Below are positions 1 to 64,000 of a DNA stretch of 64,000 nucleotides, piece by piece. The DNA is from Herbiconiux oxytropis (lineage in GTDB: Bacteria > Actinomycetota > Actinomycetes > Actinomycetales > Microbacteriaceae). The position numbers were made by a program, and so were the translations under genes. Every line of letters starts with the position of its first letter. Position 1 is the first letter of the stretch. Under the pieces are notes generated by a model. It did not search any database and had not been told where the DNA came from. It worked only from the letters and a program-made list of their open reading frames with translations. Where the stretch lies: positions 248,001-312,000 of the forward strand of contig NZ_JANLCK010000004.1 of NCBI RefSeq assembly GCF_024979315.1, given 5' to 3'.

Positions 1-724
1 CGAGCTCCCCGCCCGAGGTCGACAGGCGATGGCCGGCCCCGGCGCCCCACGCGATGAGCGAGTCGACGTCGGCGAAGTCGACCCCGTTCTCCGCAATGGC
101 GCGCACGAGCGTGCCCTTGCCCTTCTTGTTGAAGTGGTTGAGGGCCCGGGCTACGCCATCCGGCCCCCGGCTCACGACCCGCAGGAACCAGCTGCCCGCG
201 GGGGCAGGGCCGAGAGCCACGTACGCCTCGGAGCGGAGGTCGAGGATGAGCTCCCCCTCATGACGCGCGAGCTCCTTCGCCACGGCGGCAGCCCAACGGG
301 TCTTCACCGACGGGGCATCCAGGCGCGAGTCGTGCGAGAGCCGGTAGGCGGGGATGGGATCGCCCGCGCCCACGAGGCCGAAGAGCGCGGAGTGGATCCG
401 CACGTGCAGCTCGGCAAAGGCCCGCGCCTCCGCGGACAGCGACTCGGCACCGAGCGCCTCGTAGAGCACCCCCGTGTAGCGCTCGAGCGCAGGCATGGTC
501 GGCGCCTTGGACAGGGTTCGATTGCGCTCGACCTCGAAGGTGAGCTTCTGACCGAGCTTCAGGCGCTTCATCGTCTCCTCGGGATCGCGAGCGAGCCGCG
601 AGACGTCGCGCACGAGCGCGCGACGCGTCGTCGTGAAAGCCGGATGCGACAGGGCGGCGTAGTCGAGCGGCGCCGGGTCGCCCCCGTCGCGCTTGGTCTC
701 GGAGGGAGGCAGGAGGATCAGCAC
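1..724 (-). CDS. yaaA: YaaA/DUF328 family peroxide stress protein (3' end cut by window)
   Basis: The translation from a GTG at 724 opens with LILLPPSETKRDGG, the N-terminal signature of the YaaA (DUF328) family, and near the end carries NHFNKKGKG, matching the family's basic loop. YaaA lowers free iron and limits oxidative DNA damage in E. coli; the molecular activity is not settled. About 241 codons are visible and no stop is reached, so only the last few residues are missing (family length about 245-260). AAAGGGG lies about 8 nt before the GTG, a good ribosome binding site. It follows the ATP synthase operon on the same strand but a strong hairpin separates them. Confidence 0.88.
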   Translation of the reverse strand, partial: MLILLPPSETKRDGGDPAPLDYAALSHPAFTTTRRALVRDVSRLARDPEETMKRLKLGQKLTFEVERNRTLSKAPTMPALERYTGVLYEALGAESLSAEARAFAELHVRIHSALFGLVGAGDPIPAYRLSHDSRLDAPSVKTRWAAAVAKELARHEGELILDLRSEAYVALGPAPAGSWFLRVVSRGPDGVARALNHFNKKGKGTLVRAIAENGVDFADVDSLIAWGAGAGHRLSTSGGEL

Positions 725-746
725 GAGCAGACCCCTTTCACGTCGA

Positions 747-789
747 AGACCGCCGCATCCGGCTCACGAGGAGCGGGAGGCGGCGGTCT
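747..789 (-). terminator. Hairpin ending the ATP synthase operon
   Basis: AGACCGCCGC at 747-756 pairs perfectly with GCGGCGGTCT at 780-789, and the enclosed bases can extend the stem with CCGGCTC/GAGCGGG. It lies between the stop of atpC and the ribosome binding site of yaaA. There is no T-run after it on the minus strand, so it may be a non-canonical terminator or an RNA 3'-end stabiliser. Confidence 0.55.
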
Positions 790-810
790 GGGACCGACGA
801 ATCGTGGAGG

Positions 811-1077
811 TTACTTGATCAGTTCGGCGTCTCGCGCCACGATCGTGACGGTGTCATTCTCGACCGAGAGGAACCCGTCGTCGGCGCGCGCCACGAGGCG
901 TTCGCCCGAGGTCGCATTGACCCGCACCTCGCCCGCGGCGAGGATCGCGAGCAGCGGCTCGTGACCGGCCAGGATGCCGATCTCGCCCTCGACCGTCTTG
1001 GCGATGACCATCGACGCCTCGCCCGACCAGATCTGCTGATCGGCCGACACGACGCTGACGTTCAGAGGAGAGGCCAT
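811..1077 (-). CDS. atpC: ATP synthase epsilon subunit (short form)
   Basis: This 88-residue protein matches the N-terminal beta-sandwich of F1 epsilon (VSVVSADQQIWSGEA, then GEIGILAGHEPLLAIL). Epsilon sits in the central stalk and links gamma to the c-ring. The family usually has 120-140 residues ending in two helices that can inhibit ATP hydrolysis; this protein stops right after the beta domain, so that C-terminal helical hairpin is absent. The ATG at 1077 follows the atpD stop by 2 nt, and GAGGAGAGGCC-like purines precede it. It is the last gene of the operon. Confidence 0.93.
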   Translation of the reverse strand: MASPLNVSVVSADQQIWSGEASMVIAKTVEGEIGILAGHEPLLAILAAGEVRVNATSGERLVARADDGFLSVENDTVTIVARDAELIK

Positions 1078-1079
1078 GA

Positions 1080-2564
<1,485 letters not shown>

Positions 2565-3467
2565 TTACTTGGCGGTGGCCAGTGCGTCGGCCCCGCCCAC
2601 GATTTCGGAAATCTGCTGCGTGATCTCACTCTGACGGGCGTTGTTCGCCAGCCGGGTGTAGTCACGGATAAGGTTGTCGGCGTTGTCGCTGGCCGACTTC
2701 ATCGCCTTCTGACGCGCTGCGTGCTCGGACGCCGCCGACTGCAGCATGGCGTTGTAGATGCGGCTCTCGACGTAGATCGGGAGCAGCTTGTCGAGCACGG
2801 TCTCGGCGTCCGGCTCGAACTCGTACAGCGGGTAGACGTCGGTGGACGGCGTCTCGGGGACTTCGCCCTCGACGATCTCGAGCGGCAGCAGGCGAACGAC
2901 CTCGGGAGCCTGCGTCACCATGCTGACGAACCGGTTGAAGACGAGGTGGATCTCGTCCACGCCGCCCGCCTGGTCGTCCAGGTTGTACGAGCCGACGACG
3001 CTCTCGGCGATCTCCTGGGCCGTCTCGATGACCGGCTGGTCGGTGCTGCCGGTCCACGACTTCACGCTGTCGCGCTTGCGGAAGTTGAAGTACGCCACGG
3101 CCTTGCGGCCCACCAGGTAGTACGAGACGGTCTTGCCTTCGCTCCGGAGCAGCTCGGCGAGCCGTTCCGCCTCCTTCAGCACCGACGAGGAGAAGGCGCC
3201 CGCGAGGCCGCGGTCCGAAGTGAAGATCACGATCGCGGCACTGTCGAGCTTCTCGCGCTCGCTCGTGAGCGGGTGGTCGACGTTCGAGTAGGTGGCGACC
3301 GCCGAGACGGCGCGGGTGATGGCCCGCGAGTACGGCTCGGAGGCCTTCACGCGCGACAGCGCCTTCTGGATCCGCGACGCGGAGATGAGCTCCATCGCCC
3401 GCGTGATCTTCTTGGTCGTCTGGGCCGACTTGATCTTCGACCGGTAGACCCTGAGCTGTGCACCCAT
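2565..3467 (-). CDS. atpG: ATP synthase F1 gamma subunit
   Basis: A 300-residue gamma subunit forming the rotating central shaft of F1. The N-terminal helix [20 protein letters not shown] and the segment [16 protein letters not shown] are characteristic, as is the C-terminal helix with [17 protein letters not shown]. The start ATG at 3467 lies 2 nt after the atpA stop, so it is probably translationally coupled. The central region [18 protein letters not shown] is conserved. Nothing is truncated or unusual. Confidence 0.97.
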
Positions 3468-3469
3468 GG

Positions 3470-5107
3470 TTAGCGGCGACCCTTGACGATCTTCTCCTGG
3501 CCGACTTCCTCCGCCTTGGTGGCGTCGAACTTCTCGGTGCCGACCGAGGCGAGGGGCTTGCCCTCACCGGTCTGGAACTCGAGCTTGAACTGGTCGATCG
3601 CCTTGTCGAGCGCGGCAGTCGTCTCGTCGTCGAGCTTGTTGGTCTCGCGGAGGGTGGTCAGGATGTCGCTGGTGCGCCCGATGTAGTCGAGCAGCTCGGC
3701 CTCGAAGCGCAGGATGTCCTCGACGGGGACCTCGTCGAGCTTGCCCTTGGTGCCGGCCCAGATCGAGACGACCTGCTGCTCCACGGGGAACGGCGAGTAC
3801 TGCGGCTGCTTGAGCAGCTCGGTGAGGCGGGCGCCTCGGGCGAGCTGACGACGCGAGGCCGCGTCGAGGTCGGACGCGAACATCGCGAAGGCCTCGAGCG
3901 AGCGGTACTGCGCGAGCTCGAGCTTCAGCGTTCCGGAGACCGACTTGATCGACTTCACCTGGGCGTCGCCACCGACTCGCGAGACCGAGATTCCCACGTC
4001 GACCGCGGGACGCTGGTTGGCGTTGAAGAGGTCGGACTGGAGGAAGATCTGGCCGTCGGTGATCGAGATCACGTTGGTCGGGATGTAGGCCGACACGTCG
4101 TTGGCCTTGGTCTCGATGATCGGCAGACCGGTCATCGATCCGGCACCCAGCTCGTCGGAGAGCTTGGCGCAGCGCTCGAGCAGACGCGAGTGCAGGTAGA
4201 ACACGTCGCCGGGGTACGCCTCGCGTCCCGGCGGACGACGCAGGAGGAGCGACACGGCGCGGTAGGCCTCGGCCTGCTTCGACAGGTCGTCGAAGATGAT
4301 CAGGACGTGCTTGCCGCCGTACATCCAGTGCTGGCCGATGGCCGAACCGGTGTAGGGGGCGAGGTACTTGAAGCCCGCGGGGTCGGAGGCGGGAGAGGCG
4401 ACGATGGTGGTGTACTCCATCGCTCCGGCGTCTTCGAGCGCGCCCTTCACCGAGGCGATGGTCGAGCCCTTCTGGCCGATCGCGACGTAGATGCAGCGCA
4501 CCTGCTTGTCGGTGTCGCCCGACTCCCAGTTGGCCTTCTGGTTGATGATCGTGTCGATCGCGATGGCGGTCTTGCCGGTCTGGCGGTCGCCGATGATCAG
4601 CTGGCGCTGGCCGCGGCCGATCGGGATCATGGCGTCGATCGCCTTGATGCCGGTCTGCATGGGCTCGTGCACGCTCTTGCGCGCCATGACGCCAGGCGCC
4701 TGGAGCTCGAGCTCGCGGCGGCCCTCCGAGGCGATCTCGCCGAGACCGTCGATCGGGTTGCCCAGCGGGTCGACGACGCGGCCGAGGTAGGCGTCGCCCA
4801 CGGGGACCGACAGCACCTCGCCGGTGCGGGTGACTTCCTGGCCCTCTTCGATGCCGGTGAACTCACCGAGCACCACGACACCGATCTCGTCCTCGTCGAG
4901 GTTCTGGGCGAGGCCCAGGGTTCCATCGGCGAAGCGGATGAGCTCGTTGGCCATCACACCGGGCAGACCCTCGACGTGGGCGATGCCGTCGGCGGCGTCG
5001 ATGACGTAGCCGACCTCGGTGGTCGAGGTCTTGCCGGGCTCGTAGGCCGCGACGAAGTCCTTGAGAGCGTCGCGGATCTCATCGGGGCGGATCGTAAGTT
5101 CAGCCAT
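3470..5107 (-). CDS. atpA: ATP synthase F1 alpha subunit
   Basis: A 545-residue alpha subunit, the non-catalytic nucleotide-binding partner of beta. The Walker A motif GDRQTGKT is at about residues 173-180. [14 protein letters not shown] and the Arg-finger region [13 protein letters not shown] are visible. Its C-terminal tail (after [12 protein letters not shown]) is longer than in E. coli, as in other actinobacteria. It is preceded by a 53-nt gap after atpH, carries a GGGAAAACG-type purine stretch before its ATG, and is followed 2 nt later by atpG. Confidence 0.98.
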
Positions 5108-5160
5108 CGTTTTCCCTTTTCTGGTGGGGTCGTACCCCAGTGTGTTCCTGTGCCCGCGGG

Positions 5161-5958
5161 TTAGCCAGCGAGCTGAAGTCTCAAATCGTTGATGCGCGTC
5201 GCCACGCTGCCGTCGATGACGTCGTCACCGATCTGGATGCGCACGCCGCCCATGACCTTGGGGTCGATGACCTGGTTGAGCTGCACCGAGCGGCCGTACT
5301 GCGCCGCCAGGGTCTTCGCCAGACGCTCGCTCTGCGCGGCACCGAGCGGCGTCGCCGTGGTGACGGTCGCCACCGCGGAACCCGACTGGTCGGCCACGAT
5401 CGACGAGGCGAAGCGCACGAGCTCGCCGATCCGACGACCGCGCGGCTGGGTGACCAGCTGGCGCACGATCGCGACGGTCTGAGCCGAGGCCTTGCCGCTC
5501 AGCAGGCGCTCGACGAGTGCCCGCTTCTGATCGGTGGAGCCGAGCTTGGAACCGAGGGCGAGCTCGAGCTCCGCGTCGCTGGACACAGCCCTCGCGAACT
5601 CGAACAGCTCCGCGTCGACCGCCGCCGAGGCGGGGGCCGAGCCGGCGACGGCCCGGATCCCGATCTCCTCGATTCCGGCGAGCAGGTCGGAGTGACTCGA
5701 CCAGCGGCTTTCGGCGATGCTCACGAGGAGCTCGACGGCCTTGGGGTCGTAGCCCGTGCCGAAGAGCTTCCGCACGAGCGCCGCCTTGGCGCTGTTCTCG
5801 GCTCCGGGGTCGGAGAGGGCTCCGAGCAGGTGTGACGAATCGCCGATGATCCGACCAGCGGCGAAGAGCTCTTCTCCCGTGGCCAGATCGACCGCGGAGC
5901 CGAGGCTCGCGAGGCGAGCCTTGGCGTTCCCGAGGGCTACTCTGGTCGCGCTACCCAT
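5161..5958 (-). CDS. atpH: ATP synthase delta subunit
   Basis: A 265-residue delta subunit (OSCP-like) connecting F1 to the peripheral stalk. The ATG at 5958 gives [19 protein letters not shown]. An upstream in-frame extension is rejected because it overlaps atpF and is not family-like. The conserved C-terminal block [20 protein letters not shown] is the delta signature. At about 265 residues it is longer than the 177-residue E. coli protein but normal for actinobacteria. It is a stand-alone delta, not the b-delta fusion seen in mycobacteria. The start is 4 nt from the atpF stop. Confidence 0.95.
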
Positions 5959-5962
5959 GTGC

Positions 5963-6514
5963 TTACTTCTTTCCCGCGGTGTCGGAGGCCTCGAGGTCGG
6001 CGAGGAAGCGGTCGACGAGCGCCGTCGCCTTCGCGTCGTCGGAGAGCGACTCCCCCACCACGCCGGAGGCGAGGTCGATGGCGAGCGAGCCCACCTCGGA
6101 GCGCAGCGACACGAGGGCCGCCTGACGGTCGGCCTCGATCGCCACCTGGGCGTTGGCCTTGACGCGTTCGGCGTCGGCCTGGGCCTGAGCGTTGATCTCC
6201 GAGCCGATGCGCTGAGCGTCGGCACGGGCCTGCTCACGGATCTTCGCTGCTTCGGAACGAGCCTCGGCCAGCTGAGCGGTGTACTGCTCGAGTGCGGCCT
6301 CTGCTTCGCGCTGGGCGACGTCGGCCTTCTCGATGTTGCCCTCGATCGCCGCAGAACGCTCGTCGAGGAGCTTCTTCATGCGAGGCAGAACGAGCCTCCA
6401 GAAGAAGAAGAGGATGACGACGAAGCACACCGCGGACCAGATGATGTCATATGGCGCCGGGATGAGCGGGTTCGACGTTTCGCCCTCGGTCGCAGCCAGA
6501 ACTGCTTGAAGCAT
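5963..6514 (-). CDS. atpF: ATP synthase Fo b subunit
   Basis: A 183-residue b subunit forming the peripheral stalk. One N-terminal membrane segment (about residues 24-44, IIWSAVCFVVILFFFWRLV) is followed by a long charged helix rich in Ala, Glu, Arg and Gln (KKLLDERSAAIEGNIEKA onward) that dimerises and reaches F1. A near-perfect ribosome binding site AAGGAGG lies 5 nt before the ATG. It sits between atpE and atpH in the usual order. Confidence 0.96.
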   Translation of the reverse strand: MLQAVLAATEGETSNPLIPAPYDIIWSAVCFVVILFFFWRLVLPRMKKLLDERSAAIEGNIEKADVAQREAEAALEQYTAQLAEARSEAAKIREQARADAQRIGSEINAQAQADAERVKANAQVAIEADRQAALVSLRSEVGSLAIDLASGVVGESLSDDAKATALVDRFLADLEASDTAGKK

Positions 6515-6545
6515 TCCAGCCTCCTTATCGATCGAAGATGGGCTA

Positions 6546-7629
<1,084 letters not shown>

Positions 7630-7740
7630 AGCGTTAGCTATCAGCGCTATCTCCTGTTTCGGGGCGTGGAACTCCGAGAGTTCTCGCGACGACGAACGGT
7701 GGGGGGTTTTGCTGCGTCATGGCGTAGAACACGCTTCCTG

Positions 7741-7777
7741 CAGGCAGACTAACCCTATCAAGACAAAGGGTTGCCTG
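7741..7777 (-). other. Hairpin in the atpI-atpB spacer
   Basis: AACCCT (7751-7756) pairs with AGGGTT (7767-7772), and CAGGC (7741-7745) with GCCTG (7773-7777), with a 5-nt bulge on one side and a 10-nt loop. It lies about 17 nt after the stop of the AtpI-like gene and 110 nt before atpB. There is no T-run. It could be an attenuator or an RNA processing site that lets atpB onward accumulate separately. Confidence 0.35.
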
Positions 7778-7793
7778 ACTAATCGAGATCGGC

Positions 7794-8264
7794 TCACTCG
7801 CCGCTCGGGAGCCGCACGTCGGACGCGTAGGACATCCGGCTGCGCGCCACGACCACGACATCCACCACGAGGGTGCCGAGCACGGCGGTGACGATGCTGA
7901 GGAAGAGGACGACGTCGTTCAGCCACGGCTGGCCGCGGAGCACCACGACGAGCACGATGAAGAGCACGAACTTCACGATCCACGAGCCGAGAACGATCAC
8001 GAAGAACAGCGTCGTGTAGAGCGGTGAGTCGTTGAACCGGTTGGCCACGAGGATGCTGCCGGCCGTGACACCCGCGAACACGAGCACCATGGCGGTGCCG
8101 ATCAGGGCGCTCCAGGCTCCGGGCCAGCCCACCACGAGGTAGCCGATCACTCCCCCGACCACGGCGATCACGAGCGCGAGGATGGCGTCCCACTTCAGGA
8201 TGGTCGAGAAGACCGAACTGGAGGCGGGCTTGGGGTAGTTGCCGCGGATGATGGGGTCTGACAC
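7794..8264 (-). CDS. AtpI-like small membrane protein upstream of the ATP synthase genes
   Basis: A 156-residue protein with about four hydrophobic segments (WDAILALVIAVVGGVIGYLV; TAMVLVFAGVTAGSILVAN; the LYTTLFFVIVLGSWIV region; a C-terminal LFLSIVTAVLGTLVVDVVV). Position directly before atpB and topology match the loosely conserved ATP synthase protein I / UncI slot found in actinobacteria; AtpI is thought to assist c-ring assembly or Mg uptake. Sequence similarity to E. coli AtpI is not obvious, so the call rests on position and topology. It starts with GTG 3 nt after the wecA stop. Confidence 0.7.
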   Translation of the reverse strand: MSDPIIRGNYPKPASSSVFSTILKWDAILALVIAVVGGVIGYLVVGWPGAWSALIGTAMVLVFAGVTAGSILVANRFNDSPLYTTLFFVIVLGSWIVKFVLFIVLVVVLRGQPWLNDVVLFLSIVTAVLGTLVVDVVVVARSRMSYASDVRLPSGE

Positions 8265-8267
8265 GGT

Positions 8268-9464
8268 CTAGTGCTCCTTGATGTCGTCGGCGGCCGCGTC
8301 GAGCGGGTCGTCGCCGGCACGGACCTCGGCCTCGAGGGTGCCCGCGTCGGCGGACTGGGCCTTGATCTCGCGCCGCTTCAGCGGGCTGAGGGGGGCGAGG
8401 GTCAGAGCGGCGCAGACCACGATGCCCACGCCGAGGAAGATGAAGGCGATCCAGTAGGGCTGCAGCACGAACAGCAGCAGGCAGCCGACCGAGATCACCG
8501 TGGTCCAGGCGTAGAAGATGAGCACAGCCTGCAGGTGCGAGTGCCCCATGTCGAGCAGGCGGTGGTGCAGGTGCTTGCGGTCGGCGCTGAACGGGCTCTT
8601 GCCCGCCCGCAGCCGCCGGAAGATCGCGAGGCCGAAGTCGAGCAGCGGGATGACGAGGATCGCGAACGGCAGCAGGATCGGCAGGAACGCCGGGAGCAGC
8701 TGGGAGCGGCCGAGCTGCGCGGGGTCGATCTGCCCGGTGACCGCGATGGCGCTCGTGGCCATCAGGAGCCCGACGAGCAGGGCGCCCGCGTCGCCCATGA
8801 AGAGCTTGGCCGGGTGGAAGTTCAGGGGCAGGAAGCCCGCGCACGCCCCGATCAGCACCGCCGTGATGAGGGAGGCGAGGTTGAAGTAGTCGGTGGGCGA
8901 CGTGTCCTGGGCCAGCAGGTAGCTGTAGATGAAAAACACACCGTTGGCGATGAGCGCGACGCCCGCCACGAGGCCGTCGAGGCCGTCGATGAAGTTGATG
9001 GCGTTCATGACGAGCACGACCGCGAGGATCGTGATCACGAGCGACATGCCACTCGACCCGATCGTGAGGCCACCGATCGGCAGCGAGACGATCTGCACGC
9101 CCTGCCAGGCGAGCAGGAAGGCGGCGATGATCTGGCCGGCGAGCTTGGTGAGCCAGTCCAGGTCCCAGATGTCGTCGGCCACGCCGATCAGCACGATGAT
9201 GAGGGCGGCGCCGAGGATGGCCCAGACCTTCCCGGGCTCGGCGAAGACGAGCCGGAACCAGCTGATCTGCGAGGCCACGCCGATGGCGATCACCACGCCG
9301 AGGAACATCGCGATGCCGCCGAGCCGCGGGGTGGGCCTCGTGTGCACGTCACGTTCGCGGATCTTGGGGTAGAGCCGGTAGCGGTTGCTGAGCTTGTAGA
9401 TGACGAAGGCGAGGCCGAAGGTCACGACGGCGGAGACGAGGGCGACGAGGAGGTAGAAGCGCAT
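8268..9464 (-). CDS. wecA: Undecaprenyl-phosphate N-acetylhexosamine-1-phosphate transferase (MraY/WecA family)
   Basis: A 398-residue polytopic membrane protein of the MraY/WecA/TagO family, which moves a sugar-1-phosphate from a UDP-sugar to a polyprenyl phosphate at the inner membrane. Motifs visible in order: RPTPRLGGIAMF, GVADDIWDLDW (Asp-Asp for Mg), NAINFIDGLDGLVAG, MGDAGALLVG and the cytoplasmic HLHHRLLDMGHSH loop that separates WecA-like enzymes from MraY. In mycobacteria the orthologue in this locus (rfe/wecA) starts arabinogalactan linker synthesis; here it probably starts a cell-wall glycopolymer. It lies 3 nt after tsaC. Confidence 0.9.
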   Translation of the reverse strand: MRFYLLVALVSAVVTFGLAFVIYKLSNRYRLYPKIRERDVHTRPTPRLGGIAMFLGVVIAIGVASQISWFRLVFAEPGKVWAILGAALIIVLIGVADDIWDLDWLTKLAGQIIAAFLLAWQGVQIVSLPIGGLTIGSSGMSLVITILAVVLVMNAINFIDGLDGLVAGVALIANGVFFIYSYLLAQDTSPTDYFNLASLITAVLIGACAGFLPLNFHPAKLFMGDAGALLVGLLMATSAIAVTGQIDPAQLGRSQLLPAFLPILLPFAILVIPLLDFGLAIFRRLRAGKSPFSADRKHLHHRLLDMGHSHLQAVLIFYAWTTVISVGCLLLFVLQPYWIAFIFLGVGIVVCAALTLAPLSPLKRREIKAQSADAGTLEAEVRAGDDPLDAAADDIKEH

Positions 9465-9467
9465 GGG

Positions 9468-10118
9468 TCAGGCGCCTGCCAGGAGGTCGCCGACGACCTC
9501 GCGCAGGGCGTCGTCGCTCACCGCGCCGTGGCGCACGATCCGGAACGAGGCCGGATCGGTGGCGTCGAGGATGGTGGAGGCGCTGCCGCCGTCTCGCGCT
9601 CCCCCGTCGAGGTAGACCGAGACGCTGTCACCGAGCATGACCTGGGCCTCCGCCGCGGTCATGGCGGCGGGCTGCCCCGTGAGGTTGGCGCTCGAGACCG
9701 CGAGCGGCCCCGTCTCGGCGAGGAGGGCGAGGGCGATCTCGTCGTCGGGCATGCGCAGGGCGACGGTGCCGCCCGTCTCGCCGAGATCCCACGCGAGCGA
9801 GGGCGTGGCGCGGAGGATGATGGTGAGCCCGCCCGGCCAGAACGCCTTCACGAGGTCGCGCACGGCATCCGGGATGCCCGTGGCCAACGCGTCGAGGGTG
9901 GCGAGGCCCGGGATGAGCACGGGCGGCGGCGACTGCCGGGTGCGGCCCTTGGCGTCGAGCAGGCGCTGCACGGCGGAGGGGGTGAAGGCGTCGGCGGCGA
10001 GGCCGTAGACCGTGTCGGTGGGCAGCACCACGAGCTCGCCCTTGGCGATCGCGGCCCGTGAGAGGCGCATCCCGGTGAGGAGCTCCGTCGGCGCGGAGCA
10101 GTCGTAAAGTGCAGCCAT
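9468..10118 (-). CDS. tsaC: L-threonylcarbamoyladenylate synthase
   Basis: A 216-residue YrdC/Sua5-type enzyme making threonylcarbamoyl-AMP for tRNA t6A37 modification. Visible signatures are GELVVLPTDTVYGLAADAF near the start, the ATP/Thr site segment PLAVSSANLTGQPA, and KAFWPGGLTIIL. The fused C-terminal Sua5 domain is absent, so this is the short TsaC form. The start chosen is the ATG at 10118 (MAALYDCS), because related proteins begin with M-x-x-L-Y/F-DCS. Another in-frame ATG lies at 10130. It belongs to the prfA-prmC-tsaC-wecA cluster. Confidence 0.9.
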   Translation of the reverse strand: MAALYDCSAPTELLTGMRLSRAAIAKGELVVLPTDTVYGLAADAFTPSAVQRLLDAKGRTRQSPPPVLIPGLATLDALATGIPDAVRDLVKAFWPGGLTIILRATPSLAWDLGETGGTVALRMPDDEIALALLAETGPLAVSSANLTGQPAAMTAAEAQVMLGDSVSVYLDGGARDGGSASTILDATDPASFRIVRHGAVSDDALREVVGDLLAGA

Positions 10119-10140
10119 CTCGCTGTCCATGATAGCCGGA

Positions 10141-10172
10141 GCCGTCTTCCGCCCTCGGGCGGAGGCGACGGC
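10141..10172 (-). terminator. GC-rich hairpin before tsaC
   Basis: GCCGTC (10141-10146) pairs with GACGGC (10167-10172), and inside it CCGCCC pairs with GGGCGG around a TC loop. It begins at the stop codon of the small PLDc_N gene on the minus strand. No T-run follows. It may reduce transcription into tsaC or protect the upstream message. Confidence 0.45.
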
Positions 10173-10360
10173 TACTTGGAGACCCGGCCGCGGCCGAAGA
10201 TCAGCCAGAGGATGGAGCCGAGGATCGAGAGGAAGAACGCCACCAGGATCCAGACGAACTTGCCGACTCCCCCGTGGTTGGGGTTCTTGACGATCGAGAC
10301 GACCGTGACGATGAAGATGATGAGGCCGACGACGCCGAACGTGAATGAGATGGGTTCCAT
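10172..10360 (-). CDS. Small membrane protein with PLDc_N-type domain
   Basis: A 62-residue protein with two hydrophobic helices (ISFTFGVVGLIIFIVTVVSIV and VWILVAFFLSILGSILWLIFGR) joined by a short loop KNPNHGGVGKF. This W-x2-V-x-F-x3-G-x2-W-x2-G-R pattern is that of the phospholipase D N-terminal (PLDc_N) transmembrane domain found alone in many actinobacterial small proteins. The ATG at 10360 is chosen because GGAGG lies 5 nt upstream; a longer frame to 10411 has no support. Function unknown. Confidence 0.75.
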   Translation of the reverse strand: MEPISFTFGVVGLIIFIVTVVSIVKNPNHGGVGKFVWILVAFFLSILGSILWLIFGRGRVSK

Positions 10361-10382
10361 GAGTGCCTCCTGGCGTGGGGTT

Positions 10383-11309
10383 CTAGCGTAGCGCCGTGGT
10401 GGCGCGATCACGGCCGGTGAGATCGCGGTGGGTCGCGGTGGCGCGCCAGCCGTCGGCCTCGAGGAGCGCGCGGATCTCGGCGCCCTGGAGCTCGCCGTGC
10501 TCGATCACGAGGGTTCCGCCCGCGCGGATGAGTCGCGCGGCGGTCTGCGAGACGCTCCGCACGACGTCGAGCCCGTCCTCGCCGCCGTAGAGGGCGTGCT
10601 CGGGGTCGTGCAGCCGCACCTCGGGGTCGCGCGGGATCGCGCCGAGCGGGATGTACGGCGGGTTCGAGACGACGACGTCGAAGCGGCCGCCCTCCTCGGG
10701 CAGGGCGTCTGCGAGGTCGATGAAGATCAGGCGGGAGTTCGCTGCTCCGACGCGGCGGAAGTTCTCCTTGGCCCAGATGAAGGCGGCGGTCGAGTTCTCG
10801 ACGGCCACCACGCGGGCGTGCGGCACCTCGGTGGCGAGGGCGAGCGCGATGGCGCCGCTGCCCGTTCCGAGGTCGACGGCGGCGGGGCCGGCATCCGCCG
10901 AGAGCAGTGGGTCCCCCGCGGGCACGACGGCGCGCAGGGCGTCGATGGCGAGGCCGGCCACGAACTCCGTCTCGGGCCGGGGCACGAAGACGCCGGGGCC
11001 CACCGAGAGCTCGAGCGAACGGAAGTGCGCGGTGCCCGTGATGTGCTGGAGCGGCTCGCGAGCGGCCCGGCGCTCCACCGCCTCGACGATCGCGAGGGTC
11101 TCCTCGGGGCCGATCGGGGCATCCGTCACCGCGAGCGACTGCACGCGGCCGCGGGAGGCGCCGAGCACGTGGCCGATGAGCAGCTCGGCGTCGACCTGCG
11201 GGTCGGCGATGCCGCTCGCGGCGAGGATGTCGACCGCGCGCTCGAAGAGCGAACGCACGGTCACGGGACGATCGACACCCGGGCGCTCGGTGATGACGCC
11301 CGCCGTCAC
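10383..11309 (-). CDS. prmC: Peptide chain release factor N5-glutamine methyltransferase
   Basis: A 308-residue SAM-dependent methyltransferase that methylates the Gln of the GGQ motif in release factors. The motif NPPYIPL is the signature of glutamine/adenine methylases; the SAM-binding motif [17 protein letters not shown] precedes it. An N-terminal helical domain ([20 protein letters not shown]) recognises the release factor. The GTG start at 11309 overlaps the prfA stop by 4 bp (GTGA), consistent with coupled synthesis of the enzyme and its substrate. Confidence 0.95.
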
Positions 11310-12385
11310 GAGTCGGTCCCGATGGCCGCGAGCCTCGACTCCTCGTCGGCCGTGATGGCCGACTGGATGATGGGCTCGAGCGCGCCGTCCATCACCTGGT
11401 CGAGGTTGTACGCCTTGTATCCGGTGCGGTGGTCGGCGATGCGGTTCTCGGGGTAGTTGTAGGTGCGGATGCGCTCGGAGCGGTCGACCGAGCGGATCTG
11501 GCTCTTGCGGGCCGCACTCGCCTCGGCGTCGAGCTCCTCCTGCTGCTTGGCGAGGATGCGGGCGCGGAGCACGCGCATGCCGGCCTCGCGGTTCTGCAGC
11601 TGGCTCTTCTCGTTCTGCATCGAGACCACGATGCCGGTGGGGAGGTGGGTGATGCGCACGGCGGAGTCGGTCGTGTTGACCGACTGGCCACCGGGCCCGG
11701 AGGAGCGGAACACGTCGATCTTGAGGTCGTTGGGGCTGATCTCGACCTCTTCGGGCTCGTCGACCTCGGGGAAGACGAGCACGCCGGCGGCGGAGGTGTG
11801 GATGCGGCCCTGCGACTCGGTCGCGGGCACGCGCTGAACGCGGTGCACTCCGCCCTCGTACTTCAGGTGCGCCCAGACGCCCTCGGCCGGGTCGGCGGAG
11901 CGGCCCTTGACCGCGATCTGCACGTCTTTGTAGCCGCCCAGGTCGCTCTCGGTGCGCTCGAGGAGCTCGGTCTTCCAGCCCTTCGACTCGGCGTAGTGCA
12001 GATACATGCGCAGGAGGTCGGCCACGAAGAGCATGCTCTCGGCACCGCCCTCACCACCCTTGATCTCCATGATCACGTCGCGGGCGTCATCCGGGTCGCG
12101 CGGGATGAGGAGTCGCCGGAGCGTCTCCTCCTTCTCCACGAGCGACTCCTCGAGGCTCGGGATCTCCTCCGCGAACGCCGGATCCTCGTCGGCGAGCTCG
12201 CGCGCCGCCTCGAGGTCGTCGACGTTCTGCTGCCACGCGGTGTGCGCGGCCACGATGCGGCTCAGCTCGGCGTAGCGCCGGTTGACCCGCTTCGAGCGCG
12301 CCGGATCGCCGTGGAGCGCGGGATCGGACAGCTGCTGCTGCAGGTCGTCGTGCTCGGCCTGCAGGGCCGCGACGGACTCGAACAT
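11306..12385 (-). CDS. prfA: Peptide chain release factor 1
   Basis: A 359-residue class I release factor recognising UAA and UAG. The catalytic GGQ lies in [18 protein letters not shown], and the recognition loop PAT appears as [13 protein letters not shown]. Length is typical. The ATG at 12385 overlaps the rho stop by one base (TGATG), and prmC follows with a 4-bp overlap, so rho-prfA-prmC appear translationally linked. The mycobacterial counterpart of this locus has rpmE between rho and prfA; here it is absent. Confidence 0.97.
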
Positions 12386-14772
12386 CAGTCGGCCTTGTGG
12401 CCAGCGTGCCCGTTGCCGTTGCTGTGGCCGCCCGCGGGAGCGGGCATCGACTTCTGCACCTGCATGAGGAACTCCACGTTCGAGGAGGTCTCCTTGAGAC
12501 GGCCGAGGACGATCTCGAGCGCCTGCTGCTGGTCGACGCCCGCGAGGGCACGACGGAGCTTCCACGTGATCTTGGTCTCGTCGGCGCCCATCAGGAGCTC
12601 CTCGCGGCGGGTGGACGACGCGTTGACGTCGACGGCCGGGAAGATGCGCTTGTCGGCGAGCTGACGGGAGAGGCGGAGCTCGGAGTTGCCCGTTCCCTTG
12701 AACTCCTCGAAGATCACCTCGTCCATCTTCGAGCCGGTCTCCACGAGCGCGGTCGCGAGGATCGTGAGCGATCCGCCGTTCTCGATGTTGCGGGCGGCCC
12801 CGAAGAAGCGCTTCGGCGGGTACAGCGCCGAGGCGTCGACACCTCCGGAGAGGATGCGGCCGGACGCCGGCGACGCCAGGTTGTAGGCGCGGCCGAGGCG
12901 GGTGATCGAGTCGAGCAGCACGACCACGTCGTGACCGAGCTCGACCAGGCGCTTGGCGCGCTCGATGGCGAGCTCGGCGACCGTGGTGTGGTCTTCGGCC
13001 GGACGGTCGAAGGTCGAGGCGATGACCTCGCCCTTGACGGTGCGCTGCATGTCGGTGACCTCTTCGGGCCGCTCGTCGACGAGCACGACCATGAGGTGCA
13101 CCTCGGGGTTGTTCGTGGAGATCGCGTTGGCGATCTGCTGCAGCACGATCGTCTTGCCCGCCTTCGGGGGCGCCACGATGAGACCGCGCTGGCCCTTTCC
13201 GATCGGTGCGACGAGGTCGATGATGCGCTGGGTCAGCTTGCCGGGCTCGGTCTCGAGGCGCAGGCGCTCCTGCGGGTAGAGCGGGGTGAGCTTGCCGAAC
13301 TCGACGCGGTTCTGCGCCTCCTCGACGGGCAGGCCGTTGATCGACTCGATGCGCACGATCGCGTTGTACTTCTGGCGGCCGTTGGAGTCGTTCTCCCGCG
13401 GCTGGCGGATGGAGCCGACGATCGCGTCGCCCTTGCGCAGGTTGTACTTCTTGACCTGGCCGAGCGAGACGTAGACGTCGCTGTTGCCCGGGAGGTAGCC
13501 GCTGGTGCGCACGAAGGCGTAGTTGTCGAGGATGTCGAGGATGCCGGCCACGGGGATGAGCACGTCGTCTTCGCTGATCTCGGGCTCGATCTCGTCGCCA
13601 CCGGTCTGGCCGCGGCGCTTGCGGTCGCGGTAGCGGCTGCGGGCGCCGCGCTCCTCGCCGGCATCGCGGTTGGCGTCACGGTTCGAGTCGCGGTTGCCGT
13701 CGCGGTTCTGGTTGCCCTGACCGCGGTCGTCCTGCAGGTCCTGCTTCGGCTCCGCCGCACGAGCGCCGCCGTTCTGGGCGCCGCCGTTCTGGCCATTCGC
13801 GTTCTGGCCGTTCGCGTTCTGGCCGGCCCCGCCGTTCTGGGCCCCGCCGTTCTGGCCGCCGCCGTTCTGGTTCTGGCCGCCGTTGCCCTGATTTCCGGCG
13901 TCGGCGTTGTTCGAGCCGCCGCGGTTGCGACGATTGCGGCCACGGCCACGGCCCTCGCGGGGCTCCGACTGCTCGCCCTGCTCGTTCTGGCCCTGGTCGC
14001 CCTGGTCGCCTCGGCCCTGGTCATTGCGACCCTGATCGTTCCGGCCCTGCTCGTCCTGGCCCTGCTCGTCGTCCTGCGGGGACTCCGCGGCGGGTGCCTC
14101 GGTCTGCTCTGCCGCGGAGGCCTCGGCACCGGCACGCTGCGCGGCGATGCGCTGCTCGCGGGTGGGGCGCTCACGACGGTTCGTGCGGCGCTCGGTCGGC
14201 TGAGCCGTGGGCTCGGCTTCGGTGCCGGCCTGCGACGACGCTGCAGCTGCAGCATCGGTGCCGGGCTCGGTGGAGACGGCCGCCTCGGGCACCAGCGGCG
14301 CCTCGACGCCCTCGGTGTGGTTCACGTGGCCGCCGGCCGGAACGCGGTCGGTCGACACGCGCTCGGTGGTGACGCGACGCGAACGGCGCTTGGGCGACAC
14401 GGGGCCCTCGGGCAGATCGATGACGATCGGCTCCTTGGGCGCGCTGGCGGCGGGAGCCGAGCGCAGCAGCTCGTCGGGCACGATCGGCCCGTCGAAGAGC
14501 GCCGGTGCGGCGGGCTCGGCAGCGGCGGCCTCGACCACGGCGGGCTCGACCACAGCGGCCTCGGCCACAGCAGGCTCTGCCGCGGCGGGGGCCTCGAGGG
14601 TGATGGCCTCGGGAAGGGCCTCGACGGCGCCCTCCTGGACCTTGCGGATGGCCTCGACCAGCTCGCCCTTGCGGAGCTTGGAGGCTCCGGCCATGCCCAG
14701 CTGCGCGGCGATGGCCTGCAGCTCGGAGACCTTGAGGGTCGAGAGTTCGGGGGTGGTGTTGACGTCAGTCAC
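12385..14772 (-). CDS. rho: Transcription termination factor Rho with long disordered insertion
   Basis: A 795-residue Rho helicase. The N-terminal Rho_N helical motif ([18 protein letters not shown]) is at residues 11-48, followed by an Ala/Glu/Val-rich low-complexity stretch and an Asn/Gly/Gln/Asp/Arg-rich tract at about 233-380. Then come the RNA-binding cold-shock-like domain ([19 protein letters not shown], about 411-480) and the ATPase with Walker [10 protein letters not shown] near 533-541. E. coli Rho is 419 residues, so almost half of this protein is insertion, as in several actinobacteria. It starts with GTG, with GAAGGA 12 nt upstream. Confidence 0.96.
13768..14076 (-). repeat. Repeat tract encoding the Asn/Gly/Gln-rich region of Rho
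   Basis: The DNA is built of near-repeats of short units encoding NDQGR, QNGG, QNANG and QNGGAQNGG. The encoded stretch runs roughly from Rho residue 233 to 335. It is internally repetitive at both the nucleotide and protein level, so length variation between strains by slippage or recombination is likely. Confidence 0.7.
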
Positions 14773-14959
14773 GGAGATTCGGTGTCCTTCCCCTGTCGGC
14801 TGAGAAGAGCCAGGCAGAGAACTGGCGGCGTGAGGGTGAACCTGGGCTGCGCACGATCTCGACGGTGAACCGCCATGGTCGTGCGAGGAGCCGGATACGT
14901 TGCTGCACGCGGCAGTAATGAATTGGAAAGCGACCGGGACGGGATTCAGAGCCAGTAGG

Positions 14960-15907
14960 CTATTCGACTTCGTCCGGGTGCGTTATCACTGTAGCACCTT
15001 TGAAGTCCACGGCCAGAACGAGCGAACGCCAGGGTGTCGCGGTGCGCGCGGCCACGAGATCCGCGGCGGCGAGCCGCTGGCCCGGGTCGCTGCAGAGCAC
15101 GAGGATGCTCGGCCCCGCCCCCGAGACGACGGCCGGGAAGCCCTCGGCCCGGAGCGCCTGGATGAGCCGGTCGGTCTCGGGCATCGCGCTCGCGCGGTAG
15201 CTCTGGTGCAGCTTGTCCTCGGTGGCCGCGAGCAGCAGCTCGGGACTCTGGATGAGCGCCGCGATCAGGAGGGTCGAGCGCGAGACGTTGAAGATGGCGT
15301 CGGCGTGCGGCACCGACTCCGGCTGGAGGCTCCGGGCGAGCGCCGTCGACATCGTCTCCTCGGGCACGAGCACGAGCGGCGAGACACCGCGGTGCACGAT
15401 GAGCTTCTTGAACTGCGGGCCCTCGGGCGTGACCCACGCGATCGTGAGTCCGCCGAACAGCGCGGGGGCCACGTTGTCGGGGTGCCCCTCGAGCTCGGTC
15501 GCGCGGGCGAGGAGGCCCAGCGGGTCGATCTCGACGATGCCCTCGAGCAGGCCCTTCGCGGCCATGACGCCCGAGACGATCGCGGCGCCGGAGGAGCCGA
15601 GGCCCCGCCCGTGCGGGATCACGTTCTTGGCGGTGAGGTGGAGCCCCGGGAGCTCCTGCCCGTAGGCGGCGAAGGTGTGGGCGATCGCGCGCACCACGAG
15701 GTTCGTCTCGTCGGTGGGCACCTCGCCGGCGCCCACGCCGTCGACCTCCACGAACGCGCCCGGCTCATCGCGCACGGCGACGGTCAGCTCGTCGTAGATC
15801 GCGAGCGCGAGGCCGAGGGTGTCGAACCCGGGGCCGAGGTTGGCCGTGGTGCCCGGAACCCGGACGGTGACCCTCCGGCCCGCGAGCGAGCCGTCGGCGA
15901 AGCTCAC
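14960..15907 (-). CDS. thrB: Homoserine kinase
   Basis: A 315-residue GHMP-family kinase converting homoserine to O-phosphohomoserine. The N-terminal motif VRVPGTTANLGPGFDTLG and the ATP loop GRGLGSSGAAIVSGV are diagnostic; a third GHMP motif is VVSGAGPSILVL. The GTG start at 15907 overlaps the thrC stop by 4 bp (GTGA). It ends the lysA-hom-thrC-thrB run; the 187 nt to rho hold the rho promoter/leader but no convincing motif. Length is typical. Confidence 0.96.
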   Translation of the reverse strand: MSFADGSLAGRRVTVRVPGTTANLGPGFDTLGLALAIYDELTVAVRDEPGAFVEVDGVGAGEVPTDETNLVVRAIAHTFAAYGQELPGLHLTAKNVIPHGRGLGSSGAAIVSGVMAAKGLLEGIVEIDPLGLLARATELEGHPDNVAPALFGGLTIAWVTPEGPQFKKLIVHRGVSPLVLVPEETMSTALARSLQPESVPHADAIFNVSRSTLLIAALIQSPELLLAATEDKLHQSYRASAMPETDRLIQALRAEGFPAVVSGAGPSILVLCSDPGQRLAAADLVAARTATPWRSLVLAVDFKGATVITHPDEVE

Positions 15908-17025
15908 GAGGCCGCCTTCTGAAGGCCCAGCACTCCGGCGATCTCGGCGGCGTCGACCGACACGACCGTGGGCTTCACGTCGTCGCCGTCGGCGGTGCGG
16001 AGGGCCCACTGCGGATCCTTGAGGCCGTGACCGGTGACGGTGATCACCACGGTGGCGCCGGCCGGGATGACTCCGGCCTCGGAGCGCTCGAGGAGACCAG
16101 CCACGCCGATGGCGGAGGCGGGCTCGACGAAGATGCCGACCTCGGCCGAGAGCAGGCGGTGGGCGGCGAGGATGTGCTCGTCGGTGATGGCGCCGAAGTA
16201 GCCGTCAGTGGCCTCGCGCGCGGCGAGGGCGAGCTCCCACGAGGCGGGGTTGCCGATGCGGATGGCGCTCGCGATCGTGTCGGGGTTCTTCACCGGGTGA
16301 CCGAGCACGATCGGGGCCGAGCCCGCGGCCTGGAAGCCGAACATGCGGGGCAGCTTCGTGGTGACCCCGCGCTCGAGCTCCTCGGTGTAGCCGCGGGAGT
16401 AGGCGGTGTAGTTGCCCGCGTTGCCGACCGGGAGCAGGTGGAAGTCGGGCGCATCCTGGAGCACCTCGACGACCTCGTAGGCCGCGGTCTTCTGGCCGTT
16501 GATCCGATCGGGGTTGACCGAGTTGACGAGGTGCACGGGGTAGTTCGCCGAGAGGTCGCGGGCGAGGTCGAGGCAGTCGTCGAAGTTGCCCTGCACCTGG
16601 ATGAGCTCGGCGTTGTGCGCGATGGCCTGGCTGAGCTTGCCCATCGCGATCTTGCCCTCGGGCACGAGCACGGCGGCCGTGATGCCGGCGTGGGTGGCGT
16701 AGGCGGCGGCCGAGGCTGAGGTGTTGCCGGTGGAGGCGCAGATGACGGCCTTGGCGCCGTGCTCGACGGCCTTGGAGATGGCCATCGTCATGCCACGGTC
16801 CTTGAAGGAGCCCGTGGGGTTCATGCCCTCGAACTTGATGTAGACGTTCGCACCCGTGCGCGCGGAGAGCGCGGGGGCCGGGACGAGCGGCGTGCCGCCC
16901 TCGCCCAGGGTCACGATCGGAGTCGCCTCGGTGATGTCCAGACGGTCGGCGTACTCATGGAGGACACCCCGCCACTGCCGTGAAGGAATGCCGCGGGAGG
17001 GGATGCTGGGGGTGCTGTCGGCCAC
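15904..17025 (-). CDS. thrC: Threonine synthase
   Basis: A 373-residue PLP enzyme producing threonine from O-phosphohomoserine. The PLP lysine is in NPTGSFKDRGMTMA, and the phosphate-binding Gly loop is GNAGNYTAYSRG. The sequence ICASTGNTSASAAAYATHAG is characteristic. Its GTG start at 17025 overlaps the hom stop by one base (TAGTG), and its stop overlaps thrB. The 373-residue length fits the shorter actinobacterial type. Confidence 0.96.
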   Translation of the reverse strand: MADSTPSIPSRGIPSRQWRGVLHEYADRLDITEATPIVTLGEGGTPLVPAPALSARTGANVYIKFEGMNPTGSFKDRGMTMAISKAVEHGAKAVICASTGNTSASAAAYATHAGITAAVLVPEGKIAMGKLSQAIAHNAELIQVQGNFDDCLDLARDLSANYPVHLVNSVNPDRINGQKTAAYEVVEVLQDAPDFHLLPVGNAGNYTAYSRGYTEELERGVTTKLPRMFGFQAAGSAPIVLGHPVKNPDTIASAIRIGNPASWELALAAREATDGYFGAITDEHILAAHRLLSAEVGIFVEPASAIGVAGLLERSEAGVIPAGATVVITVTGHGLKDPQWALRTADGDDVKPTVVSVDAAEIAGVLGLQKAAS

Positions 17026-18377
17026 TAGGGCGTGTCTCCTTCAACTCGTAGGACTGATTCCACCCGAACGACGGCGTCGTTCGCGGAAACAGCCGCCACC
17101 GTGGCCGAGAGGGCCGCGTCGGTGGCTTCGTGCGTGACAATCACAAGGGTAGCGGTGAGCGGCTCGTCGACCGACCGCGACCCGTCGGCGGCGATGGGCG
17201 CGGTGGCGACCGTCTGCTGCACGGCCTCCACCGAGACGCCGTGCTCGCTGAACAGACCGGCGATCTGCGCGAGCACGCCCGGCTTGTCGGTGACCACGAG
17301 CGTGAGCTGGTAGCGCGTGGTGACGGCGCCGATGCCGAGCACGGCGAGGTTGGCGTGGGTCGACTCGCCCACACCGGGGCCGCCAGCCACGTGGCGGCGC
17401 GCAGCCGACACGAGGTCGCCGAGCACCGCCGAGGCCGTCTCCACTCCCCCGGCGCCGGCGCCGTAGAACATGAGGTCGCCCGCGGCCTCGGCCTGCACGA
17501 ACACCGCGTTCTTCGCGTCGTGCACAGCGGCGAGCGGATGGCGGCGGCTGATCAGGGCGGGGTGCACCCGCGCCACGACGCCCTCGACGCCCGTCTCGGC
17601 ATCCGTGAGCCGCTCGCAGATGGCGAGGAGCTTGACGACGTAGCCGGCCTTCTGCGCCGCGTCGACCTGGGCGGCCGTGACGGTCGTCATGCCCTCGCGG
17701 TGCACGGATTCCACGGGCACGGCCGTGTGGAAGGCGAGGCTCGCGAGGATGGCCGCCTTCTGGGCCGCGTCGAAGCCCTCGACGTCGGCGGTGGGGTCGG
17801 CCTCGGCGTAGCCCAGGTCGGTGGCGATGGCGAGGGCGTTCTCGAAGCTGTCGCCCTCCACGTCCATCCGGTCGAGGATGAAGTTCGTCGTGCCGTTGAC
17901 GATGCCCATCACGCGCACCACGCGGTCGCCCGCGAGCGAGTCGCGGAGGGGGCGGATGATCGGGATGGCACCGCCCGCGGCGGCCTCGTAGTAGAGCTGC
18001 GCGCCGACCTGGTCGGCCGCGGCGAAGAGCTCGGGACCGTAGGTGGCCAGCAGGGCCTTGTTGCCGGTGACGACGTCGGCGCCGGAGGCGATCGCGAGGT
18101 GGATGTACTCCCGGGCGGGCTCGAGGCCGCCCATCAGCTCGATCACGATGTCGGCCGACCGGATGAGGGTGTGGGCGTCGGTCGTGAGCAGGTGGCGCGG
18201 GATGTCGAAGTCGCGGGGCGCGTCGACGTCGCGCACGGCCACTCCCACGAGCTCGAGGCCGGCGCCCACGCGCGAGGCGAGCTCGTCGCCCTGTTCGAGC
18301 AGGAGCCGGGCCACCTGGCTGCCGACGGAGCCGGCGCCGAGCAGGGCGACACGGAGATTGCGGTACTCGATCTTCAT
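17025..18377 (-). CDS. hom: Homoserine dehydrogenase
   Basis: A 450-residue NAD(P)-dependent oxidoreductase turning aspartate semialdehyde into homoserine. The Rossmann motif is LRVALLGAGSVGSQVARLL; the substrate region GGLEPAREYIHLAIASGADVV precedes the catalytic segment YYEAAAGGAIPIIRPLRDSL. A C-terminal ACT domain (LTLVVTDKPGVLAQIAGLF) suggests allosteric control, usually by threonine. The ATG at 18377 overlaps the lysA stop by 4 bp. Longer upstream frames lie inside lysA and are rejected. Confidence 0.96.
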   Translation of the reverse strand: MKIEYRNLRVALLGAGSVGSQVARLLLEQGDELASRVGAGLELVGVAVRDVDAPRDFDIPRHLLTTDAHTLIRSADIVIELMGGLEPAREYIHLAIASGADVVTGNKALLATYGPELFAAADQVGAQLYYEAAAGGAIPIIRPLRDSLAGDRVVRVMGIVNGTTNFILDRMDVEGDSFENALAIATDLGYAEADPTADVEGFDAAQKAAILASLAFHTAVPVESVHREGMTTVTAAQVDAAQKAGYVVKLLAICERLTDAETGVEGVVARVHPALISRRHPLAAVHDAKNAVFVQAEAAGDLMFYGAGAGGVETASAVLGDLVSAARRHVAGGPGVGESTHANLAVLGIGAVTTRYQLTLVVTDKPGVLAQIAGLFSEHGVSVEAVQQTVATAPIAADGSRSVDEPLTATLVIVTHEATDAALSATVAAVSANDAVVRVESVLRVEGDTP

Positions 18378-19825
18378 CGTTCGTCTCCACGGGTGGTGGC
18401 ATCGGTGCCGGCTTCTTGAAGGAAGGCCGCGTCGCGGGCCAGGAGGTCGTGCTCGGTCTCGCGGCGGATCAGCACGCGCGCCTCGCCGCCCCCGACCGCC
18501 ACGACCGCCGGCCGGCCGAGGTAGTTGTAGTTGGACGCGAGGGAGTGGCAGTAGGCGCCGGTGGCGGGCACCGCGAGCAGGTCGCCCGGAGCCACGTCTC
18601 CCGGAAGGTACGCGGCGTTCACCACGATGTCGCCGCTCTCGCAGTGCTTGCCGGCCACCCGCACGAGCGCCGGGTCTGCGGAACTCGAGCGCCCGGCGAT
18701 CCGCACCGTGTAGTCGGCTCCGTAGAGGGCCGGCCGCACGTTGTCGCTCATTCCCCCGTCGACGCTCACATAGCGGCGCACGTGATCGGTGGCGCCACCG
18801 TCGACGCCCGGCACCTGCACCAGCACGTCCTTGGTGGTGCCGACCTCGTAGAGCGTGACCCCGGCGGTGCCGATGATCGTGCGGCCTGGCTCGAACGCCA
18901 GAGCGGGCACGGTGATGCCGAGGCGCTCGCACTCCGTCGCCACCGCGTCGGCGATGCCGTCGGCGAGCAGCTCGATCTGCTCGGGGTCGTCGGCCTCGGT
19001 GTAGGCGATGCCGTAGCCTCCGCCGAGGTTGAGGCCGGGAACGTCGCCGCCCTCGAGCAGCTCCGCGTGCACCTCGAGCAGGCGCGCGGCCGACTCGCTG
19101 AAGCCGTCGACGCCGAAGATCTGCGACCCGATGTGGCAGTGCAGGCCGAGGAACTCGAGCGAGGCGTGCGAACGGATGGCGGCCGCGAACTCCACGGCCT
19201 GATCGAGCCGCACGCCGAACTTCTGGTCTTCGTGGGCCGTCGCGAGGAAGTCGTGGGTGTGCGCGTGCACGCCGCTGTTGACGCGCAGCCGCACCTTCTG
19301 CACGACGCCGTGCCGAGCGGCTGCCGCGGCCACCCGCTCGATCTCGAGGGCGCTGTCGATCACGATCACTCCGACGCCGCTCGCGACCGCGCGCTCGATC
19401 TCGGCCACCGACTTGTTGTTGCCGTGCAGCCCCATTCGGGCGGGGTCGACGCCAGCGGCGAGGGCCACGGCGAGCTCTCCGCCGCTGCAGACGTCGATCG
19501 AGAGGCCGGCCTCGGCCATCCACCTCGCCACCTCGATGCTGAGGAACGCCTTGGCGGCGTAGTAGACGGTGGCGGTCGTGCCGATGCGGGCGGCTGCGGC
19601 GTCGAAGGCGTCGCGCACCTCGACGGCGCGCTCCCGGGCCTCGCGCTCGTCGACCACGTAGAGCGGCGTGCCGAAGCGCCCTGCGAGCTCAGCGGCGGTG
19701 ACACCACCGATGGCGAGCGCTCCGCCGGCGTCGCGCACGGCGGTGCGCGGCCAGATCGGTGCGACGAGCGCGTTGGCATCGGCCGGATGGCCGAGCCACG
19801 CGGGAGCGAGCGGGCTGGAGGTCAT
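18374..19825 (-). CDS. lysA: Diaminopimelate decarboxylase
   Basis: A 483-residue fold-III PLP enzyme, the last step of lysine synthesis. PLP lysine: VYYAAKAFLSIEVARWM. The phosphate loop is GLNLGGGYGIAYTE. The active-site Cys is in GKHCESGDIVV, and the C-terminal tyrosine segment is CHSLASNYNYLGRP. It heads the lysA-hom-thrC-thrB group with 4- and 1-bp overlaps, joining the lysine and threonine branches of the aspartate pathway. A 126-nt leader with a possible -10 and alternative hairpins lies upstream. Confidence 0.96.
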   Translation of the reverse strand: MTSSPLAPAWLGHPADANALVAPIWPRTAVRDAGGALAIGGVTAAELAGRFGTPLYVVDEREARERAVEVRDAFDAAAARIGTTATVYYAAKAFLSIEVARWMAEAGLSIDVCSGGELAVALAAGVDPARMGLHGNNKSVAEIERAVASGVGVIVIDSALEIERVAAAAARHGVVQKVRLRVNSGVHAHTHDFLATAHEDQKFGVRLDQAVEFAAAIRSHASLEFLGLHCHIGSQIFGVDGFSESAARLLEVHAELLEGGDVPGLNLGGGYGIAYTEADDPEQIELLADGIADAVATECERLGITVPALAFEPGRTIIGTAGVTLYEVGTTKDVLVQVPGVDGGATDHVRRYVSVDGGMSDNVRPALYGADYTVRIAGRSSSADPALVRVAGKHCESGDIVVNAAYLPGDVAPGDLLAVPATGAYCHSLASNYNYLGRPAVVAVGGGEARVLIRRETEHDLLARDAAFLQEAGTDATTRGDER

Positions 19826-19868
19826 GGATCAGATCCCTTAGCTGTGTCGGATGGCACAAGGGGCGAGC

Positions 19869-19929
19869 GGACCTGGCTTGGTCCCTGAAGCCGGCTCCGA
19901 GGTGTGTGCACTCGGATGTACCGATCCTA
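19869..19929 (-). promoter_or_regulatory. Possible lysA promoter and leader with competing hairpins
   Basis: On the minus strand a -10-like TAGGAT is at 19924-19929. Within the following leader, GGACC/GGTCC (19869-19873 with 19880-19884) and GGCTT/AAGCC (19875-19879 with 19888-19892) overlap, so only one of the two stems can form. This resembles an attenuator, but the stems are only 5 bp and no leader peptide rich in Lys or Thr is evident. Confidence 0.3.
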
Positions 19930-19951
19930 GCGGGTCGGCGATCCTTGCGAG

Positions 19952-20743
19952 TCAGGGGCAGGTGCCGAACGTGCTGAGGCTCTCGCCGTCGGCCACGAAG
20001 TCCTCGGCCGAGAGCCGCACCGTCGCGGTGCCGCCGTCGATCGCGATCTCGTCGATCTCGGCACCCACGGGCAGGTAGTTCGCCACGCACAGCGGGATGG
20101 GGTTGTCGGCCACCGTGCCGAGCAGCTCGTCGAGGTCGATGTCGAGGCTGCCGGCGCCCTGGCTGAGGGTGGCGGCGACCGGCACCACCACGACCTCGGT
20201 GCCCGAGCCCTCGACCGTGCCGGTGACGGTGTAGCCGAGCGAGAAACCGAACAGGCTCACCGTGCCGTCGAACGAGACCTGGCCGCCGTCGCCGAGCTTC
20301 AGCGTCGCGTCGCCGGGCAGCGTCGCCACCTCGTCGACCGCCGCCTGGTCGAGCGACAGCGTGGCCTTCACATCGTCGATCGGCTGCGAGAGGTCGGTCG
20401 GCACGCCGGTCGCCACGACGTGGGCCGAGAGCGGGATGCCGCCGGCCGTGATGGCGGGCGCGTCGAGGTCCACCCGGTCCAGCCGGCCCGTGACGACCTG
20501 GGCGAGGAAGGAGGTGCCGCCGATGGTGACGTCGATGTCGCCCTCGACGTTCTCAGGCAGCTGCGACGAGATCTCGTCGGCGGCCCTGCCCTCGGCATAG
20601 GAGCGGAGGGCGATGTCGGCGATCACGACCGCCACCACGAGGAGCACGAGCACACCGAGGAGCACCCACGGCCACCGCTTGGCACGGCGCTTCGGCGGCT
20701 GGGTGGGAATCGGCTCGTAGGGCAGGATCGGCGCGGTGCTCAT
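19952..20743 (-). CDS. LmeA-like (DUF2993) phospholipid-binding protein
   Basis: A 263-residue protein with a short cytoplasmic Pro/Arg/Lys-rich N-terminus, one membrane anchor (WPWVLLGVLVLLVVAVVIAD, residues 24-43) and a mostly beta-rich extracytoplasmic domain that fits the DUF2993/LmeA family. LmeA in mycobacteria binds phospholipids and helps lipomannan elongation; the role here is inferred. The ATG at 20743 has GGAGGA 7 nt upstream. It lies 45 nt downstream of argS. Confidence 0.75.
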   Translation of the reverse strand: MSTAPILPYEPIPTQPPKRRAKRWPWVLLGVLVLLVVAVVIADIALRSYAEGRAADEISSQLPENVEGDIDVTIGGTSFLAQVVTGRLDRVDLDAPAITAGGIPLSAHVVATGVPTDLSQPIDDVKATLSLDQAAVDEVATLPGDATLKLGDGGQVSFDGTVSLFGFSLGYTVTGTVEGSGTEVVVVPVAATLSQGAGSLDIDLDELLGTVADNPIPLCVANYLPVGAEIDEIAIDGGTATVRLSAEDFVADGESLSTFGTCP

Positions 20744-20788
20744 GCCGTCATCCTCCCACGCAGGGCTCCACGGCCCAGGCCGGCGTCG

Positions 20789-22447
20789 TCACATCCGGTC
20801 GGGCGCGGAGACGCCGATGAGGTCGAGACCGTTGCGGATGACCTGGCCCGTCGCATCGTTCAGCCACAACCGCGTGCCGTGCACGGGTGCGATCTCCTCG
20901 TCGCCGAAGGGGAGCACCCGGGTGGCGTCGTACCAGCGGTGGAAGTGCCCGGCGAGCTCCTCGAGGTAGCGGGCCACGCGGTGCGGCTCGCGGAGCTCGG
21001 CGGAGTGCGCCACGATCCGCGGGAACTCCTGCAGGGCGCCGATCAGGGCCGTCTCAGTGGGGTGCACGAGGAGGCCGGGCTCGAAGGCCTCACGGGTGAC
21101 CCCGGCGGCCTCGGCGTTGCGGGCCACCGAGCGCGTGCGGGCGTGCGCGTACTGCACGTAGAAGACGGGGTTGTCGTTCGAGCGCGAGCGCAGCTGCTCG
21201 CCGTCGAGCGAGAGCGGCGAGTCGGCCGGATACCGGGCCAGCCAGTAGCGCAGGGCGTCGGCGCCGAGCCAGGAGAGCAGGTCGTCGAGCTCGATGATGT
21301 TTCCGGCGCGCTTGGAGAGCTTCGCGCCGTTGAGGTTCACGAGCTGGCCGATCAGCACGCTGAGGCTCACCGACGGGTCGTCTCCGGCCGCAGCGGCCAG
21401 GGCCTTGAGGCGCCCGACGTAGCCGTGGTGGTCGGCGCCCAGTAGGTAGATCTTCTCGGCGAAGCCGCGATCCTTCTTGCTCAGGTAGTAGGCGGCGTCG
21501 GCCGCGAAGTAGGTCACCACACCGTTGCCGCGGGTGAGCACGCGGTCCTTGTCGTCGCCGAAGTCGGTCGTGCGCACCCAGACGGCGTCGTCGGCCTCGA
21601 ACACGTGGCCCTGGGCGCGCAGACGCTCCTCGGCGTCGTCGATGGCCGTGCGGCCGGTCTCCGCATCCGGAGCGTGCAGGGTCTGTTCGGAGAAGAACAC
21701 GTCGAAGTGCACGCGGAAGCTCTCGAGCGACTGCTTGATCTCGGCCAGCTGGAACTCGTAGGCGAGGTCCCGAGCGAGGGCGACCGCCTCGTCCTGCGGC
21801 TTGTCGAGCAGGTCGGGAACGGCCTCGAGCACGCGCTGGGCGAGGGTCTGGATGTAGGGCCCCGGGTAGCCCTTCTCGGGGGTCGGCTCCCCCTTGGCGG
21901 CGGCGAGCACCGAGAGGCCGAAGACGTCCATCTGGCTGCCGGCGTCGTTGATGTAGTACTCGGTCGTGACCGCGGCTCCGGATGCCTTGAGCACCCGGGC
22001 GATCGAGTCGCCGAGTGCGGCCCACCGGGTGTGGCCGATGTGCAGGGGTCCCGTGGGGTTGGCGGAGACGAACTCCATGTTGATGACGTGGCCGGCGAGC
22101 ACCGAGTTGTGCCCGTAGGTGTCGCCCGCCTCCACGACCGAACGCGCGATCTCGCCCGCGGCCGCGGTGTCGAGACGGATGTTGATGAAGCCGGGGCCTG
22201 CGACCTCCACCGAGGCGACGCCGTCGACGGCCTCGAGCGCCGGCACGAGCTCGAGCGCGAACTCGCGGGGGTTGCGGCCGAGCCGCTTGGCGAGCTTCAT
22301 GGCGATGTTCGAGGCCCAGTCGCCGTGGTCGCGGTTGCGCGGGCGCTCCACGACCGTGTCGGCCGCCGTGATCGTGACGCCCTCGGCGCCGGCGAGGTGG
22401 GGGCTCACGATCGTGAGCAGAGCGGCGGAGAGGGCTTCAGGAGTCAC
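20789..22447 (-). CDS. argS: Arginyl-tRNA synthetase
   Basis: A 552-residue class I synthetase charging tRNA-Arg. The HIGH motif is in NPTGPLHIGHTRWAALGDS, and the KMSKS-like loop is NGAKLSKRAGNIIELDD. The N-terminal Add-1 domain and the C-terminal DALR anticodon-binding domain (NAEAAGVTREAFEPGLLVHP) are both present. It starts with GTG. A tRNA-Arg(CCG) gene lies under 1 kb upstream on the other strand, beyond the transglutaminase gene. Confidence 0.97.
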   Translation of the reverse strand: MTPEALSAALLTIVSPHLAGAEGVTITAADTVVERPRNRDHGDWASNIAMKLAKRLGRNPREFALELVPALEAVDGVASVEVAGPGFINIRLDTAAAGEIARSVVEAGDTYGHNSVLAGHVINMEFVSANPTGPLHIGHTRWAALGDSIARVLKASGAAVTTEYYINDAGSQMDVFGLSVLAAAKGEPTPEKGYPGPYIQTLAQRVLEAVPDLLDKPQDEAVALARDLAYEFQLAEIKQSLESFRVHFDVFFSEQTLHAPDAETGRTAIDDAEERLRAQGHVFEADDAVWVRTTDFGDDKDRVLTRGNGVVTYFAADAAYYLSKKDRGFAEKIYLLGADHHGYVGRLKALAAAAGDDPSVSLSVLIGQLVNLNGAKLSKRAGNIIELDDLLSWLGADALRYWLARYPADSPLSLDGEQLRSRSNDNPVFYVQYAHARTRSVARNAEAAGVTREAFEPGLLVHPTETALIGALQEFPRIVAHSAELREPHRVARYLEELAGHFHRWYDATRVLPFGDEEIAPVHGTRLWLNDATGQVIRNGLDLIGVSAPDRM

Positions 22448-22465
22448 GGCGAACCATCCTACCGC

Positions 22466-23260
22466 TCACCCCAGCTGCACCAGGTCGCGCACATCGTCGG
22501 TGGGCAGCTCGTCGACGACGGCGCCGACCTCGAGCCGGTCCAGCCGCAGGAAGCCTCCGTTGTTGGTGAGGAACGCCGTGTCGGAGGCGTCGCGCCCCGT
22601 CGCGATGCGCACGAGGCTCTGCCTGGGTGCGAGGGTCGTGGCGTCGACGACCTGCCAGGCGCCGTCGATGTAGGCCTCGGCCACGGCGTGGAAGTCCATC
22701 GGCGACAGGCCGGGCGCATAGACCGAGGCGAGCCGCGCGGGCACGTCGAGCGCCCTGAGCAAGGCGATCACGAGGTGCGCGTAGTCGCGGCAGACGCCCT
22801 GGCGGAGCAGCAGGGTCTGCACCGCGCCATCGGTGGGGGCGCTCGAGCCGGGCACATAGCTCAGCTCCGAACCCACCCAGGAGCTCACGGCCTCGAGCAG
22901 ATCGCGGCCGTGCAGGCCGTGGAACTCCGCCACCGCGGTCGGCAGCAGCGTGTCGGACTCGCAGTAGCGGCTCGGCCGCAGGTAGCGGATGAGGTCCATC
23001 GGTTCGACCAGGGCGGGCGCAGCACGCCCTTCGAGCTCGGCCTCGTACCGCACGGCCAGGGTGCCTGCCGGCACGTCGAATGTGTGCAGGCGAGTGCCGT
23101 GGGAGTCGAGCACCTCCTGGGCGGTGACGAGCTCGTCGCCCACCCGGAACTCCAGGAGCTCCCGGCGCGGGGCGACGCCCTCGGCGACGGCGACGGAGAA
23201 GACGACTGTGGTGGCCTTGTCGACGGTGGCCTCGATGGAGGCGAAGACGGTGCGCAGCAT
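22466..23260 (-). CDS. Transglutaminase-like family protein
   Basis: A 264-residue protein with an N-terminal beta-rich region followed by a transglutaminase-like core. The Cys-His-Asp triad is visible in RQGVCRDYAHLVIALL, PMDFHAVAEAY and WQVVDATTLAPR. Such bacterial proteins are usually cysteine proteases or amide hydrolases, and the substrate is unknown. Neither a signal peptide nor a membrane segment is seen, so it is probably cytoplasmic. It is 18 nt upstream of argS on the same strand and divergent from the tRNA gene. Confidence 0.85.
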   Translation of the reverse strand: MLRTVFASIEATVDKATTVVFSVAVAEGVAPRRELLEFRVGDELVTAQEVLDSHGTRLHTFDVPAGTLAVRYEAELEGRAAPALVEPMDLIRYLRPSRYCESDTLLPTAVAEFHGLHGRDLLEAVSSWVGSELSYVPGSSAPTDGAVQTLLLRQGVCRDYAHLVIALLRALDVPARLASVYAPGLSPMDFHAVAEAYIDGAWQVVDATTLAPRQSLVRIATGRDASDTAFLTNNGGFLRLDRLEVGAVVDELPTDDVRDLVQLG

Positions 23261-23341
23261 GATCCCGATCCTGACACGGCCGAGAGCGGGACGGTGACCA
23301 GGCGGCCGCCAAGATCCTGCTAACCTTGACGAGCACCCCGG

Positions 23342-23414
23342 GCCCCCATAGCTCAGGGGATAGAGCGTCTGCCTCCGGAGCAGAAGGCCGTAGGTTCAAA
23401 TCCTACTGGGGGCA
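23342..23414 (+). tRNA. tRNA-Arg (anticodon CCG)
   Basis: A 73-nt cloverleaf. The acceptor stem is GCCCCCA/TGGGGGC with discriminator A. The D arm is GCTC/GAGC, the anticodon stem TCTGC/GCAGA with loop CTCCGGA (anticodon CCG), and the T arm GTAGG-TTCAAAT-CCTAC. The 3' CCA is not encoded (the next bases are CCT), so it must be added. It decodes CGG, a frequent codon in this GC-rich genome. Confidence 0.97.
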
Positions 23415-23510
23415 CCTTCCCTCCATTCCGCGTCCCTCCATTACACTGTGGCCCACGCGGACCACCCATCCGCGTGACCAGGCAATCCGTCGATGGAGAA
23501 GGACCCGTTC

Positions 23511-23720
23511 ATGCCCGCTGTAGAGACCTACCGCGCCCACAACATGTGGCACAACCGGATGCAGGGCGAGGAGATCGATCTCTCGTCCCACGTCATCCGC
23601 ACCCAGGCCATCGCCGAGGGCCGCACCTGGGCCCGCACCCGGCAGTGCGACCACATCGTGCTGAAGGCCGACGGCACGATCGAGTCGGTGACGCCGTTCG
23701 CCAGAACGCCCGCGGTCTAG
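23511..23720 (+). CDS. Small DUF2188-like protein
   Basis: A 69-residue protein. The pattern of W, a central TQAIAEGRTWAR helix and a terminal HIVLKADGTIESV strand resembles the DUF2188 small domain (Trp, then T-x-x-A-x2-x-R, then h-x-DG-x-I). The ATG at 23511 is preferred because GGAGAAGGA lies about 7 nt upstream; an ATG at 23493 would add six residues and overlap that site. Function unknown. Its stop overlaps the stop of the convergent peptidase gene within a single CTAG. Confidence 0.7.
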   Translation: MPAVETYRAHNMWHNRMQGEEIDLSSHVIRTQAIAEGRTWARTRQCDHIVLKADGTIESVTPFARTPAV

Positions 23721-25006
23721 ACCAGGCGGACGAAGTAGTAGCTGCCCCAGAGGCCGTTGGCGTGGGTCACGTAGCGGCCCCAGTCGGGCGAATGGATGAC
23801 GCCGCCGTGGCCGTCGTAGATGCCGATGTGCGAGCCCGGCCAGACCACGAGGTCGCCTGGGGCCGCATCCTGAGCCGACACCCGCACGCCCATGGCCGCC
23901 TGACGGCTCACGAGCCGCGGCAGCTGGATCCCGAACTGGCCGTAGACGTACTGCGTGAGACCGTCGCAGCCGAAGCTGTCGCTCGGGTCTGCGCCGTAGC
24001 CGTAGGGCACGACGCCCACGAACTGCTCGGCGTAGTCGACGACGGCCTGGCCGCTGTAGGACTGCGAGGGCGGTGCGACGTTGACCGGGGCCGGCTCGGG
24101 CGCGGGTGCGGGAGCCGGGCCGCCGCCTCCGCCTCCGCCTGAACCCGAACCGCCCGCGTCGTCGGCGGCCTGGCGCTGACGCTCGGCCTCGGCCGCCGCT
24201 TCGGCTCGGGCCTGCTCCTCGGCGAGCTGGCGCTCCCTCTCGACCCGCACACCCTCGTTGAACTGCTCGGTCGTGAGCGCGGTGTTCTGCTTCAGAGCGT
24301 TCAGCTGCACGGTGAGCTCGGCCTCGTGCGCCTCCTGCTCGAGCAGCGCGCCCTGCACGTCGGCCTGCGCGTCGCGAGCCGACTGCAGCGAGGCGGCGGC
24401 CTCGGCGGCGAGTCCCTCGAGTCGCTGCTTCGCCACGACGGCCTGCTTGCTGAGGGAGTCCGCCGTGTTCGCGTCCTGCTCGGCCTGGTCGAACACGGTC
24501 TTGCTGGTCTCGCTGAGCTTCGACATGGCGCCGAGCTGGTAGAGGAGGTCGTCGCTGTCGTCGCCCGAGACCATGAGCTGCGAGGTGAGGTCGTTGCCGG
24601 CACTGCGGGCGAACTGGGCGGCCAGCGAGGCGGCGCGCTTGCTCGAGGTCGCGGCCTCGGCCTCCGCCTCGGTGGCCTGGGCCGCGAGGCCGTCGGCCTT
24701 GCGCTGGCCCGCCGCGAGGGCGTTCTGTGCCGACTGGTCGACCTGCCACGCGGCGTCGGCCACCGCCTGAGCAGCCTCGACCTCGGCCTGGAGACCTGCG
24801 ATCAGGCCCTCGATCTCCGCGATCTGCGAGGCCTTGGCGCTCTCGTCGTTCTGCGCCGCCACCACGTCGTCCCAGCTCGGGTAGTCGGTGGCCACCGCGG
24901 GCGAGGCCACGAGCAGCGTGGCGGCGAGCACGCCGGCGGAGATCAGGGCACAGGGTCCGGCCAGTCGGCGCGGAGCGCGGAAGGCGGATGATTCGGTGCG
25001 GCGCAT
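23717..25006 (-). CDS. Secreted NlpC/P60 (C40) peptidoglycan peptidase
   Basis: A 429-residue secreted protein. A signal peptide ends near residue 39 (ASPAVA). Residues 45-285 form a long Ala/Glu/Gln-rich coiled coil, and a Gly/Pro/Ala linker covers 285-312. The C-terminal NlpC/P60 domain has Cys347 (SFGCDGLTQYVYG), His393 (GSHIGIYDG) and His405 as catalytic residues. It resembles RipA-type endopeptidases cutting D-Glu-mDAP or related bonds in peptidoglycan; the coiled coil often restrains activity until partner binding. The ATG at 25006 with GGGAG upstream is preferred over a longer frame. Confidence 0.92.
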   Translation of the reverse strand: MRRTESSAFRAPRRLAGPCALISAGVLAATLLVASPAVATDYPSWDDVVAAQNDESAKASQIAEIEGLIAGLQAEVEAAQAVADAAWQVDQSAQNALAAGQRKADGLAAQATEAEAEAATSSKRAASLAAQFARSAGNDLTSQLMVSGDDSDDLLYQLGAMSKLSETSKTVFDQAEQDANTADSLSKQAVVAKQRLEGLAAEAAASLQSARDAQADVQGALLEQEAHEAELTVQLNALKQNTALTTEQFNEGVRVERERQLAEEQARAEAAAEAERQRQAADDAGGSGSGGGGGGGPAPAPAPEPAPVNVAPPSQSYSGQAVVDYAEQFVGVVPYGYGADPSDSFGCDGLTQYVYGQFGIQLPRLVSRQAAMGVRVSAQDAAPGDLVVWPGSHIGIYDGHGGVIHSPDWGRYVTHANGLWGSYYFVRLV

Positions 25007-25036
25007 GGGTCTCCCCCGGTGATCGGATCTGCTGAT

Positions 25037-25063
25037 CGTGAACACTCTCGTCACACGAGTCAC
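25037..25063 (-). promoter_or_regulatory. GTGAC direct repeats upstream of the NlpC/P60 gene
   Basis: On the minus strand three 9-nt units follow one another, GTGACTCGT, GTGACGAGA and GTGTTCACG, ending about 30 nt before the start codon. MtrA-type regulators of actinobacterial cell-wall hydrolases bind direct GTnAC repeats, so this may be an operator. The 9-nt period is shorter than the usual spacing, which keeps confidence low. Confidence 0.25.
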
Positions 25064-25144
25064 AGCAACAACATCGACCACAGTAGCAACACGCCGGGCA
25101 TCATGACAGCCCGAATCCTGTCGGAGGGGTTATAAGGGGGCGCC

Positions 25145-25879
25145 TCAGGCGGCGAGAGCGGCCGCGCGCGCGACAGACGCCAGGATCGAGACGAACTGGC
25201 CATCGGCCGCCCCCACGTCCTCGGGGTGCCACTGCACGCCCACGATCGGCAGTCGCTCGTGCTCGACGGCCTCGATGATCCCGTCGGCCGCGGTGGCGGC
25301 GATCCGGAGACCCGAGCCGAGCCGGTCGACGGCCTGGTGGTGGGCGCTGCGGGTGGCCACCCGGCGGCCGAGTCGGGCGGCGAGCACGGAGCCTGCACTC
25401 AGCTCCACGTCGTGATCGCTCATCACGCGATGCACCGGCACGCTCTCGTGGCGGTGCGATGAGCCGTCGCCGAGATCCTGCAGGAGCGTGCCGCCGAGCG
25501 CCACGTTGATGATCTGATGGCCCCGGCAGATGCCGACGAGCGGGGTGGAGCGCTCGACCGCGCGGCGCACGAGAGCGAGCTGCGCCTCGTCGGCGTGCTC
25601 GAGGTGCAGCCCCTCGCGAGCGTAGCCTCGGGCGGCACCGTAGTACTCGGGCGCGATGTCCTCACCGCCGAGCACCACGAGGGCGTCGGATCCGTCGGTG
25701 CGCCGGAGCACCCCGTGCTCACCCTCCACGGCCGCTTCGACCACATCGACGTCCCAGCCCGCCCGGGCGGCATCGCGTGCTGCGCGCTCGAGCAGGAGCT
25801 TCGAGTACGCCCCGTACTCGGGTGCGTGGGGCCGCTCGCGCGTCACGACGACGACGCTGAGACGGGTTCCGGTGGGCAC
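25145..25879 (-). CDS. Class I glutamine amidotransferase, peptidase C26 (gamma-Glu-GABA hydrolase-like)
   Basis: A 244-residue amidohydrolase of the PuuD-like family. The nucleophile is in LVGICRGHQIINVALGG, followed by the oxyanion segment LLQDLGDG, with the His-Glu pair in GVQWHPEDVGA. Members cleave gamma-glutamyl amides such as gamma-glutamyl-GABA in polyamine breakdown; the substrate here is uncertain. The GTG at 25879 is chosen because GGAAGGA lies 8-9 nt upstream. It is divergent from the TPM-domain gene with 96 nt between starts. Confidence 0.85.
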   Translation of the reverse strand: MPTGTRLSVVVVTRERPHAPEYGAYSKLLLERAARDAARAGWDVDVVEAAVEGEHGVLRRTDGSDALVVLGGEDIAPEYYGAARGYAREGLHLEHADEAQLALVRRAVERSTPLVGICRGHQIINVALGGTLLQDLGDGSSHRHESVPVHRVMSDHDVELSAGSVLAARLGRRVATRSAHHQAVDRLGSGLRIAATAADGIIEAVEHERLPIVGVQWHPEDVGAADGQFVSILASVARAAALAA

Positions 25880-25962
25880 ACGACCATCCTTCCGGCCCGA
25901 CGCCACCTGCGCATCCGCCCGCGTCATGAAGAGAAACATGGCGACGACACCCCACCCCCTCC

Positions 25963-25968
25963 TAGAAT
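25963..25968 (+). promoter_or_regulatory. -10 element of a leaderless promoter for the TPM gene
   Basis: TAGAAT is followed by exactly 7 nt and then the ATG at 25976. No Shine-Dalgarno is present, so transcription probably starts at the A of the start codon. No clear -35 is seen. Confidence 0.5.
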
Positions 25969-25975
25969 CTGGGCA

Positions 25976-28105
25976 ATGAGAGTCCCGCACCGCACCCGCC
26001 GAGCGGCCACTCGCCGCCCGTTGTCCGCCGTCTTCGCCGCAGCCGCCGCAGCGGTCGCCGCCACGGCCCTCCTCGTCGTCCCCGGGGCACTGCTCGCTCC
26101 CCCGTCGGCCCACGCCGGAGACCCCGTCTCGTTCGACGGCCGCTACGTCGTCGACGAGACCGGCGTCCTCGGATCCGATGAGGGCGAGGTGCAGGATGCC
26201 GTGCAGCAGCTCGCCACCGAGCAGGGCGTCAACCTCTTCGTGGTCTTCACCGACAGCTTCGAGAACCCGTCCGACCGGGGGGCCTGGACCGACGAGGTCG
26301 CGTCGACCAACCAGTTCGGCACCAACGACGTGCTGCTGGCGGTGGCGGTCGACGATCGTCTCTACCAGCTCTCGGTCGACGGCGGATTCGCGCTCGACGA
26401 CGATCAGCTCGAGCGGATCGAGACCGAGGACATCATCCCGGCGCTCCGGGTCGACGACTGGGCCGGCGCGGCCGTGGCCGCCGCAGAAGGGATCGATCGC
26501 GAGCTCGGCGGATCCGGGGGCGAGGGCGCCGTGACGCCCGGCGGCATCCCTGCGGCGGTCTTCTGGGTCGTCGCGCTGGTCGTGATCGTGCTCGTCGCCG
26601 CCCTGGTGATCGCCCTCGTGGTGCGTCGTCGACGCAAGATCGACTCGTCGGTCTCGGCCCAGGCGGCCGAGGCCGGGCCGAGTCTGAAGGAGCTCGAGCA
26701 GCGGGTGGGCGCCGTGCTCGTCGACCTCGACGATGCCGTGACCTCGAGCGAGGAGGAGCTCGGTTTCGCCGTGGCGCAGTTCGGCACCGAGGCCACCGCC
26801 GCCTACACCCAGGTGCTCGCCGCGGTGAAGAAGAAGCGCAGCGAGGCCTTCGCGCTCAAGCAGCGCCTCGACGACGCCGAGCCCGACACCGACGAGGAGC
26901 GCCGCACCTGGTCGGAGCAGATCATCGCGATGTGCGACGAGGCCTCCGACGAGCTCGACGCCCAGGTCGACTCCTTCGCCGCGCTCCGCGAGGTCGAGCG
27001 CGATCCGCTCTCCGCCCACACCGCGGCCGCCGCCGAGCTCGCGGCGCTCTCGGCCGAGACCACCGAGGCGAAGACCAGGGCCGCGCGGCTCTCAGAGCGC
27101 TACGACGCCCACGCGCTGCAGTCGCTCGACGGCAGCGTGCCGCAGCTCGAGGGCCTGCGCGTGCTCGCCGAGAACGCTCTCGCGGCGGCCCGCACCGAGA
27201 TCGACGCCGGTCGCACCGCGGAAGCCGCCCTCGGCATCCGCGCCGCCCGTCAGGCGGTGGGCCAGTCGCGCACGATCGTGGCGGCGATCGCCTCGCTCGA
27301 GTCCGAGCTCGACCAGGCCGCAGGAACGCTCGCCGCAGTCGTCGCGGACGCCGAACGGGACATCGCGGAGGCCGCGCGCCTTCAGGCCGCGGGCCAGGCC
27401 CAGCCCCAGCTGGCCTCCCTCGCCCAGACCGTGAGCGTCGAGCTCGACCGCGCCCGCGGCATCGGGGCGCGCGATCCGCTCACGGCCCGTGCCGCCCTCG
27501 AGGCTGCCGACGCGCCCCTCGACGCCGCCCTCGCCTCCGTGCGCGACGAGCAGGAGCGAGCCGCGCGCCTCATCGTGCAGCGCGACCGCGCCATCGCCAC
27601 CGCGCAGAACGAGGTCGGGCAGGCTCAGAGCTTCCTGCAGACCAGGCGTGGCGCGGTGGGTCCGGATGCCCGAACGCGGCTCTCCGAGGCGCAGCGCCAC
27701 CTCGACCAGTCGCTCGCGCTCGCCACGACCGACCCCGAGGCGTCGCTCCGCGAGGCCACGACGGCGTCGCAGCTCGCGAGCCGGGCGACCTCGTCGGCTC
27801 GGCTCGACGTCTCCAGCACGCTCGACAACTACAGCAACTACGGCACGTCGTACGACGGCGGCGGGCGAGGAGACGACAGCTACGACGGCGGCCTGCTCGG
27901 AGGCATCCTCGGCGGCCTCCTCGGCGGAGACGGCGGCGGCAGCAGCTGGTCCGGCGGATCCAGCGGCGGCTGGGGTGGCGGGAGCCGCGGAGGCGGCTAC
28001 AGCAGCCGATCCTCGAGTCGGCGCAGCTCGAGCTCGAGCTCGGGCTCGCGGCGTTCCAGCGGCGGCCGCTCGTCCGGCCGGCGCGGCGGCGGAGGCCGTT
28101 TCTGA
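25976..28105 (+). CDS. TPM-domain membrane protein with coiled coil and Gly/Ser-rich tail
   Basis: A 709-residue protein. A signal peptide ends near residue 47 (PPSAHA). A TPM domain (residues about 50-175, FDGRYVVDETGVLGSDE, NDVLLAVAVDDRLYQLSV) is followed by one membrane helix (192-216, then RRRR). A long Ala/Glu/Arg-rich helical cytoplasmic region follows, ending in a Gly/Ser/Arg-rich tail. TPM domains occur in plant TLP18.3 and bacterial YgcG-like proteins; some have phosphatase activity, and the role is unclear. It sits 60 nt upstream of pspA, suggesting a role in membrane maintenance. Start is leaderless (TAGAAT). Confidence 0.88.
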   Translation: MRVPHRTRRAATRRPLSAVFAAAAAAVAATALLVVPGALLAPPSAHAGDPVSFDGRYVVDETGVLGSDEGEVQDAVQQLATEQGVNLFVVFTDSFENPSDRGAWTDEVASTNQFGTNDVLLAVAVDDRLYQLSVDGGFALDDDQLERIETEDIIPALRVDDWAGAAVAAAEGIDRELGGSGGEGAVTPGGIPAAVFWVVALVVIVLVAALVIALVVRRRRKIDSSVSAQAAEAGPSLKELEQRVGAVLVDLDDAVTSSEEELGFAVAQFGTEATAAYTQVLAAVKKKRSEAFALKQRLDDAEPDTDEERRTWSEQIIAMCDEASDELDAQVDSFAALREVERDPLSAHTAAAAELAALSAETTEAKTRAARLSERYDAHALQSLDGSVPQLEGLRVLAENALAAARTEIDAGRTAEAALGIRAARQAVGQSRTIVAAIASLESELDQAAGTLAAVVADAERDIAEAARLQAAGQAQPQLASLAQTVSVELDRARGIGARDPLTARAALEAADAPLDAALASVRDEQERAARLIVQRDRAIATAQNEVGQAQSFLQTRRGAVGPDARTRLSEAQRHLDQSLALATTDPEASLREATTASQLASRATSSARLDVSSTLDNYSNYGTSYDGGGRGDDSYDGGLLGGILGGLLGGDGGGSSWSGGSSGGWGGGSRGGGYSSRSSSRRSSSSSSGSRRSSGGRSSGRRGGGGRF

Positions 28106-28165
28106 CCCTCGCGGCACCGGCCGCTTCCCACTCCATCACCTGAACCAGAACAGAAGGAGAACACG

Positions 28166-28909
28166 ATGTCCAACAAGCAGTCGATCTTCGGCCGCATCGC
28201 GCAGCTCGCGAAGGCCAACATCAACGCCCTCATCGACCAGGCCGAGGATCCGCAGCTCATGCTCGACCAGCTCGTGCGCGACTACACCACCAACATCGCC
28301 GACGCCGAGAGCGCGATCGCCCAGACCATCGGCAACCTCCGCCTGCTCGAGGACGACCACCGGGAAGACGTCGCCGCTGCCGCCGACTGGGGCCGCAAAG
28401 CCCTTGCCGCGAGCACGAAGGCCGACGAGTTCCGCGCGGCGGGGAGCGCGGCAGACGCCGACAAGTTCGACGCCCTGGCGAAGGTGGCCCTCACCCGCCA
28501 GCTGCAGTCCGAGAACGAGGCGAAGGACGCCGAGCCCTCGATCGCGTCGCAGACCGAGTCTGTCGAGAAGCTCAAGTCGGGTCTCGCCGCCATGAAGGAG
28601 AAGCTCAACCAGCTGAAGACCCGCCGCGACAGCCTCGTGGCCCGCGCCAAGACCGCGGAGGCCCAGGGCAAGGTGCAGGATGCGCTGAAGAACATCAACG
28701 TGCTCGACCCCACGAGCGACCTCGGCCGCTTCGAGGACAAGATCCGCCGCGAGGAGGCCCGGGTGCGAGGCCAGGAGGAGCTCAACGCCTCGAGCCTCGA
28801 CTCCCAGTTCGAGAGCCTCGAGGACCTCGGCGAGCTCACCGAGGTGGAGGCCCGGCTCGCGGCGCTCAAAGCGGGCTCCGGCCAGAAGACCGTCACCGAC
28901 GGCCAGTAG
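28166..28909 (+). CDS. pspA: PspA/IM30 family protein
   Basis: A 247-residue, largely helical protein of the PspA/Vipp1 (ESCRT-III-like) family, which coats and repairs stressed membranes. The N-terminal amphipathic helix (QSIFGRIAQLAKANINALI) and the following DPQLMLDQLVRDYTTNI hairpin are diagnostic. The rest is heptad-rich. GAAGGAGAA lies before the ATG. It follows the TPM-domain gene and is probably co-transcribed. There is no pspF or pspBC nearby; in other actinobacteria the partners differ. Confidence 0.93.
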   Translation: MSNKQSIFGRIAQLAKANINALIDQAEDPQLMLDQLVRDYTTNIADAESAIAQTIGNLRLLEDDHREDVAAAADWGRKALAASTKADEFRAAGSAADADKFDALAKVALTRQLQSENEAKDAEPSIASQTESVEKLKSGLAAMKEKLNQLKTRRDSLVARAKTAEAQGKVQDALKNINVLDPTSDLGRFEDKIRREEARVRGQEELNASSLDSQFESLEDLGELTEVEARLAALKAGSGQKTVTDGQ

Positions 28910-28915
28910 TCGGCG

Positions 28916-29749
28916 GTGAGCGCGCACTTCGTCGTCGTCCCGGCCTGGCAGGGCTCCGGCTCGAGCCGCGCCATGCGGCTGATCGACGGCGCCGACGCCA
29001 TCCGGGGCGACCTGCCGGCGGCCTCCACCACGGTGGTGGGGGTGCCGGGGGGCGCGGGCGAGTCCCTCGGCACGGGCGTGCACCGCTACTCCTCCATCGC
29101 GCAGATCGCCGAGTCGGTCGCGGCCGCCCTCGAGGAGCTGCCCGCGACGGACGCCCTCCCGATCACCGTGGGGGGCGACTGCGGAGTCGAGTTCGCGGCC
29201 ATCCGGCATGCCCTCTCCCGCCATCCGGACACGGTGGTGGTGTGGTTCGATGCGCATCCGGATCTCAACACCCCCGAGTCGTCGCCCTCCGGCGCCTTCC
29301 ACGGCATGGTCGTGCGCACGCTCCTCGGCGGCGGCCCGGCGGAGCTCGCCCCCGAGCCTCTGCTCGAACCGGGCAGGCTTGTGCTCGCGGGCACGAGGTC
29401 GCTCGACGACGCCGAGGCCGACCATGTCGCCGAGGCCGGGATCGTGCTGCTCCCGCCCGCCCGGCTCGCCACCCCGGAGGCGCTCGTGGCCGCCGTGCGG
29501 GCCACGGGGGCGACCTCGGTCTACCTGCACGTGGACCTCGACGTGATCGATCCCGCCGAGATCACCGGGGTGGCGTTCCCCGAGCCGTTCGGCGTGCGCG
29601 TCGCCGAGCTCACCGAGGCGATCCGCGCGGTGCGCGCGGAGTTCCATCTCGTAGGCGCCGGGATCACCGAGTTCGCGCCCGCGGACCCTTCGGCGGCGGT
29701 CGACGACCTGCCCGCCATCTTGCGCATCGTCTCAGCCCTCGTACGCTGA
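28916..29749 (+). CDS. Arginase/agmatinase-family protein with altered metal site
   Basis: A 277-residue ureohydrolase-fold protein. Metal-binding segments are visible: VGGDCGVEFAA in place of the usual GGDHS, WFDAHPDLN, and YLHVDLDVIDP. The second and third blocks keep their Asp and His ligands, but the first His is Cys, so metal occupancy and substrate may differ from arginase. It starts with GTG 6 nt after the pspA stop without a clear ribosome binding site, implying coupling. It may act on a guanidino compound or a formimino amino acid; this cannot be told from sequence. Confidence 0.85.
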   Translation: MSAHFVVVPAWQGSGSSRAMRLIDGADAIRGDLPAASTTVVGVPGGAGESLGTGVHRYSSIAQIAESVAAALEELPATDALPITVGGDCGVEFAAIRHALSRHPDTVVVWFDAHPDLNTPESSPSGAFHGMVVRTLLGGGPAELAPEPLLEPGRLVLAGTRSLDDAEADHVAEAGIVLLPPARLATPEALVAAVRATGATSVYLHVDLDVIDPAEITGVAFPEPFGVRVAELTEAIRAVRAEFHLVGAGITEFAPADPSAAVDDLPAILRIVSALVR

Positions 29750-29770
29750 GCAACCGGAACAGGAGCCCAC

Positions 29771-31216
29771 ATGAGCAGCGAATACGACGTCATCGTGATC
29801 GGAGCCGGGGCGGTGGGCGAGAACGTCGCCGATCGGGCCGTGCAGGGCGGCCTCACCGTCGCCCTCGTGGAGGCGGAGCTCGTGGGCGGAGAGTGCTCCT
29901 ACTGGGCCTGCATGCCCTCGAAGGCTCTTCTCCGAAGCGGGGAGGCCGTGCGCGCGGCTCAGCGGGTCGGTGGCGCCTCGGCCGCCGTCACGGGCGACCT
30001 CGATGTGCAGGCCGTGCTGAAGCGCCGTGACTCGTTCACGAGCGAGTGGAACGACTCCGGCCAGGTCGAGTGGGTGCAGGGCGCCGGCATCGACCTCGTG
30101 CGCGGCCACGCCGTGTTCACCGGCCCCAGGGAGCTGAGGGTCACCGCGGAGAGCGGGGCCGAGAGCATCCTGCGGGCGCGCCACGCCGTCGTGGTCTCGA
30201 CGGGTTCGACGGCTCTGCTGCCGGATGTGCCCGGCCTCGCCGACGCGGCGCCCTGGACGAGCCGCGAGGCCACGAGCGCCCAGACGATCCCGGCCCGCCT
30301 CACGATCGTCGGCGGAGGGGTCGTCGCTGCCGAGATGGCCACGGCCTACGCCACCCTCGGCGCAGCCGTCGACCTCGTCTCGCGCGGCACCCTGCTCGCC
30401 GGTCAGGAGCCCTTCGCGGGAGAGATCGTCGCCGCGTCGCTCGAGGAGCTCGGCGTGACGCTGCACCTCGATCACTCCCCCGCCTCGGTCGAGCGCGGTG
30501 CCGACGGCGTCGTGCGCACGACGCTCGACGACGGCTCGGTGCTCGAGGCCGAAGAGATCCTCGTGGCCACGGGGCGGCTCCCCCGCACGGGCGATCTCGG
30601 GCTCGAGACCATCGGGCTCACGCCGGGCGACTGGCTCGACACCGACGACAGCCTGCGCGTGCTCGGCTCCGACGGCCGGCCCTTCGACGGCGGCTGGCTC
30701 TACGCCACCGGCGACGTCAACCACCGGGCCCTGCTCACGCATCAGGGCAAGTACCAGGCGCGTGCGGCGGGCGACGCGATCGCGGCCCGGGCCGCCGGCG
30801 ACGAGGTGCACGATGCTCCCTGGGGGCGGCACGCCGCCACAGCCGACCACCGCTCGGTGCCGCAGGTCACGTTCACGGATCCGCCCGTCGCCTCGGTCGG
30901 CCTCACCGCTAAGGCGGCCGAGAAGGCCGGCCTCCGCACCCGCGTGGTGGACTACGAGATCGGCAGCGTCGCGGGCGCGAGCGTGCACAGCGACGGCTAC
31001 ACCGGCACCGCGCGCATGGTCGTCGACGAAGATCGGCAGGTGATCGTGGGCGTGACCTTCGTGGGGCCCGACGTGCAGGAGCTCCTGCACTCCGCCACCG
31101 TGGCCGTGGTGGGCGAGGTGCCGCTGTCACGGCTCTGGCACGCGGTGCCCTCCTACCCCACCATCAGCGAGGTCTGGCTGCGGCTCCTCGAGGGCTACGG
31201 CCGGCAGAGCGCCTGA
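29771..31216 (+). CDS. FAD-dependent pyridine nucleotide-disulfide oxidoreductase
   Basis: A 481-residue flavoprotein of the dihydrolipoamide dehydrogenase / mercuric reductase group. FAD motif VIGAGAVGENVADRA is at residues 9-23. The redox pair Cys42/Cys47 is in GGECSYWACMPSK. The NAD(P) motif is LTIVGGGVVAAEMATAY, the second FAD motif GGWLYATGDVN, and the C-terminal His-Glu region HAVPSYPTISE. It is not the lipoamide dehydrogenase of a complex by context. AGGAG lies 7 nt before the ATG. The next gene overlaps its stop (TGATG). Confidence 0.9.
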   Translation: MSSEYDVIVIGAGAVGENVADRAVQGGLTVALVEAELVGGECSYWACMPSKALLRSGEAVRAAQRVGGASAAVTGDLDVQAVLKRRDSFTSEWNDSGQVEWVQGAGIDLVRGHAVFTGPRELRVTAESGAESILRARHAVVVSTGSTALLPDVPGLADAAPWTSREATSAQTIPARLTIVGGGVVAAEMATAYATLGAAVDLVSRGTLLAGQEPFAGEIVAASLEELGVTLHLDHSPASVERGADGVVRTTLDDGSVLEAEEILVATGRLPRTGDLGLETIGLTPGDWLDTDDSLRVLGSDGRPFDGGWLYATGDVNHRALLTHQGKYQARAAGDAIAARAAGDEVHDAPWGRHAATADHRSVPQVTFTDPPVASVGLTAKAAEKAGLRTRVVDYEIGSVAGASVHSDGYTGTARMVVDEDRQVIVGVTFVGPDVQELLHSATVAVVGEVPLSRLWHAVPSYPTISEVWLRLLEGYGRQSA

Positions 31217-31590
31217 TGGAGCGCGTGCGAGCCGTGCTCTACGCCGCGCCCGTGGCGAGGGCCGGTTACCTCTACGCCACGGGGGTCGGCCTCGTGCTCG
31301 GCACCCTCTTCGGCACCGGGAGGTTGCGCCGGGTGGACGGCCTGTTCGTGGCCACCGGGATGCCGCGCTGGGCTTTCCGCAAGGGTGGCACGTGCGTGGG
31401 CGGGGTCTACCTCACCGACACGAACGACGCCCCCCACGTGCTCCGGCACGAGGCCGTGCACCGGCAGCAGTGGAAGCAGTACGGGATGGTGTTCCCCCTG
31501 CTCTACGCCTTGGCCGGAACGAATCCGCTCACCAACCACTTCGAGATCGAGGCGGGACTCGAGGACGGCAACTACCTGCCGCGGCGCTAG
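31216..31590 (+). CDS. Small HExxH-containing protein
   Basis: A 124-residue protein with one N-terminal hydrophobic segment (GYLYATGVGLVLGTLFG) and the metallopeptidase-like motif HEAVH at residues 78-82 (HExxH) in VLRHEAVHRQQWKQYG. Glu110/Glu112 in NHFEIEAGLEDGNY could supply a third ligand. The hydrophobic stretch MVFPLLYALAG lies between. It is too small for known protease families, and similar proteins are often left as hypothetical. Its ATG overlaps the stop of the oxidoreductase gene (TGATG), so it is coupled to it. Confidence 0.75.
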   Translation: MERVRAVLYAAPVARAGYLYATGVGLVLGTLFGTGRLRRVDGLFVATGMPRWAFRKGGTCVGGVYLTDTNDAPHVLRHEAVHRQQWKQYGMVFPLLYALAGTNPLTNHFEIEAGLEDGNYLPRR

Positions 31591-31664
31591 GTAGCTTGCC
31601 TCTTCTCTGAACCGCCGCACGACGCCCACCCGCGCAAAATAAACGAGCTTTGATCAGGTATTTC

Positions 31665-31673
31665 TGATAGAAT
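31665..31673 (+). promoter_or_regulatory. Extended -10 promoter of the DUF222/HNH gene
   Basis: TGATAGAAT is an extended -10 (TGn plus TAGAAT at 31668-31673), ending 6 nt before the ATG at 31680. There is no Shine-Dalgarno, so the mRNA is probably leaderless. The surrounding 40 bp are strikingly AT-rich for this genome. Confidence 0.5.
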
Positions 31674-31679
31674 CTCAGC

Positions 31680-33083
31680 ATGCTGACAGCCGCTCGACTC
31701 CGAGAGATTGCGGACGACCTTCGGGTCGTCGCGCGGGAGATCGGCGCGGGGCTGGCCGGGGTTGGTGATGACGAGCTGCTTGAAGTCATGGGGGCGATCG
31801 AGGGGGTCGGGCGGGTCGTCGGGGCCGTGCAGGTGCGGGTTGCCGGGGAAGTCGGGGTGCGTTCGCGGCGGGAGCTCGGCGACGAGGGGCTGAGCCGGGC
31901 GCAGAACTTCACGAGTGCGGTCAAGCTCGTCGCGAGCGTCACCGGGGCGTCAGCACACGAGTGCAAGGTGCGGCTCGAGATCGGGCGGAAGCTCCGCGGG
32001 GCCGTGCTTCTGGGTGGCGGGGAGGGGCCGGCGCCGTTCCCGCTCGTGACGCAAGGGCTCGACGAGGGCGCGCTTGGGGTCGAGACGGCTTCGGTCATCG
32101 TTCGGCACTGCGGCGCACTTATGGAGCGCGGGTGCTCCCCCGACCTCGTGGCACGTGCCGAGCAGACGCTCGTCGACGAGACCGTCGCGCTTCGGCTGAC
32201 TGCAGATCAGACGGCCAAGCTCGCCATCCGCCTGCGCGAGGTCATCGACCCCGACGGTGCTGAGCCTCGGGACGAGGTGCACCGGCTGCAGCGCTCGCTC
32301 ACCATCGCGCAGGCTCACGACGGCATGATCCGCGGGCGGTTCGCGCTCACGCCCGAGCAAGGCGGGGTCTGGCTGGCGAGCATCCAGGCGATGCAGAGCC
32401 CGCGCGTGATCGGTTCTTCGGCCGGCGGACCGCGGTTCGTCAGCGACTCCGAGTTCGTGGCGCAGACCGCCACCGCCGACACCCGCACGCAGGTGCAGAA
32501 GAACGCTGACACCGTCACCGAACTCATCGCACGTGCCGCCGGAGCTCCCGACATGCCCCACATCAACGGCGCCACCACCACGGTCAACGTGCACATCTCA
32601 CTCGACGACCTCGAGGCGGGGCGCGGGGTCGGCTGGATCGACGGCATCGACGAACCCGTCCCCGCCTCCACCGTGGCGCAGCTGCGCTGCCACTCCCCCG
32701 TCGCCGCCACCCTCTTCGGCGATCGGGGCGAGGTGCTCCACCACGGCAAGTCGAAACGGCTCTTCACGGCGGCCCAGAACCGGGCCCTCGCGGCGCGGGA
32801 CGGCGGGTGCGTGTGGCCGGATTGCGATCGGCCTCCGTCGTTCTGCGAGACGCATCATGCGGACGAATGGGTCTCCGACGATCATCCACCGGGGCGCACC
32901 GACATCGACAACGGGGTGCTGCTCTGCCACTTCCACCACAGCCACCTGCACCGGTCGGCCTGGAAGCTCGTGATGCTCGGAGGGGTGCCGCACATCGTGC
33001 CGCCTCGATGGGTCGACATCGAGCAGGTGCCGATCCCCACCAGCCGCCGACGCACGCGCGGACCACGGCACGAAGCTGCCTGA
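31680..33083 (+). CDS. DUF222 / HNH endonuclease-like protein (13E12 family)
   Basis: A 467-residue protein. The N-terminal DUF222 region (residues about 20-330) is followed by an HNH motif: RDGGCVWPDCDRPP, CETHHADEW, DNGVLLCHFHHSHLH, with paired Cys for a structural zinc. This is the actinobacterial 13E12-repeat family, which is often present in many copies per genome; nuclease activity is assumed from the motif, not shown. The gene uses looser codons than its neighbours near the 5' end (runs of GGGG and TTGGTG) and an AT-rich promoter, in keeping with horizontal spread. Confidence 0.93.
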   Translation: MLTAARLREIADDLRVVAREIGAGLAGVGDDELLEVMGAIEGVGRVVGAVQVRVAGEVGVRSRRELGDEGLSRAQNFTSAVKLVASVTGASAHECKVRLEIGRKLRGAVLLGGGEGPAPFPLVTQGLDEGALGVETASVIVRHCGALMERGCSPDLVARAEQTLVDETVALRLTADQTAKLAIRLREVIDPDGAEPRDEVHRLQRSLTIAQAHDGMIRGRFALTPEQGGVWLASIQAMQSPRVIGSSAGGPRFVSDSEFVAQTATADTRTQVQKNADTVTELIARAAGAPDMPHINGATTTVNVHISLDDLEAGRGVGWIDGIDEPVPASTVAQLRCHSPVAATLFGDRGEVLHHGKSKRLFTAAQNRALAARDGGCVWPDCDRPPSFCETHHADEWVSDDHPPGRTDIDNGVLLCHFHHSHLHRSAWKLVMLGGVPHIVPPRWVDIEQVPIPTSRRRTRGPRHEAA

Positions 33084-33189
33084 GCGAAGCCCCGCTGCCC
33101 GAGGGCCCCGATCGCGCGCTCCCGGTGGAGGCTGGGTCCAACGCCACCCCTGCCACGTCACACGACGGCGAGGCCCGGCCACACGAAGC

Positions 33190-33570
33190 CTAGCGCTCGA
33201 GAAGAGCCGCGTCCCCCGTGAACCAGACGCACATCTCGTCGCCGTCGAGCTCGGCGTCGCCGGTCGACATCTCACCCATCCAGGCCGAGACGGCGCGCTG
33301 CACAGCCTGACCGGGAGCGCAGGCGAGGCCCGAGCCCATCGGGCCGGTGCGCACGTCGCGCGGGAGCCAGGTGACGGTCACGCGCTCGGGCGTGGCGATC
33401 GGGTCGATGTCGGCGGCGCTCGGCACCTCGACGAACACCTGCCCGCGGGCCTTCTCCCCGAGGAGGGCGACGACCGTGCGGATCGACTCGAGGTCGGCTT
33501 CGGTGCCGGCGATGAGCACGCGGCCGGTGGCGCGGGAGACGTCGGTGGCGTCGGAGGCGATCGTGAACAT
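33190..33570 (-). CDS. Stand-alone SIP-domain protein (siderophore-interacting)
   Basis: A 126-residue protein matching the C-terminal (NADPH-binding) SIP domain of siderophore-interacting ferric reductases: VLIAGTEADLESIRTVVALL, VTVTWLPRD and the C-terminal EMCVWFTGDAALLE. The FAD-binding half is missing, so it cannot be a complete reductase; it may work with another protein or have lost the enzyme role. The ATG at 33570 is preferred because the upstream ATG at 33588 lies inside an iron box and -10. Iron-dependent repression is strongly suggested. Confidence 0.82.
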   Translation of the reverse strand: MFTIASDATDVSRATGRVLIAGTEADLESIRTVVALLGEKARGQVFVEVPSAADIDPIATPERVTVTWLPRDVRTGPMGSGLACAPGQAVQRAVSAWMGEMSTGDAELDGDEMCVWFTGDAALLER

Positions 33571-33575
33571 TGAAG

Positions 33576-33594
33576 TCAGTATAGGCATACCTAA
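33576..33594 (-). promoter_or_regulatory. DtxR/IdeR-type iron box over a leaderless promoter
   Basis: On the minus strand the 19-mer TTAGGTATGCCTATACTGA matches about 14 of 19 positions of the DtxR/IdeR consensus TTAGGTTAGSCTAACCTAA. It contains the -10-like TATACT (33578-33583), which ends 7 nt before the ATG at 33570. A bound iron regulator would block RNA polymerase directly. It abuts the stop of the amidase gene. Confidence 0.65.
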
Positions 33595-33595
33595 C

Positions 33596-35029
33596 TTAGG
33601 ATTGCCACACCTCAGGATGCACGTGCTCCCAGCGCAGCCGGCGCTCGAGCTGGCGGCCCAGTGCGAACAGCGTCGCCTCCCCGCCTGGGCGTCCGATGAG
33701 CTGCGCGCCCATCGGCAGTCCGCCCTCCGTGCGGTGCACGGGCAAGGTGATGGCGGGCAGCCCGCTCACGTTCACGAACGACGTGAACGGCGTGTACTGC
33801 ACCTGCTGTGCGAAGTTGTGCTCGCCGTCCTCCTGGTCGTACCAGCCCACCGGCCGGGGTGTCAGCGCGAGGGTGGGCGTGAGCACGGCGTCGAACCGAT
33901 CGAACTGGTGGATTATGGAACGCTCGAAGGCGCTGAGGGTGGCGAGCGCCGATGCCAACTGCGATGCGGGCACCGCGCGGCCCCGGTGCATGAGCCAGCG
34001 CGTGAGCGGCTCGAGGAGGTGTTCGGTGGAGTCGTCGGCGGGGATGAGTGAAGCACCCACCTGCCAGATGGTGCGGAACGCCCCGGGGTACTCGGGAGCG
34101 GGCTCGAGGGAGAACTCCTCCATGCCGTGCCCGAGCTCGACGAGTCCGTCCCGCGCCACAGCCAGGGCCGCGCGCGCCTCGGGCGACACCGTGATGTCGT
34201 AGTCGGTCTGCCAGGGCGAGTCCGTCGTGAGCCCGATCTGGAAGCGGCCCTCGCCGCGCACCGCCGCGCCGAGGTACTGCCCGTCGTCGTACTCGGGAGC
34301 GCGCAGCGCGAAGTGGTGCCGGATGCGCCCGCCCCGCCGGGCGATCATGCCGTCCAGCAGCAGGGCGGCATCCGTCACCGACCGGGCGATCGGCCCGCCC
34401 ACCCCGAGGCCGGCGAGGGAGTCGATGCCCGATTGGGCCGGCACGAGGCCGCGCGAGGGCTTCAGTCCCACCAGGCCGCACGCGGCAGCGGGGATGCGGA
34501 TCGATCCGCCACCGTCGGAGCCGGGAGCGAACGGCAGCAGGCCGGCGGCCACGGCCACGGCTGCTCCCCCGCTCGACCCACCCGCACCGAGTGCGGTGTC
34601 GTACGGGTCACGCGCCGGTGGGGCGACGAGGTTCTCGGTGTAGCTCGGAAGGCCGAACTCCGGGGTCGCGGTCTTGCCGAGACTCACGGTTCCCGCGGCG
34701 TCGAGCTGCTGCGCGATCTCGTCGCTGGACTCCGGCACGAACTGCTCGAACAGCCGGGAGCCGAACGTCGTGCGCACACCGGCACGGCGGGTCAGATCCT
34801 TGTCGGCCGAGGGCAGCCCCCACAGCGGCGCCGTGCGGTCCTCCGACGTGTCGAGCGCATGGGCCCGCCTGCGCGCCCGCTCGGCGGTGACCGTGTGGAA
34901 CGCTCCGAGCTCGCCGTCGAGCCGCTCGATCCGCTCGAGGTAGTGCTCGGTCACCTCCAGCACGCCGAGGTCGCCGCGCTGCAGCAGGCGGTACTGCTCG
35001 AGGGCGCTGAGGTCGTGGATCTCGGTCAT
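33596..35029 (-). CDS. Amidase (amidase-signature family)
   Basis: A 477-residue amidase-signature hydrolase. The Ser-cisSer-Lys triad is visible as Lys77 in LPSADKDLTRR, the pair in GAGGSSGGAAVAVAAG and the nucleophile Ser176 in GSDGGGSIRIPAAACG. Family members hydrolyse a wide range of amides. The substrate cannot be inferred, and the neighbours do not include gatB or gatC, so it is not the tRNA amidotransferase subunit. The stop is 2 nt from the iron box of the next gene. Confidence 0.92.
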   Translation of the reverse strand: MTEIHDLSALEQYRLLQRGDLGVLEVTEHYLERIERLDGELGAFHTVTAERARRRAHALDTSEDRTAPLWGLPSADKDLTRRAGVRTTFGSRLFEQFVPESSDEIAQQLDAAGTVSLGKTATPEFGLPSYTENLVAPPARDPYDTALGAGGSSGGAAVAVAAGLLPFAPGSDGGGSIRIPAAACGLVGLKPSRGLVPAQSGIDSLAGLGVGGPIARSVTDAALLLDGMIARRGGRIRHHFALRAPEYDDGQYLGAAVRGEGRFQIGLTTDSPWQTDYDITVSPEARAALAVARDGLVELGHGMEEFSLEPAPEYPGAFRTIWQVGASLIPADDSTEHLLEPLTRWLMHRGRAVPASQLASALATLSAFERSIIHQFDRFDAVLTPTLALTPRPVGWYDQEDGEHNFAQQVQYTPFTSFVNVSGLPAITLPVHRTEGGLPMGAQLIGRPGGEATLFALGRQLERRLRWEHVHPEVWQS

Positions 35030-35045
35030 GCTCTCGTCCCGCCTC

Positions 35046-35636
35046 CTACTTCAGCGACTTCTGCAGCAGCACCGTGCCGAGCCAGTGCCCGAACTTGAAG
35101 CCGACTCGGCCGAGGCGCCCGACCTCCTTGAAACCGAAGCCCTCGTGCAGTCGGATGGAGGCATCCGCACCCTGGTCGGCGATCACCGCGAGCATCTCCT
35201 TGATTCCGGCCTGCTTCGAGCGGTCGATGAGCTCCTTCAGCAGCGCCTTGCCGAGGCCCTTGCCCGTGGCGGCGGGCCCCAGGTAGATCGAGTTCTCGAC
35301 CGTCCGACGGTAAGCGGCCTTCTGCTTCCAGGCCGAGACGTAGGCGAAGCCGAGGATGGTACCGGCAGGAGATTCGGCCACGAGGAAGGGGTAGTCGAAC
35401 TTGCGGGTCCAGGTGAACTTCTGCCGCCACTCCTTGAGGGTCATCGCGTCTTCGTCGAACGTGACGACGGTGTTGGCGACGTAGTGGTTGTAGATCTCGC
35501 GCACGTACGGCAGATCGGTCTCCACGGCGTCGCGGATGGAGAACTCGAACGGCACCTCGAGCGGCGGCTTCTCGGTGGGGGCCGGCCGGAGCTTCCTCGG
35601 CAGAGTGCGACGCGGCTGGTACTCCTCTTCCAACAT
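35046..35636 (-). CDS. GNAT N-acetyltransferase (phosphinothricin acetyltransferase-like)
   Basis: A 196-residue acetyltransferase. The core begins at about residue 30 (FSIRDAVETDLPYVREIYNHYV), matching the PAT/MnaT group, with the acetyl-CoA loop in GPAATGKGLGKALLKELI and the late motif HEGFGFKEVGRLGRVGFKFG. A basic N-terminal tail of 30 residues is extra. The substrate may be methionine sulfone/sulfoximine-type compounds in related enzymes. The promoter is leaderless: TAGGCT ends 6 nt before the ATG. It is 4 nt from the ung stop. Confidence 0.87.
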   Translation of the reverse strand: MLEEEYQPRRTLPRKLRPAPTEKPPLEVPFEFSIRDAVETDLPYVREIYNHYVANTVVTFDEDAMTLKEWRQKFTWTRKFDYPFLVAESPAGTILGFAYVSAWKQKAAYRRTVENSIYLGPAATGKGLGKALLKELIDRSKQAGIKEMLAVIADQGADASIRLHEGFGFKEVGRLGRVGFKFGHWLGTVLLQKSLK

Positions 35637-35640
35637 CCGT

Positions 35641-36333
35641 TCAGCCTACGCGCCAGTCCACGGGATCCGCGCCCTGCTCGGCCAGCAGCGCGTTCGCCCG
35701 ACTGAACGGCTTCGATCCGAAGAAGCCGCGCCTGGCCGACAGCGGGCTCGGATGCGCCGAGACGATCGAGGGCACATCGCCGAGCAGCGGCACGAGACCC
35801 GCGGCGTCGCGCCCCCAGAGGATCGCGACGAGGGGACCACCGCGGGCGGCGAGGACCTCGATGGCGTGGCCCGTCACCTCCTCCCACCCCTTTCCCCGGT
35901 GCGAGCCCGCGACCCCCGGGGTCACCGTCAGCACGCGGTTCAAGAGCATCACGCCGTACGCGCCCCAGGCCGAGAGGTCGCCGTGGTCGGAGGGCGGGAT
36001 GCCGAGGTCGTCGTCGAGTTCGCGATAGATGTTGCCGAGACTCCGCGGCACGGGCCGCACCTCGCGGGCGGTCGCGAACGAGAGTCCGATCGGGTGCCCG
36101 GGGGTCGGATACGGATCCTGCCCCACGATGAGCACCCGCACGCCCGCGAGCGGAGCGCGGAACGCCCGCAGCACATTCTCCCCGGCAGGGAGGTAGCCAC
36201 GGCCGGAGGCGTTCTCGGCGCGGAGGAAGTCGCCGAGCGCCGCGATCCGCTCAGCGACGGGGGCGAGCGCCTCGGCCCAGCCGGGGTCGATGGCGCCGGA
36301 GCGAGCGAGCTCGGGAAGGGACAGGGGTGACAC
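35641..36333 (-). CDS. ung: Uracil-DNA glycosylase
   Basis: A 230-residue family 1 UDG that removes uracil from DNA. The water-activating loop is [17 protein letters not shown], and the leucine-intercalation loop [17 protein letters not shown] is complete. [19 protein letters not shown] is also conserved. It begins with GTG at 36333, 15 nt after the S51-type peptidase gene. Length and motifs are normal. Confidence 0.96.
35643..35648 (-). promoter_or_regulatory. -10 element overlapping the ung stop
   Basis: On the minus strand TAGGCT is followed by 6 nt (gaacgg) and the ATG at 35636. It overlaps the last base of the ung stop codon. There is no separate ribosome binding site, so a leaderless GNAT mRNA is likely even though the gene directly follows ung. 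Confidence 0.45.
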
Positions 36334-36348
36334 GACGGTGGGATCGCC

Positions 36349-37074
36349 TCAGGAGGCGCCGGCCGTGGAGACGCGCACGCTGCCGGAGTCGGGCGTGATC
36401 TTCCAGACCGAACCGCGGCCGAGCACCTGGAGCGGACCCTCGCCGATCACGAGAGCGGTGTGCTCGTCGATGGCGACTCCCCCGTCGACCACGCCGGCCT
36501 CCGTGGCCGCGATCAGGCGCGACACCGAGCCCCACTGCGCCGCGTGCACGTCGACCGCGAGGTCGATCAGGCCGATGCCGGGGGCCACAGTGAGCTGTTC
36601 GAGGTCTTCGGCCGCCTCCTCGGCGCCGATCTCGACGGTATCGATCTTCCAGCCGCCCACGACGGCCTTCTCGGCCGCGATCGCGGCTCCCGCGGAGAAC
36701 CCCAGGTAGGGCACCCCGGAGGCCACGAGCCGCCTGAGCTCGCCGAACGAAGGCTCGAGCGAGGCGCGGTAGGCGGGCGTCAGGCCACCCCAGACGACGA
36801 TGCCGTCGACCTCGGCGAACGACGCGGGCTCGATGGGCGTTCCCTCGGGCGCAAGCACGGCGACCGCATCGATCTTGCCCAGATGCTCGAACGCGGTCAC
36901 GAGTTCGGCGAACCGCTCGGGGCCGTCGCCATCGCGCACGAGCACGATCGCGAGCCGAGCGCCCTCGATCTTGCCGGCCGCCTCGGCGTGCGCCGCGAGC
37001 TCCTCGAAGAACGGACGGTAGACGGCGCCGTCGTCCTCCATCGGCCAGCCGCCGCCGACGAGGTGGATGCTCAC
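36349..37074 (-). CDS. Peptidase S51-like (dipeptidase E / type 1 GATase-like) protein
   Basis: A 241-residue protein with the class I glutamine amidotransferase-like fold. The nucleophile elbow is YLGFSAGAAIAAEKA, with Ser replacing Cys as in dipeptidase E and cyanophycinase. The early motif SIHLVGGGWPMED is family-like. Its substrate may be an Asp- or isoAsp-dipeptide; this is inferred from the family only. The GTG at 37074 overlaps the stop of the phosphoribosyltransferase gene by 4 bp (GTGA), which fixes the start. Confidence 0.8.
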   Translation of the reverse strand: MSIHLVGGGWPMEDDGAVYRPFFEELAAHAEAAGKIEGARLAIVLVRDGDGPERFAELVTAFEHLGKIDAVAVLAPEGTPIEPASFAEVDGIVVWGGLTPAYRASLEPSFGELRRLVASGVPYLGFSAGAAIAAEKAVVGGWKIDTVEIGAEEAAEDLEQLTVAPGIGLIDLAVDVHAAQWGSVSRLIAATEAGVVDGGVAIDEHTALVIGEGPLQVLGRGSVWKITPDSGSVRVSTAGAS

Positions 37075-37577
37075 GACGCGCTCACGGGAGGGTGCGCCGA
37101 CCACGGGAACACGATCCAGCGGTCGGTCGTCTTCCAGTGGAAGTCCGGTGCGATCACGGAGCGCGGCTTGATGAACAGGGTGGCCGACTTCACCGTGATG
37201 TCGACCTTCTCGAGCAGCTCCACCACGAGAGCGAGGGTGCGGCCCGAGTCGGCGACGTCGTCGACGAGCAGCACGTTCTTGCCGATCAGGGGCTCGTTGT
37301 CGAGCAGGGGCGGCAGGATGATCGGCTCGGGCAGTGTCTCCTCCACGTCGGAGTAGAACTCGACGTTGAGGCTGCCGCAGCTCTTCACCCCGAGCGCGTA
37401 GGCGAGGGCGCCGCCCGGGATGAGCCCGCCGCGCGCGATGGCGATCACGAAATCGGGCTCGAAGCCGGACTCGACGATGTCCTGCGCGAGAGCCCGGGAG
37501 GCCTCGCCGAACTCGAGCCAGCCGAGCACCTCCCGTTCCGGTGTCGCGGTGTCCTGGAGGTCTACGCTCGGTTCCAT
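37071..37577 (-). CDS. Phosphoribosyltransferase-domain protein
   Basis: A 168-residue type I phosphoribosyltransferase-fold protein. The PRPP-binding loop is VLLVDDVADSGRTLALVV, and the pyrophosphate loop AIARGGLIPGGALAYAL is present. It resembles xanthine/guanine-type enzymes, with FIKPRSVIAPDFHW in the hood region; the base is not identifiable. The ATG at 37577 is chosen by the -10 TAGCCT 7 nt upstream. An ATG at 37634 with an AGAGGA site is a rival start that would overlap the divergent MFS gene by about 59 bp. It is coupled to the S51 gene. Confidence 0.85.
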   Translation of the reverse strand: MEPSVDLQDTATPEREVLGWLEFGEASRALAQDIVESGFEPDFVIAIARGGLIPGGALAYALGVKSCGSLNVEFYSDVEETLPEPIILPPLLDNEPLIGKNVLLVDDVADSGRTLALVVELLEKVDITVKSATLFIKPRSVIAPDFHWKTTDRWIVFPWSAHPPVSAS

Positions 37578-37590
37578 GCAGGTCAGGCTA
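37563..37590. promoter_or_regulatory. Face-to-face leaderless promoters sharing one CATG start region
   Basis: Plus strand: TACGCT at 37563-37568, then 7 nt, then ATG at 37576 (MFS). Minus strand: TAGCCT at 37585-37590, then 7 nt, then ATG at 37577 (phosphoribosyltransferase). The two start codons share the CATG at 37575-37578. Neither has a well-placed Shine-Dalgarno, and each -10 lies inside the other gene's coding sequence. Confidence 0.5.
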
Positions 37591-39045
37591 CCGGACGCGT
37601 CGCGCTCCGCGATCGGGGTCACCGCCTCGCTCATCGGGTTCCTCTTCCTCGTCGAGATCACGAGCGGCATCATCCAGGGCTTCTACGTGCCGCTGATCCC
37701 GGATCTGGTCGAGCACCTCGGCATCCGCGATGCCGACTTCAACTGGTTCGAGGCGGCGCAGCTGCTGCTCTCGGCCATCGTCGTGCCCGTGCTCGCGAAG
37801 CTCGGCGACATGGTCGGCCACAAGCGCATCCTGCTCATCTCGACCGTGCTCACGGCGGCCGCGAGCTGGTGGCTGGTCGTGGCGGGCGACTTCACGTCGT
37901 TCCTCATCGCGTGGGCGCTCCAGGGCTTCTACGTGGTGTGGCTGCCGCTCGAGGTGGCGCTGATCTTCGATCGCGGCCGCCGCACCGGCCGGGCCGCGTC
38001 GCAGACCAGGCGGGCGGCGGGCCTGCTCGTGGTCGCGCTCGAGGCCGGAGCCATCATCGGGGCGCTCTCCAGCGGCCAGATCTTCTCCGCCGTGGGCGAG
38101 AACGTGCCGCTCACGATGATGCTCCCGGCCGTCGCCGTGACGCTCGTGTTCTTCGCGATCCTGTTCGGGGTGCCCGAGTCGACGCCGAGCACGGGGCGAC
38201 GGCTCGACCTGGTGGGGTTCACCATCCTCACCCTCGGCCTCCTGCTCGTGACGAGCGGGCTCACCTTCCTGCGCATCAACGGGCCCGAGACCTGGTGGGT
38301 GTGGGCGCTCATCGCCGTGGGTGTGCTGTCGTTCCTGCCGTTCGGCGCCTACGAGCTCCGGCAGAAGGATCCGGCCATCGACATCCGGATGCTCGCCAAG
38401 CCGCAGATGTGGCCCGTGCAGCTCACCGCGGGCCTCGTGGGCATCAGCCTGCTCGGCGCGCAGGCTCCGCTGGCCACCTTCGCGGGCACCGATCCCGTCA
38501 ACGGGTACGGGCTCGGGCTCCCGGCCTCGTCGATCTCCTACCTCATCGGCGCCTACCTGATCTCGATGATCGTGGGCGCCCTGCTGTTCCCGCTCGTCTC
38601 CCAGCGCACGAGTCCGCGGGTGGCGATGATCGTGGCGACCGTGCTCGTGGCCGTCGGCTACGGGCTGTTCCTGCCCTTCCACACCGAGACCTGGCAGGTG
38701 TTCGCGAACATGGCGATCGCCGGTCTCGGATCGGGTGCCCTCGTGGGAGCCCTCCCCGCAGCCGCCGCGGCCGCCGCCCCCGAGGGGCGCACGGGCATCG
38801 CCGCGGGCCTCACGAACACCACCAAGACGATCGGCGGATCGTTCGCCTCGGCGGTGTTCGCGCTCGTGCTGCTGCACGGCGCCGCCAGCGCGGTCACCGC
38901 GACGGCGTCGAGCCTCAGCGGCTACCTCGTGGTCTGGTCGATCTGCGCGGGCGGCGCGCTCGTGGCAGCCGTGCTCCTCTTCTTCGTGCCGAAGCTCGCC
39001 TTCGCCGACCCCACGGTCACCCCTTCACCTTCAGCTCGCCCCTAG
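37576..39045 (+). CDS. Major facilitator superfamily transporter
   Basis: A 489-residue membrane transporter with 12-14 predicted helices. A loop-2-type segment KLGDMVGHKRILLIS matches the MFS G-x-L-[AS]-D-x-x-G-x-[KR] motif. A central charged region (DRGRRTGRAASQTRR) precedes the second half, and a late segment GALVGALPAAAAAAAPEGRTG lies in the C-half. It fits the drug:H+ antiporter type, but the substrate is unknown. It is divergent from, and overlaps at the start codon, the phosphoribosyltransferase gene; its 3' end overlaps the convergent SDR gene by 29 bp. Confidence 0.87.
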   Translation: MQVRLPDASRSAIGVTASLIGFLFLVEITSGIIQGFYVPLIPDLVEHLGIRDADFNWFEAAQLLLSAIVVPVLAKLGDMVGHKRILLISTVLTAAASWWLVVAGDFTSFLIAWALQGFYVVWLPLEVALIFDRGRRTGRAASQTRRAAGLLVVALEAGAIIGALSSGQIFSAVGENVPLTMMLPAVAVTLVFFAILFGVPESTPSTGRRLDLVGFTILTLGLLLVTSGLTFLRINGPETWWVWALIAVGVLSFLPFGAYELRQKDPAIDIRMLAKPQMWPVQLTAGLVGISLLGAQAPLATFAGTDPVNGYGLGLPASSISYLIGAYLISMIVGALLFPLVSQRTSPRVAMIVATVLVAVGYGLFLPFHTETWQVFANMAIAGLGSGALVGALPAAAAAAAPEGRTGIAAGLTNTTKTIGGSFASAVFALVLLHGAASAVTATASSLSGYLVVWSICAGGALVAAVLLFFVPKLAFADPTVTPSPSARP

Positions 39046-39787
39046 CAACCTTGTAGGGGGCCGACTGGGCGACGGGCTTGATCACCACGAGATCGAGGCT
39101 GATGTGCGGTGGCAGCTCGAGCATCGCGACCATCGTGGCGGCCACGTCGTCGGCGGTCAGCGGATCGGGGACGTTCGCGTAGACGGAGTCGGCGCGATCC
39201 TGGTCGCCCTTGAACCGGTTGAGCGAGAACTCTTCGGTGTGCACCATGCCGGGGGCGATCTCCAGCACGCGGATCGGCTCGCCCGAGAGCTCGAGCCGCA
39301 GCACGTCGAGCATGGCGTGCTCGGCGAACTTGGCGGCGTTGTAGCCGCCACCACCCTCGTAGGGCGTGTGGCCGGCGATCGAGGTGACGGTGAGGATGTC
39401 GGCCGAGCCGCCCGGCTCGACCGAGGCCCGCAGGAGGGGCAGGAGGGCCTGGGTGACCTGCTGCACGGCGATGACGTTGATCTCGTACATCCAGCGCCAG
39501 TCGTCGGCGGAGCCGCCCTCGACCGGATCGAGCCCCATGGCCCCGCCGGCGTTGTTGACGAGGGTCGAGACGCCGCCCGTGGCCTCGAGGAGATCGCGGA
39601 GGGCCACGATGTCCTCCGGCTTCGTGAGGTCGGCCACGAAGTACGACGCGCCCGTCTCCTCGGCGAGCTGCTTGAGGCGGTCCTCCCGGCGGGCGACTCC
39701 CACCACGTCCCACCCGTGCGCGCGCAACAACCGCACGGCCGCCGCCCCGATCCCCGAACTGGCCCCTGTGACAACCGCGCGCTTCAT
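39017..39787 (-). CDS. Short-chain dehydrogenase/reductase
   Basis: A 256-residue SDR. The nucleotide-binding motif VVTGASSGIGAAAVRLL has small residues fitting NADP or NAD. The structural NNAG is in STLVNNAGGAMG. The catalytic Ser, Tyr and Lys appear in TVTSIAGHTPYEGGGGYNAAK. It is close to the YdfG/SDR classical type. GGAAGGA lies before the ATG, and the untranslated leader can form a GGGGCC/GGCCCC hairpin (39807-39823). Substrate unknown. Confidence 0.9.
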   Translation of the reverse strand: MKRAVVTGASSGIGAAAVRLLRAHGWDVVGVARREDRLKQLAEETGASYFVADLTKPEDIVALRDLLEATGGVSTLVNNAGGAMGLDPVEGGSADDWRWMYEINVIAVQQVTQALLPLLRASVEPGGSADILTVTSIAGHTPYEGGGGYNAAKFAEHAMLDVLRLELSGEPIRVLEIAPGMVHTEEFSLNRFKGDQDRADSVYANVPDPLTADDVAATMVAMLELPPHISLDLVVIKPVAQSAPYKVARGELKVKG

Positions 39788-39840
39788 CTTCAGTCCTTCC
39801 GTGGCCGGGGCCGTCCCGGCCCCATCGACACCATCAAAGG

Positions 39841-39846
39841 TAGTCT
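39841..39846 (+). promoter_or_regulatory. -10 element of the leaderless acyltransferase gene
   Basis: TAGTCT is followed by 6 nt (ggaacc) and the GTG at 39853. No Shine-Dalgarno is present between them, so transcript and reading frame probably begin together. Confidence 0.45.
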
Positions 39847-39852
39847 GGAACC

Positions 39853-40884
39853 GTGCCGCCCCCAGCTCAGCGGGTTCCGCTCTGGGACAACGCCCGATTC
39901 GTCGCCATCACGCTCGTCGTGGCGGGGCACGCCATCCTCAAGCTCATCTCGGAGTCCGACGTCTCCTACGGCGTCTACCTCTTCATCTACGCCTTCCACG
40001 TGCCGGTGTTCGTGGCGGTGGCCGGCTACTTCGCGAAGTCGGACGCGCCGGGACCTGCGCAGTTGAAGCGCCTCGTCACCGACCTCGTGCTGCCGTACCT
40101 GATCTTCGAGGCCATCTGGACCGGCATCCACTGGATCCTCGACGGCCGGCCACGGATCGACTTCGTGAGCCCGTCGTGGACCCTGTGGTTCCTGCTCGCC
40201 CTCATCCTGTGGCGGGTCGTGCTCCCCTACCTCGCGCTCCTGCGCTTCCCGCTCGTGATCTCGGTGATCGTCTCGGTCGCGAGCGGCTACCTGCCCGCCC
40301 TCGGAGGCGTGCTCGCCCTCGACCGGGCCCTCGGGCTGCTGCCGTTCTTCGTGCTCGGCTGGAAGCTCCGACAGCTCCCGCTCGCCGACCTCTGGCTGCG
40401 CGCGTCGACGCGCGTGGTCTGGGGTGTGCGGGCCGTGTCGATCGGCCTGTTCACCGCTCTCGCCCTGGTGATCGCGAGCGACATGGGGTTCTGGCGCGAC
40501 GTGAAGATCCGTCGTGTGCTGCTGTTCCAGGAGGCGTACCCGTCGTTCGGCTACGACGAGTGGTGGGCCGGAGGCCTGAGGCTCGCCGCCATCGTCGTCG
40601 CCGGTGTCCTCGTGATCGCGTTCCTCACGCTCATCCCCCGCCGCGGCACCTGGTTCTCCCCGCTCGGCCAGGCCACGATGTACGTCTACCTGCTGCACAG
40701 CTTCGTGCTCTACCCGCTGCGGGAGTCGGGCTGGCTCGACGGGGTGCTGCCGTGGTGGGTGCTGCCGGCCATGATCGTGTTCAGCGTGCTGGTCGCCGTG
40801 GGGCTCTCCCAGCCCCTCGTGCGGAAGATCTTCCGGCCGCTCGTGGAGCCCCGGGCCGAATGGCTGTTCCGGCGGTCCGCGTAA
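39853..40884 (+). CDS. Membrane acyltransferase (acyltransferase family 3)
   Basis: A 343-residue polytopic protein with about ten hydrophobic helices. The N-terminal segment WDNARFVAITLVVAGHAILK contains the conserved R-x9-H pattern of acyltransferase-3 / OafA / fucose-4-O-acetylase-like enzymes, which O-acylate sugars or lipids from the cytoplasmic side. YVYLLHSFVLYPLR is a typical late motif. It starts at GTG in a leaderless context. No polysaccharide cluster surrounds it, so the acceptor is unknown. Confidence 0.85.
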   Translation: MPPPAQRVPLWDNARFVAITLVVAGHAILKLISESDVSYGVYLFIYAFHVPVFVAVAGYFAKSDAPGPAQLKRLVTDLVLPYLIFEAIWTGIHWILDGRPRIDFVSPSWTLWFLLALILWRVVLPYLALLRFPLVISVIVSVASGYLPALGGVLALDRALGLLPFFVLGWKLRQLPLADLWLRASTRVVWGVRAVSIGLFTALALVIASDMGFWRDVKIRRVLLFQEAYPSFGYDEWWAGGLRLAAIVVAGVLVIAFLTLIPRRGTWFSPLGQATMYVYLLHSFVLYPLRESGWLDGVLPWWVLPAMIVFSVLVAVGLSQPLVRKIFRPLVEPRAEWLFRRSA

Positions 40885-40908
40885 GGTTACGCCGAGCGTC
40901 GGGCGTCG

Positions 40909-40938
40909 TTGCGCGCGTGGACCCCGCGACCGTACGCT
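40909..40938 (+). promoter_or_regulatory. Probable metY promoter
   Basis: TTGCGC (40909-40914) and TACGCT (40933-40938) are separated by 18 bp, which fits a vegetative -35/-10 pair. Transcription would start near 40945, leaving about a 28-nt leader with GGAGAC before the metY ATG. Confidence 0.4.
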
Positions 40939-40972
40939 TCCAGCAGTTCCGATCCGACCTTTGGAGACCTCC

Positions 40973-42298
40973 ATGACCGACAACGCTGCGAACTGGAAGT
41001 TCGAGACCAAGCAGATCCACACCGGCGCGCAGCCGGACCCCACCACCAACGCCCGCGCGACGCCGATCTACCAGACCACCTCGTACGTCTTCAACAACGC
41101 CGACCACGCGAAGAACCTCTTCGCCCTCGCGGAGTTCGGCAACATCTACACGCGCATCCACAACCCCACGCAGGACGTCGTGGAGCAGCGCGTTGCCGCG
41201 CTCGAGGGCGGGACAGCAGCGCTGCTGGTCGCCTCGGGCCAGGCCGCTGAGACCTTCGCCGTGCTCAACATCGCCCAGGCCGGCGACCACATCGTCTCGT
41301 CGTCGTCGATCTACGGCGGCACCTACAACCTCTTCAAGTACACGCTCGCGAAGCTCGGCATCGAGACCACGTTCGTGGAGGACCAGGACGACGCCGAAGA
41401 GTGGCGCCGGGCCGTGCGCCCCAACACGAAGCTCTTCTTCGCCGAGACCATCGGCAACCCCAAGATCAACATCCTCGACATCGGGCTCGTCTCCACCGTC
41501 GCCCACGAGTCGGGCGTGCCGCTCATCGTCGACAACACGATCGCGACCCCCTACCTCATCCGCCCGCTCGAGCACGGCGCCGACATCGTGGTGCACTCGG
41601 CCACGAAGTTCCTCGGCGGCCACGGCACCGTCATCGGCGGCATCATCGTCGACGGCGGAAAGTTCGAGTGGTCGAAGAACGTCGAGAAGTTCCCCGGCCT
41701 CACCGAGCCCGACCCGTCCTACCACGGGGTCAGCTACACCGGTGCCCTGGGCGACCCCATCGCCTACGTCATCAAGGCGCGTGTGCAGCTCCTCCGCGAC
41801 CTCGGTGCCGCGATCGCCCCGGCCAGCGCCTGGCAGCTCATCCAGGGCATCGAGACGCTCTCGCTCCGGATCGAGCGTCACGTGCAGAACGCCCAGGAGA
41901 TCGCGGAGTGGCTCGACAACCACGACGACGTCGCGACCGTGTACTACGCGGGGCTCCCCTCGAGCCCCTGGTACGCGGCAGCGAACAAGTACGCCCCGAA
42001 GGGCGTCGGCGCCGTGCTGTCGTTCGAGCTCAAGGGCGGCGTGGATGCGGGACGCACCTTCGTGGAGAGCCTCTCGCTCTTCAGCCACCTCGCCAACATC
42101 GGCGACGTGCGCTCCCTCGTCATCCACCCCGCCTCCACCACCCACAGCCAGCTCACCCCCGAGCAGCAGCTCACCGCGGGCGTCACCCCCGGCCTCGTGC
42201 GCCTCTCGGTGGGCCTCGAGAACATCGACGACCTCAAGGCCGATCTGGAGAGCGGCCTCGCAGCCGCCCGCGACGTGGTCCGGGCCAACGCTGTGTGA
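40973..42298 (+). CDS. metY: O-acetylhomoserine sulfhydrylase (Cys/Met metabolism PLP enzyme)
   Basis: A 441-residue PLP enzyme making homocysteine from O-acetylhomoserine and sulfide. The N-terminal [20 protein letters not shown] and the PLP lysine in [18 protein letters not shown] are the MetY signatures. The ATG at 40973 with GGAGACCTCC just upstream is preferred over one 12 nt earlier. MetX, which makes its substrate, is the next gene on the same strand after an unusual 376-bp spacer, so the two form direct sulfhydrylation. Confidence 0.96.
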
Positions 42299-42406
42299 TC
42301 TACCGCGCCGCCGCCTCTGCGGCGCGGGCGACATGTGAGGCCGTCGTCGTTCCGCGTCGCTTCGCGGCGCGGCCCGGCGACGGTCTCACTCCGGGTACAG
42401 GAGAAG

Positions 42407-42436
42407 GGCCCCTTGCGTAACATTCGGCAAGGGGCC
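42407..42436 (+). other. Strong hairpin inside the metY-metX element
   Basis: GGCCCCTTGC (42407-42416) pairs perfectly with GCAAGGGGCC (42427-42436) around a 10-nt loop, extendable by one GU and one AU pair. No T-run follows. It may terminate or process the metY transcript. Confidence 0.55.
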
Positions 42437-42481
42437 TTCCCCATGCGCAAGACTTCCTTCGAGGCCGCCCGCGATGGTCCC

Positions 42482-42562
42482 ACCCCAGGTCCCCTCGCAA
42501 GGAGCCCCACCCCAGGTCCCCTCGCAAGGAGCCCTACCCCAGGTCCCCTCGCAAGGGGCCCT
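42482..42562 (+). repeat. Three tandem 27-bp repeats
   Basis: Three head-to-tail copies of a 27-bp unit, beginning ACCCCAGGTCCCCTCGCAAGG, run from 42482 to 42562 with one or two differences. Each copy carries GCAAGGRGCC (42497, 42524, 42551); the third is identical to the right arm of the hairpin at 42427-42436. No spacers separate the copies, so this is not a CRISPR. Confidence 0.85.
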
Positions 42563-42674
42563 ACCCACCCGACCCAGAGCGGCACGGTTGCCGCGAAGCG
42601 CCGCGCAGCGACGCGTAGCGACAGCCGCGCCGCATGTCGCCTGCGCCGCAGAGGCGGCGGCGCAGAAAGAAAAC

Positions 42675-43880
42675 ATGGACTGGCAGACGAACGAAGACAC
42701 CGTACCCTCCGGCTTCATCACCGATGCGCAGATCAGGTCGGTGCTCGGAAAGCCCCCTGCGTCGGGCGCGTGGCGGGAGGGTGACCCCGTGGGGCGGCGG
42801 CTGTTCGCCGATGTCGGTGAGTTCGTGTTCGAGAACGGGGTGCGGCTGCCGCAGACGCGACTGGCGTACCAGACCTATGGCACGCTCTCCCCGGAGCGGG
42901 ACAACGCGGTGCTCGTGCTGCACGCGCTGACCGGCGACAGCAACCTCAACCATCCGGCCGAGCCGGGACATCCGACCGACGGCTGGTGGCCGGGGCTCGT
43001 GGGGCCCGGCCTGCCGATCGACACCGACCGCTGGTTCGTGGTGGCGCCGAACATGCTGGGCGGCTGCCAGGGCTCGACGGGCCCCTCCTCGATCGCCCCC
43101 GACGGCGCGGAGTGGGGCGCGCGCTTCCCGTACACCACCATCGCCGACCAGGTGCGGGCGCAGCACGCCCTCTCGGAGGTCCTCGGAATCGATCGCTGGT
43201 TCGCGGTGGTCGGCGGTTCGATGGGCGGCATGCAGGTGCTCGAGTGGGGCGTGCGGTATCCGGATGCCATGGACCGCATCGCCGTGATCGCCGCGCCCGC
43301 GCTCAGCTCGGCCGATCAGATCGCGCTGAACTCGGTGCAGGTGCAGGCCATCCGTGCCGACGCGGCCTTCCACGGCGGCGACTACTACGACGCGGCCGAC
43401 GGCGAGGGCCCGCACCAGGGCCTCGCGCTGGCAAGGCGGATGGCGCTCTTGAACTACCGCAGCCCGAGCGAGCTGAACGGCCGGTTCCAGCGCAGCTGGC
43501 AGAGCGGCATCAGCCCGCTCGGCGGTGGTGGCCGCTTCGCGGTGGAGTCATATCTCGACTTCCATGGCAACAAGTTCACCCGCCGCTTCGACGCGAACAC
43601 CTACATCACGCTGGTGGAGGCCATGAACTCGCACGACATCGGCCGGGGACGGGCGGGGATCGTGCCGGCTCTCGAGTCGGTCACGGCGCGGGCGCTCGTG
43701 GTGGGCATCGACAGCGACCGGCTGTTCCCGGTGGAGGACCAGGCCCTCATCGCCCGCTACCTGCCGAACACCCTCGACGGCGACGAGCCCGTGGTGATCG
43801 AGTCGAAGTTCGGCCACGACGGGTTCCTGATCGAGTTCGACGAGGTGGGCCGGGAGATCGCGCGACTCTTCGCGGAGTGA
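42675..43880 (+). CDS. metX: Homoserine O-acetyltransferase
   Basis: A 401-residue alpha/beta-hydrolase-fold acyltransferase making O-acetylhomoserine for MetY. The nucleophile is in VVGGSMGGMQVLEWG; the Asp (VVGIDSDRLFPV) and His (KFGHDGFLIE) complete the triad. The sequence NMLGGCQGSTGPSS is the MetX signature. The ATG at 42675 lies just beyond the right arm of the inverted repeat, with only AGAAAGAAAAC before it, a weak ribosome binding site. The frame stays open upstream through the repeats, but that part is not family-like. Confidence 0.95.
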   Translation: MDWQTNEDTVPSGFITDAQIRSVLGKPPASGAWREGDPVGRRLFADVGEFVFENGVRLPQTRLAYQTYGTLSPERDNAVLVLHALTGDSNLNHPAEPGHPTDGWWPGLVGPGLPIDTDRWFVVAPNMLGGCQGSTGPSSIAPDGAEWGARFPYTTIADQVRAQHALSEVLGIDRWFAVVGGSMGGMQVLEWGVRYPDAMDRIAVIAAPALSSADQIALNSVQVQAIRADAAFHGGDYYDAADGEGPHQGLALARRMALLNYRSPSELNGRFQRSWQSGISPLGGGGRFAVESYLDFHGNKFTRRFDANTYITLVEAMNSHDIGRGRAGIVPALESVTARALVVGIDSDRLFPVEDQALIARYLPNTLDGDEPVVIESKFGHDGFLIEFDEVGREIARLFAE

Positions 43881-43889
43881 CGAAAATGC

Positions 43890-43924
43890 GGCCGGGGATC
43901 CCACTCGCGTGCGGATCCCCGGCC
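43890..43924 (+). terminator. Terminator after metX
   Basis: A perfect 12-bp stem: GGCCGGGGATCC (43890-43901) with GGATCCCCGGCC (43913-43924), loop of 11 nt. It lies 10 nt after the metX stop and is preceded by GAAAAT and followed by AATTCC rather than a full T-run. This is the most convincing operon end in this part. Confidence 0.75.
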
Positions 43925-44004
43925 AATTCCCCCCAGAACTGATTCGAGATTACCGACACCTGTCGAGTTGCTCTCGCCCCAATTCAGGGGGTAGTCCCCG
44001 CCGA

Positions 44005-44010
44005 TAGGAT
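44005..44010 (+). promoter_or_regulatory. -10 element of the kinase operon
   Basis: TAGGAT is followed by 6 nt (gcagac) and the GTG at 44017. No ribosome binding site is present, which suggests a leaderless message for the kinase-pseudokinase-regulator operon. Confidence 0.5.
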
Positions 44011-44016
44011 GCAGAC

Positions 44017-45180
44017 GTGCCCCGGACCGAGCGCGAACGCCACAAGCTCCTCACGCGTACAGCGCGCAATCTCGGTCTCCTCTTCGCCGGATCGTCCTTC
44101 ATCACCGTGGTCGTGGCGAACGTCGCCGACCTGGGTCCGGTCGCCCCGGCCCTCGCCCTGATGGTGCTCACGGGGTTCGGCTTCTACCTCGTCGGTTCGA
44201 CCCGCACCCCCGTGATGCCGGTCGCCACCTATGTGATCTCGCTCGCCACCCTCGCGGCGTTCTGCCTCCCGGGCGCCGCCGTCTCCGACACCGCCACGAC
44301 GAACGGCATCACCCTCTTCGCCTCCACGGCCATCCCGTCGCTCATCGCCACTCTCGCCGCACACCCGCGGTTCCTCTGGCTCGTCATCCCCGCCTATGTC
44401 CCCGTGCTCGTGCTCGTGGTGGCCGCCACCTGGCCCACGGGGCGAGGGGCGTTCGTGATCGCCTCGGTGCTCGTGGGCTGGACCGCTCTGTTCGTGGCGG
44501 CGTCGTGGTTGTCGGCGAGCCTTCGGCGAGCCTTCCTCGGCATGGCCCGGCTCGGCCGCGCCCACGCCGTCGAGCGCCAGTCGAGCGAGCTCGAGGCGCA
44601 GCGTCGGCACGGTGCACGGCTGCTGCACGACACCGTGCTCGCCACGCTCACCCTGCTGGCCCACTCGGGGATCGGCGTGCAGCCCGAGGCGCTCCGCAAC
44701 CAGGCGGCGGAAGATGCGCGGCTGCTCCGCCAGCTCCGCCTCGGGGGCACCCCGATGCCGCGCTCCTCCGGCGGCTACACCCTCGAGCGCGTGGAGACGG
44801 GCGATCTCGGCCACACCCTCGAATCGGTGAAGCAGCGCTTCGGCAGGATGGGCCTGCAGGTGGCGTGGCACGGATCTGGTCAGATCCTGCTGCAGAGCCA
44901 CGTGCTCGACGCCTTCCTGCTCTCGCTCTCGGAGTGCCTGGAGAACGTGCGGCGGCACGCCGAGGTCGGTTCGGCCGACGTCACGATCACCGAGGACGAC
45001 ACGACCGTGCGTGCGATGGTGACCGACGCGGGCGTGGGCTTCGACCTCGACGCAGTCGATCTCGAACGACTGGGGCTCGCCGAATCGGTCATGGCGCGCA
45101 TCCGCGACGTCGGAGGCAAGGTGCGGCTGTTCTCCTCCCCCGGTTCCGGGACGACCGTCGTGCTGGAGGTGCCGAAATGA
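44017..45180 (+). CDS. Membrane sensor histidine kinase (NarL-partner type)
   Basis: A 387-residue kinase. About six hydrophobic segments span residues 18-165, then the dimerisation helix carries His204 in ARLLHDTVLATLTLLAH (HisKA_3-like). The ATPase domain shows the N box (ECLENVRRHA, Asn310), the G1 box Asp337 in VTDAGVGFDL, and a G-rich lid GSGTT. No extracellular sensing domain is visible, so the ligand is unknown and perhaps sensed in the membrane. Its stop overlaps the start of the next gene (ATGA). It starts leaderless with GTG. Confidence 0.9.
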   Translation: MPRTERERHKLLTRTARNLGLLFAGSSFITVVVANVADLGPVAPALALMVLTGFGFYLVGSTRTPVMPVATYVISLATLAAFCLPGAAVSDTATTNGITLFASTAIPSLIATLAAHPRFLWLVIPAYVPVLVLVVAATWPTGRGAFVIASVLVGWTALFVAASWLSASLRRAFLGMARLGRAHAVERQSSELEAQRRHGARLLHDTVLATLTLLAHSGIGVQPEALRNQAAEDARLLRQLRLGGTPMPRSSGGYTLERVETGDLGHTLESVKQRFGRMGLQVAWHGSGQILLQSHVLDAFLLSLSECLENVRRHAEVGSADVTITEDDTTVRAMVTDAGVGFDLDAVDLERLGLAESVMARIRDVGGKVRLFSSPGSGTTVVLEVPK

Positions 45181-46472
45181 CGGAGCCTCCAGCCCTCCGG
45201 CAGCGACCGGGCTCCCGCGGCCGCACGCGATCGGGCCGTGCGGATGCGCCCGCCGACGGCATGCTCACCCAGCTGGTGCGCGCCCGCAGGATGGGCCCGC
45301 GCGCGGTCGACGAGGTGCGCCAGAACATCGAGCGCGATTCGCGCCTGGGGCTCGGCTACCTCGGGATCGGCGCCGTGATCGTCGGGCTCATCCTGATCTG
45401 CCGCGGTCTCGTGTCGCTCGGCTGGACCTGGCAGGTCAACGACGGGCGGGTGCTGTCGGTCATCGCCTGGGTGATGGTGATCGCCGCCTTCGCCTCCGCC
45501 GTGCTGCTCGCCCGCCGCCGCCGGGGCAACCTCCCGCGTTCGGCCTTCGCCCTCGTGCTCGCGGTGGACGTCCTCGCCCTCGTCCTCGACGAGATCGCTC
45601 TCCTGCAGAGCGACGGACTCAGCTACGGAACGGTCGGCATCGGCGTGGGCGCCACACTGCTCGCGAGCGTGACCTTCCGGCCGGCCACCGACGTGCTGAT
45701 CGCCGTGAGCGTGCTGACCGGGCTCTCGCTCGCCTCGATCGTCTGGTTCGCCATCGCCGTGCCGGGCAGCGCGGGTGTCGCGATCGGCCAGCTCATGCTG
45801 ACGGTCGTGCCGGTCTACGCCGGCATCGTCGTGGTGCGCTCGTTCGGCAACCTGGTGCAGCGCGAACTCGACCGCACGGTCGCCGAGAGCACGATCGGCG
45901 CGCCGCGCTACGGGCTCGGCCTCCTCGCCTCGTCGGAGCTCGCCCGCCTCGACCTCGCGGCGGAGGAGCTCCTGCAGGACGTCGCGACCGACCGGGTGCC
46001 CCTGCCGCTCGACAAGGAGCTCGCCGGCACCGCCTCGAGCCTCGCCACCGACCTCAGGCGGCTGCTCGTGGCCGGGCGGCGGGAGACCTGGCTGCACCAC
46101 GCCATCGCGGAATCGGAGTACCTCGGCCCCGTCGTGACCCTGAGCGATCCCGACGGTCTCGCCGGCTACCTCGAGCCCGTGCAGCGCGACGGCCTGCTCT
46201 CGGCGATCTGGCTGATCGTCGACGAGTCCGGTCGTTCGACCCCCACCATCGACCTCGAGATCGGCCGACCGGGTTCCGTGGGACAGGCGCGCGTCGACGA
46301 TAGGATGGTGCTCCCGATAGCCATCTCGATCGGCGGGATATCCCGTCGCCGCATCGATCCGGCCGTCTGGTCTGCTTTGTCCCGAGTCGGACAGTACTCG
46401 CTGGAGACCCGCACGGGCCGCCTCCGGGTCAGCGTCGACGCCCATGTCATCGTGCCGGACGCCTCGCGCTGA
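45177..46472 (+). CDS. Membrane protein, probable pseudokinase paralogue of the preceding kinase
   Basis: A 431-residue protein with about six hydrophobic segments (60-220) after a basic Arg/Gly-rich N-terminus. The C-terminal 210 residues follow the same layout as the upstream kinase, but the DHp-like helix reads LGLLASSELARLDLAAEELL where the kinase has LLHDTVLATLTLLA, so the His is gone. The later region (YLEPVQRDGLLSAIWLIVDE) lacks the N box and G boxes. It likely cannot bind ATP or phosphorylate. The ATG overlaps the kinase stop by 4 bp. Confidence 0.7.
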   Translation: MTEPPALRQRPGSRGRTRSGRADAPADGMLTQLVRARRMGPRAVDEVRQNIERDSRLGLGYLGIGAVIVGLILICRGLVSLGWTWQVNDGRVLSVIAWVMVIAAFASAVLLARRRRGNLPRSAFALVLAVDVLALVLDEIALLQSDGLSYGTVGIGVGATLLASVTFRPATDVLIAVSVLTGLSLASIVWFAIAVPGSAGVAIGQLMLTVVPVYAGIVVVRSFGNLVQRELDRTVAESTIGAPRYGLGLLASSELARLDLAAEELLQDVATDRVPLPLDKELAGTASSLATDLRRLLVAGRRETWLHHAIAESEYLGPVVTLSDPDGLAGYLEPVQRDGLLSAIWLIVDESGRSTPTIDLEIGRPGSVGQARVDDRMVLPIAISIGGISRRRIDPAVWSALSRVGQYSLETRTGRLRVSVDAHVIVPDASR

Positions 46473-46492
46473 TCCGGCCGGAAGGAGCACCC

Positions 46493-47200
46493 GTGTCGAT
46501 CACCCGCGAGCCGATCCGCTTGGCCATCGTCGACGACCACCGCATGCTGCTGGGGGCTCTCACCGAGTGGATCCGCGGCGCCGCCGATGACATCAGCATG
46601 GTCGCCGCCGTCACCACGTGGCCCGAGCTGCTCACGCACCCGGAGTTCCCGGTCGACGTGGTGCTGCTCGACCTCGACCTGAAGGACAATCTGCCGGTCT
46701 CGGTCAAGCTGCGGGCGCTCAAGTCGGCCGGAGTCAAGACGGTGCTCATGAGCACCTACTCCGAGCCCGTCGTGGTGCGCGAGGCCATCGCGGCCGGAGC
46801 ACTCGGCTACCTCGTCAAGAGCGAGGAGGCCGACATGATCGTCGAGGCCATCCGCGCGGCCTCGGCCGGCGACAGCTTCATCTCGACCGAGCTCGACCTC
46901 GCCCTCGCCGCCGACGACCTCGAGTCGGCCCCTCGCCTGAGCGCGCAGGAGCGTCGGGTGATGGCGCTCTACGGCGGCGGCGAGCCCGTGAAGCAGGTGG
47001 CCAAGGCGCTCGACATCTCGGAGGAGACGGCCAAGTCGTACCTCAAGCGCATCCGCGAGAAGTACCGCCTGGTCGGGATCGACGTGGGCACGAAGGTGGC
47101 CCTGCGCAAACGCGCCATCCAGGACGGCCTGCTGCCGCGCGACGAGTACCTCGGCAACCAGAGCGCCGACGACTTCGAAGACGACGTGCTGCCGAGCTGA
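46493..47200 (+). CDS. LuxR/NarL-family response regulator
   Basis: A 235-residue response regulator. The receiver phosphoacceptor is Asp60 in VDVVLLDLDLKDNLP, with the early acidic pair in LAIVDDHRMLL and the Lys in LGYLVKSEEAD. The output domain (LSAQERRVMALYGGG, VAKALDISEETAKSYLKRIREKY) is a LuxR-type HTH. It starts with GTG and has GGAAGGAG upstream. It is the third gene of the kinase operon; promoters under its control are not evident here. Confidence 0.93.
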   Translation: MSITREPIRLAIVDDHRMLLGALTEWIRGAADDISMVAAVTTWPELLTHPEFPVDVVLLDLDLKDNLPVSVKLRALKSAGVKTVLMSTYSEPVVVREAIAAGALGYLVKSEEADMIVEAIRAASAGDSFISTELDLALAADDLESAPRLSAQERRVMALYGGGEPVKQVAKALDISEETAKSYLKRIREKYRLVGIDVGTKVALRKRAIQDGLLPRDEYLGNQSADDFEDDVLPS

Positions 47201-47226
47201 GCTGAGCGGCAGGGCGAGGCCGGGCG

Positions 47227-47547
47227 CTAGGGCTGGGCCTGGGAGCGCTCGTCGAGCGCCGCCTCGAGCCGCTCGACCTTGCCTGTCAGTTCGCCCGACC
47301 GGCCGGGACGGATGTCGGCCTTCAGCACGAGCGACACCCGCGGTCCGTAGGCCTGCACGGCCAGGGTGGCGCGCTTGACGACGTCGAAGACCTCGTCCCA
47401 CTCCCCTTCGATGGTCGTGAACATCGAGTCGGTGGAGTTCGGAAGCCCGGAGGCCCGCACGACCTCCACGGCCGCGGCCACCGCGTCGTGCACGCTAGCG
47501 TCGGGAGAGGTGCCCCCGGAGGGTGCCACCGAAAAGGCCACCAGCAT
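47227..47547 (-). CDS. Thiamine-binding protein family (UPF0045 / MTH1187-YkoF type)
   Basis: A 106-residue protein matching the MTH1187/UPF0045 family, a ferredoxin-like fold that binds thiamine or related pyrimidines (MLVAFSVAPSGGT at the start and SMFTTIEGEWDEVFDVVK in the middle). The family is small, cytoplasmic and of unsettled role. Its first 53 bp overlap the end of the glycosyltransferase gene in another frame on the same strand, so translation may be coupled. Confidence 0.85.
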   Translation of the reverse strand: MLVAFSVAPSGGTSPDASVHDAVAAAVEVVRASGLPNSTDSMFTTIEGEWDEVFDVVKRATLAVQAYGPRVSLVLKADIRPGRSGELTGKVERLEAALDERSQAQP

Positions 47548-48787
47548 GTTCGTCTCCTCGCGTCGTGGTCCTCCTACTCTTCCACAGCATCCGGATCGCG
47601 ATCACGAGGAGCGCGACGCTCAGCACGTTGCGGATCGTGAGCACGACGAGCATGAGCGGGTCGAGGTAGAGCAGCCAGTCGTAGGCGATCGGGTAGATCA
47701 CCTGGGTGAGCCCGCCCATCACGAGCGCCATCAGCGCCGGCAGCTGGAACCGCCTGCCCTGCGTGACCAGGCCCAGGATGACGGGGGCCGCGAGCCACAC
47801 CATGAACTGCGGCGAGCCCACCTTGTTGAACACGATGAGCGCCATCACGAGGGCGAGCGAGAGCGGCGGCAGCACCGCGGTGGGTGAGGTCCCGGAGGCG
47901 ACGACGACGACGGCCAGGGCGAGCACCGCCGCGACGGCGACCACGAGCAGCGGCGTCATCACGGCCGCAGCCGCCTCGCTGCCGGGCCCGGTGACCTGGA
48001 AGGTGAGGATGTCGAAGTCGTAGTAGACCCGGCTCGGATCGGCGATGCGCGCCATCCACATCCAGATCGTCGACACGGGCGACTCCACCTGGAGCCCGCG
48101 CCCCGTCTGCTCGGTCACGAAGCTGAAGACGTTGAGGCCGGAGCCGAACGCGAGGGCGCCGGCAGCGACCGCCACGAGGGTGCTCGCCGCGGCGATCGCG
48201 AGCCTCAGCCGGCGGCGCACCGCGACCACGCAGGCGGCGATCAGCACGGCGGGCCACACCTTCACCCAGGTGGCGAGGGCGAGCAGCACGCCGGCGACCA
48301 CCGGCCGGTTGCGGGCGAGCAGGAGGCCGACGATCGCGAGGTCGACCGTGAACACGTCGATGCGCCCCACCGCGACGGGGCCGACGAGCAGCAGGAAGAC
48401 GATCCACCACCAGGCGGCCACGATCCGGAGGCCGCCCGCGGCACGGGTGGGCCCGGCACCGGCGAGCAGGAAGGCGAATACCGCGGCGTCGGCCATCGTG
48501 ACGATGAGCATCCACCCCACCCCGTAGAGCGCAGGTCCCAGCACGAGCGAGGCGAGCATGGGGAGGAAGGCGAGGACGGGATAGACCCAGGGTCCGTCGA
48601 TACCGAGGCGGTAGCCGTCGAGGGACTGCTGCACCCACGGCAGGTAGACGTTCGTGACGTCTCCGAACGGCAGTCCCGGGTGCGTGAGGCCCACGGCGCC
48701 GAGCCAGACGTGCGCGGCGAGGAAGACGATCCACAGGATCACGGGCGAGCCGGCGAGTCGACGCACGTGATTCTGCACGACGGTCAT
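47495..48787 (-). CDS. GT87-like polytopic glycosyltransferase (DUF2029 family)
   Basis: A 430-residue integral membrane protein with about ten hydrophobic helices. The N-terminal loop PFGDVTNVYLPWVQQSLDG holds an acidic residue typical of GT-C glycosyltransferases, and VGPVAVGRIDVFTVDLAIVG and TWVKVWPAVLIAA fit the GT87 (polyprenol-phosphomannose-dependent mannosyltransferase) family. Substrate inferred by family only. The C-terminal 50 residues (RMLWKSRRTTTRGDE) are basic and cytoplasmic. It is divergent from YceI. Confidence 0.8.
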   Translation of the reverse strand: MTVVQNHVRRLAGSPVILWIVFLAAHVWLGAVGLTHPGLPFGDVTNVYLPWVQQSLDGYRLGIDGPWVYPVLAFLPMLASLVLGPALYGVGWMLIVTMADAAVFAFLLAGAGPTRAAGGLRIVAAWWWIVFLLLVGPVAVGRIDVFTVDLAIVGLLLARNRPVVAGVLLALATWVKVWPAVLIAACVVAVRRRLRLAIAAASTLVAVAAGALAFGSGLNVFSFVTEQTGRGLQVESPVSTIWMWMARIADPSRVYYDFDILTFQVTGPGSEAAAAVMTPLLVVAVAAVLALAVVVVASGTSPTAVLPPLSLALVMALIVFNKVGSPQFMVWLAAPVILGLVTQGRRFQLPALMALVMGGLTQVIYPIAYDWLLYLDPLMLVVLTIRNVLSVALLVIAIRMLWKSRRTTTRGDEHAGGLFGGTLRGHLSRR

Positions 48788-48890
48788 CCTATTGCCCGCT
48801 CATTCCCAGCCGGCGACCACCTTGCTTTGTTCTACTGGTGAAGACGCCCCGCCGCGCCCCGATCCGGGCCGCCCCGACAGGAAGATCCGA

Positions 48891-49580
48891 GTGAACAAGC
48901 CTGCCAAGTACGCTGTCGCCCTCGTGGCGGCGGTCGTCGCCGTCGGTGCCGTCGCCGTCGTGGCGGTCCCCATCCTCGCCCGCGGGAGTCTGCAGAGCTC
49001 CGCAGCGTCTCAGCGCGTGGTTCCGACCGTCATGGCGGTGCCTGAGAACGCCGTCGCGACCCCCACCGCCACGACCTGGCGGCTCGGTCCAGACTCGAGC
49101 GTGGGCTACCGCATGAGCACGGTCGACGGGCTCGAGGTCTCCGGCAGCACCACCGAGATCGAGGGCGTCATCAGCCGCGCGGGCGAGACCGTGACCGACG
49201 CCGAGTTCATGCTCGACCTGTCGAGCCTCGTGAGCGAGGGCGACGCCCGCACGATGCTGCTGCAGGCCCTCGTGGCCGCGACCGGCGGCAACTCCACGGC
49301 ATCGTTCGTGCTCACCGAGCCGATCGACCTCACGAGCGCGACCACCACCGTCGACGGCGAGGAGGTCGTGCCGATCACCGGTGTGCTCACCGTGCGCGGC
49401 GTGAGCAACGAGGTGCACGCGGATGCGACGGTCGACTTCGGCGACACCCGCGGCACGGTCACGGCCAGCATCCCCATCGACCTCGCGTCGTACGGGATCT
49501 CGCTCGTGGGATTCGGCGTGGTGCAGGTCGAGGACATCGCCTACATCGACATCGATCTCGAGGCGCAGCCCGGGCGCTGA
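48891..49580 (+). CDS. YceI-family lipocalin-like protein
   Basis: A 229-residue protein with a membrane anchor at residues 8-29 (VALVAAVVAVGAVAVVAVPIL) and an extracytoplasmic YceI beta-barrel (TWRLGPDSSVGYRM, then FVLTEPIDLTS, ITGVLTVRGVSNEVHA). YceI proteins bind isoprenoid quinones or amides in the periplasm of other bacteria; the ligand here is unknown. The GTG at 48891 has AGGAAG 7-8 nt upstream and is preferred over an ATG 99 nt earlier. Confidence 0.87.
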   Translation: MNKPAKYAVALVAAVVAVGAVAVVAVPILARGSLQSSAASQRVVPTVMAVPENAVATPTATTWRLGPDSSVGYRMSTVDGLEVSGSTTEIEGVISRAGETVTDAEFMLDLSSLVSEGDARTMLLQALVAATGGNSTASFVLTEPIDLTSATTTVDGEEVVPITGVLTVRGVSNEVHADATVDFGDTRGTVTASIPIDLASYGISLVGFGVVQVEDIAYIDIDLEAQPGR

Positions 49581-49603
49581 CGTCCTGCGCGGGATCGGCC
49601 GGC

Positions 49604-50482
49604 TCAGCCGAGCAGCCTCGCGATGATCCTGGGCACCGCCCTGGCGATGTCGAGCGCGGGCACGGGGCCCCCGTCGGCGGCCAGTTCGGCGGCTCGGGCG
49701 TGCACCCAGGCTCCCGTGGCGGCGATGGCCACGAGCCGCGCGGGCTCCTCGAGCACCGCCTCGGACTGCGCGGCCACGAGCGCGCCCACGATGCCTCCCA
49801 GCACGTCGCCCGAGCCGGCCGTGGCCGCCCAGCTCGTGGGCGCCTCCACCCGCGCGGCGACCGGCACGTCGCTCGGCGCCGCCATCGAGCTGGGGGCCGC
49901 GACGTGGGTGATCCGCCCCTTCAGCAGCACCACGCAGCCCGAGAGGTCAGCGGCGCGCTGGGCGGACGAGGCCGGGTCGACCCGCACGCTCGCGCGGTCG
50001 GTCCGCACCCCGAACGCGGCGAGCAGGGTCGTGAGTTCGCCCGCGTGCGGGGTGAGCACGGTCGCCGCCGGCGCCCGAGGCGCGAGATCGAGGGCTCCCG
50101 CGTCGAGCACGAGCGGCACGCCGTCGCCGAGGGCGTGCTCGATCCGCTTCCTGGCCGCGTCGTCGCGCTCCGCCGCGTCGGTCCCCGAGCCGATCAGCCA
50201 AGCCTGCACACGGCCCGGCTTGGTCACGGCCTCCGGGCGCGCGCTCAGCACGAGGTCGCTCGGCCGCTCGTCACCGAGGTAGCGCACCATACCGGCGCCG
50301 GCGCGCACCGCGGCCTCCACGCCGAGAACGGCGGCACCGGGGTAGCTCGCCGATCCGGTGACCACCCCGAGCACACCCCGGGTGTACTTGTCGTCGTCGG
50401 CCCGTGGCGCCCGCACCCAGGCCGACGCCTCGAGTTCGTCCCACCCCCGCCAGGACACCGCGGAACCCTCGTCGCTCGCCAT
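49604..50482 (-). CDS. nnrD: ADP-dependent NAD(P)H-hydrate dehydratase
   Basis: A 292-residue YjeF C-domain enzyme that dehydrates the damaged cofactor NAD(P)HX. The ATP/ADP-binding motif TAGSGDVLGGIVGAL and the earlier KYTRGVLGVVTGSASYPGA are diagnostic. The N-terminal epimerase (NnrE) domain is absent, so this is a stand-alone dehydratase. It is divergent from an old-yellow-enzyme gene with 18 bp between starts, which suggests linked redox roles. Confidence 0.93.
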   Translation of the reverse strand: MASDEGSAVSWRGWDELEASAWVRAPRADDDKYTRGVLGVVTGSASYPGAAVLGVEAAVRAGAGMVRYLGDERPSDLVLSARPEAVTKPGRVQAWLIGSGTDAAERDDAARKRIEHALGDGVPLVLDAGALDLAPRAPAATVLTPHAGELTTLLAAFGVRTDRASVRVDPASSAQRAADLSGCVVLLKGRITHVAAPSSMAAPSDVPVAARVEAPTSWAATAGSGDVLGGIVGALVAAQSEAVLEEPARLVAIAATGAWVHARAAELAADGGPVPALDIARAVPRIIARLLG

Positions 50483-50487
50483 GCCCT

Positions 50488-50494
50488 CAGAATA
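50488..50494. promoter_or_regulatory. Overlapping divergent -10 elements of nnrD and the OYE gene
   Basis: On the minus strand TATTCT (50489-50494) lies 6 nt before the nnrD ATG. On the plus strand CAGAAT (50488-50493) lies 7 nt before the OYE GTG at 50501. Their hexamers overlap, so polymerase cannot use both at once. Both genes look leaderless. Confidence 0.4.
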
Positions 50495-50500
50495 GAACGC

Positions 50501-51589
<1,089 letters not shown>

Positions 51590-51628
51590 CGGGGCGGAGC
51601 CCGGCGGGGTCGCACGGCCGCAGCGCGG

Positions 51629-52663
51629 CTAACGCCTGGTGGCGTCCTCGACCTCGCCCACGAGCTCCTCGATGATGTCTTCGAGGAAGAGCACGCCCGT
51701 GGTGCGGCCGGATTCCGAGAAGGCCCTGGCGAGGTGCGCACCGCTCTTGCGCATGGCGGCCAGCGCGTCCTCGAGATCGGTCTTCTCATAGAGCGAGGGC
51801 AGCTGACGGATGCGCTTGGCCGGGATCGGGTCGTCGAACTCGTCGTCGTCGAGGTCGATCACGTCCTTCAGGTGCACGTAGCCTGCCGGCAGTCCGTCCT
51901 GGTCGAGCAGCACGTACCGCGAGAAGCCGTGCTTGGCGACGGCCCGCTCGACATCGGCGGGAGTCGCCCCCGCAGGAAGGCTCACGAGCGACTCGAGCGG
52001 CAGCGCGACCTCCTCGACGCGCTTCGAGGTGAACTCGAAGGCGGCGGTGAGTGTGCCCGTCGTGTCCGAGAGCATGCCCTCCCGCTGCGACTGCTCCACG
52101 ATCGTCGACACCTCGTCGAGCGTGAAGGCGCTGGCGGCCTCGCTCTTGGGCTCCACCCTGAACAGCCTCAGCACGCCGTTCGCCGTCGCGTTCAGCGCCA
52201 CGATCACGAACCGGAACACGCGGGCGACGCCCACCAAGGGTGTCGCGAGCAGCAGCACCGCGCGGTCGGGCACCGAGAACGAGATGTTCTTCGGCACCAT
52301 CTCACCGAGCACCACGTGCAGGAACGACACGAGCACGAGCGTGATGATGAAGCCCACCGTTCCCACGGCCTCCTCGGGCAGCCCCGTCAGGTGCAGCGGG
52401 CCCTCGAGCAGGTGGTGGATGGCGGGCTCGGAGACGTTGAGGATGAGCAGGGAGCAGACGGTGATGCCCAGCTGGGTGGTGGCGAGCATGAGCGTGGCGT
52501 GCTCCATGGCCCAGAGCGCCGTCTTGGCGCTCGCCTTCCCCTGCTCGGCGAGCGGTTCGATCTGCGAGCGGCGCGCCGAGATCACGGCGAACTCCGCGGC
52601 CACGAAGAAGGCGTTGCCGGCCAGCAGCACGACGAGCCAGACGATCCCGAGCCAGTCAGACAT
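51629..52663 (-). CDS. CNNM/CorC-HlyC family membrane protein (second copy)
   Basis: A 344-residue protein with an N-terminal DUF21 membrane domain (FVAAEFAVISARRSQIE, LGEMVPKNISFSVPD) followed by a CBS pair (residues about 205-340, e.g. GFSRYVLLDQDGLPAGYV). It lacks the C-terminal CorC_HlyC domain seen in full-length members. Such proteins are linked to Mg export or resistance. The ATG at 52663 overlaps the upstream paralogue's stop by 8 bp; the two likely work as a pair. Confidence 0.88.
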   Translation of the reverse strand: MSDWLGIVWLVVLLAGNAFFVAAEFAVISARRSQIEPLAEQGKASAKTALWAMEHATLMLATTQLGITVCSLLILNVSEPAIHHLLEGPLHLTGLPEEAVGTVGFIITLVLVSFLHVVLGEMVPKNISFSVPDRAVLLLATPLVGVARVFRFVIVALNATANGVLRLFRVEPKSEAASAFTLDEVSTIVEQSQREGMLSDTTGTLTAAFEFTSKRVEEVALPLESLVSLPAGATPADVERAVAKHGFSRYVLLDQDGLPAGYVHLKDVIDLDDDEFDDPIPAKRIRQLPSLYEKTDLEDALAAMRKSGAHLARAFSESGRTTGVLFLEDIIEELVGEVEDATRR

Positions 52664-53969
52664 CTGCGGCCTCCTCCTCGGCGGGGATGTAGCGGAGGCG
52701 GTCGATCCGGCGGCCGTCGAGGCGCTCCACGCGGAGCGCACCGCCCGGCAGGCCGACCTGGTCGCCGACGGCGGGGAGGCGGCCGAGCTCGCTCATCACG
52801 AAGCCGGCGACGGTCTCGTACGGACCGTCCTCCGGCACCGCGATCCCGGCCTGGTCGGCGAGCTCGTCGGGCCGGAGCATGCCGGGGAAGGTGGTGTCGC
52901 CGCGGCTGTGCACCACGCCGGCGCGGGTTCGGTCGTGCTCGTCGACGAGCTCCCCCACGAGCTCCTCCACCAGATCCTCGAGGGTCACGACACCCGCGGT
53001 GCCGCCGTACTCGTCCATCACCACGGCCATCTGGTATCCGCGACCGCGGAGTTCTCCGAGCAGCACGTCGAGCGCCATCGTCTCCGGAACCCGGATTGTC
53101 TCGGTCATGATCGCGGTCACGGGCACGTCTGCGCGGCGGTCGCGCGGGATCGACACCGCCTGCTTCACGTGCACGAGCCCCACGATGTCATCGATGTCGT
53201 CATCGATCACGGGGAAGCGGGAGTGGCCCGTCGAGCGGGCGAGGCCCAGCACGGTCGTCGCGGTGTCGTCGCGCTTGACGCTCACGATGCGGGGTCTCGG
53301 CGTCATGGCATCCGAGGCGTCGTGAGAGGCGAACAGCAGTGTGCGGTTGAGCAGGGTGGCGGTGTCGACCTCGAGGGTGCCCTCGAGCGCCGAACGCCTG
53401 ACGAGCGAGGAGAGCTCCTCGGCGGTGCGCGCTCCTGAGAGCTCCTCCTTCGGCTCGATGCCGATGAGCCGCAGCAGGGCGTTCGCGCTGTTGTTGAGAA
53501 GGGCCACGGCCGGCCGGAAGACCATGGTGAAGGCGAGCTGGAACGGCACCACGATGCGGGCGGTCTTCAGCGGCAGGGCGAGTGCGAAGTTCTTGGGCAC
53601 GAGCTCACCGATGATCATCGACAAGAGGGTCGCGAAGACGATGCCGATCGTGGCGCTGAGCGGAGGCACGAGGCCCTCCGGCAGACCGATCGCGAGGAAC
53701 GGCTCGCGCAGCAGGCTCGAGATGGCCGGCTCCATGGTGTAGCCCGTGAGGAGGGTGGTGAGGGTGATGCCCAGTTGAGCGCTCGAGAGGTGGGTGGAGG
53801 TGTGCTTCAGCGCCGAGATGGTCGGCGTGAGGCCCTTCTCACCGCGAGCGGTGCGCGCCTCGAGATCCGACCGGTCGAGGTTGACGAGCGAGAACTCGCT
53901 CGCGACGAAGAGGCCGGTGCCCACTGTGAGCAGGAGACCGACCCCCACCATGATCCACTCGAAGAGCAC
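52656..53969 (-). CDS. CNNM/CorC-HlyC family membrane protein (first copy)
   Basis: A 437-residue protein: DUF21 membrane domain (VASEFSLVNLDRSDLE, GELVPKNFALALPL), a CBS pair (TPRPRIVSVKRDDTATTV, MDEYGGTAGVVTLEDLVEEL) and the C-terminal CorC_HlyC domain. The preserved DEYGG and ELVGE segments are typical. It lies 19 nt after guaB1, and this guaB1-CBS-CBS order is known from mycobacteria (Rv1843c-Rv1842c-Rv1841c). Likely a cation (Mg/Co) transport-related protein. Confidence 0.9.
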   Translation of the reverse strand: MLFEWIMVGVGLLLTVGTGLFVASEFSLVNLDRSDLEARTARGEKGLTPTISALKHTSTHLSSAQLGITLTTLLTGYTMEPAISSLLREPFLAIGLPEGLVPPLSATIGIVFATLLSMIIGELVPKNFALALPLKTARIVVPFQLAFTMVFRPAVALLNNSANALLRLIGIEPKEELSGARTAEELSSLVRRSALEGTLEVDTATLLNRTLLFASHDASDAMTPRPRIVSVKRDDTATTVLGLARSTGHSRFPVIDDDIDDIVGLVHVKQAVSIPRDRRADVPVTAIMTETIRVPETMALDVLLGELRGRGYQMAVVMDEYGGTAGVVTLEDLVEELVGELVDEHDRTRAGVVHSRGDTTFPGMLRPDELADQAGIAVPEDGPYETVAGFVMSELGRLPAVGDQVGLPGGALRVERLDGRRIDRLRYIPAEEEAADV

Positions 53970-53988
53970 CCGCTCAGTGTAGCTCCGG

Positions 53989-55440
53989 TCACCAGCTGAC
54001 CGGCAGCGCCTTGCCCTCCTCGTAGCCCGCCGCCGACTGGATGCCGACGAGGGCCCGGTCGTGGAAGCTCGCCACGTCGGCAGCCCCGGCGTAGGTGAAC
54101 GACGAGCGGACGCCGGAGGTGATCATGTCGAGGAGGTCCTCGATCGAGGGCCGCAGCGGATCGAGGTAGATCCGGCTCGACGAGATGCCCTCGGCGAAGA
54201 GGGTCTTGCGCGCGAGCTCGTAGGCGTCCAGGCGGCCGAAGCGCTCCTGCACGGCCTTGGTCGAGGCCATCCCCCAGCTCTCCTTGTAGAGCCGGCCCTC
54301 CGCATCCGCCGCCAGCCGGCCCGGCGCCTCGACGGTGCCCGCGAACCACGAGCCGATCATGACCGAGGCGGCCCCGGCGGCGAGGGCGAGGGCGACGTCG
54401 CGCGGGTAGCGCACTCCCCCGTCGGCCCAGACGTGGGCCCCGCGCTCCTTCGCGGCCGCCGCCGTCTCGAGCACGGCGGAGAACTGCGGCCGGCCGACCG
54501 CGGTCATCATGCGGGTCGTGCACATGGCGCCCGGTCCCACGCCCACCTTCAGGATGTCGGCGCCCGCGTCGACGAGGTCGTTCACGGCCCGTGAGGTCAC
54601 CACGTTGCCGGCCACCACCGGCACGCCGAGCTTCGCCTCGCGGATGGCCTTGAGCGCGCGCAGCATCCCCTCCTGGTGGCCGTGCGCGGTGTCGACCACG
54701 AGCACGTCGACGCCTGCCGACACGAGCGCTCGGGCCTTGAGCGCGACGTCGCCGTTGATGCCCACGGCCGCGGCCACGAGGAGGCGGCCGTCGGAGTCGA
54801 CGGCGGGCCGGTAGATCGTCGCACGCAGCGCGCTCGTGCGGCTGAGGGTTCCGACGACCGCGCCGTGCCGCACGATCGGTGCGAAGTCGAGGTCGGCGGC
54901 CACCATGGCGTCGAACGCGTCCCGTGGGCCGTCGATGTCGTCGGCCGAGATGCTCGTGAGCGCCCCGTGGTGCGCCGCACCCTGCAGCAGATCGCCGAGC
55001 CGGGCGTCCGGGAGCGCCGTCGCCAGGCGCACGGCCGGGATGCAGCCCTCGTAGTGGTCGCCGTCGTGGATCACGAGTCCCTGGCCCGGCACCGCCGGCA
55101 CCTGGCGGAGCGCCTCCTCGACGGTCTGGCCTGCCTGGAAGGTGAAGGGCGTGTCGAAGGCCACCGACTGCTCCTTAACCCAGCGGATGGCGGCGTCGAG
55201 CTCCTGCAGCGGGAGATCCTGTGGCAGCACCCCCAGACCGCCGCGACGAGCGAGCGATGCCGCGAGCCTGGGCCCGGTGACCGAGTTCATGTTGGCCGAC
55301 ACGATCGGGATCGTGGCTCCGGTGCCGTCGGTCGGCGCGAGCGAGACGTCGAGCCTGCTCGTGACCGCGGAGCGGGAGGGCACGAGGAAGACGTCCGAGT
55401 AGGTCAGATCGTCGCGGGAAGGGTCACCGTAGAACTCCAT
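53989..55440 (-). CDS. guaB1: GuaB1-type GMP reductase with CBS domains (IMP dehydrogenase-related)
   Basis: A 483-residue IMPDH/GMPR-fold enzyme. The active-site loop is VGVGPGAMCTTRMMTA with its Cys, and a CBS pair sits in residues about 95-215 (TPFTFQAGQTVEEAL, DFAPIVRHGAVVGTLSR). Mycobacterial GuaB1 was shown to be a GMP reductase regulated through its CBS domains, not an IMP dehydrogenase. The ATG at 55440 is supported by TAGCGT ending 7 nt before it; a GTG 9 nt further upstream is the alternative. It leads the guaB1-CBS-CBS operon. Confidence 0.9.
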   Translation of the reverse strand: MEFYGDPSRDDLTYSDVFLVPSRSAVTSRLDVSLAPTDGTGATIPIVSANMNSVTGPRLAASLARRGGLGVLPQDLPLQELDAAIRWVKEQSVAFDTPFTFQAGQTVEEALRQVPAVPGQGLVIHDGDHYEGCIPAVRLATALPDARLGDLLQGAAHHGALTSISADDIDGPRDAFDAMVAADLDFAPIVRHGAVVGTLSRTSALRATIYRPAVDSDGRLLVAAAVGINGDVALKARALVSAGVDVLVVDTAHGHQEGMLRALKAIREAKLGVPVVAGNVVTSRAVNDLVDAGADILKVGVGPGAMCTTRMMTAVGRPQFSAVLETAAAAKERGAHVWADGGVRYPRDVALALAAGAASVMIGSWFAGTVEAPGRLAADAEGRLYKESWGMASTKAVQERFGRLDAYELARKTLFAEGISSSRIYLDPLRPSIEDLLDMITSGVRSSFTYAGAADVASFHDRALVGIQSAAGYEEGKALPVSW

Positions 55441-55447
55441 GCGACCC

Positions 55448-55498
55448 ACGCTAAACCCGCCGCCTCTGGTCTCGGGACTCCGCCCGTGGGTTTAGGCT
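55448..55498. promoter_or_regulatory. Bidirectional guaB1/kgd promoter region with inverted repeat
   Basis: CTAAACCC (55451-55458) and GGGTTTAG (55488-55495) form an 8-bp inverted repeat. Each half includes part of a -10: TAGCGT for guaB1 on the minus strand (55448-55453) and TAGGCT for kgd on the plus strand (55493-55498). The symmetry may be an operator or a by-product of the two promoters. The kgd start TTG lies 87 nt beyond its -10. Confidence 0.4.
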
Positions 55499-55585
55499 TG
55501 AACGTGCACGTGTCCACGCGTGAAAGCAGCGCAGCAGACACCGACACGTGCCATCGTGAGGCAAACGGGAAGTGGGCGATCGGCT

Positions 55586-58500
55586 TTGGCTAGCCAAGTG
55601 ACGGGAACGAGCACCGACGACGGCGCATCGGGAGAATTCGGGGCCAACGAGTGGCTCGTCGACGAACTGTACGAGCAGTACGTCGCCGACAAGAACTCGG
55701 TCGACAAGTCGTGGTGGCCGGTGCTCGAGAGCTACCGCGCGAACACGGGCGGCGCATCCACCGCCTCCGCCGCTCCCGCGAGCGAGGAGCCCGCGTCGAA
55801 CGCGCCCGAGGGTGCCACGGGCAGCCCTGAGGCCCCCGTCACCGCGACACCGCCCGCCCAGACCGAGTCCGCGCAGATCGCCGAGGCCTCCTCGGCGCGG
55901 CCCGCGACGCAGCCCATCGCGAAGACCACGAGCATCGAGGCGCGCCCCCAGCCGATCCCGGCGGAGGCCCCCTCCACCCGGAGCGTCTCGGCGGAGGACG
56001 CCGCGAAGGACGACGCGGCCGCGGCCGAGAAAGACGTCGTGACCCCGCTGCGCGGCATGGCCAAGTCTCTCGCCACGAACATGGACGCGAGTCTCACGGT
56101 CCCCACCGCCACGAGCGTTCGCTCGATCCCGGCCAAGCTCATGATCGACAACCGCATCGTGATCAACAACCACCTGCGCCGCGCCCGCGGCGGCAAGGTC
56201 TCGTTCACGCACCTCATCGGCTGGGCCCTCGTGCAGGCGCTCAAGGAGTTCCCGAGCCAGAACGTCTACTACGACGAGGTCGACGGCAAGCCCTCCGTGG
56301 TGGCTCCCGCCCACGTCGGTCTCGGCATCGCGATCGACATGCCCAAGCCCGACGGCTCGCGCGCCCTCCTCGTTCCCGGCATCAAGCGCGCCGACACCAT
56401 GGGCTTCAACGAGTTCCTCGCCGCCTACGAGGACCTCGTGCGCCGGGCCCGCGCCAACAAGCTCACCGGAGCCGACTTCCAGGGCACCACCCTCTCGCTC
56501 ACCAACCCGGGCGGCATCGGCACGGTGCACTCCGTGCCGCGACTCATGAAGGGCCAGGGCTGCATCATCGGCGCCGGCGCCCTCGAGTACCCGGCCGAGT
56601 TCCAGGGCGCCTCGCCGCGCGTGCTGAGCGACCTCGGCATCGGCAAGGTCATCACCCTGACCTCCACCTACGACCACCGCGTCATCCAGGGCGCGGGCTC
56701 CGGCGAGTTCCTCAAGAAGGTGCACGAGCTGCTGCTCGGGGAGCGCGGATTCTACGAGAACATCTTCGCCGAGCTCCGCATCCCCTACGAGCCCATCCGC
56801 TGGGCGGCCGACATCTCGGTCGACGAGGCGAGTGCGATCGACAAGACCGCGCGTGTGCAGGAGCTGATCAACGCGTTCCGCGTGCGCGGCCACCTGATGG
56901 CCGACATCGACCCGCTCGAGTACCGCCAGCGCACCCACCCCGACCTCGACATCGCGAGCCACGGCCTCACCTTCTGGGACCTCGACCGCGAGTTCGTGAC
57001 CGGCGAGTTCGGACTCTCCCGCCAGGCCTACCTCCGCGACATCCTCGGCGTGCTCCGTGACTCCTACTGCCGCAAGATCGGCATCGAGTACATGCACATC
57101 CAGGATCCCGCCGAGCGGCGCTGGATCCAGGAGAAGGTCGAACGCCCCTACGCCAAGCCCGGCCACGACGAGCAGATGCGCATCCTCGCCAAGCTCAACG
57201 AGGCCGAGGCGTTCGAGACCTTCCTGCAGACCAAGTACGTCGGCCAGAAGCGATTCTCGCTCGAGGGCGGCGAGTCGACGATCGCGCTGCTGGACGCCAT
57301 CATCCAGGGCGCCGCCGAGGAGGGTCTCGACGAGGTCGCCATCGGCATGGCGCACCGCGGCCGACTGAACGTGCTCACGAACATCGCAGGCAAGACCTAC
57401 GGCCAGATCTTCCGCGAGTTCGAGGGCACCCAGGATCCGCGCACCGTGCAGGGCTCGGGCGACGTGAAGTACCACCTCGGCACCGAGGGCACCTTCACGG
57501 CCTCCGACGGCAAGGAGATCCCGGTCTACCTCGCCGCCAACCCCTCCCACCTCGAGGCCGCCGACGGCGTGCTCGAGGGCATCGTGCGGGCCAAGCAGGA
57601 CAGGAAGCCGATCGGCACGTTCTCGACCCTGCCCATCCTCATCCACGGCGACGCGGCCCTCGCCGGCCAGGGCATCGTGGTGGAGACCCTGCAGATGTCG
57701 CAGCTGCGCGGCTACCGCACGGGCGGCACGATCCACATCAACATCAACAACCAGGTGGGCTTCACGACTCCCCCGTCGGAGTCGCGCTCCTCGGTCTACT
57801 CGACCGACGTGGCGAAGACCATCCAGGCGCCCATCTTCCACGTGAACGGCGACGACCCCGAGTCGGTCGTGCGGGTGGCGCAGCTCGCGTTCGAGTTCCG
57901 TCAGCAGTTCCACCGCGACGTGTTCATCGACCTCATCTGCTACCGCCGACGCGGGCACAACGAGGGCGACGACCCCTCGATGACCCAGCCGCTGATGTAC
58001 AACCTGATCGAGGCCAAGCGGTCCGTCCGCAAGCTCTACGTGGAGTCGCTCGTCGGCCGCGGCGACATCACCGAGGAGGAGTACGAGGCCGCGCACCGCG
58101 ACTTCCAGGACCGCCTCGAGCGCGCCTTCGCCGAGACGCACGCAGCCCAGACCTCCTCGATCCCGGTCATCACGGCCGACACGCAGGCGGTCTCGGACCT
58201 CGAGCGCCCCGAGGCGCAGCGCGACGACAGCACGACGGCGCCGTTCGAGACCGCGGTCTCCGAATCGGCCATCCGCCTCGTGGGCGACGCGTTCGACAAC
58301 AAGCCCGCCGGCTTCACGGTGCACCCGAAGCTGCAGCAGCTTCTCACCAAGCGCGTGGAGATGAGCCGCAACGGCAACATCGACTGGGCGTTCGGCGAGC
58401 TGCTCGCCCTGGGCTCCCTCCTGGTCGAGGGCACTCCGGTGCGTCTCGCGGGTCAGGATGCGCGGCGCGGCACGTTCGTGCAGCGCCACGCCGTGCTGCA

Positions 58501-59398
58501 CGACCGTGAGAACGGTCAGGAGTGGCTGCCGCTCGCGAACCTCGCCGACAACCAGGCCCGGTTCTGGATCTACGACTCGCTGCTCTCGGAGTACGCGGCG
58601 ATGGGCTTCGAGTACGGCTACTCGGTGGAGCGGCCCGATGCCCTCGTGCTCTGGGAGGCGCAGTTCGGCGATTTCGCCAATGGCGCGCAGACCATCATCG
58701 ACGAGTTCATCTCGTCGGCCGAGCAGAAGTGGGGCCAGCGCTCATCGCTCGTGCTCCTGCTCCCGCACGGTTACGAGGGTCAGGGCCCCGACCACTCGTC
58801 GGCCCGCATCGAGCGGTTCCTGCAGCTGTGCGCCGAGAACAACATGACGGTGGCGCGGCCCTCCACGCCGGCGTCGTACTTCCACCTGCTCCGCCGCCAG
58901 GCGTACGCCCGGCCGCGGAAGCCTCTCGTGGTGTTCACCCCCAAGGCGATGCTGCGGCTCCGCGGAGCCACGAGCTCGGTGGAGGACCTGACGGCCGGCC
59001 GCTTCGAGCCCGTCATCGACGACGCCCGCATCACCGACCGCGACGCGGTGAGGAAGGTGCTGCTGCACTCCGGCAAGATCCACTACGACCTCGCGAGCGA
59101 GCTGCAGAAGAACCCGAACGACGCCATCGCCCTCGTGCGCGTGGAGCAGTTCTACCCGCTGCCGCTCGAGGAGATCAACCGGATCATCGCCGGCTACCCG
59201 AACGCCGAGCTGGTGTGGGTGCAGGACGAGCCGCAGAACCAGGGCGCCTGGCCCTTCATCTGCACAGAGCTCGCCAGCCGCCTCGACGGCCGCACCATCA
59301 CCGTGGCCTCACGACCGGCGGCGGCCTCCCCCGCGGCCGGAAGCGCGAAGCGGCATGCGGTAGAGCAGGCAGAGCTCATCGCCAAGGCGCTGAGCTAG
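55586..59398 (+). CDS. kgd: Multifunctional 2-oxoglutarate decarboxylase/dehydrogenase E1 with E2 domain
   Basis: A 1270-residue fused enzyme. A short N-terminal E1 motif (FGANEWLVDELYEQY), an Ala/Pro/Glu-rich linker and the E2 acyltransferase catalytic domain (residues about 150-390, with YDHRVIQGAGSG at 362-373) precede the E1 thiamine-PP parts (GDAALAGQGIVVETLQM, HVNGDDPESV). No lipoyl domain is present, so it depends on lipoyl E2 of another complex, as in Corynebacterium OdhA and mycobacterial KGD. The TTG at 55586 (MASQVTG) is chosen by homology; the frame stays open to a GTG at 55520. Confidence 0.93.
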   Translation: MASQVTGTSTDDGASGEFGANEWLVDELYEQYVADKNSVDKSWWPVLESYRANTGGASTASAAPASEEPASNAPEGATGSPEAPVTATPPAQTESAQIAEASSARPATQPIAKTTSIEARPQPIPAEAPSTRSVSAEDAAKDDAAAAEKDVVTPLRGMAKSLATNMDASLTVPTATSVRSIPAKLMIDNRIVINNHLRRARGGKVSFTHLIGWALVQALKEFPSQNVYYDEVDGKPSVVAPAHVGLGIAIDMPKPDGSRALLVPGIKRADTMGFNEFLAAYEDLVRRARANKLTGADFQGTTLSLTNPGGIGTVHSVPRLMKGQGCIIGAGALEYPAEFQGASPRVLSDLGIGKVITLTSTYDHRVIQGAGSGEFLKKVHELLLGERGFYENIFAELRIPYEPIRWAADISVDEASAIDKTARVQELINAFRVRGHLMADIDPLEYRQRTHPDLDIASHGLTFWDLDREFVTGEFGLSRQAYLRDILGVLRDSYCRKIGIEYMHIQDPAERRWIQEKVERPYAKPGHDEQMRILAKLNEAEAFETFLQTKYVGQKRFSLEGGESTIALLDAIIQGAAEEGLDEVAIGMAHRGRLNVLTNIAGKTYGQIFREFEGTQDPRTVQGSGDVKYHLGTEGTFTASDGKEIPVYLAANPSHLEAADGVLEGIVRAKQDRKPIGTFSTLPILIHGDAALAGQGIVVETLQMSQLRGYRTGGTIHININNQVGFTTPPSESRSSVYSTDVAKTIQAPIFHVNGDDPESVVRVAQLAFEFRQQFHRDVFIDLICYRRRGHNEGDDPSMTQPLMYNLIEAKRSVRKLYVESLVGRGDITEEEYEAAHRDFQDRLERAFAETHAAQTSSIPVITADTQAVSDLERPEAQRDDSTTAPFETAVSESAIRLVGDAFDNKPAGFTVHPKLQQLLTKRVEMSRNGNIDWAFGELLALGSLLVEGTPVRLAGQDARRGTFVQRHAVLHDRENGQEWLPLANLADNQARFWIYDSLLSEYAAMGFEYGYSVERPDALVLWEAQFGDFANGAQTIIDEFISSAEQKWGQRSSLVLLLPHGYEGQGPDHSSARIERFLQLCAENNMTVARPSTPASYFHLLRRQAYARPRKPLVVFTPKAMLRLRGATSSVEDLTAGRFEPVIDDARITDRDAVRKVLLHSGKIHYDLASELQKNPNDAIALVRVEQFYPLPLEEINRIIAGYPNAELVWVQDEPQNQGAWPFICTELASRLDGRTITVASRPAAASPAAGSAKRHAVEQAELIAKALS

Positions 59399-59416
59399 CC
59401 CCAGCCCTCCGCCGAA

Positions 59417-59464
59417 ACGTCAGAATCCGCACCACACCCTCGCGGGTGGTGCGGATTCTGACGT
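59417..59464. terminator. Bidirectional terminator between kgd and rsrA
   Basis: ACGTCAGAATCCGCACCAC (59417-59435) is perfectly complementary to GTGGTGCGGATTCTGACGT (59446-59464): a 19-bp stem with a 10-nt loop. It lies between two convergent genes and can serve both. T-runs are absent on both sides. Confidence 0.8.
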
Positions 59465-59475
59465 GTGGGCGGGCG

Positions 59476-59718
59476 CTAGTGGGACTGGAGGGTGCGCAGC
59501 CGGGCCAGCAGCTGGTCGCGGAGTTCCTCCGGGGCCGTCTCCTTGCAGGCGCGCTGGACCGTCTGGGTGAGGACGATGCCCACGTGCAGCTCGGACTGGC
59601 AGCCCTCGCAGGTCTCCAGGTGGGCTCGGATGTCGGCCGCGTCGGTGCGGCAGATCTCGTTGCGCAGATACTCCTCGAGCTCGGCCCTGGCCTTGTCGCA
59701 ACCGCAGTCGTTGGTCAT
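59476..59718 (-). CDS. rsrA: Zinc-binding anti-sigma factor of the RsrA/mycothiol type
   Basis: An 80-residue ZAS-family anti-sigma factor. Cys7, His33, Cys37 and Cys40 fit the C-x25-H-x3-C-x2-C zinc pattern (HLETCEGC) of RsrA, which releases SigR when its thiols are oxidised. Further Cys residues at 5 and 23 could take part in disulfides. Its ATG overlaps the sigR stop by 4 bp, so the two are made together. Confidence 0.9.
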
Positions 59719-60317
59719 TTCTTGCTCCCTCTGGCGGGCGCGGCGGTGGCCTCGAGGCCCCGCTCTCGCGCGTAATCGGTGAGGAGACCCCGGAGCAGTC
59801 GCCGGCCACGGTGCAGGCGGCTCATCACCGTGCCCACAGGGGTCTTCATGATGTCGGCGATCTCCTGGTAGGAGAAGCCCTCGACGTCGGCCAGGTAGAC
59901 GGCCAGACGGAAGTCTTCGGGGATCGACTGCAGCGCCTCTTTGACATCGCTGTCGGGGAGGTGGTCGATGGCCTCTGCCTCGGCCGATCGGCTCGACAGA
60001 GAGGCGGTGACCGACTCGGCGGTGCCGAGCTGCCAGTCCTCCATATCGCTCGTCGAACCCTGGTAGGGGTCACGCTGCTTCTTGCGGTAGAGGTTGATGT
60101 AGGTGTTGGTGAGGATGCGGTAGAGCCAGGCCTTGAGGTTGGTGCCCTGCTCGAACTGGCCGAACGCCGCGTAGGCCTTCACGAAGGTCTCCTGCACGAG
60201 GTCCTGCGCATCGCTGGGATTGCGGGTCATGCGCAGGGCCGCGCCGTAGAGCTGATCGAGGAAGGGGATGGCCTGTTCCTCGAAGAGGGCGCGGGGATCT
60301 GGGGTGGGAGTGCTCAT
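59715..60317 (-). CDS. sigR: ECF sigma factor SigR/SigH
   Basis: A 200-residue ECF sigma factor. Region 2 ([20 protein letters not shown], then [20 protein letters not shown]) and region 4 ([24 protein letters not shown]) are clear. It likely controls the thiol-oxidative stress response with RsrA. The ATG at 60317 is supported by TAGACT ending 8 nt before it. The frame stays open for 26 more codons to a TTG at 60395, which could give a longer isoform like sigma-R-prime of Streptomyces. Confidence 0.9.
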
Positions 60318-60325
60318 CGAGCCCA

Positions 60326-60331
60326 AGTCTA
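60326..60331 (-). promoter_or_regulatory. -10-like element of sigR
   Basis: TAGACT on the minus strand ends 8 nt before the sigR ATG; no Shine-Dalgarno is found between. The first transcribed base could be at or next to the start codon. A GGAAY-type autoregulatory promoter was sought further upstream but not convincingly found. Confidence 0.35.
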
Positions 60332-60425
60332 CGACCGGGGCTGCGAGCTCCGGTGGGTTCAGTACTGCAGTTGCCGTCAAGCGCTGTTCCTCCAAGAATC
60401 CGTCGTCCGACTACTCTGATAACCG

Positions 60426-61784
60426 ATGCCTGTTTCGAGATATTCCGTGCCGCAGTTCAACCCGTATGGCGACGACTCCCCGGTGTCGCACGACGAGCAC
60501 TGGCCGGCTCCCCGTGCCACCGCGCCGATCCACGCGGTCCTCTCCCTGCCCGGTTCGAAGTCGCTCACCAACCGGGAGCTCGTGCTCTCCGCTCTCGCCG
60601 ACGCGCCGTCGATCCTGCGCGCGCCCCTGCACTCCCGCGACAGCGACCTCATGGTCGAGGCGCTCCGCTCGCTCGGCACCACGATCGAGGAGGTCGACGG
60701 CTCAGGCGGCTTCGGTCCCGACCTGCGCATCACCCCCGCCGAGGAGCTCTTCGGCAGCACCACGATCGACTGCGGCCTCGCCGGCACCGTCATGCGGTTC
60801 CTTCCCCCCGTGGCCGCTCTCGCCCTGGGCCCCACCACGTTCGACGGAGACGAGGGTGCGCGTCGCCGCCCCATGGCCACGACCATCAGCTCGCTGCGCG
60901 ATCTCGGTGTCGACATCGGAGACGACGGCCGGGCCGCACTGCCGTTCACCGTGCACGGCAGCGGCCGCATCCGTGGTGGCTCCCTCACCATCGACGCCTC
61001 CTCGTCGAGCCAGTTCGTGAGCGGGCTCCTGCTGGCCGCCGCGCGCTTCGACGAGGGCCTGGAGCTCCGGCACCACGGCGACCGCCTGCCGAGCCTGCCG
61101 CACATCGAGATGACGCTCGCCGCCATCCGGGCCCGCGGTGTGCGGGCGGTGTCGAACGAGCCCGGCTCCTGGAGCGTCGAGCCAGGCGCCATCGCCGGCG
61201 CCGACGTGGCCATCGAGCCCGACCTCTCGAACGCTGCGCCTTTCCTCGCGGCCGCGATCGTCACGGGCGGTTCCGTCGCCATCACGGGCTGGCCGTCGTC
61301 GACCACCCAGGTCGGGGCCGACCTCGCGGAGCTGCTGCCGTTGTTCGGCGCCACCGTCGAACTCGAAGGCGACCGCCTGACGGTCACGGCCGGTGACCGC
61401 ATCCGCGGTGTGTCGATCGACCTCTCGACGGGAGGGGAGCTCGCGCCTCCGCTCGTGGCTCTCGCCGCCCTCGCCGACGAGCCGAGCGAGATCACCGGCA
61501 TCGGCCACATCCGCCACCACGAGACCGACCGGCTGGCCGCTCTCGCGACCGAGATCAACAACCTGGGCGGTGAGGTCACCGAGCTGCCCGACGGACTGGC
61601 GATCACGCCGCGCCCGCTCCACGGCGGCCTGTGGTCGAGCTACGCCGATCACCGGATGGCCACGGCGGGTGCCCTGATCGGCCTCGCGGTCGACGGCGTG
61701 CTCGTGGAGGACATCGCGACCACCGCCAAGACCCTCCCCCAGTTCCCGGAGCTCTGGCACGGGCTCCTCACAGCAGGCGCGTGA
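60426..61784 (+). CDS. aroA: 3-phosphoshikimate 1-carboxyvinyltransferase (EPSP synthase)
   Basis: A 452-residue EPSP synthase of the shikimate pathway. LPGSKSLTNRELVLSAL, GLAGTVMRFLPPVAAL, ASSSSQFVSGLLLAA and the late HHETDRLAALATEI are the substrate-binding segments. The ATG at 60426 follows TACTCT by 8 nt (60412-60417), which is a plausible leaderless start. It is divergent from sigR, with rsgA and hisN behind it. Confidence 0.95.
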   Translation: MPVSRYSVPQFNPYGDDSPVSHDEHWPAPRATAPIHAVLSLPGSKSLTNRELVLSALADAPSILRAPLHSRDSDLMVEALRSLGTTIEEVDGSGGFGPDLRITPAEELFGSTTIDCGLAGTVMRFLPPVAALALGPTTFDGDEGARRRPMATTISSLRDLGVDIGDDGRAALPFTVHGSGRIRGGSLTIDASSSSQFVSGLLLAAARFDEGLELRHHGDRLPSLPHIEMTLAAIRARGVRAVSNEPGSWSVEPGAIAGADVAIEPDLSNAAPFLAAAIVTGGSVAITGWPSSTTQVGADLAELLPLFGATVELEGDRLTVTAGDRIRGVSIDLSTGGELAPPLVALAALADEPSEITGIGHIRHHETDRLAALATEINNLGGEVTELPDGLAITPRPLHGGLWSSYADHRMATAGALIGLAVDGVLVEDIATTAKTLPQFPELWHGLLTAGA

Positions 61785-61794
61785 GGGCTCGCCG

Positions 61795-62871
61795 ATGAGC
61801 TGGTGGAGCGACGTCGACGACGAGGACGACGAGGGCGAGTACGGCGACTTCGACGAGTCGTCGATCCGTACGCGTCCGAACCCCAAGGCCAACCGCCCGC
61901 GCACGAAGACGAGGCCGAGCCACGACGACGCCGTGGCCGGTCGCGTGATGACCGTCGACCGCGGCCGGTTCACCGTGCTGATCGGCGAGGACACCCCCGA
62001 GGAGCACGCCGTCACCGCGTCGCGGGCCCGGGAGCTCGGCCGCACCGCGATCGTGACGGGCGACCACGTCGACGTGGTGGGAGACACGAGCGGCGAGTCG
62101 GGGTCGCTGGCGCGGGTCGTGCGGGTGAAGGAGCGCACCACCCTGCTCCGCCGGAGCGCGGACGACTCCGATGACGTGGAGCGCGTGATCGTGGCGAACG
62201 CCGACCAGATGCTGATCGTGGTCGCCGCCGCCAACCCCGAGCCGCGGGCCCGCCTGATCGACCGCTACCTCGTGGCGGCGTTCGACGCCGGGGTCACCCC
62301 CATCCTCTGCATCACCAAGACAGACCTCGCCGATCCGGCGGAGCTGCTCTCCGAGTTCGCGGCCCTCGACCTCCGCGTCGTCACACTCTCGCGCGACGAC
62401 GTGCCCGTCGACGAGCTGACCGAACTGCTCGTGGGCAAGAGCACCGTGACGGTGGGGCACTCGGGCGTCGGCAAGTCGACACTCGTGAACGCGCTCGTGC
62501 CCGGGGCGGATCGCGCCACCGGGGTGGTCAACACCGTCACCGGCCGCGGTCGCCACACGTCCTCCTCCACCGTCTGCCTCCGGCTGCACTCGGGCGACGG
62601 GCGCACGGGCTGGATCATCGACACCCCGGGGGTGCGCTCGTTCGGCCTCGGGCACGTCGATCCCGCCAACATCCTGCGCTCGTTCGTGGCGACAGCCCAT
62701 CTGCCCGAGACCCCTCCCCCCGGCGGCATCCCGCTGACCGAGGCGCACGACTGGGAGATCGTCGACCGCGTGGAGGCCGGCGAACTCGGCGAGAGCGGAC
62801 GCGCCCGGCTGCACTCACTGCAGAAGCTGCTCGACACCACGGGGCCCTCGGGCCCGGCGGGCGGGCGCTAG
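61795..62871 (+). CDS. rsgA: Ribosome small-subunit GTPase RsgA (zinc-finger-less form)
   Basis: A 358-residue circularly permuted GTPase that matures the 30S subunit. An acidic N-terminus is followed by an OB fold, then the GTPase motifs in the order G4 (ITKTDLAD), G1 (VGHSGVGKSTLVNAL) and G3 (IIDTPGVRSFGLG). The C-terminal Cys-His-Cys zinc domain of E. coli RsgA is not visible: the region after NILRSFVATAH has no Cys. Actinobacterial RsgA proteins often lack it. It follows aroA by 10 nt and is probably co-transcribed. Confidence 0.92.
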   Translation: MSWWSDVDDEDDEGEYGDFDESSIRTRPNPKANRPRTKTRPSHDDAVAGRVMTVDRGRFTVLIGEDTPEEHAVTASRARELGRTAIVTGDHVDVVGDTSGESGSLARVVRVKERTTLLRRSADDSDDVERVIVANADQMLIVVAAANPEPRARLIDRYLVAAFDAGVTPILCITKTDLADPAELLSEFAALDLRVVTLSRDDVPVDELTELLVGKSTVTVGHSGVGKSTLVNALVPGADRATGVVNTVTGRGRHTSSSTVCLRLHSGDGRTGWIIDTPGVRSFGLGHVDPANILRSFVATAHLPETPPPGGIPLTEAHDWEIVDRVEAGELGESGRARLHSLQKLLDTTGPSGPAGGR

Positions 62872-62874
62872 CCT
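62869..62874 (+). promoter_or_regulatory. -10 element of hisN formed by the rsgA stop codon
   Basis: TAGCCT starts with the rsgA stop TAG (62869-62871) and ends 6 nt before the hisN GTG at 62881. This allows an extra leaderless hisN transcript besides read-through from aroA-rsgA. Confidence 0.4.
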
Positions 62875-62880
62875 GGATCG

Positions 62881-63732
62881 GTGACCCAGGACAACGACCA
62901 CGCCACCGCCCCGCACGTCGCCGACGACCTCGAGCTCGCGCTCCGGCTGGCCGACCACGCCGACTCGATCTCACGGAGCCGTTTCCGGGCCTTCGACCTG
63001 CACGTCACCGCGAAACCGGACCGCACGCCGGTGACGGACGCCGATCGTGCCGTCGAGGAGGCCCTCCGCGCCGTTCTCGCCGCCACCCGCCCGGGAGACG
63101 GCATCCTGGGCGAGGAGTTCGGGGAGGACGCGGGCGTCGACGGATCCGGATCGTCCCGCCAGTGGATCATCGACCCGATCGACGGCACGGCGAACTTCAT
63201 GCGCGGCGTGCCGGTCTGGGCCACCCTCATCGCGCTCGCGGTCGACGGCGTGCCCGTGGTGGGTGTCGTGAGCGCGCCCGCCCTCGGCCGGCGTTGGTGG
63301 GCCGCCCACGGGCTGGGAGCCTTCACGACCGACGTGCAGGGCGACGGTCCCGACGAGGTGAGGGCGCTCCGGGTCTCGGGCATCGCCGAGCTCGCCGACG
63401 CCTCCCTCAGCTACAACAGCTTCAAGGGCTGGGACGAGGCGGGCCGGCTGCCCGAGCTCACCGCGCTCACCCGGGAGGTCTGGCGCACCCGCGCCTACGG
63501 CGAGATGTGGTCGTACATGATGGTGGCTGAGGGGCAGCTCGAGATCGCTGCCGAGTTCGACCTGCAGCCCTACGACATGGCGGCCCTCGTGCCGATCATC
63601 GAGGAGGCCGGCGGCCGGTTCAGCTCCGTCGACGGCGTGCCGGGGCCGTGGAGCGGCAGTGCCCTCGCGACCAACGGTCATCTGCACGACGCCACCCTGT
63701 CGCTCGTCTCCCGCGAACTGGGCCAGGATTGA
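62881..63732 (+). CDS. hisN: Inositol-monophosphatase family protein, likely histidinol-phosphatase
   Basis: A 283-residue IMPase-family enzyme. The metal-binding motifs are ILGEEFGEDAG, WIIDPIDGTANFMRGVPVWA and the late FDLQPYDMAALVPIIEEAGG. The N-terminal LHVTAKPDRTPVTDADRAVEE is typical of HisN-like members, which in actinobacteria serve as histidinol phosphatase (HisN). Without biochemical data the substrate is inferred from the aroA-rsgA-hisN neighbourhood. It starts with GTG directly after rsgA. Confidence 0.87.
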   Translation: MTQDNDHATAPHVADDLELALRLADHADSISRSRFRAFDLHVTAKPDRTPVTDADRAVEEALRAVLAATRPGDGILGEEFGEDAGVDGSGSSRQWIIDPIDGTANFMRGVPVWATLIALAVDGVPVVGVVSAPALGRRWWAAHGLGAFTTDVQGDGPDEVRALRVSGIAELADASLSYNSFKGWDEAGRLPELTALTREVWRTRAYGEMWSYMMVAEGQLEIAAEFDLQPYDMAALVPIIEEAGGRFSSVDGVPGPWSGSALATNGHLHDATLSLVSRELGQD

Positions 63733-63736
63733 AGAC

Positions 63737-64000
63737 ATGACGAAGCTCTCCGGCACGACGGTCCGCGCCACCACCACGATCCTGTCCTCCGCCGCTCTGC
63801 TCGCCCTCGGCCTCGCGCTCGGCGGCTGCTCGGCCCTGTTCCCGCCCTCGGCGCCGCCGGCCACCGACTCCGCCACGGGCGAGGAGATCGATCAGACCGA
63901 CACCGACGTCTTCACCCTCGCGGTGGGCGACTGCCTGAACGACACCGCGTCCGAGGAGGTCACCGAGGTGCCGATCGTCGATTGCGCCGACGAGCACGAC
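63737..64000 (+). CDS. Lipoprotein, septum-formation-type (3' end cut by window)
   Basis: The first 88 codons of a lipoprotein. The N-terminal signal with lipobox LGGC ends at Cys35, followed by a Pro/Ala/Thr-rich linker and then VFTLAVGDCLND and VPIVDCADEHD. This pair of Cys-containing motifs matches the septum formation family (Septum_form). The two Cys residues probably form a disulfide. GAAGAC lies just before the ATG. The rest lies beyond the window. Confidence 0.8.
   Translation, partial: MTKLSGTTVRATTTILSSAALLALGLALGGCSALFPPSAPPATDSATGEEIDQTDTDVFTLAVGDCLNDTASEEVTEVPIVDCADEHD

Follow-up and report, generated by a model that had tools for sequence, protein, structure and literature searches.

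Inverted repeat units between metY and metX of Herbiconiux oxytropis and their dispersed copies in the genus

The metY and metX genes of Herbiconiux oxytropis lie next to each other in the window (the whole stretch of 64,000 nucleotides that was analysed), and their spacer carries two long inverted arms. An earlier note on this DNA had offered two options for the structure, namely a mobile insertion later used for control and a structured leader designed for metX. The locus raises the question of what the arms are and what they may do to metX.

The inverted arms of the metY-metX spacer

The arms of 64 nt each at 42306-42369 and 42599-42662 were found to match in inverted orientation at 54 of 64 positions, with 29 of 30 in the outer part, which bears out the figures of the earlier note. 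When the arms are extended to 92 nt (42305-42396 and 42572-42663), the inverted match is 73/92. For comparison, 293 stretches of 376 nt were drawn at random from the window; their best non-overlapping inverted matches over 64 nt averaged 33.7 and reached 39 at most. The match at metY-metX exceeds chance and is real. NCBIfam models confirmed the gene identities that had been given, O-acetylhomoserine sulfhydrylase for metY and homoserine O-acetyltransferase for metX, and the enclosed hairpin and three 27-bp tandem repeats are present as had been noted (Table 1). The spacer had also been taken as almost nothing but this element. This was wrong, because the central hairpin belongs to the ancestral metY-metX spacer and not to the element.

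Table 1. Features of the metY-metX region and of one further site, in window positions.
Feature	Position	Strand	Basis
metY, O-acetylhomoserine/O-acetylserine sulfhydrylase, flanking gene	40973..42298	+	NCBIfam NF005872 above cut-off and gene call
metX, homoserine O-acetyltransferase, flanking gene	42675..43880	+	NCBIfam NF047917 above cut-off
Arm 1, a single repeat unit with its outer end facing the metY stop	42302..42418	+	Model R1 match, 118.5 bits
Arm 2, a single repeat unit with its outer end facing the metX start	42549..42666	-	Model R1 match, 114.8 bits
Arm 1, hairpin 1	42303..42327	+	Covarying columns 2-26 of alignment A1; predicted fold agrees
Arm 1, conserved GCGACATG	42328..42335	+	Alignment A1
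Arm 1, hairpin 2, long form	42335..42389	+	Columns 35-89 of alignment A1; predicted fold
Ancestral metY-metX spacer hairpin, loop with GTAACATTC; outside the repeat unit proper	42404..42439	+	Stem 42404-42416 with 42427-42439; recurs in arm-free Herbiconiux, Agreia and Subtercola spacers
GTAACA, first hexamer of the metX upstream motif GTAACA-N26-NAGAAT found across the family	42417..42422	+	Motif comparison
AAGACT in the position of the second hexamer, which is NAGAAT elsewhere; putative -10	42449..42454	+	Position; promoter role inferred
Three tandem copies, 27-nt period	42479..42566	+	Absent from three related blocks compared
Related site without element in own genome	59399..59492	.	G008 has ~310 nt with a two-armed element, against ~92 nt with a different hairpin here

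A dispersed and structured repeat unit

Each arm is a copy of a dispersed, non-coding, structured repeat of about 117 nt and not a structure private to metY-metX. A BLAST search of the spacer against its own genome (4.13 Mb in 32 contigs) gave 56 matching pieces, three of which were the window site itself or its own inverse. Alignment of 28 arms with MAFFT yielded the ~117-nt unit with three helices, and the covariance model R1 was built from these arms. The model matched at least 39 places in the own genome, a floor since 150 of 12,811 candidates were scored, and its matches to arm 1 and arm 2 lie 3 nt from metY and 8 nt from metX. The search for other loci that the earlier note had proposed thus brought out many further copies in the own genome and the genus.

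From its outer end, the unit consists of hairpin 1, the conserved GCGACATG, hairpin 2 in a short or a long form, and a conserved inner tail close to YCTGGGTCNNCGAGTANGGCC, which runs into whichever stem occupies the centre. The loop of hairpin 1 is of two main types, and part of the copies carry, as judged by eye, a hairpin 0 outside hairpin 1. At L154:8050-8258 on contig C1 of the own genome, two extra partial copies (hairpin 1 and its foot) stand in tandem before a full unit.

In the 28-arm alignment, 98.0% of the cells pair and two-sided changes occur at 14 of 27 pairs, and the covariation score is 0.361 compared with 0.115 in shuffles and at most 0.107 when slid. With 83 arms fitted to the model (alignment A3, which is therefore biased towards the model's structure), 97.1% of the cells pair, 17 of 27 pairs have two-sided changes, and the score is 0.411 against 0.126 shuffled and at most 0.069 slid. 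The earlier note had named a lack of other copies and of covariation as what would speak against it, and both copies and covariation were found. On the arm strand there are 262 G-U and 9 A-C cells, and 256 of the 262 fall at five of the 27 pairs; one of these five reads U-G in 81 of 83 arms. Eight further covarying pairs change on both sides in concert, and 1 of their 664 cells is G-U; the covarying pairs 45-111 and 47-109 vary through G-U wobble. We read this pattern as a folded strand with fixed wobble positions, which would fit either an RNA transcribed from the outer-side gene or a single DNA strand that is recognised as such.

R1 matched 14 of the 16 Herbiconiux genomes and none of 24 relatives that belong to other genera; the counts per genome are lower bounds because a limited set of candidates was scored. 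Under stricter filters, three of four Herbiconiux were positive among 199 family genomes, and 0 of the 195 other Microbacteriaceae. The two Herbiconiux genomes where R1 found no match are G001 and G013. The foot pattern of hairpin 1 matched once in each of them (with one control match in G001), compared with 78 in G002. Together with G009, which has at least three R1 matches, they form one clade on the metX+metY tree, and we note in passing that this clade may have lost the repeat family or never amplified it.

Among the papers listed in a literature search, none named such an element in Herbiconiux. Arm 1 had no match in plasmid and phage collections and two exact hairpin-1 variants had none in viral contigs, and a phage or plasmid origin was rejected on these grounds. 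A group II intron or another reverse-transcriptase element was likewise rejected, as RVT_1 (PF00078) occurs in 3 of 16 genomes (G009, G001 and G007) and is absent from the own genome.

Occupied sites and the second arm-core-arm block

The genomic context was tallied for 77 arms in 57 spacers, 25 from the own genome, 23 from the sister genome G008 and 9 from 400 kb of G002, with gene calls from a purpose-written script that was verified with metY and metX; the tally excludes the weak extra copies in L154. The stretches of the own genome and G008 were picked for holding R1 matches, and that of G002 is contiguous and was picked for metX. The 57 spacers are not independent, since the loci of the own genome and G008 are partly orthologous. 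Among them, 35 are convergent, 22 codirectional and none divergent. The outer end of the arm faces the 3' end of a gene in 62/77 cases, often a few bases past the stop codon, and a 5' end in 15/77, including arm 2 at metX. No arm midpoint lies inside a predicted gene (0/77), and two arms run into the edge of a predicted gene, L187 over 37 nt and L170 over 54 nt. In the contiguous 400 kb of G002, occupied spacers of at least 100 nt were 6/16 of the convergent ones against 2/88 of the others (Fisher p = 1.2e-4); the weak arm L187, in a 46-nt spacer, is excluded from this test and included in the 57 spacers. In the own-genome stretches, which were picked for matches, divergent spacers were occupied in 0/37 cases against 25/77 for the others. 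Units stand singly, which is common, or as pairs around a central stretch, and all 20 pairs face inward.

Comparison with G008 indicated that sites differ in occupancy. Most of the long stretches that align between the two genomes share 92-97% identity, and a few share 74-91%. At one site, a two-armed element lies in ~336 nt of G008 where the own genome has ~20 nt, and a second such site lies in the window (Table 1); these calls rest on BLAST break points, and side-by-side alignments are poor inside the unmatched stretches. At the sites aligned between G008 and the own genome, where local differences blur the boundaries, no clean target duplication was found, as the earlier note had already seen for the metX copy. 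At metY-metX itself, G008 has arm 2 and no arm 1. R1 arms are present in this spacer in 9 of 15 Herbiconiux and missing in 6, and none was found at the 19 loci of other genera that were searched (58 further non-Herbiconiux loci were outside the search). On the metX+metY tree of 15 Herbiconiux and three outgroups, the arm pattern needs four changes, two of them forced by well-supported branches, so that gains and losses are both possible. The units are thus dispersed and structured, and they differ in presence between close genomes. By eye, several gene ends carry the repeat in two or more species, a pattern that vertical inheritance would also explain. Related spacers of G008 (L159:8217-8314) and the own genome (L157:7152-7249) carry an arm in opposite orientations.

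The centre of the metX copy has its own history. Across the family, the pattern GTAACA-N26-[CG]A[GC]AAT is found upstream of metX, usually a few bases before the start codon. A regular expression with a spacer of variable length found the motif in 54 of 95 metX loci and many others were off by one base; the 95 loci comprise 15 + 80, with three species counted twice and several Herbiconiux loci having arms in between. L057, L099 and L114 have N16 in place of N26, exactly ten less. The exact form GTAACA-N26-NAGAAT occurs at 0 to 2 places per Herbiconiux genome, 14 in total in 12 of 16 genomes, and by coordinates 10 of these are at metX and 4 elsewhere. In the arm-free Herbiconiux spacers, as well as in Agreia and Subtercola, a short hairpin carries GTAACA in or near its loop. 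The motif looks like an undescribed metX promoter or operator, and the metX promoter would then be probably near-leaderless, with a factor that may bind at GTAACA. A consensus scan of 42250-42760 found no sigma-70 promoter, nor was a T-run terminator found there.

A second copy of this arrangement lies at C23:563654-563948, an unrelated convergent locus of the own genome, where arm 1, the metX core and arm 2 follow in the same order. Compared with the arms at metX, its own show 95.8% identity over 119 nt and 93.8% over 113 nt, and on both sides the similarity to the metX spacer ends at the outer edge of hairpin 1. The block is also present in G008 at the matching place. GTAACA is lost in the C23-type copies (GTGGCA in the own genome and GCGGCA in G008) and retained at both metX loci. 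The 27-nt tandem expansion is confined to the own-genome metX spacer among the four blocks compared. We took metX as the donor, since the core is found at metX across the family. It would follow that the common ancestor of the two genomes had arm 1 at metX and that G008 lost it later. The presence of arm-core-arm at an unrelated locus means that the pair was, at least once, relocated or copied as a single block that ends at the outer edges of hairpin 1, with the ancestral metY-metX hairpin and motif inside. Transposition of the paired unit is favoured over gene conversion between paired units as the probable route of this duplication.

These observations bear on the possibility that the repeats are immobile now and represent ancestral structured 3'-end elements, such as terminators or insulators, which were selected and homogenised by gene conversion. 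The restriction to gene ends, the empty divergent spacers, the gene ends shared between species and the symmetric central stem of L026, which is flanked by A and T runs, would all agree with it, and the excess of G-U over A-C on the arm strand is what an RNA read from the outer-side gene should give. On the other hand, it explains poorly the sites that are occupied in one close genome and not in the other, the block at an unrelated locus that contains the metX core, and four two-armed copies of G002 that, by eye, share much of their centre at different loci. We consider this explanation unlikely.

Known repeat families and the effect on metX

The ERIC / RU-1 and bcr1-type repeats are short, RNA-structured, dispersed and intergenic, and the Herbiconiux repeat resembles them in all these points. 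Compared by description, it is unlike them in forming inward-facing pairs around a host-derived centre. The closest kinds are the REP/BIME elements and the MITEs, and the repeat behaves like a family of either kind.

A genuine REP/BIME family whose mobility depends on a REP-associated tyrosine (Y1) transposase would be in line with the high copy number and with extragenic, palindromic units that occur as singles and inverted pairs (at least 39 copies, 0/77 midpoints in genes, 20 pairs), as described for REPs and BIMEs in PMC2817692, and GTAGG is present in the inner tail of 8 of 28 arms. However, at the foot of the hairpin, where GTAG only was considered, 5 of 99 arms have this motif in the 10 nt that precede hairpin 1, and Y1_Tnp (PF01797) is absent from the own genome and found in the genus in G001 alone (1/16), a genome without an R1 match. 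The units of ~117 nt with two long hairpins also differ from the 20-40 nt of the REPs tabulated in PMC2817692. Membership of the REPs fails because the GTAG motif is not fixed and the carriers have no Y1 transposase, and we regard this origin as hardly credible.

As a short, non-coding, multi-copy and intergenic unit with inverted ends and presence/absence variation, the repeat agrees with the general description of a MITE, target duplication and parent transposon aside. A classical MITE, derived by deletion from a DNA transposon with a DDE transposase, seems doubtful nevertheless, because no clean target duplication was seen at the sites aligned, single arms are common, and no parent transposon was found in the two wide-spaced inward pairs that were read (L210 and L216), where no transposase or autonomous copy was recognised either. 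In L210:2043-3068 (G012, H. daphne), the two-armed copy is unusually long at ~1 kb; it contains internal repeats of roughly 110 nt, and no gene is predicted between its arms. In L216:2770-3643 (G003, H. ginsengi), inward arms enclose a predicted gene at 2915-3508 on the minus strand, which may have been boxed in by them. The BrickBuilt MITE of Porphyromonas gingivalis, compared by its description in PMC4596501, is likewise intergenic and multi-copy, with inverted ends and internal tandem repeats as in the metX copy. It differs in that tandem repeats are not general in the Herbiconiux repeat, and in its promoter elements, as described there, whereas the promoter-like core of the Herbiconiux element came from metX.

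Taken together, we consider, with a probability of roughly three in four, that the arms represent a dispersed, non-coding repeat specific to Herbiconiux, in two inverted copies, and that the element at metX is mainly a passenger. The repeat is most likely a non-autonomous structured mobile element, whose ends may be recognised as folded single strands by some enzyme. Copies at gene ends would be kept where their hairpins are harmless or useful; the persistence there could be due to hairpins that halt converging transcription or insulate against it, and that protect the 3' ends of mRNAs. Against this reading, no autonomous copy, enzyme or clean target duplication was found, and 15 of 77 outer ends face a 5' end. 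The mobile part of the earlier interpretation is well supported by the many copies in genome and genus, by presence and absence against a close genome, and by the second two-armed block.

A further reading gives the repeat a more active role, as a mobile element with ends recognised as folded single-stranded hairpins by a non-Y1 enzyme, which settles at gene ends, can take up host terminators and promoters between its arms and can move them as regulatory cassettes. The nearly wobble-free covarying pairs (1/664 G-U), a T-G fixed in 81 of 83 arms and the metX core at the second locus hint at it, and the pairs 45-111 and 47-109, which vary through wobble, argue against it. We hold it as possible, though rather on the unlikely side.

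In the window, the core reads GTAACA-N26-AAGACT and is followed by the tandem repeats and arm 2 before the metX ATG is reached. Arm 2 therefore separates the putative promoter core from the metX start, and the order of core, arm 2 and metX recurs in G008, H. daphne, G005, G014 and H. moechotypicola, six Herbiconiux genomes with the own one. It could be thought from this order that the arms form a regulatory, riboswitch-like RNA leader for metX, the more so as the whole spacer folds far better than shuffles (z -12.6). The metX-proximal stretch alone, however, folds only slightly better than shuffles (z -2.0), and the same unit adjoins many other genes and is missing from 6 of 15 Herbiconiux metY-metX spacers. 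In 42000-43000, Rfam gave four matches, all sub-threshold, the best with 27.8 bits against a gathering score of 49 and inside metY. A SAM riboswitch, whose core had not been evident earlier, or another Rfam RNA was rejected accordingly. A metX leader of this kind is very unlikely, and a designed leader is unsupported as stated, as the arms are a generic repeat.

We suggest instead that the passenger element boxed in the metX promoter, by which a nearly leaderless metX mRNA would have become one with a structured leader of roughly 200 nt, as a by-product of the element. Both a terminator or insulator function and a regulation of metX by the repeat are proposed here from sequence comparison. What appeared to be a one-off metX leader thus becomes a genus-wide repeat family that may shape gene ends and is able to carry host regulatory DNA.

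In H. ginsengi, the arm lies upstream of an intact metX core. The metY-metX spacer is thus a natural experiment, with sister species whose spacer lacks an arm, carries one upstream of the presumed promoter, or carries one that parts this promoter from the start codon, and the effect of the repeat on a biosynthetic gene is thereby directly measurable. The best named relatives by MetX were H. ginsengi, H. daphne and H. moechotypicola, whose metY-metX spacers are identical in reading to those of G003, G012 and G006.
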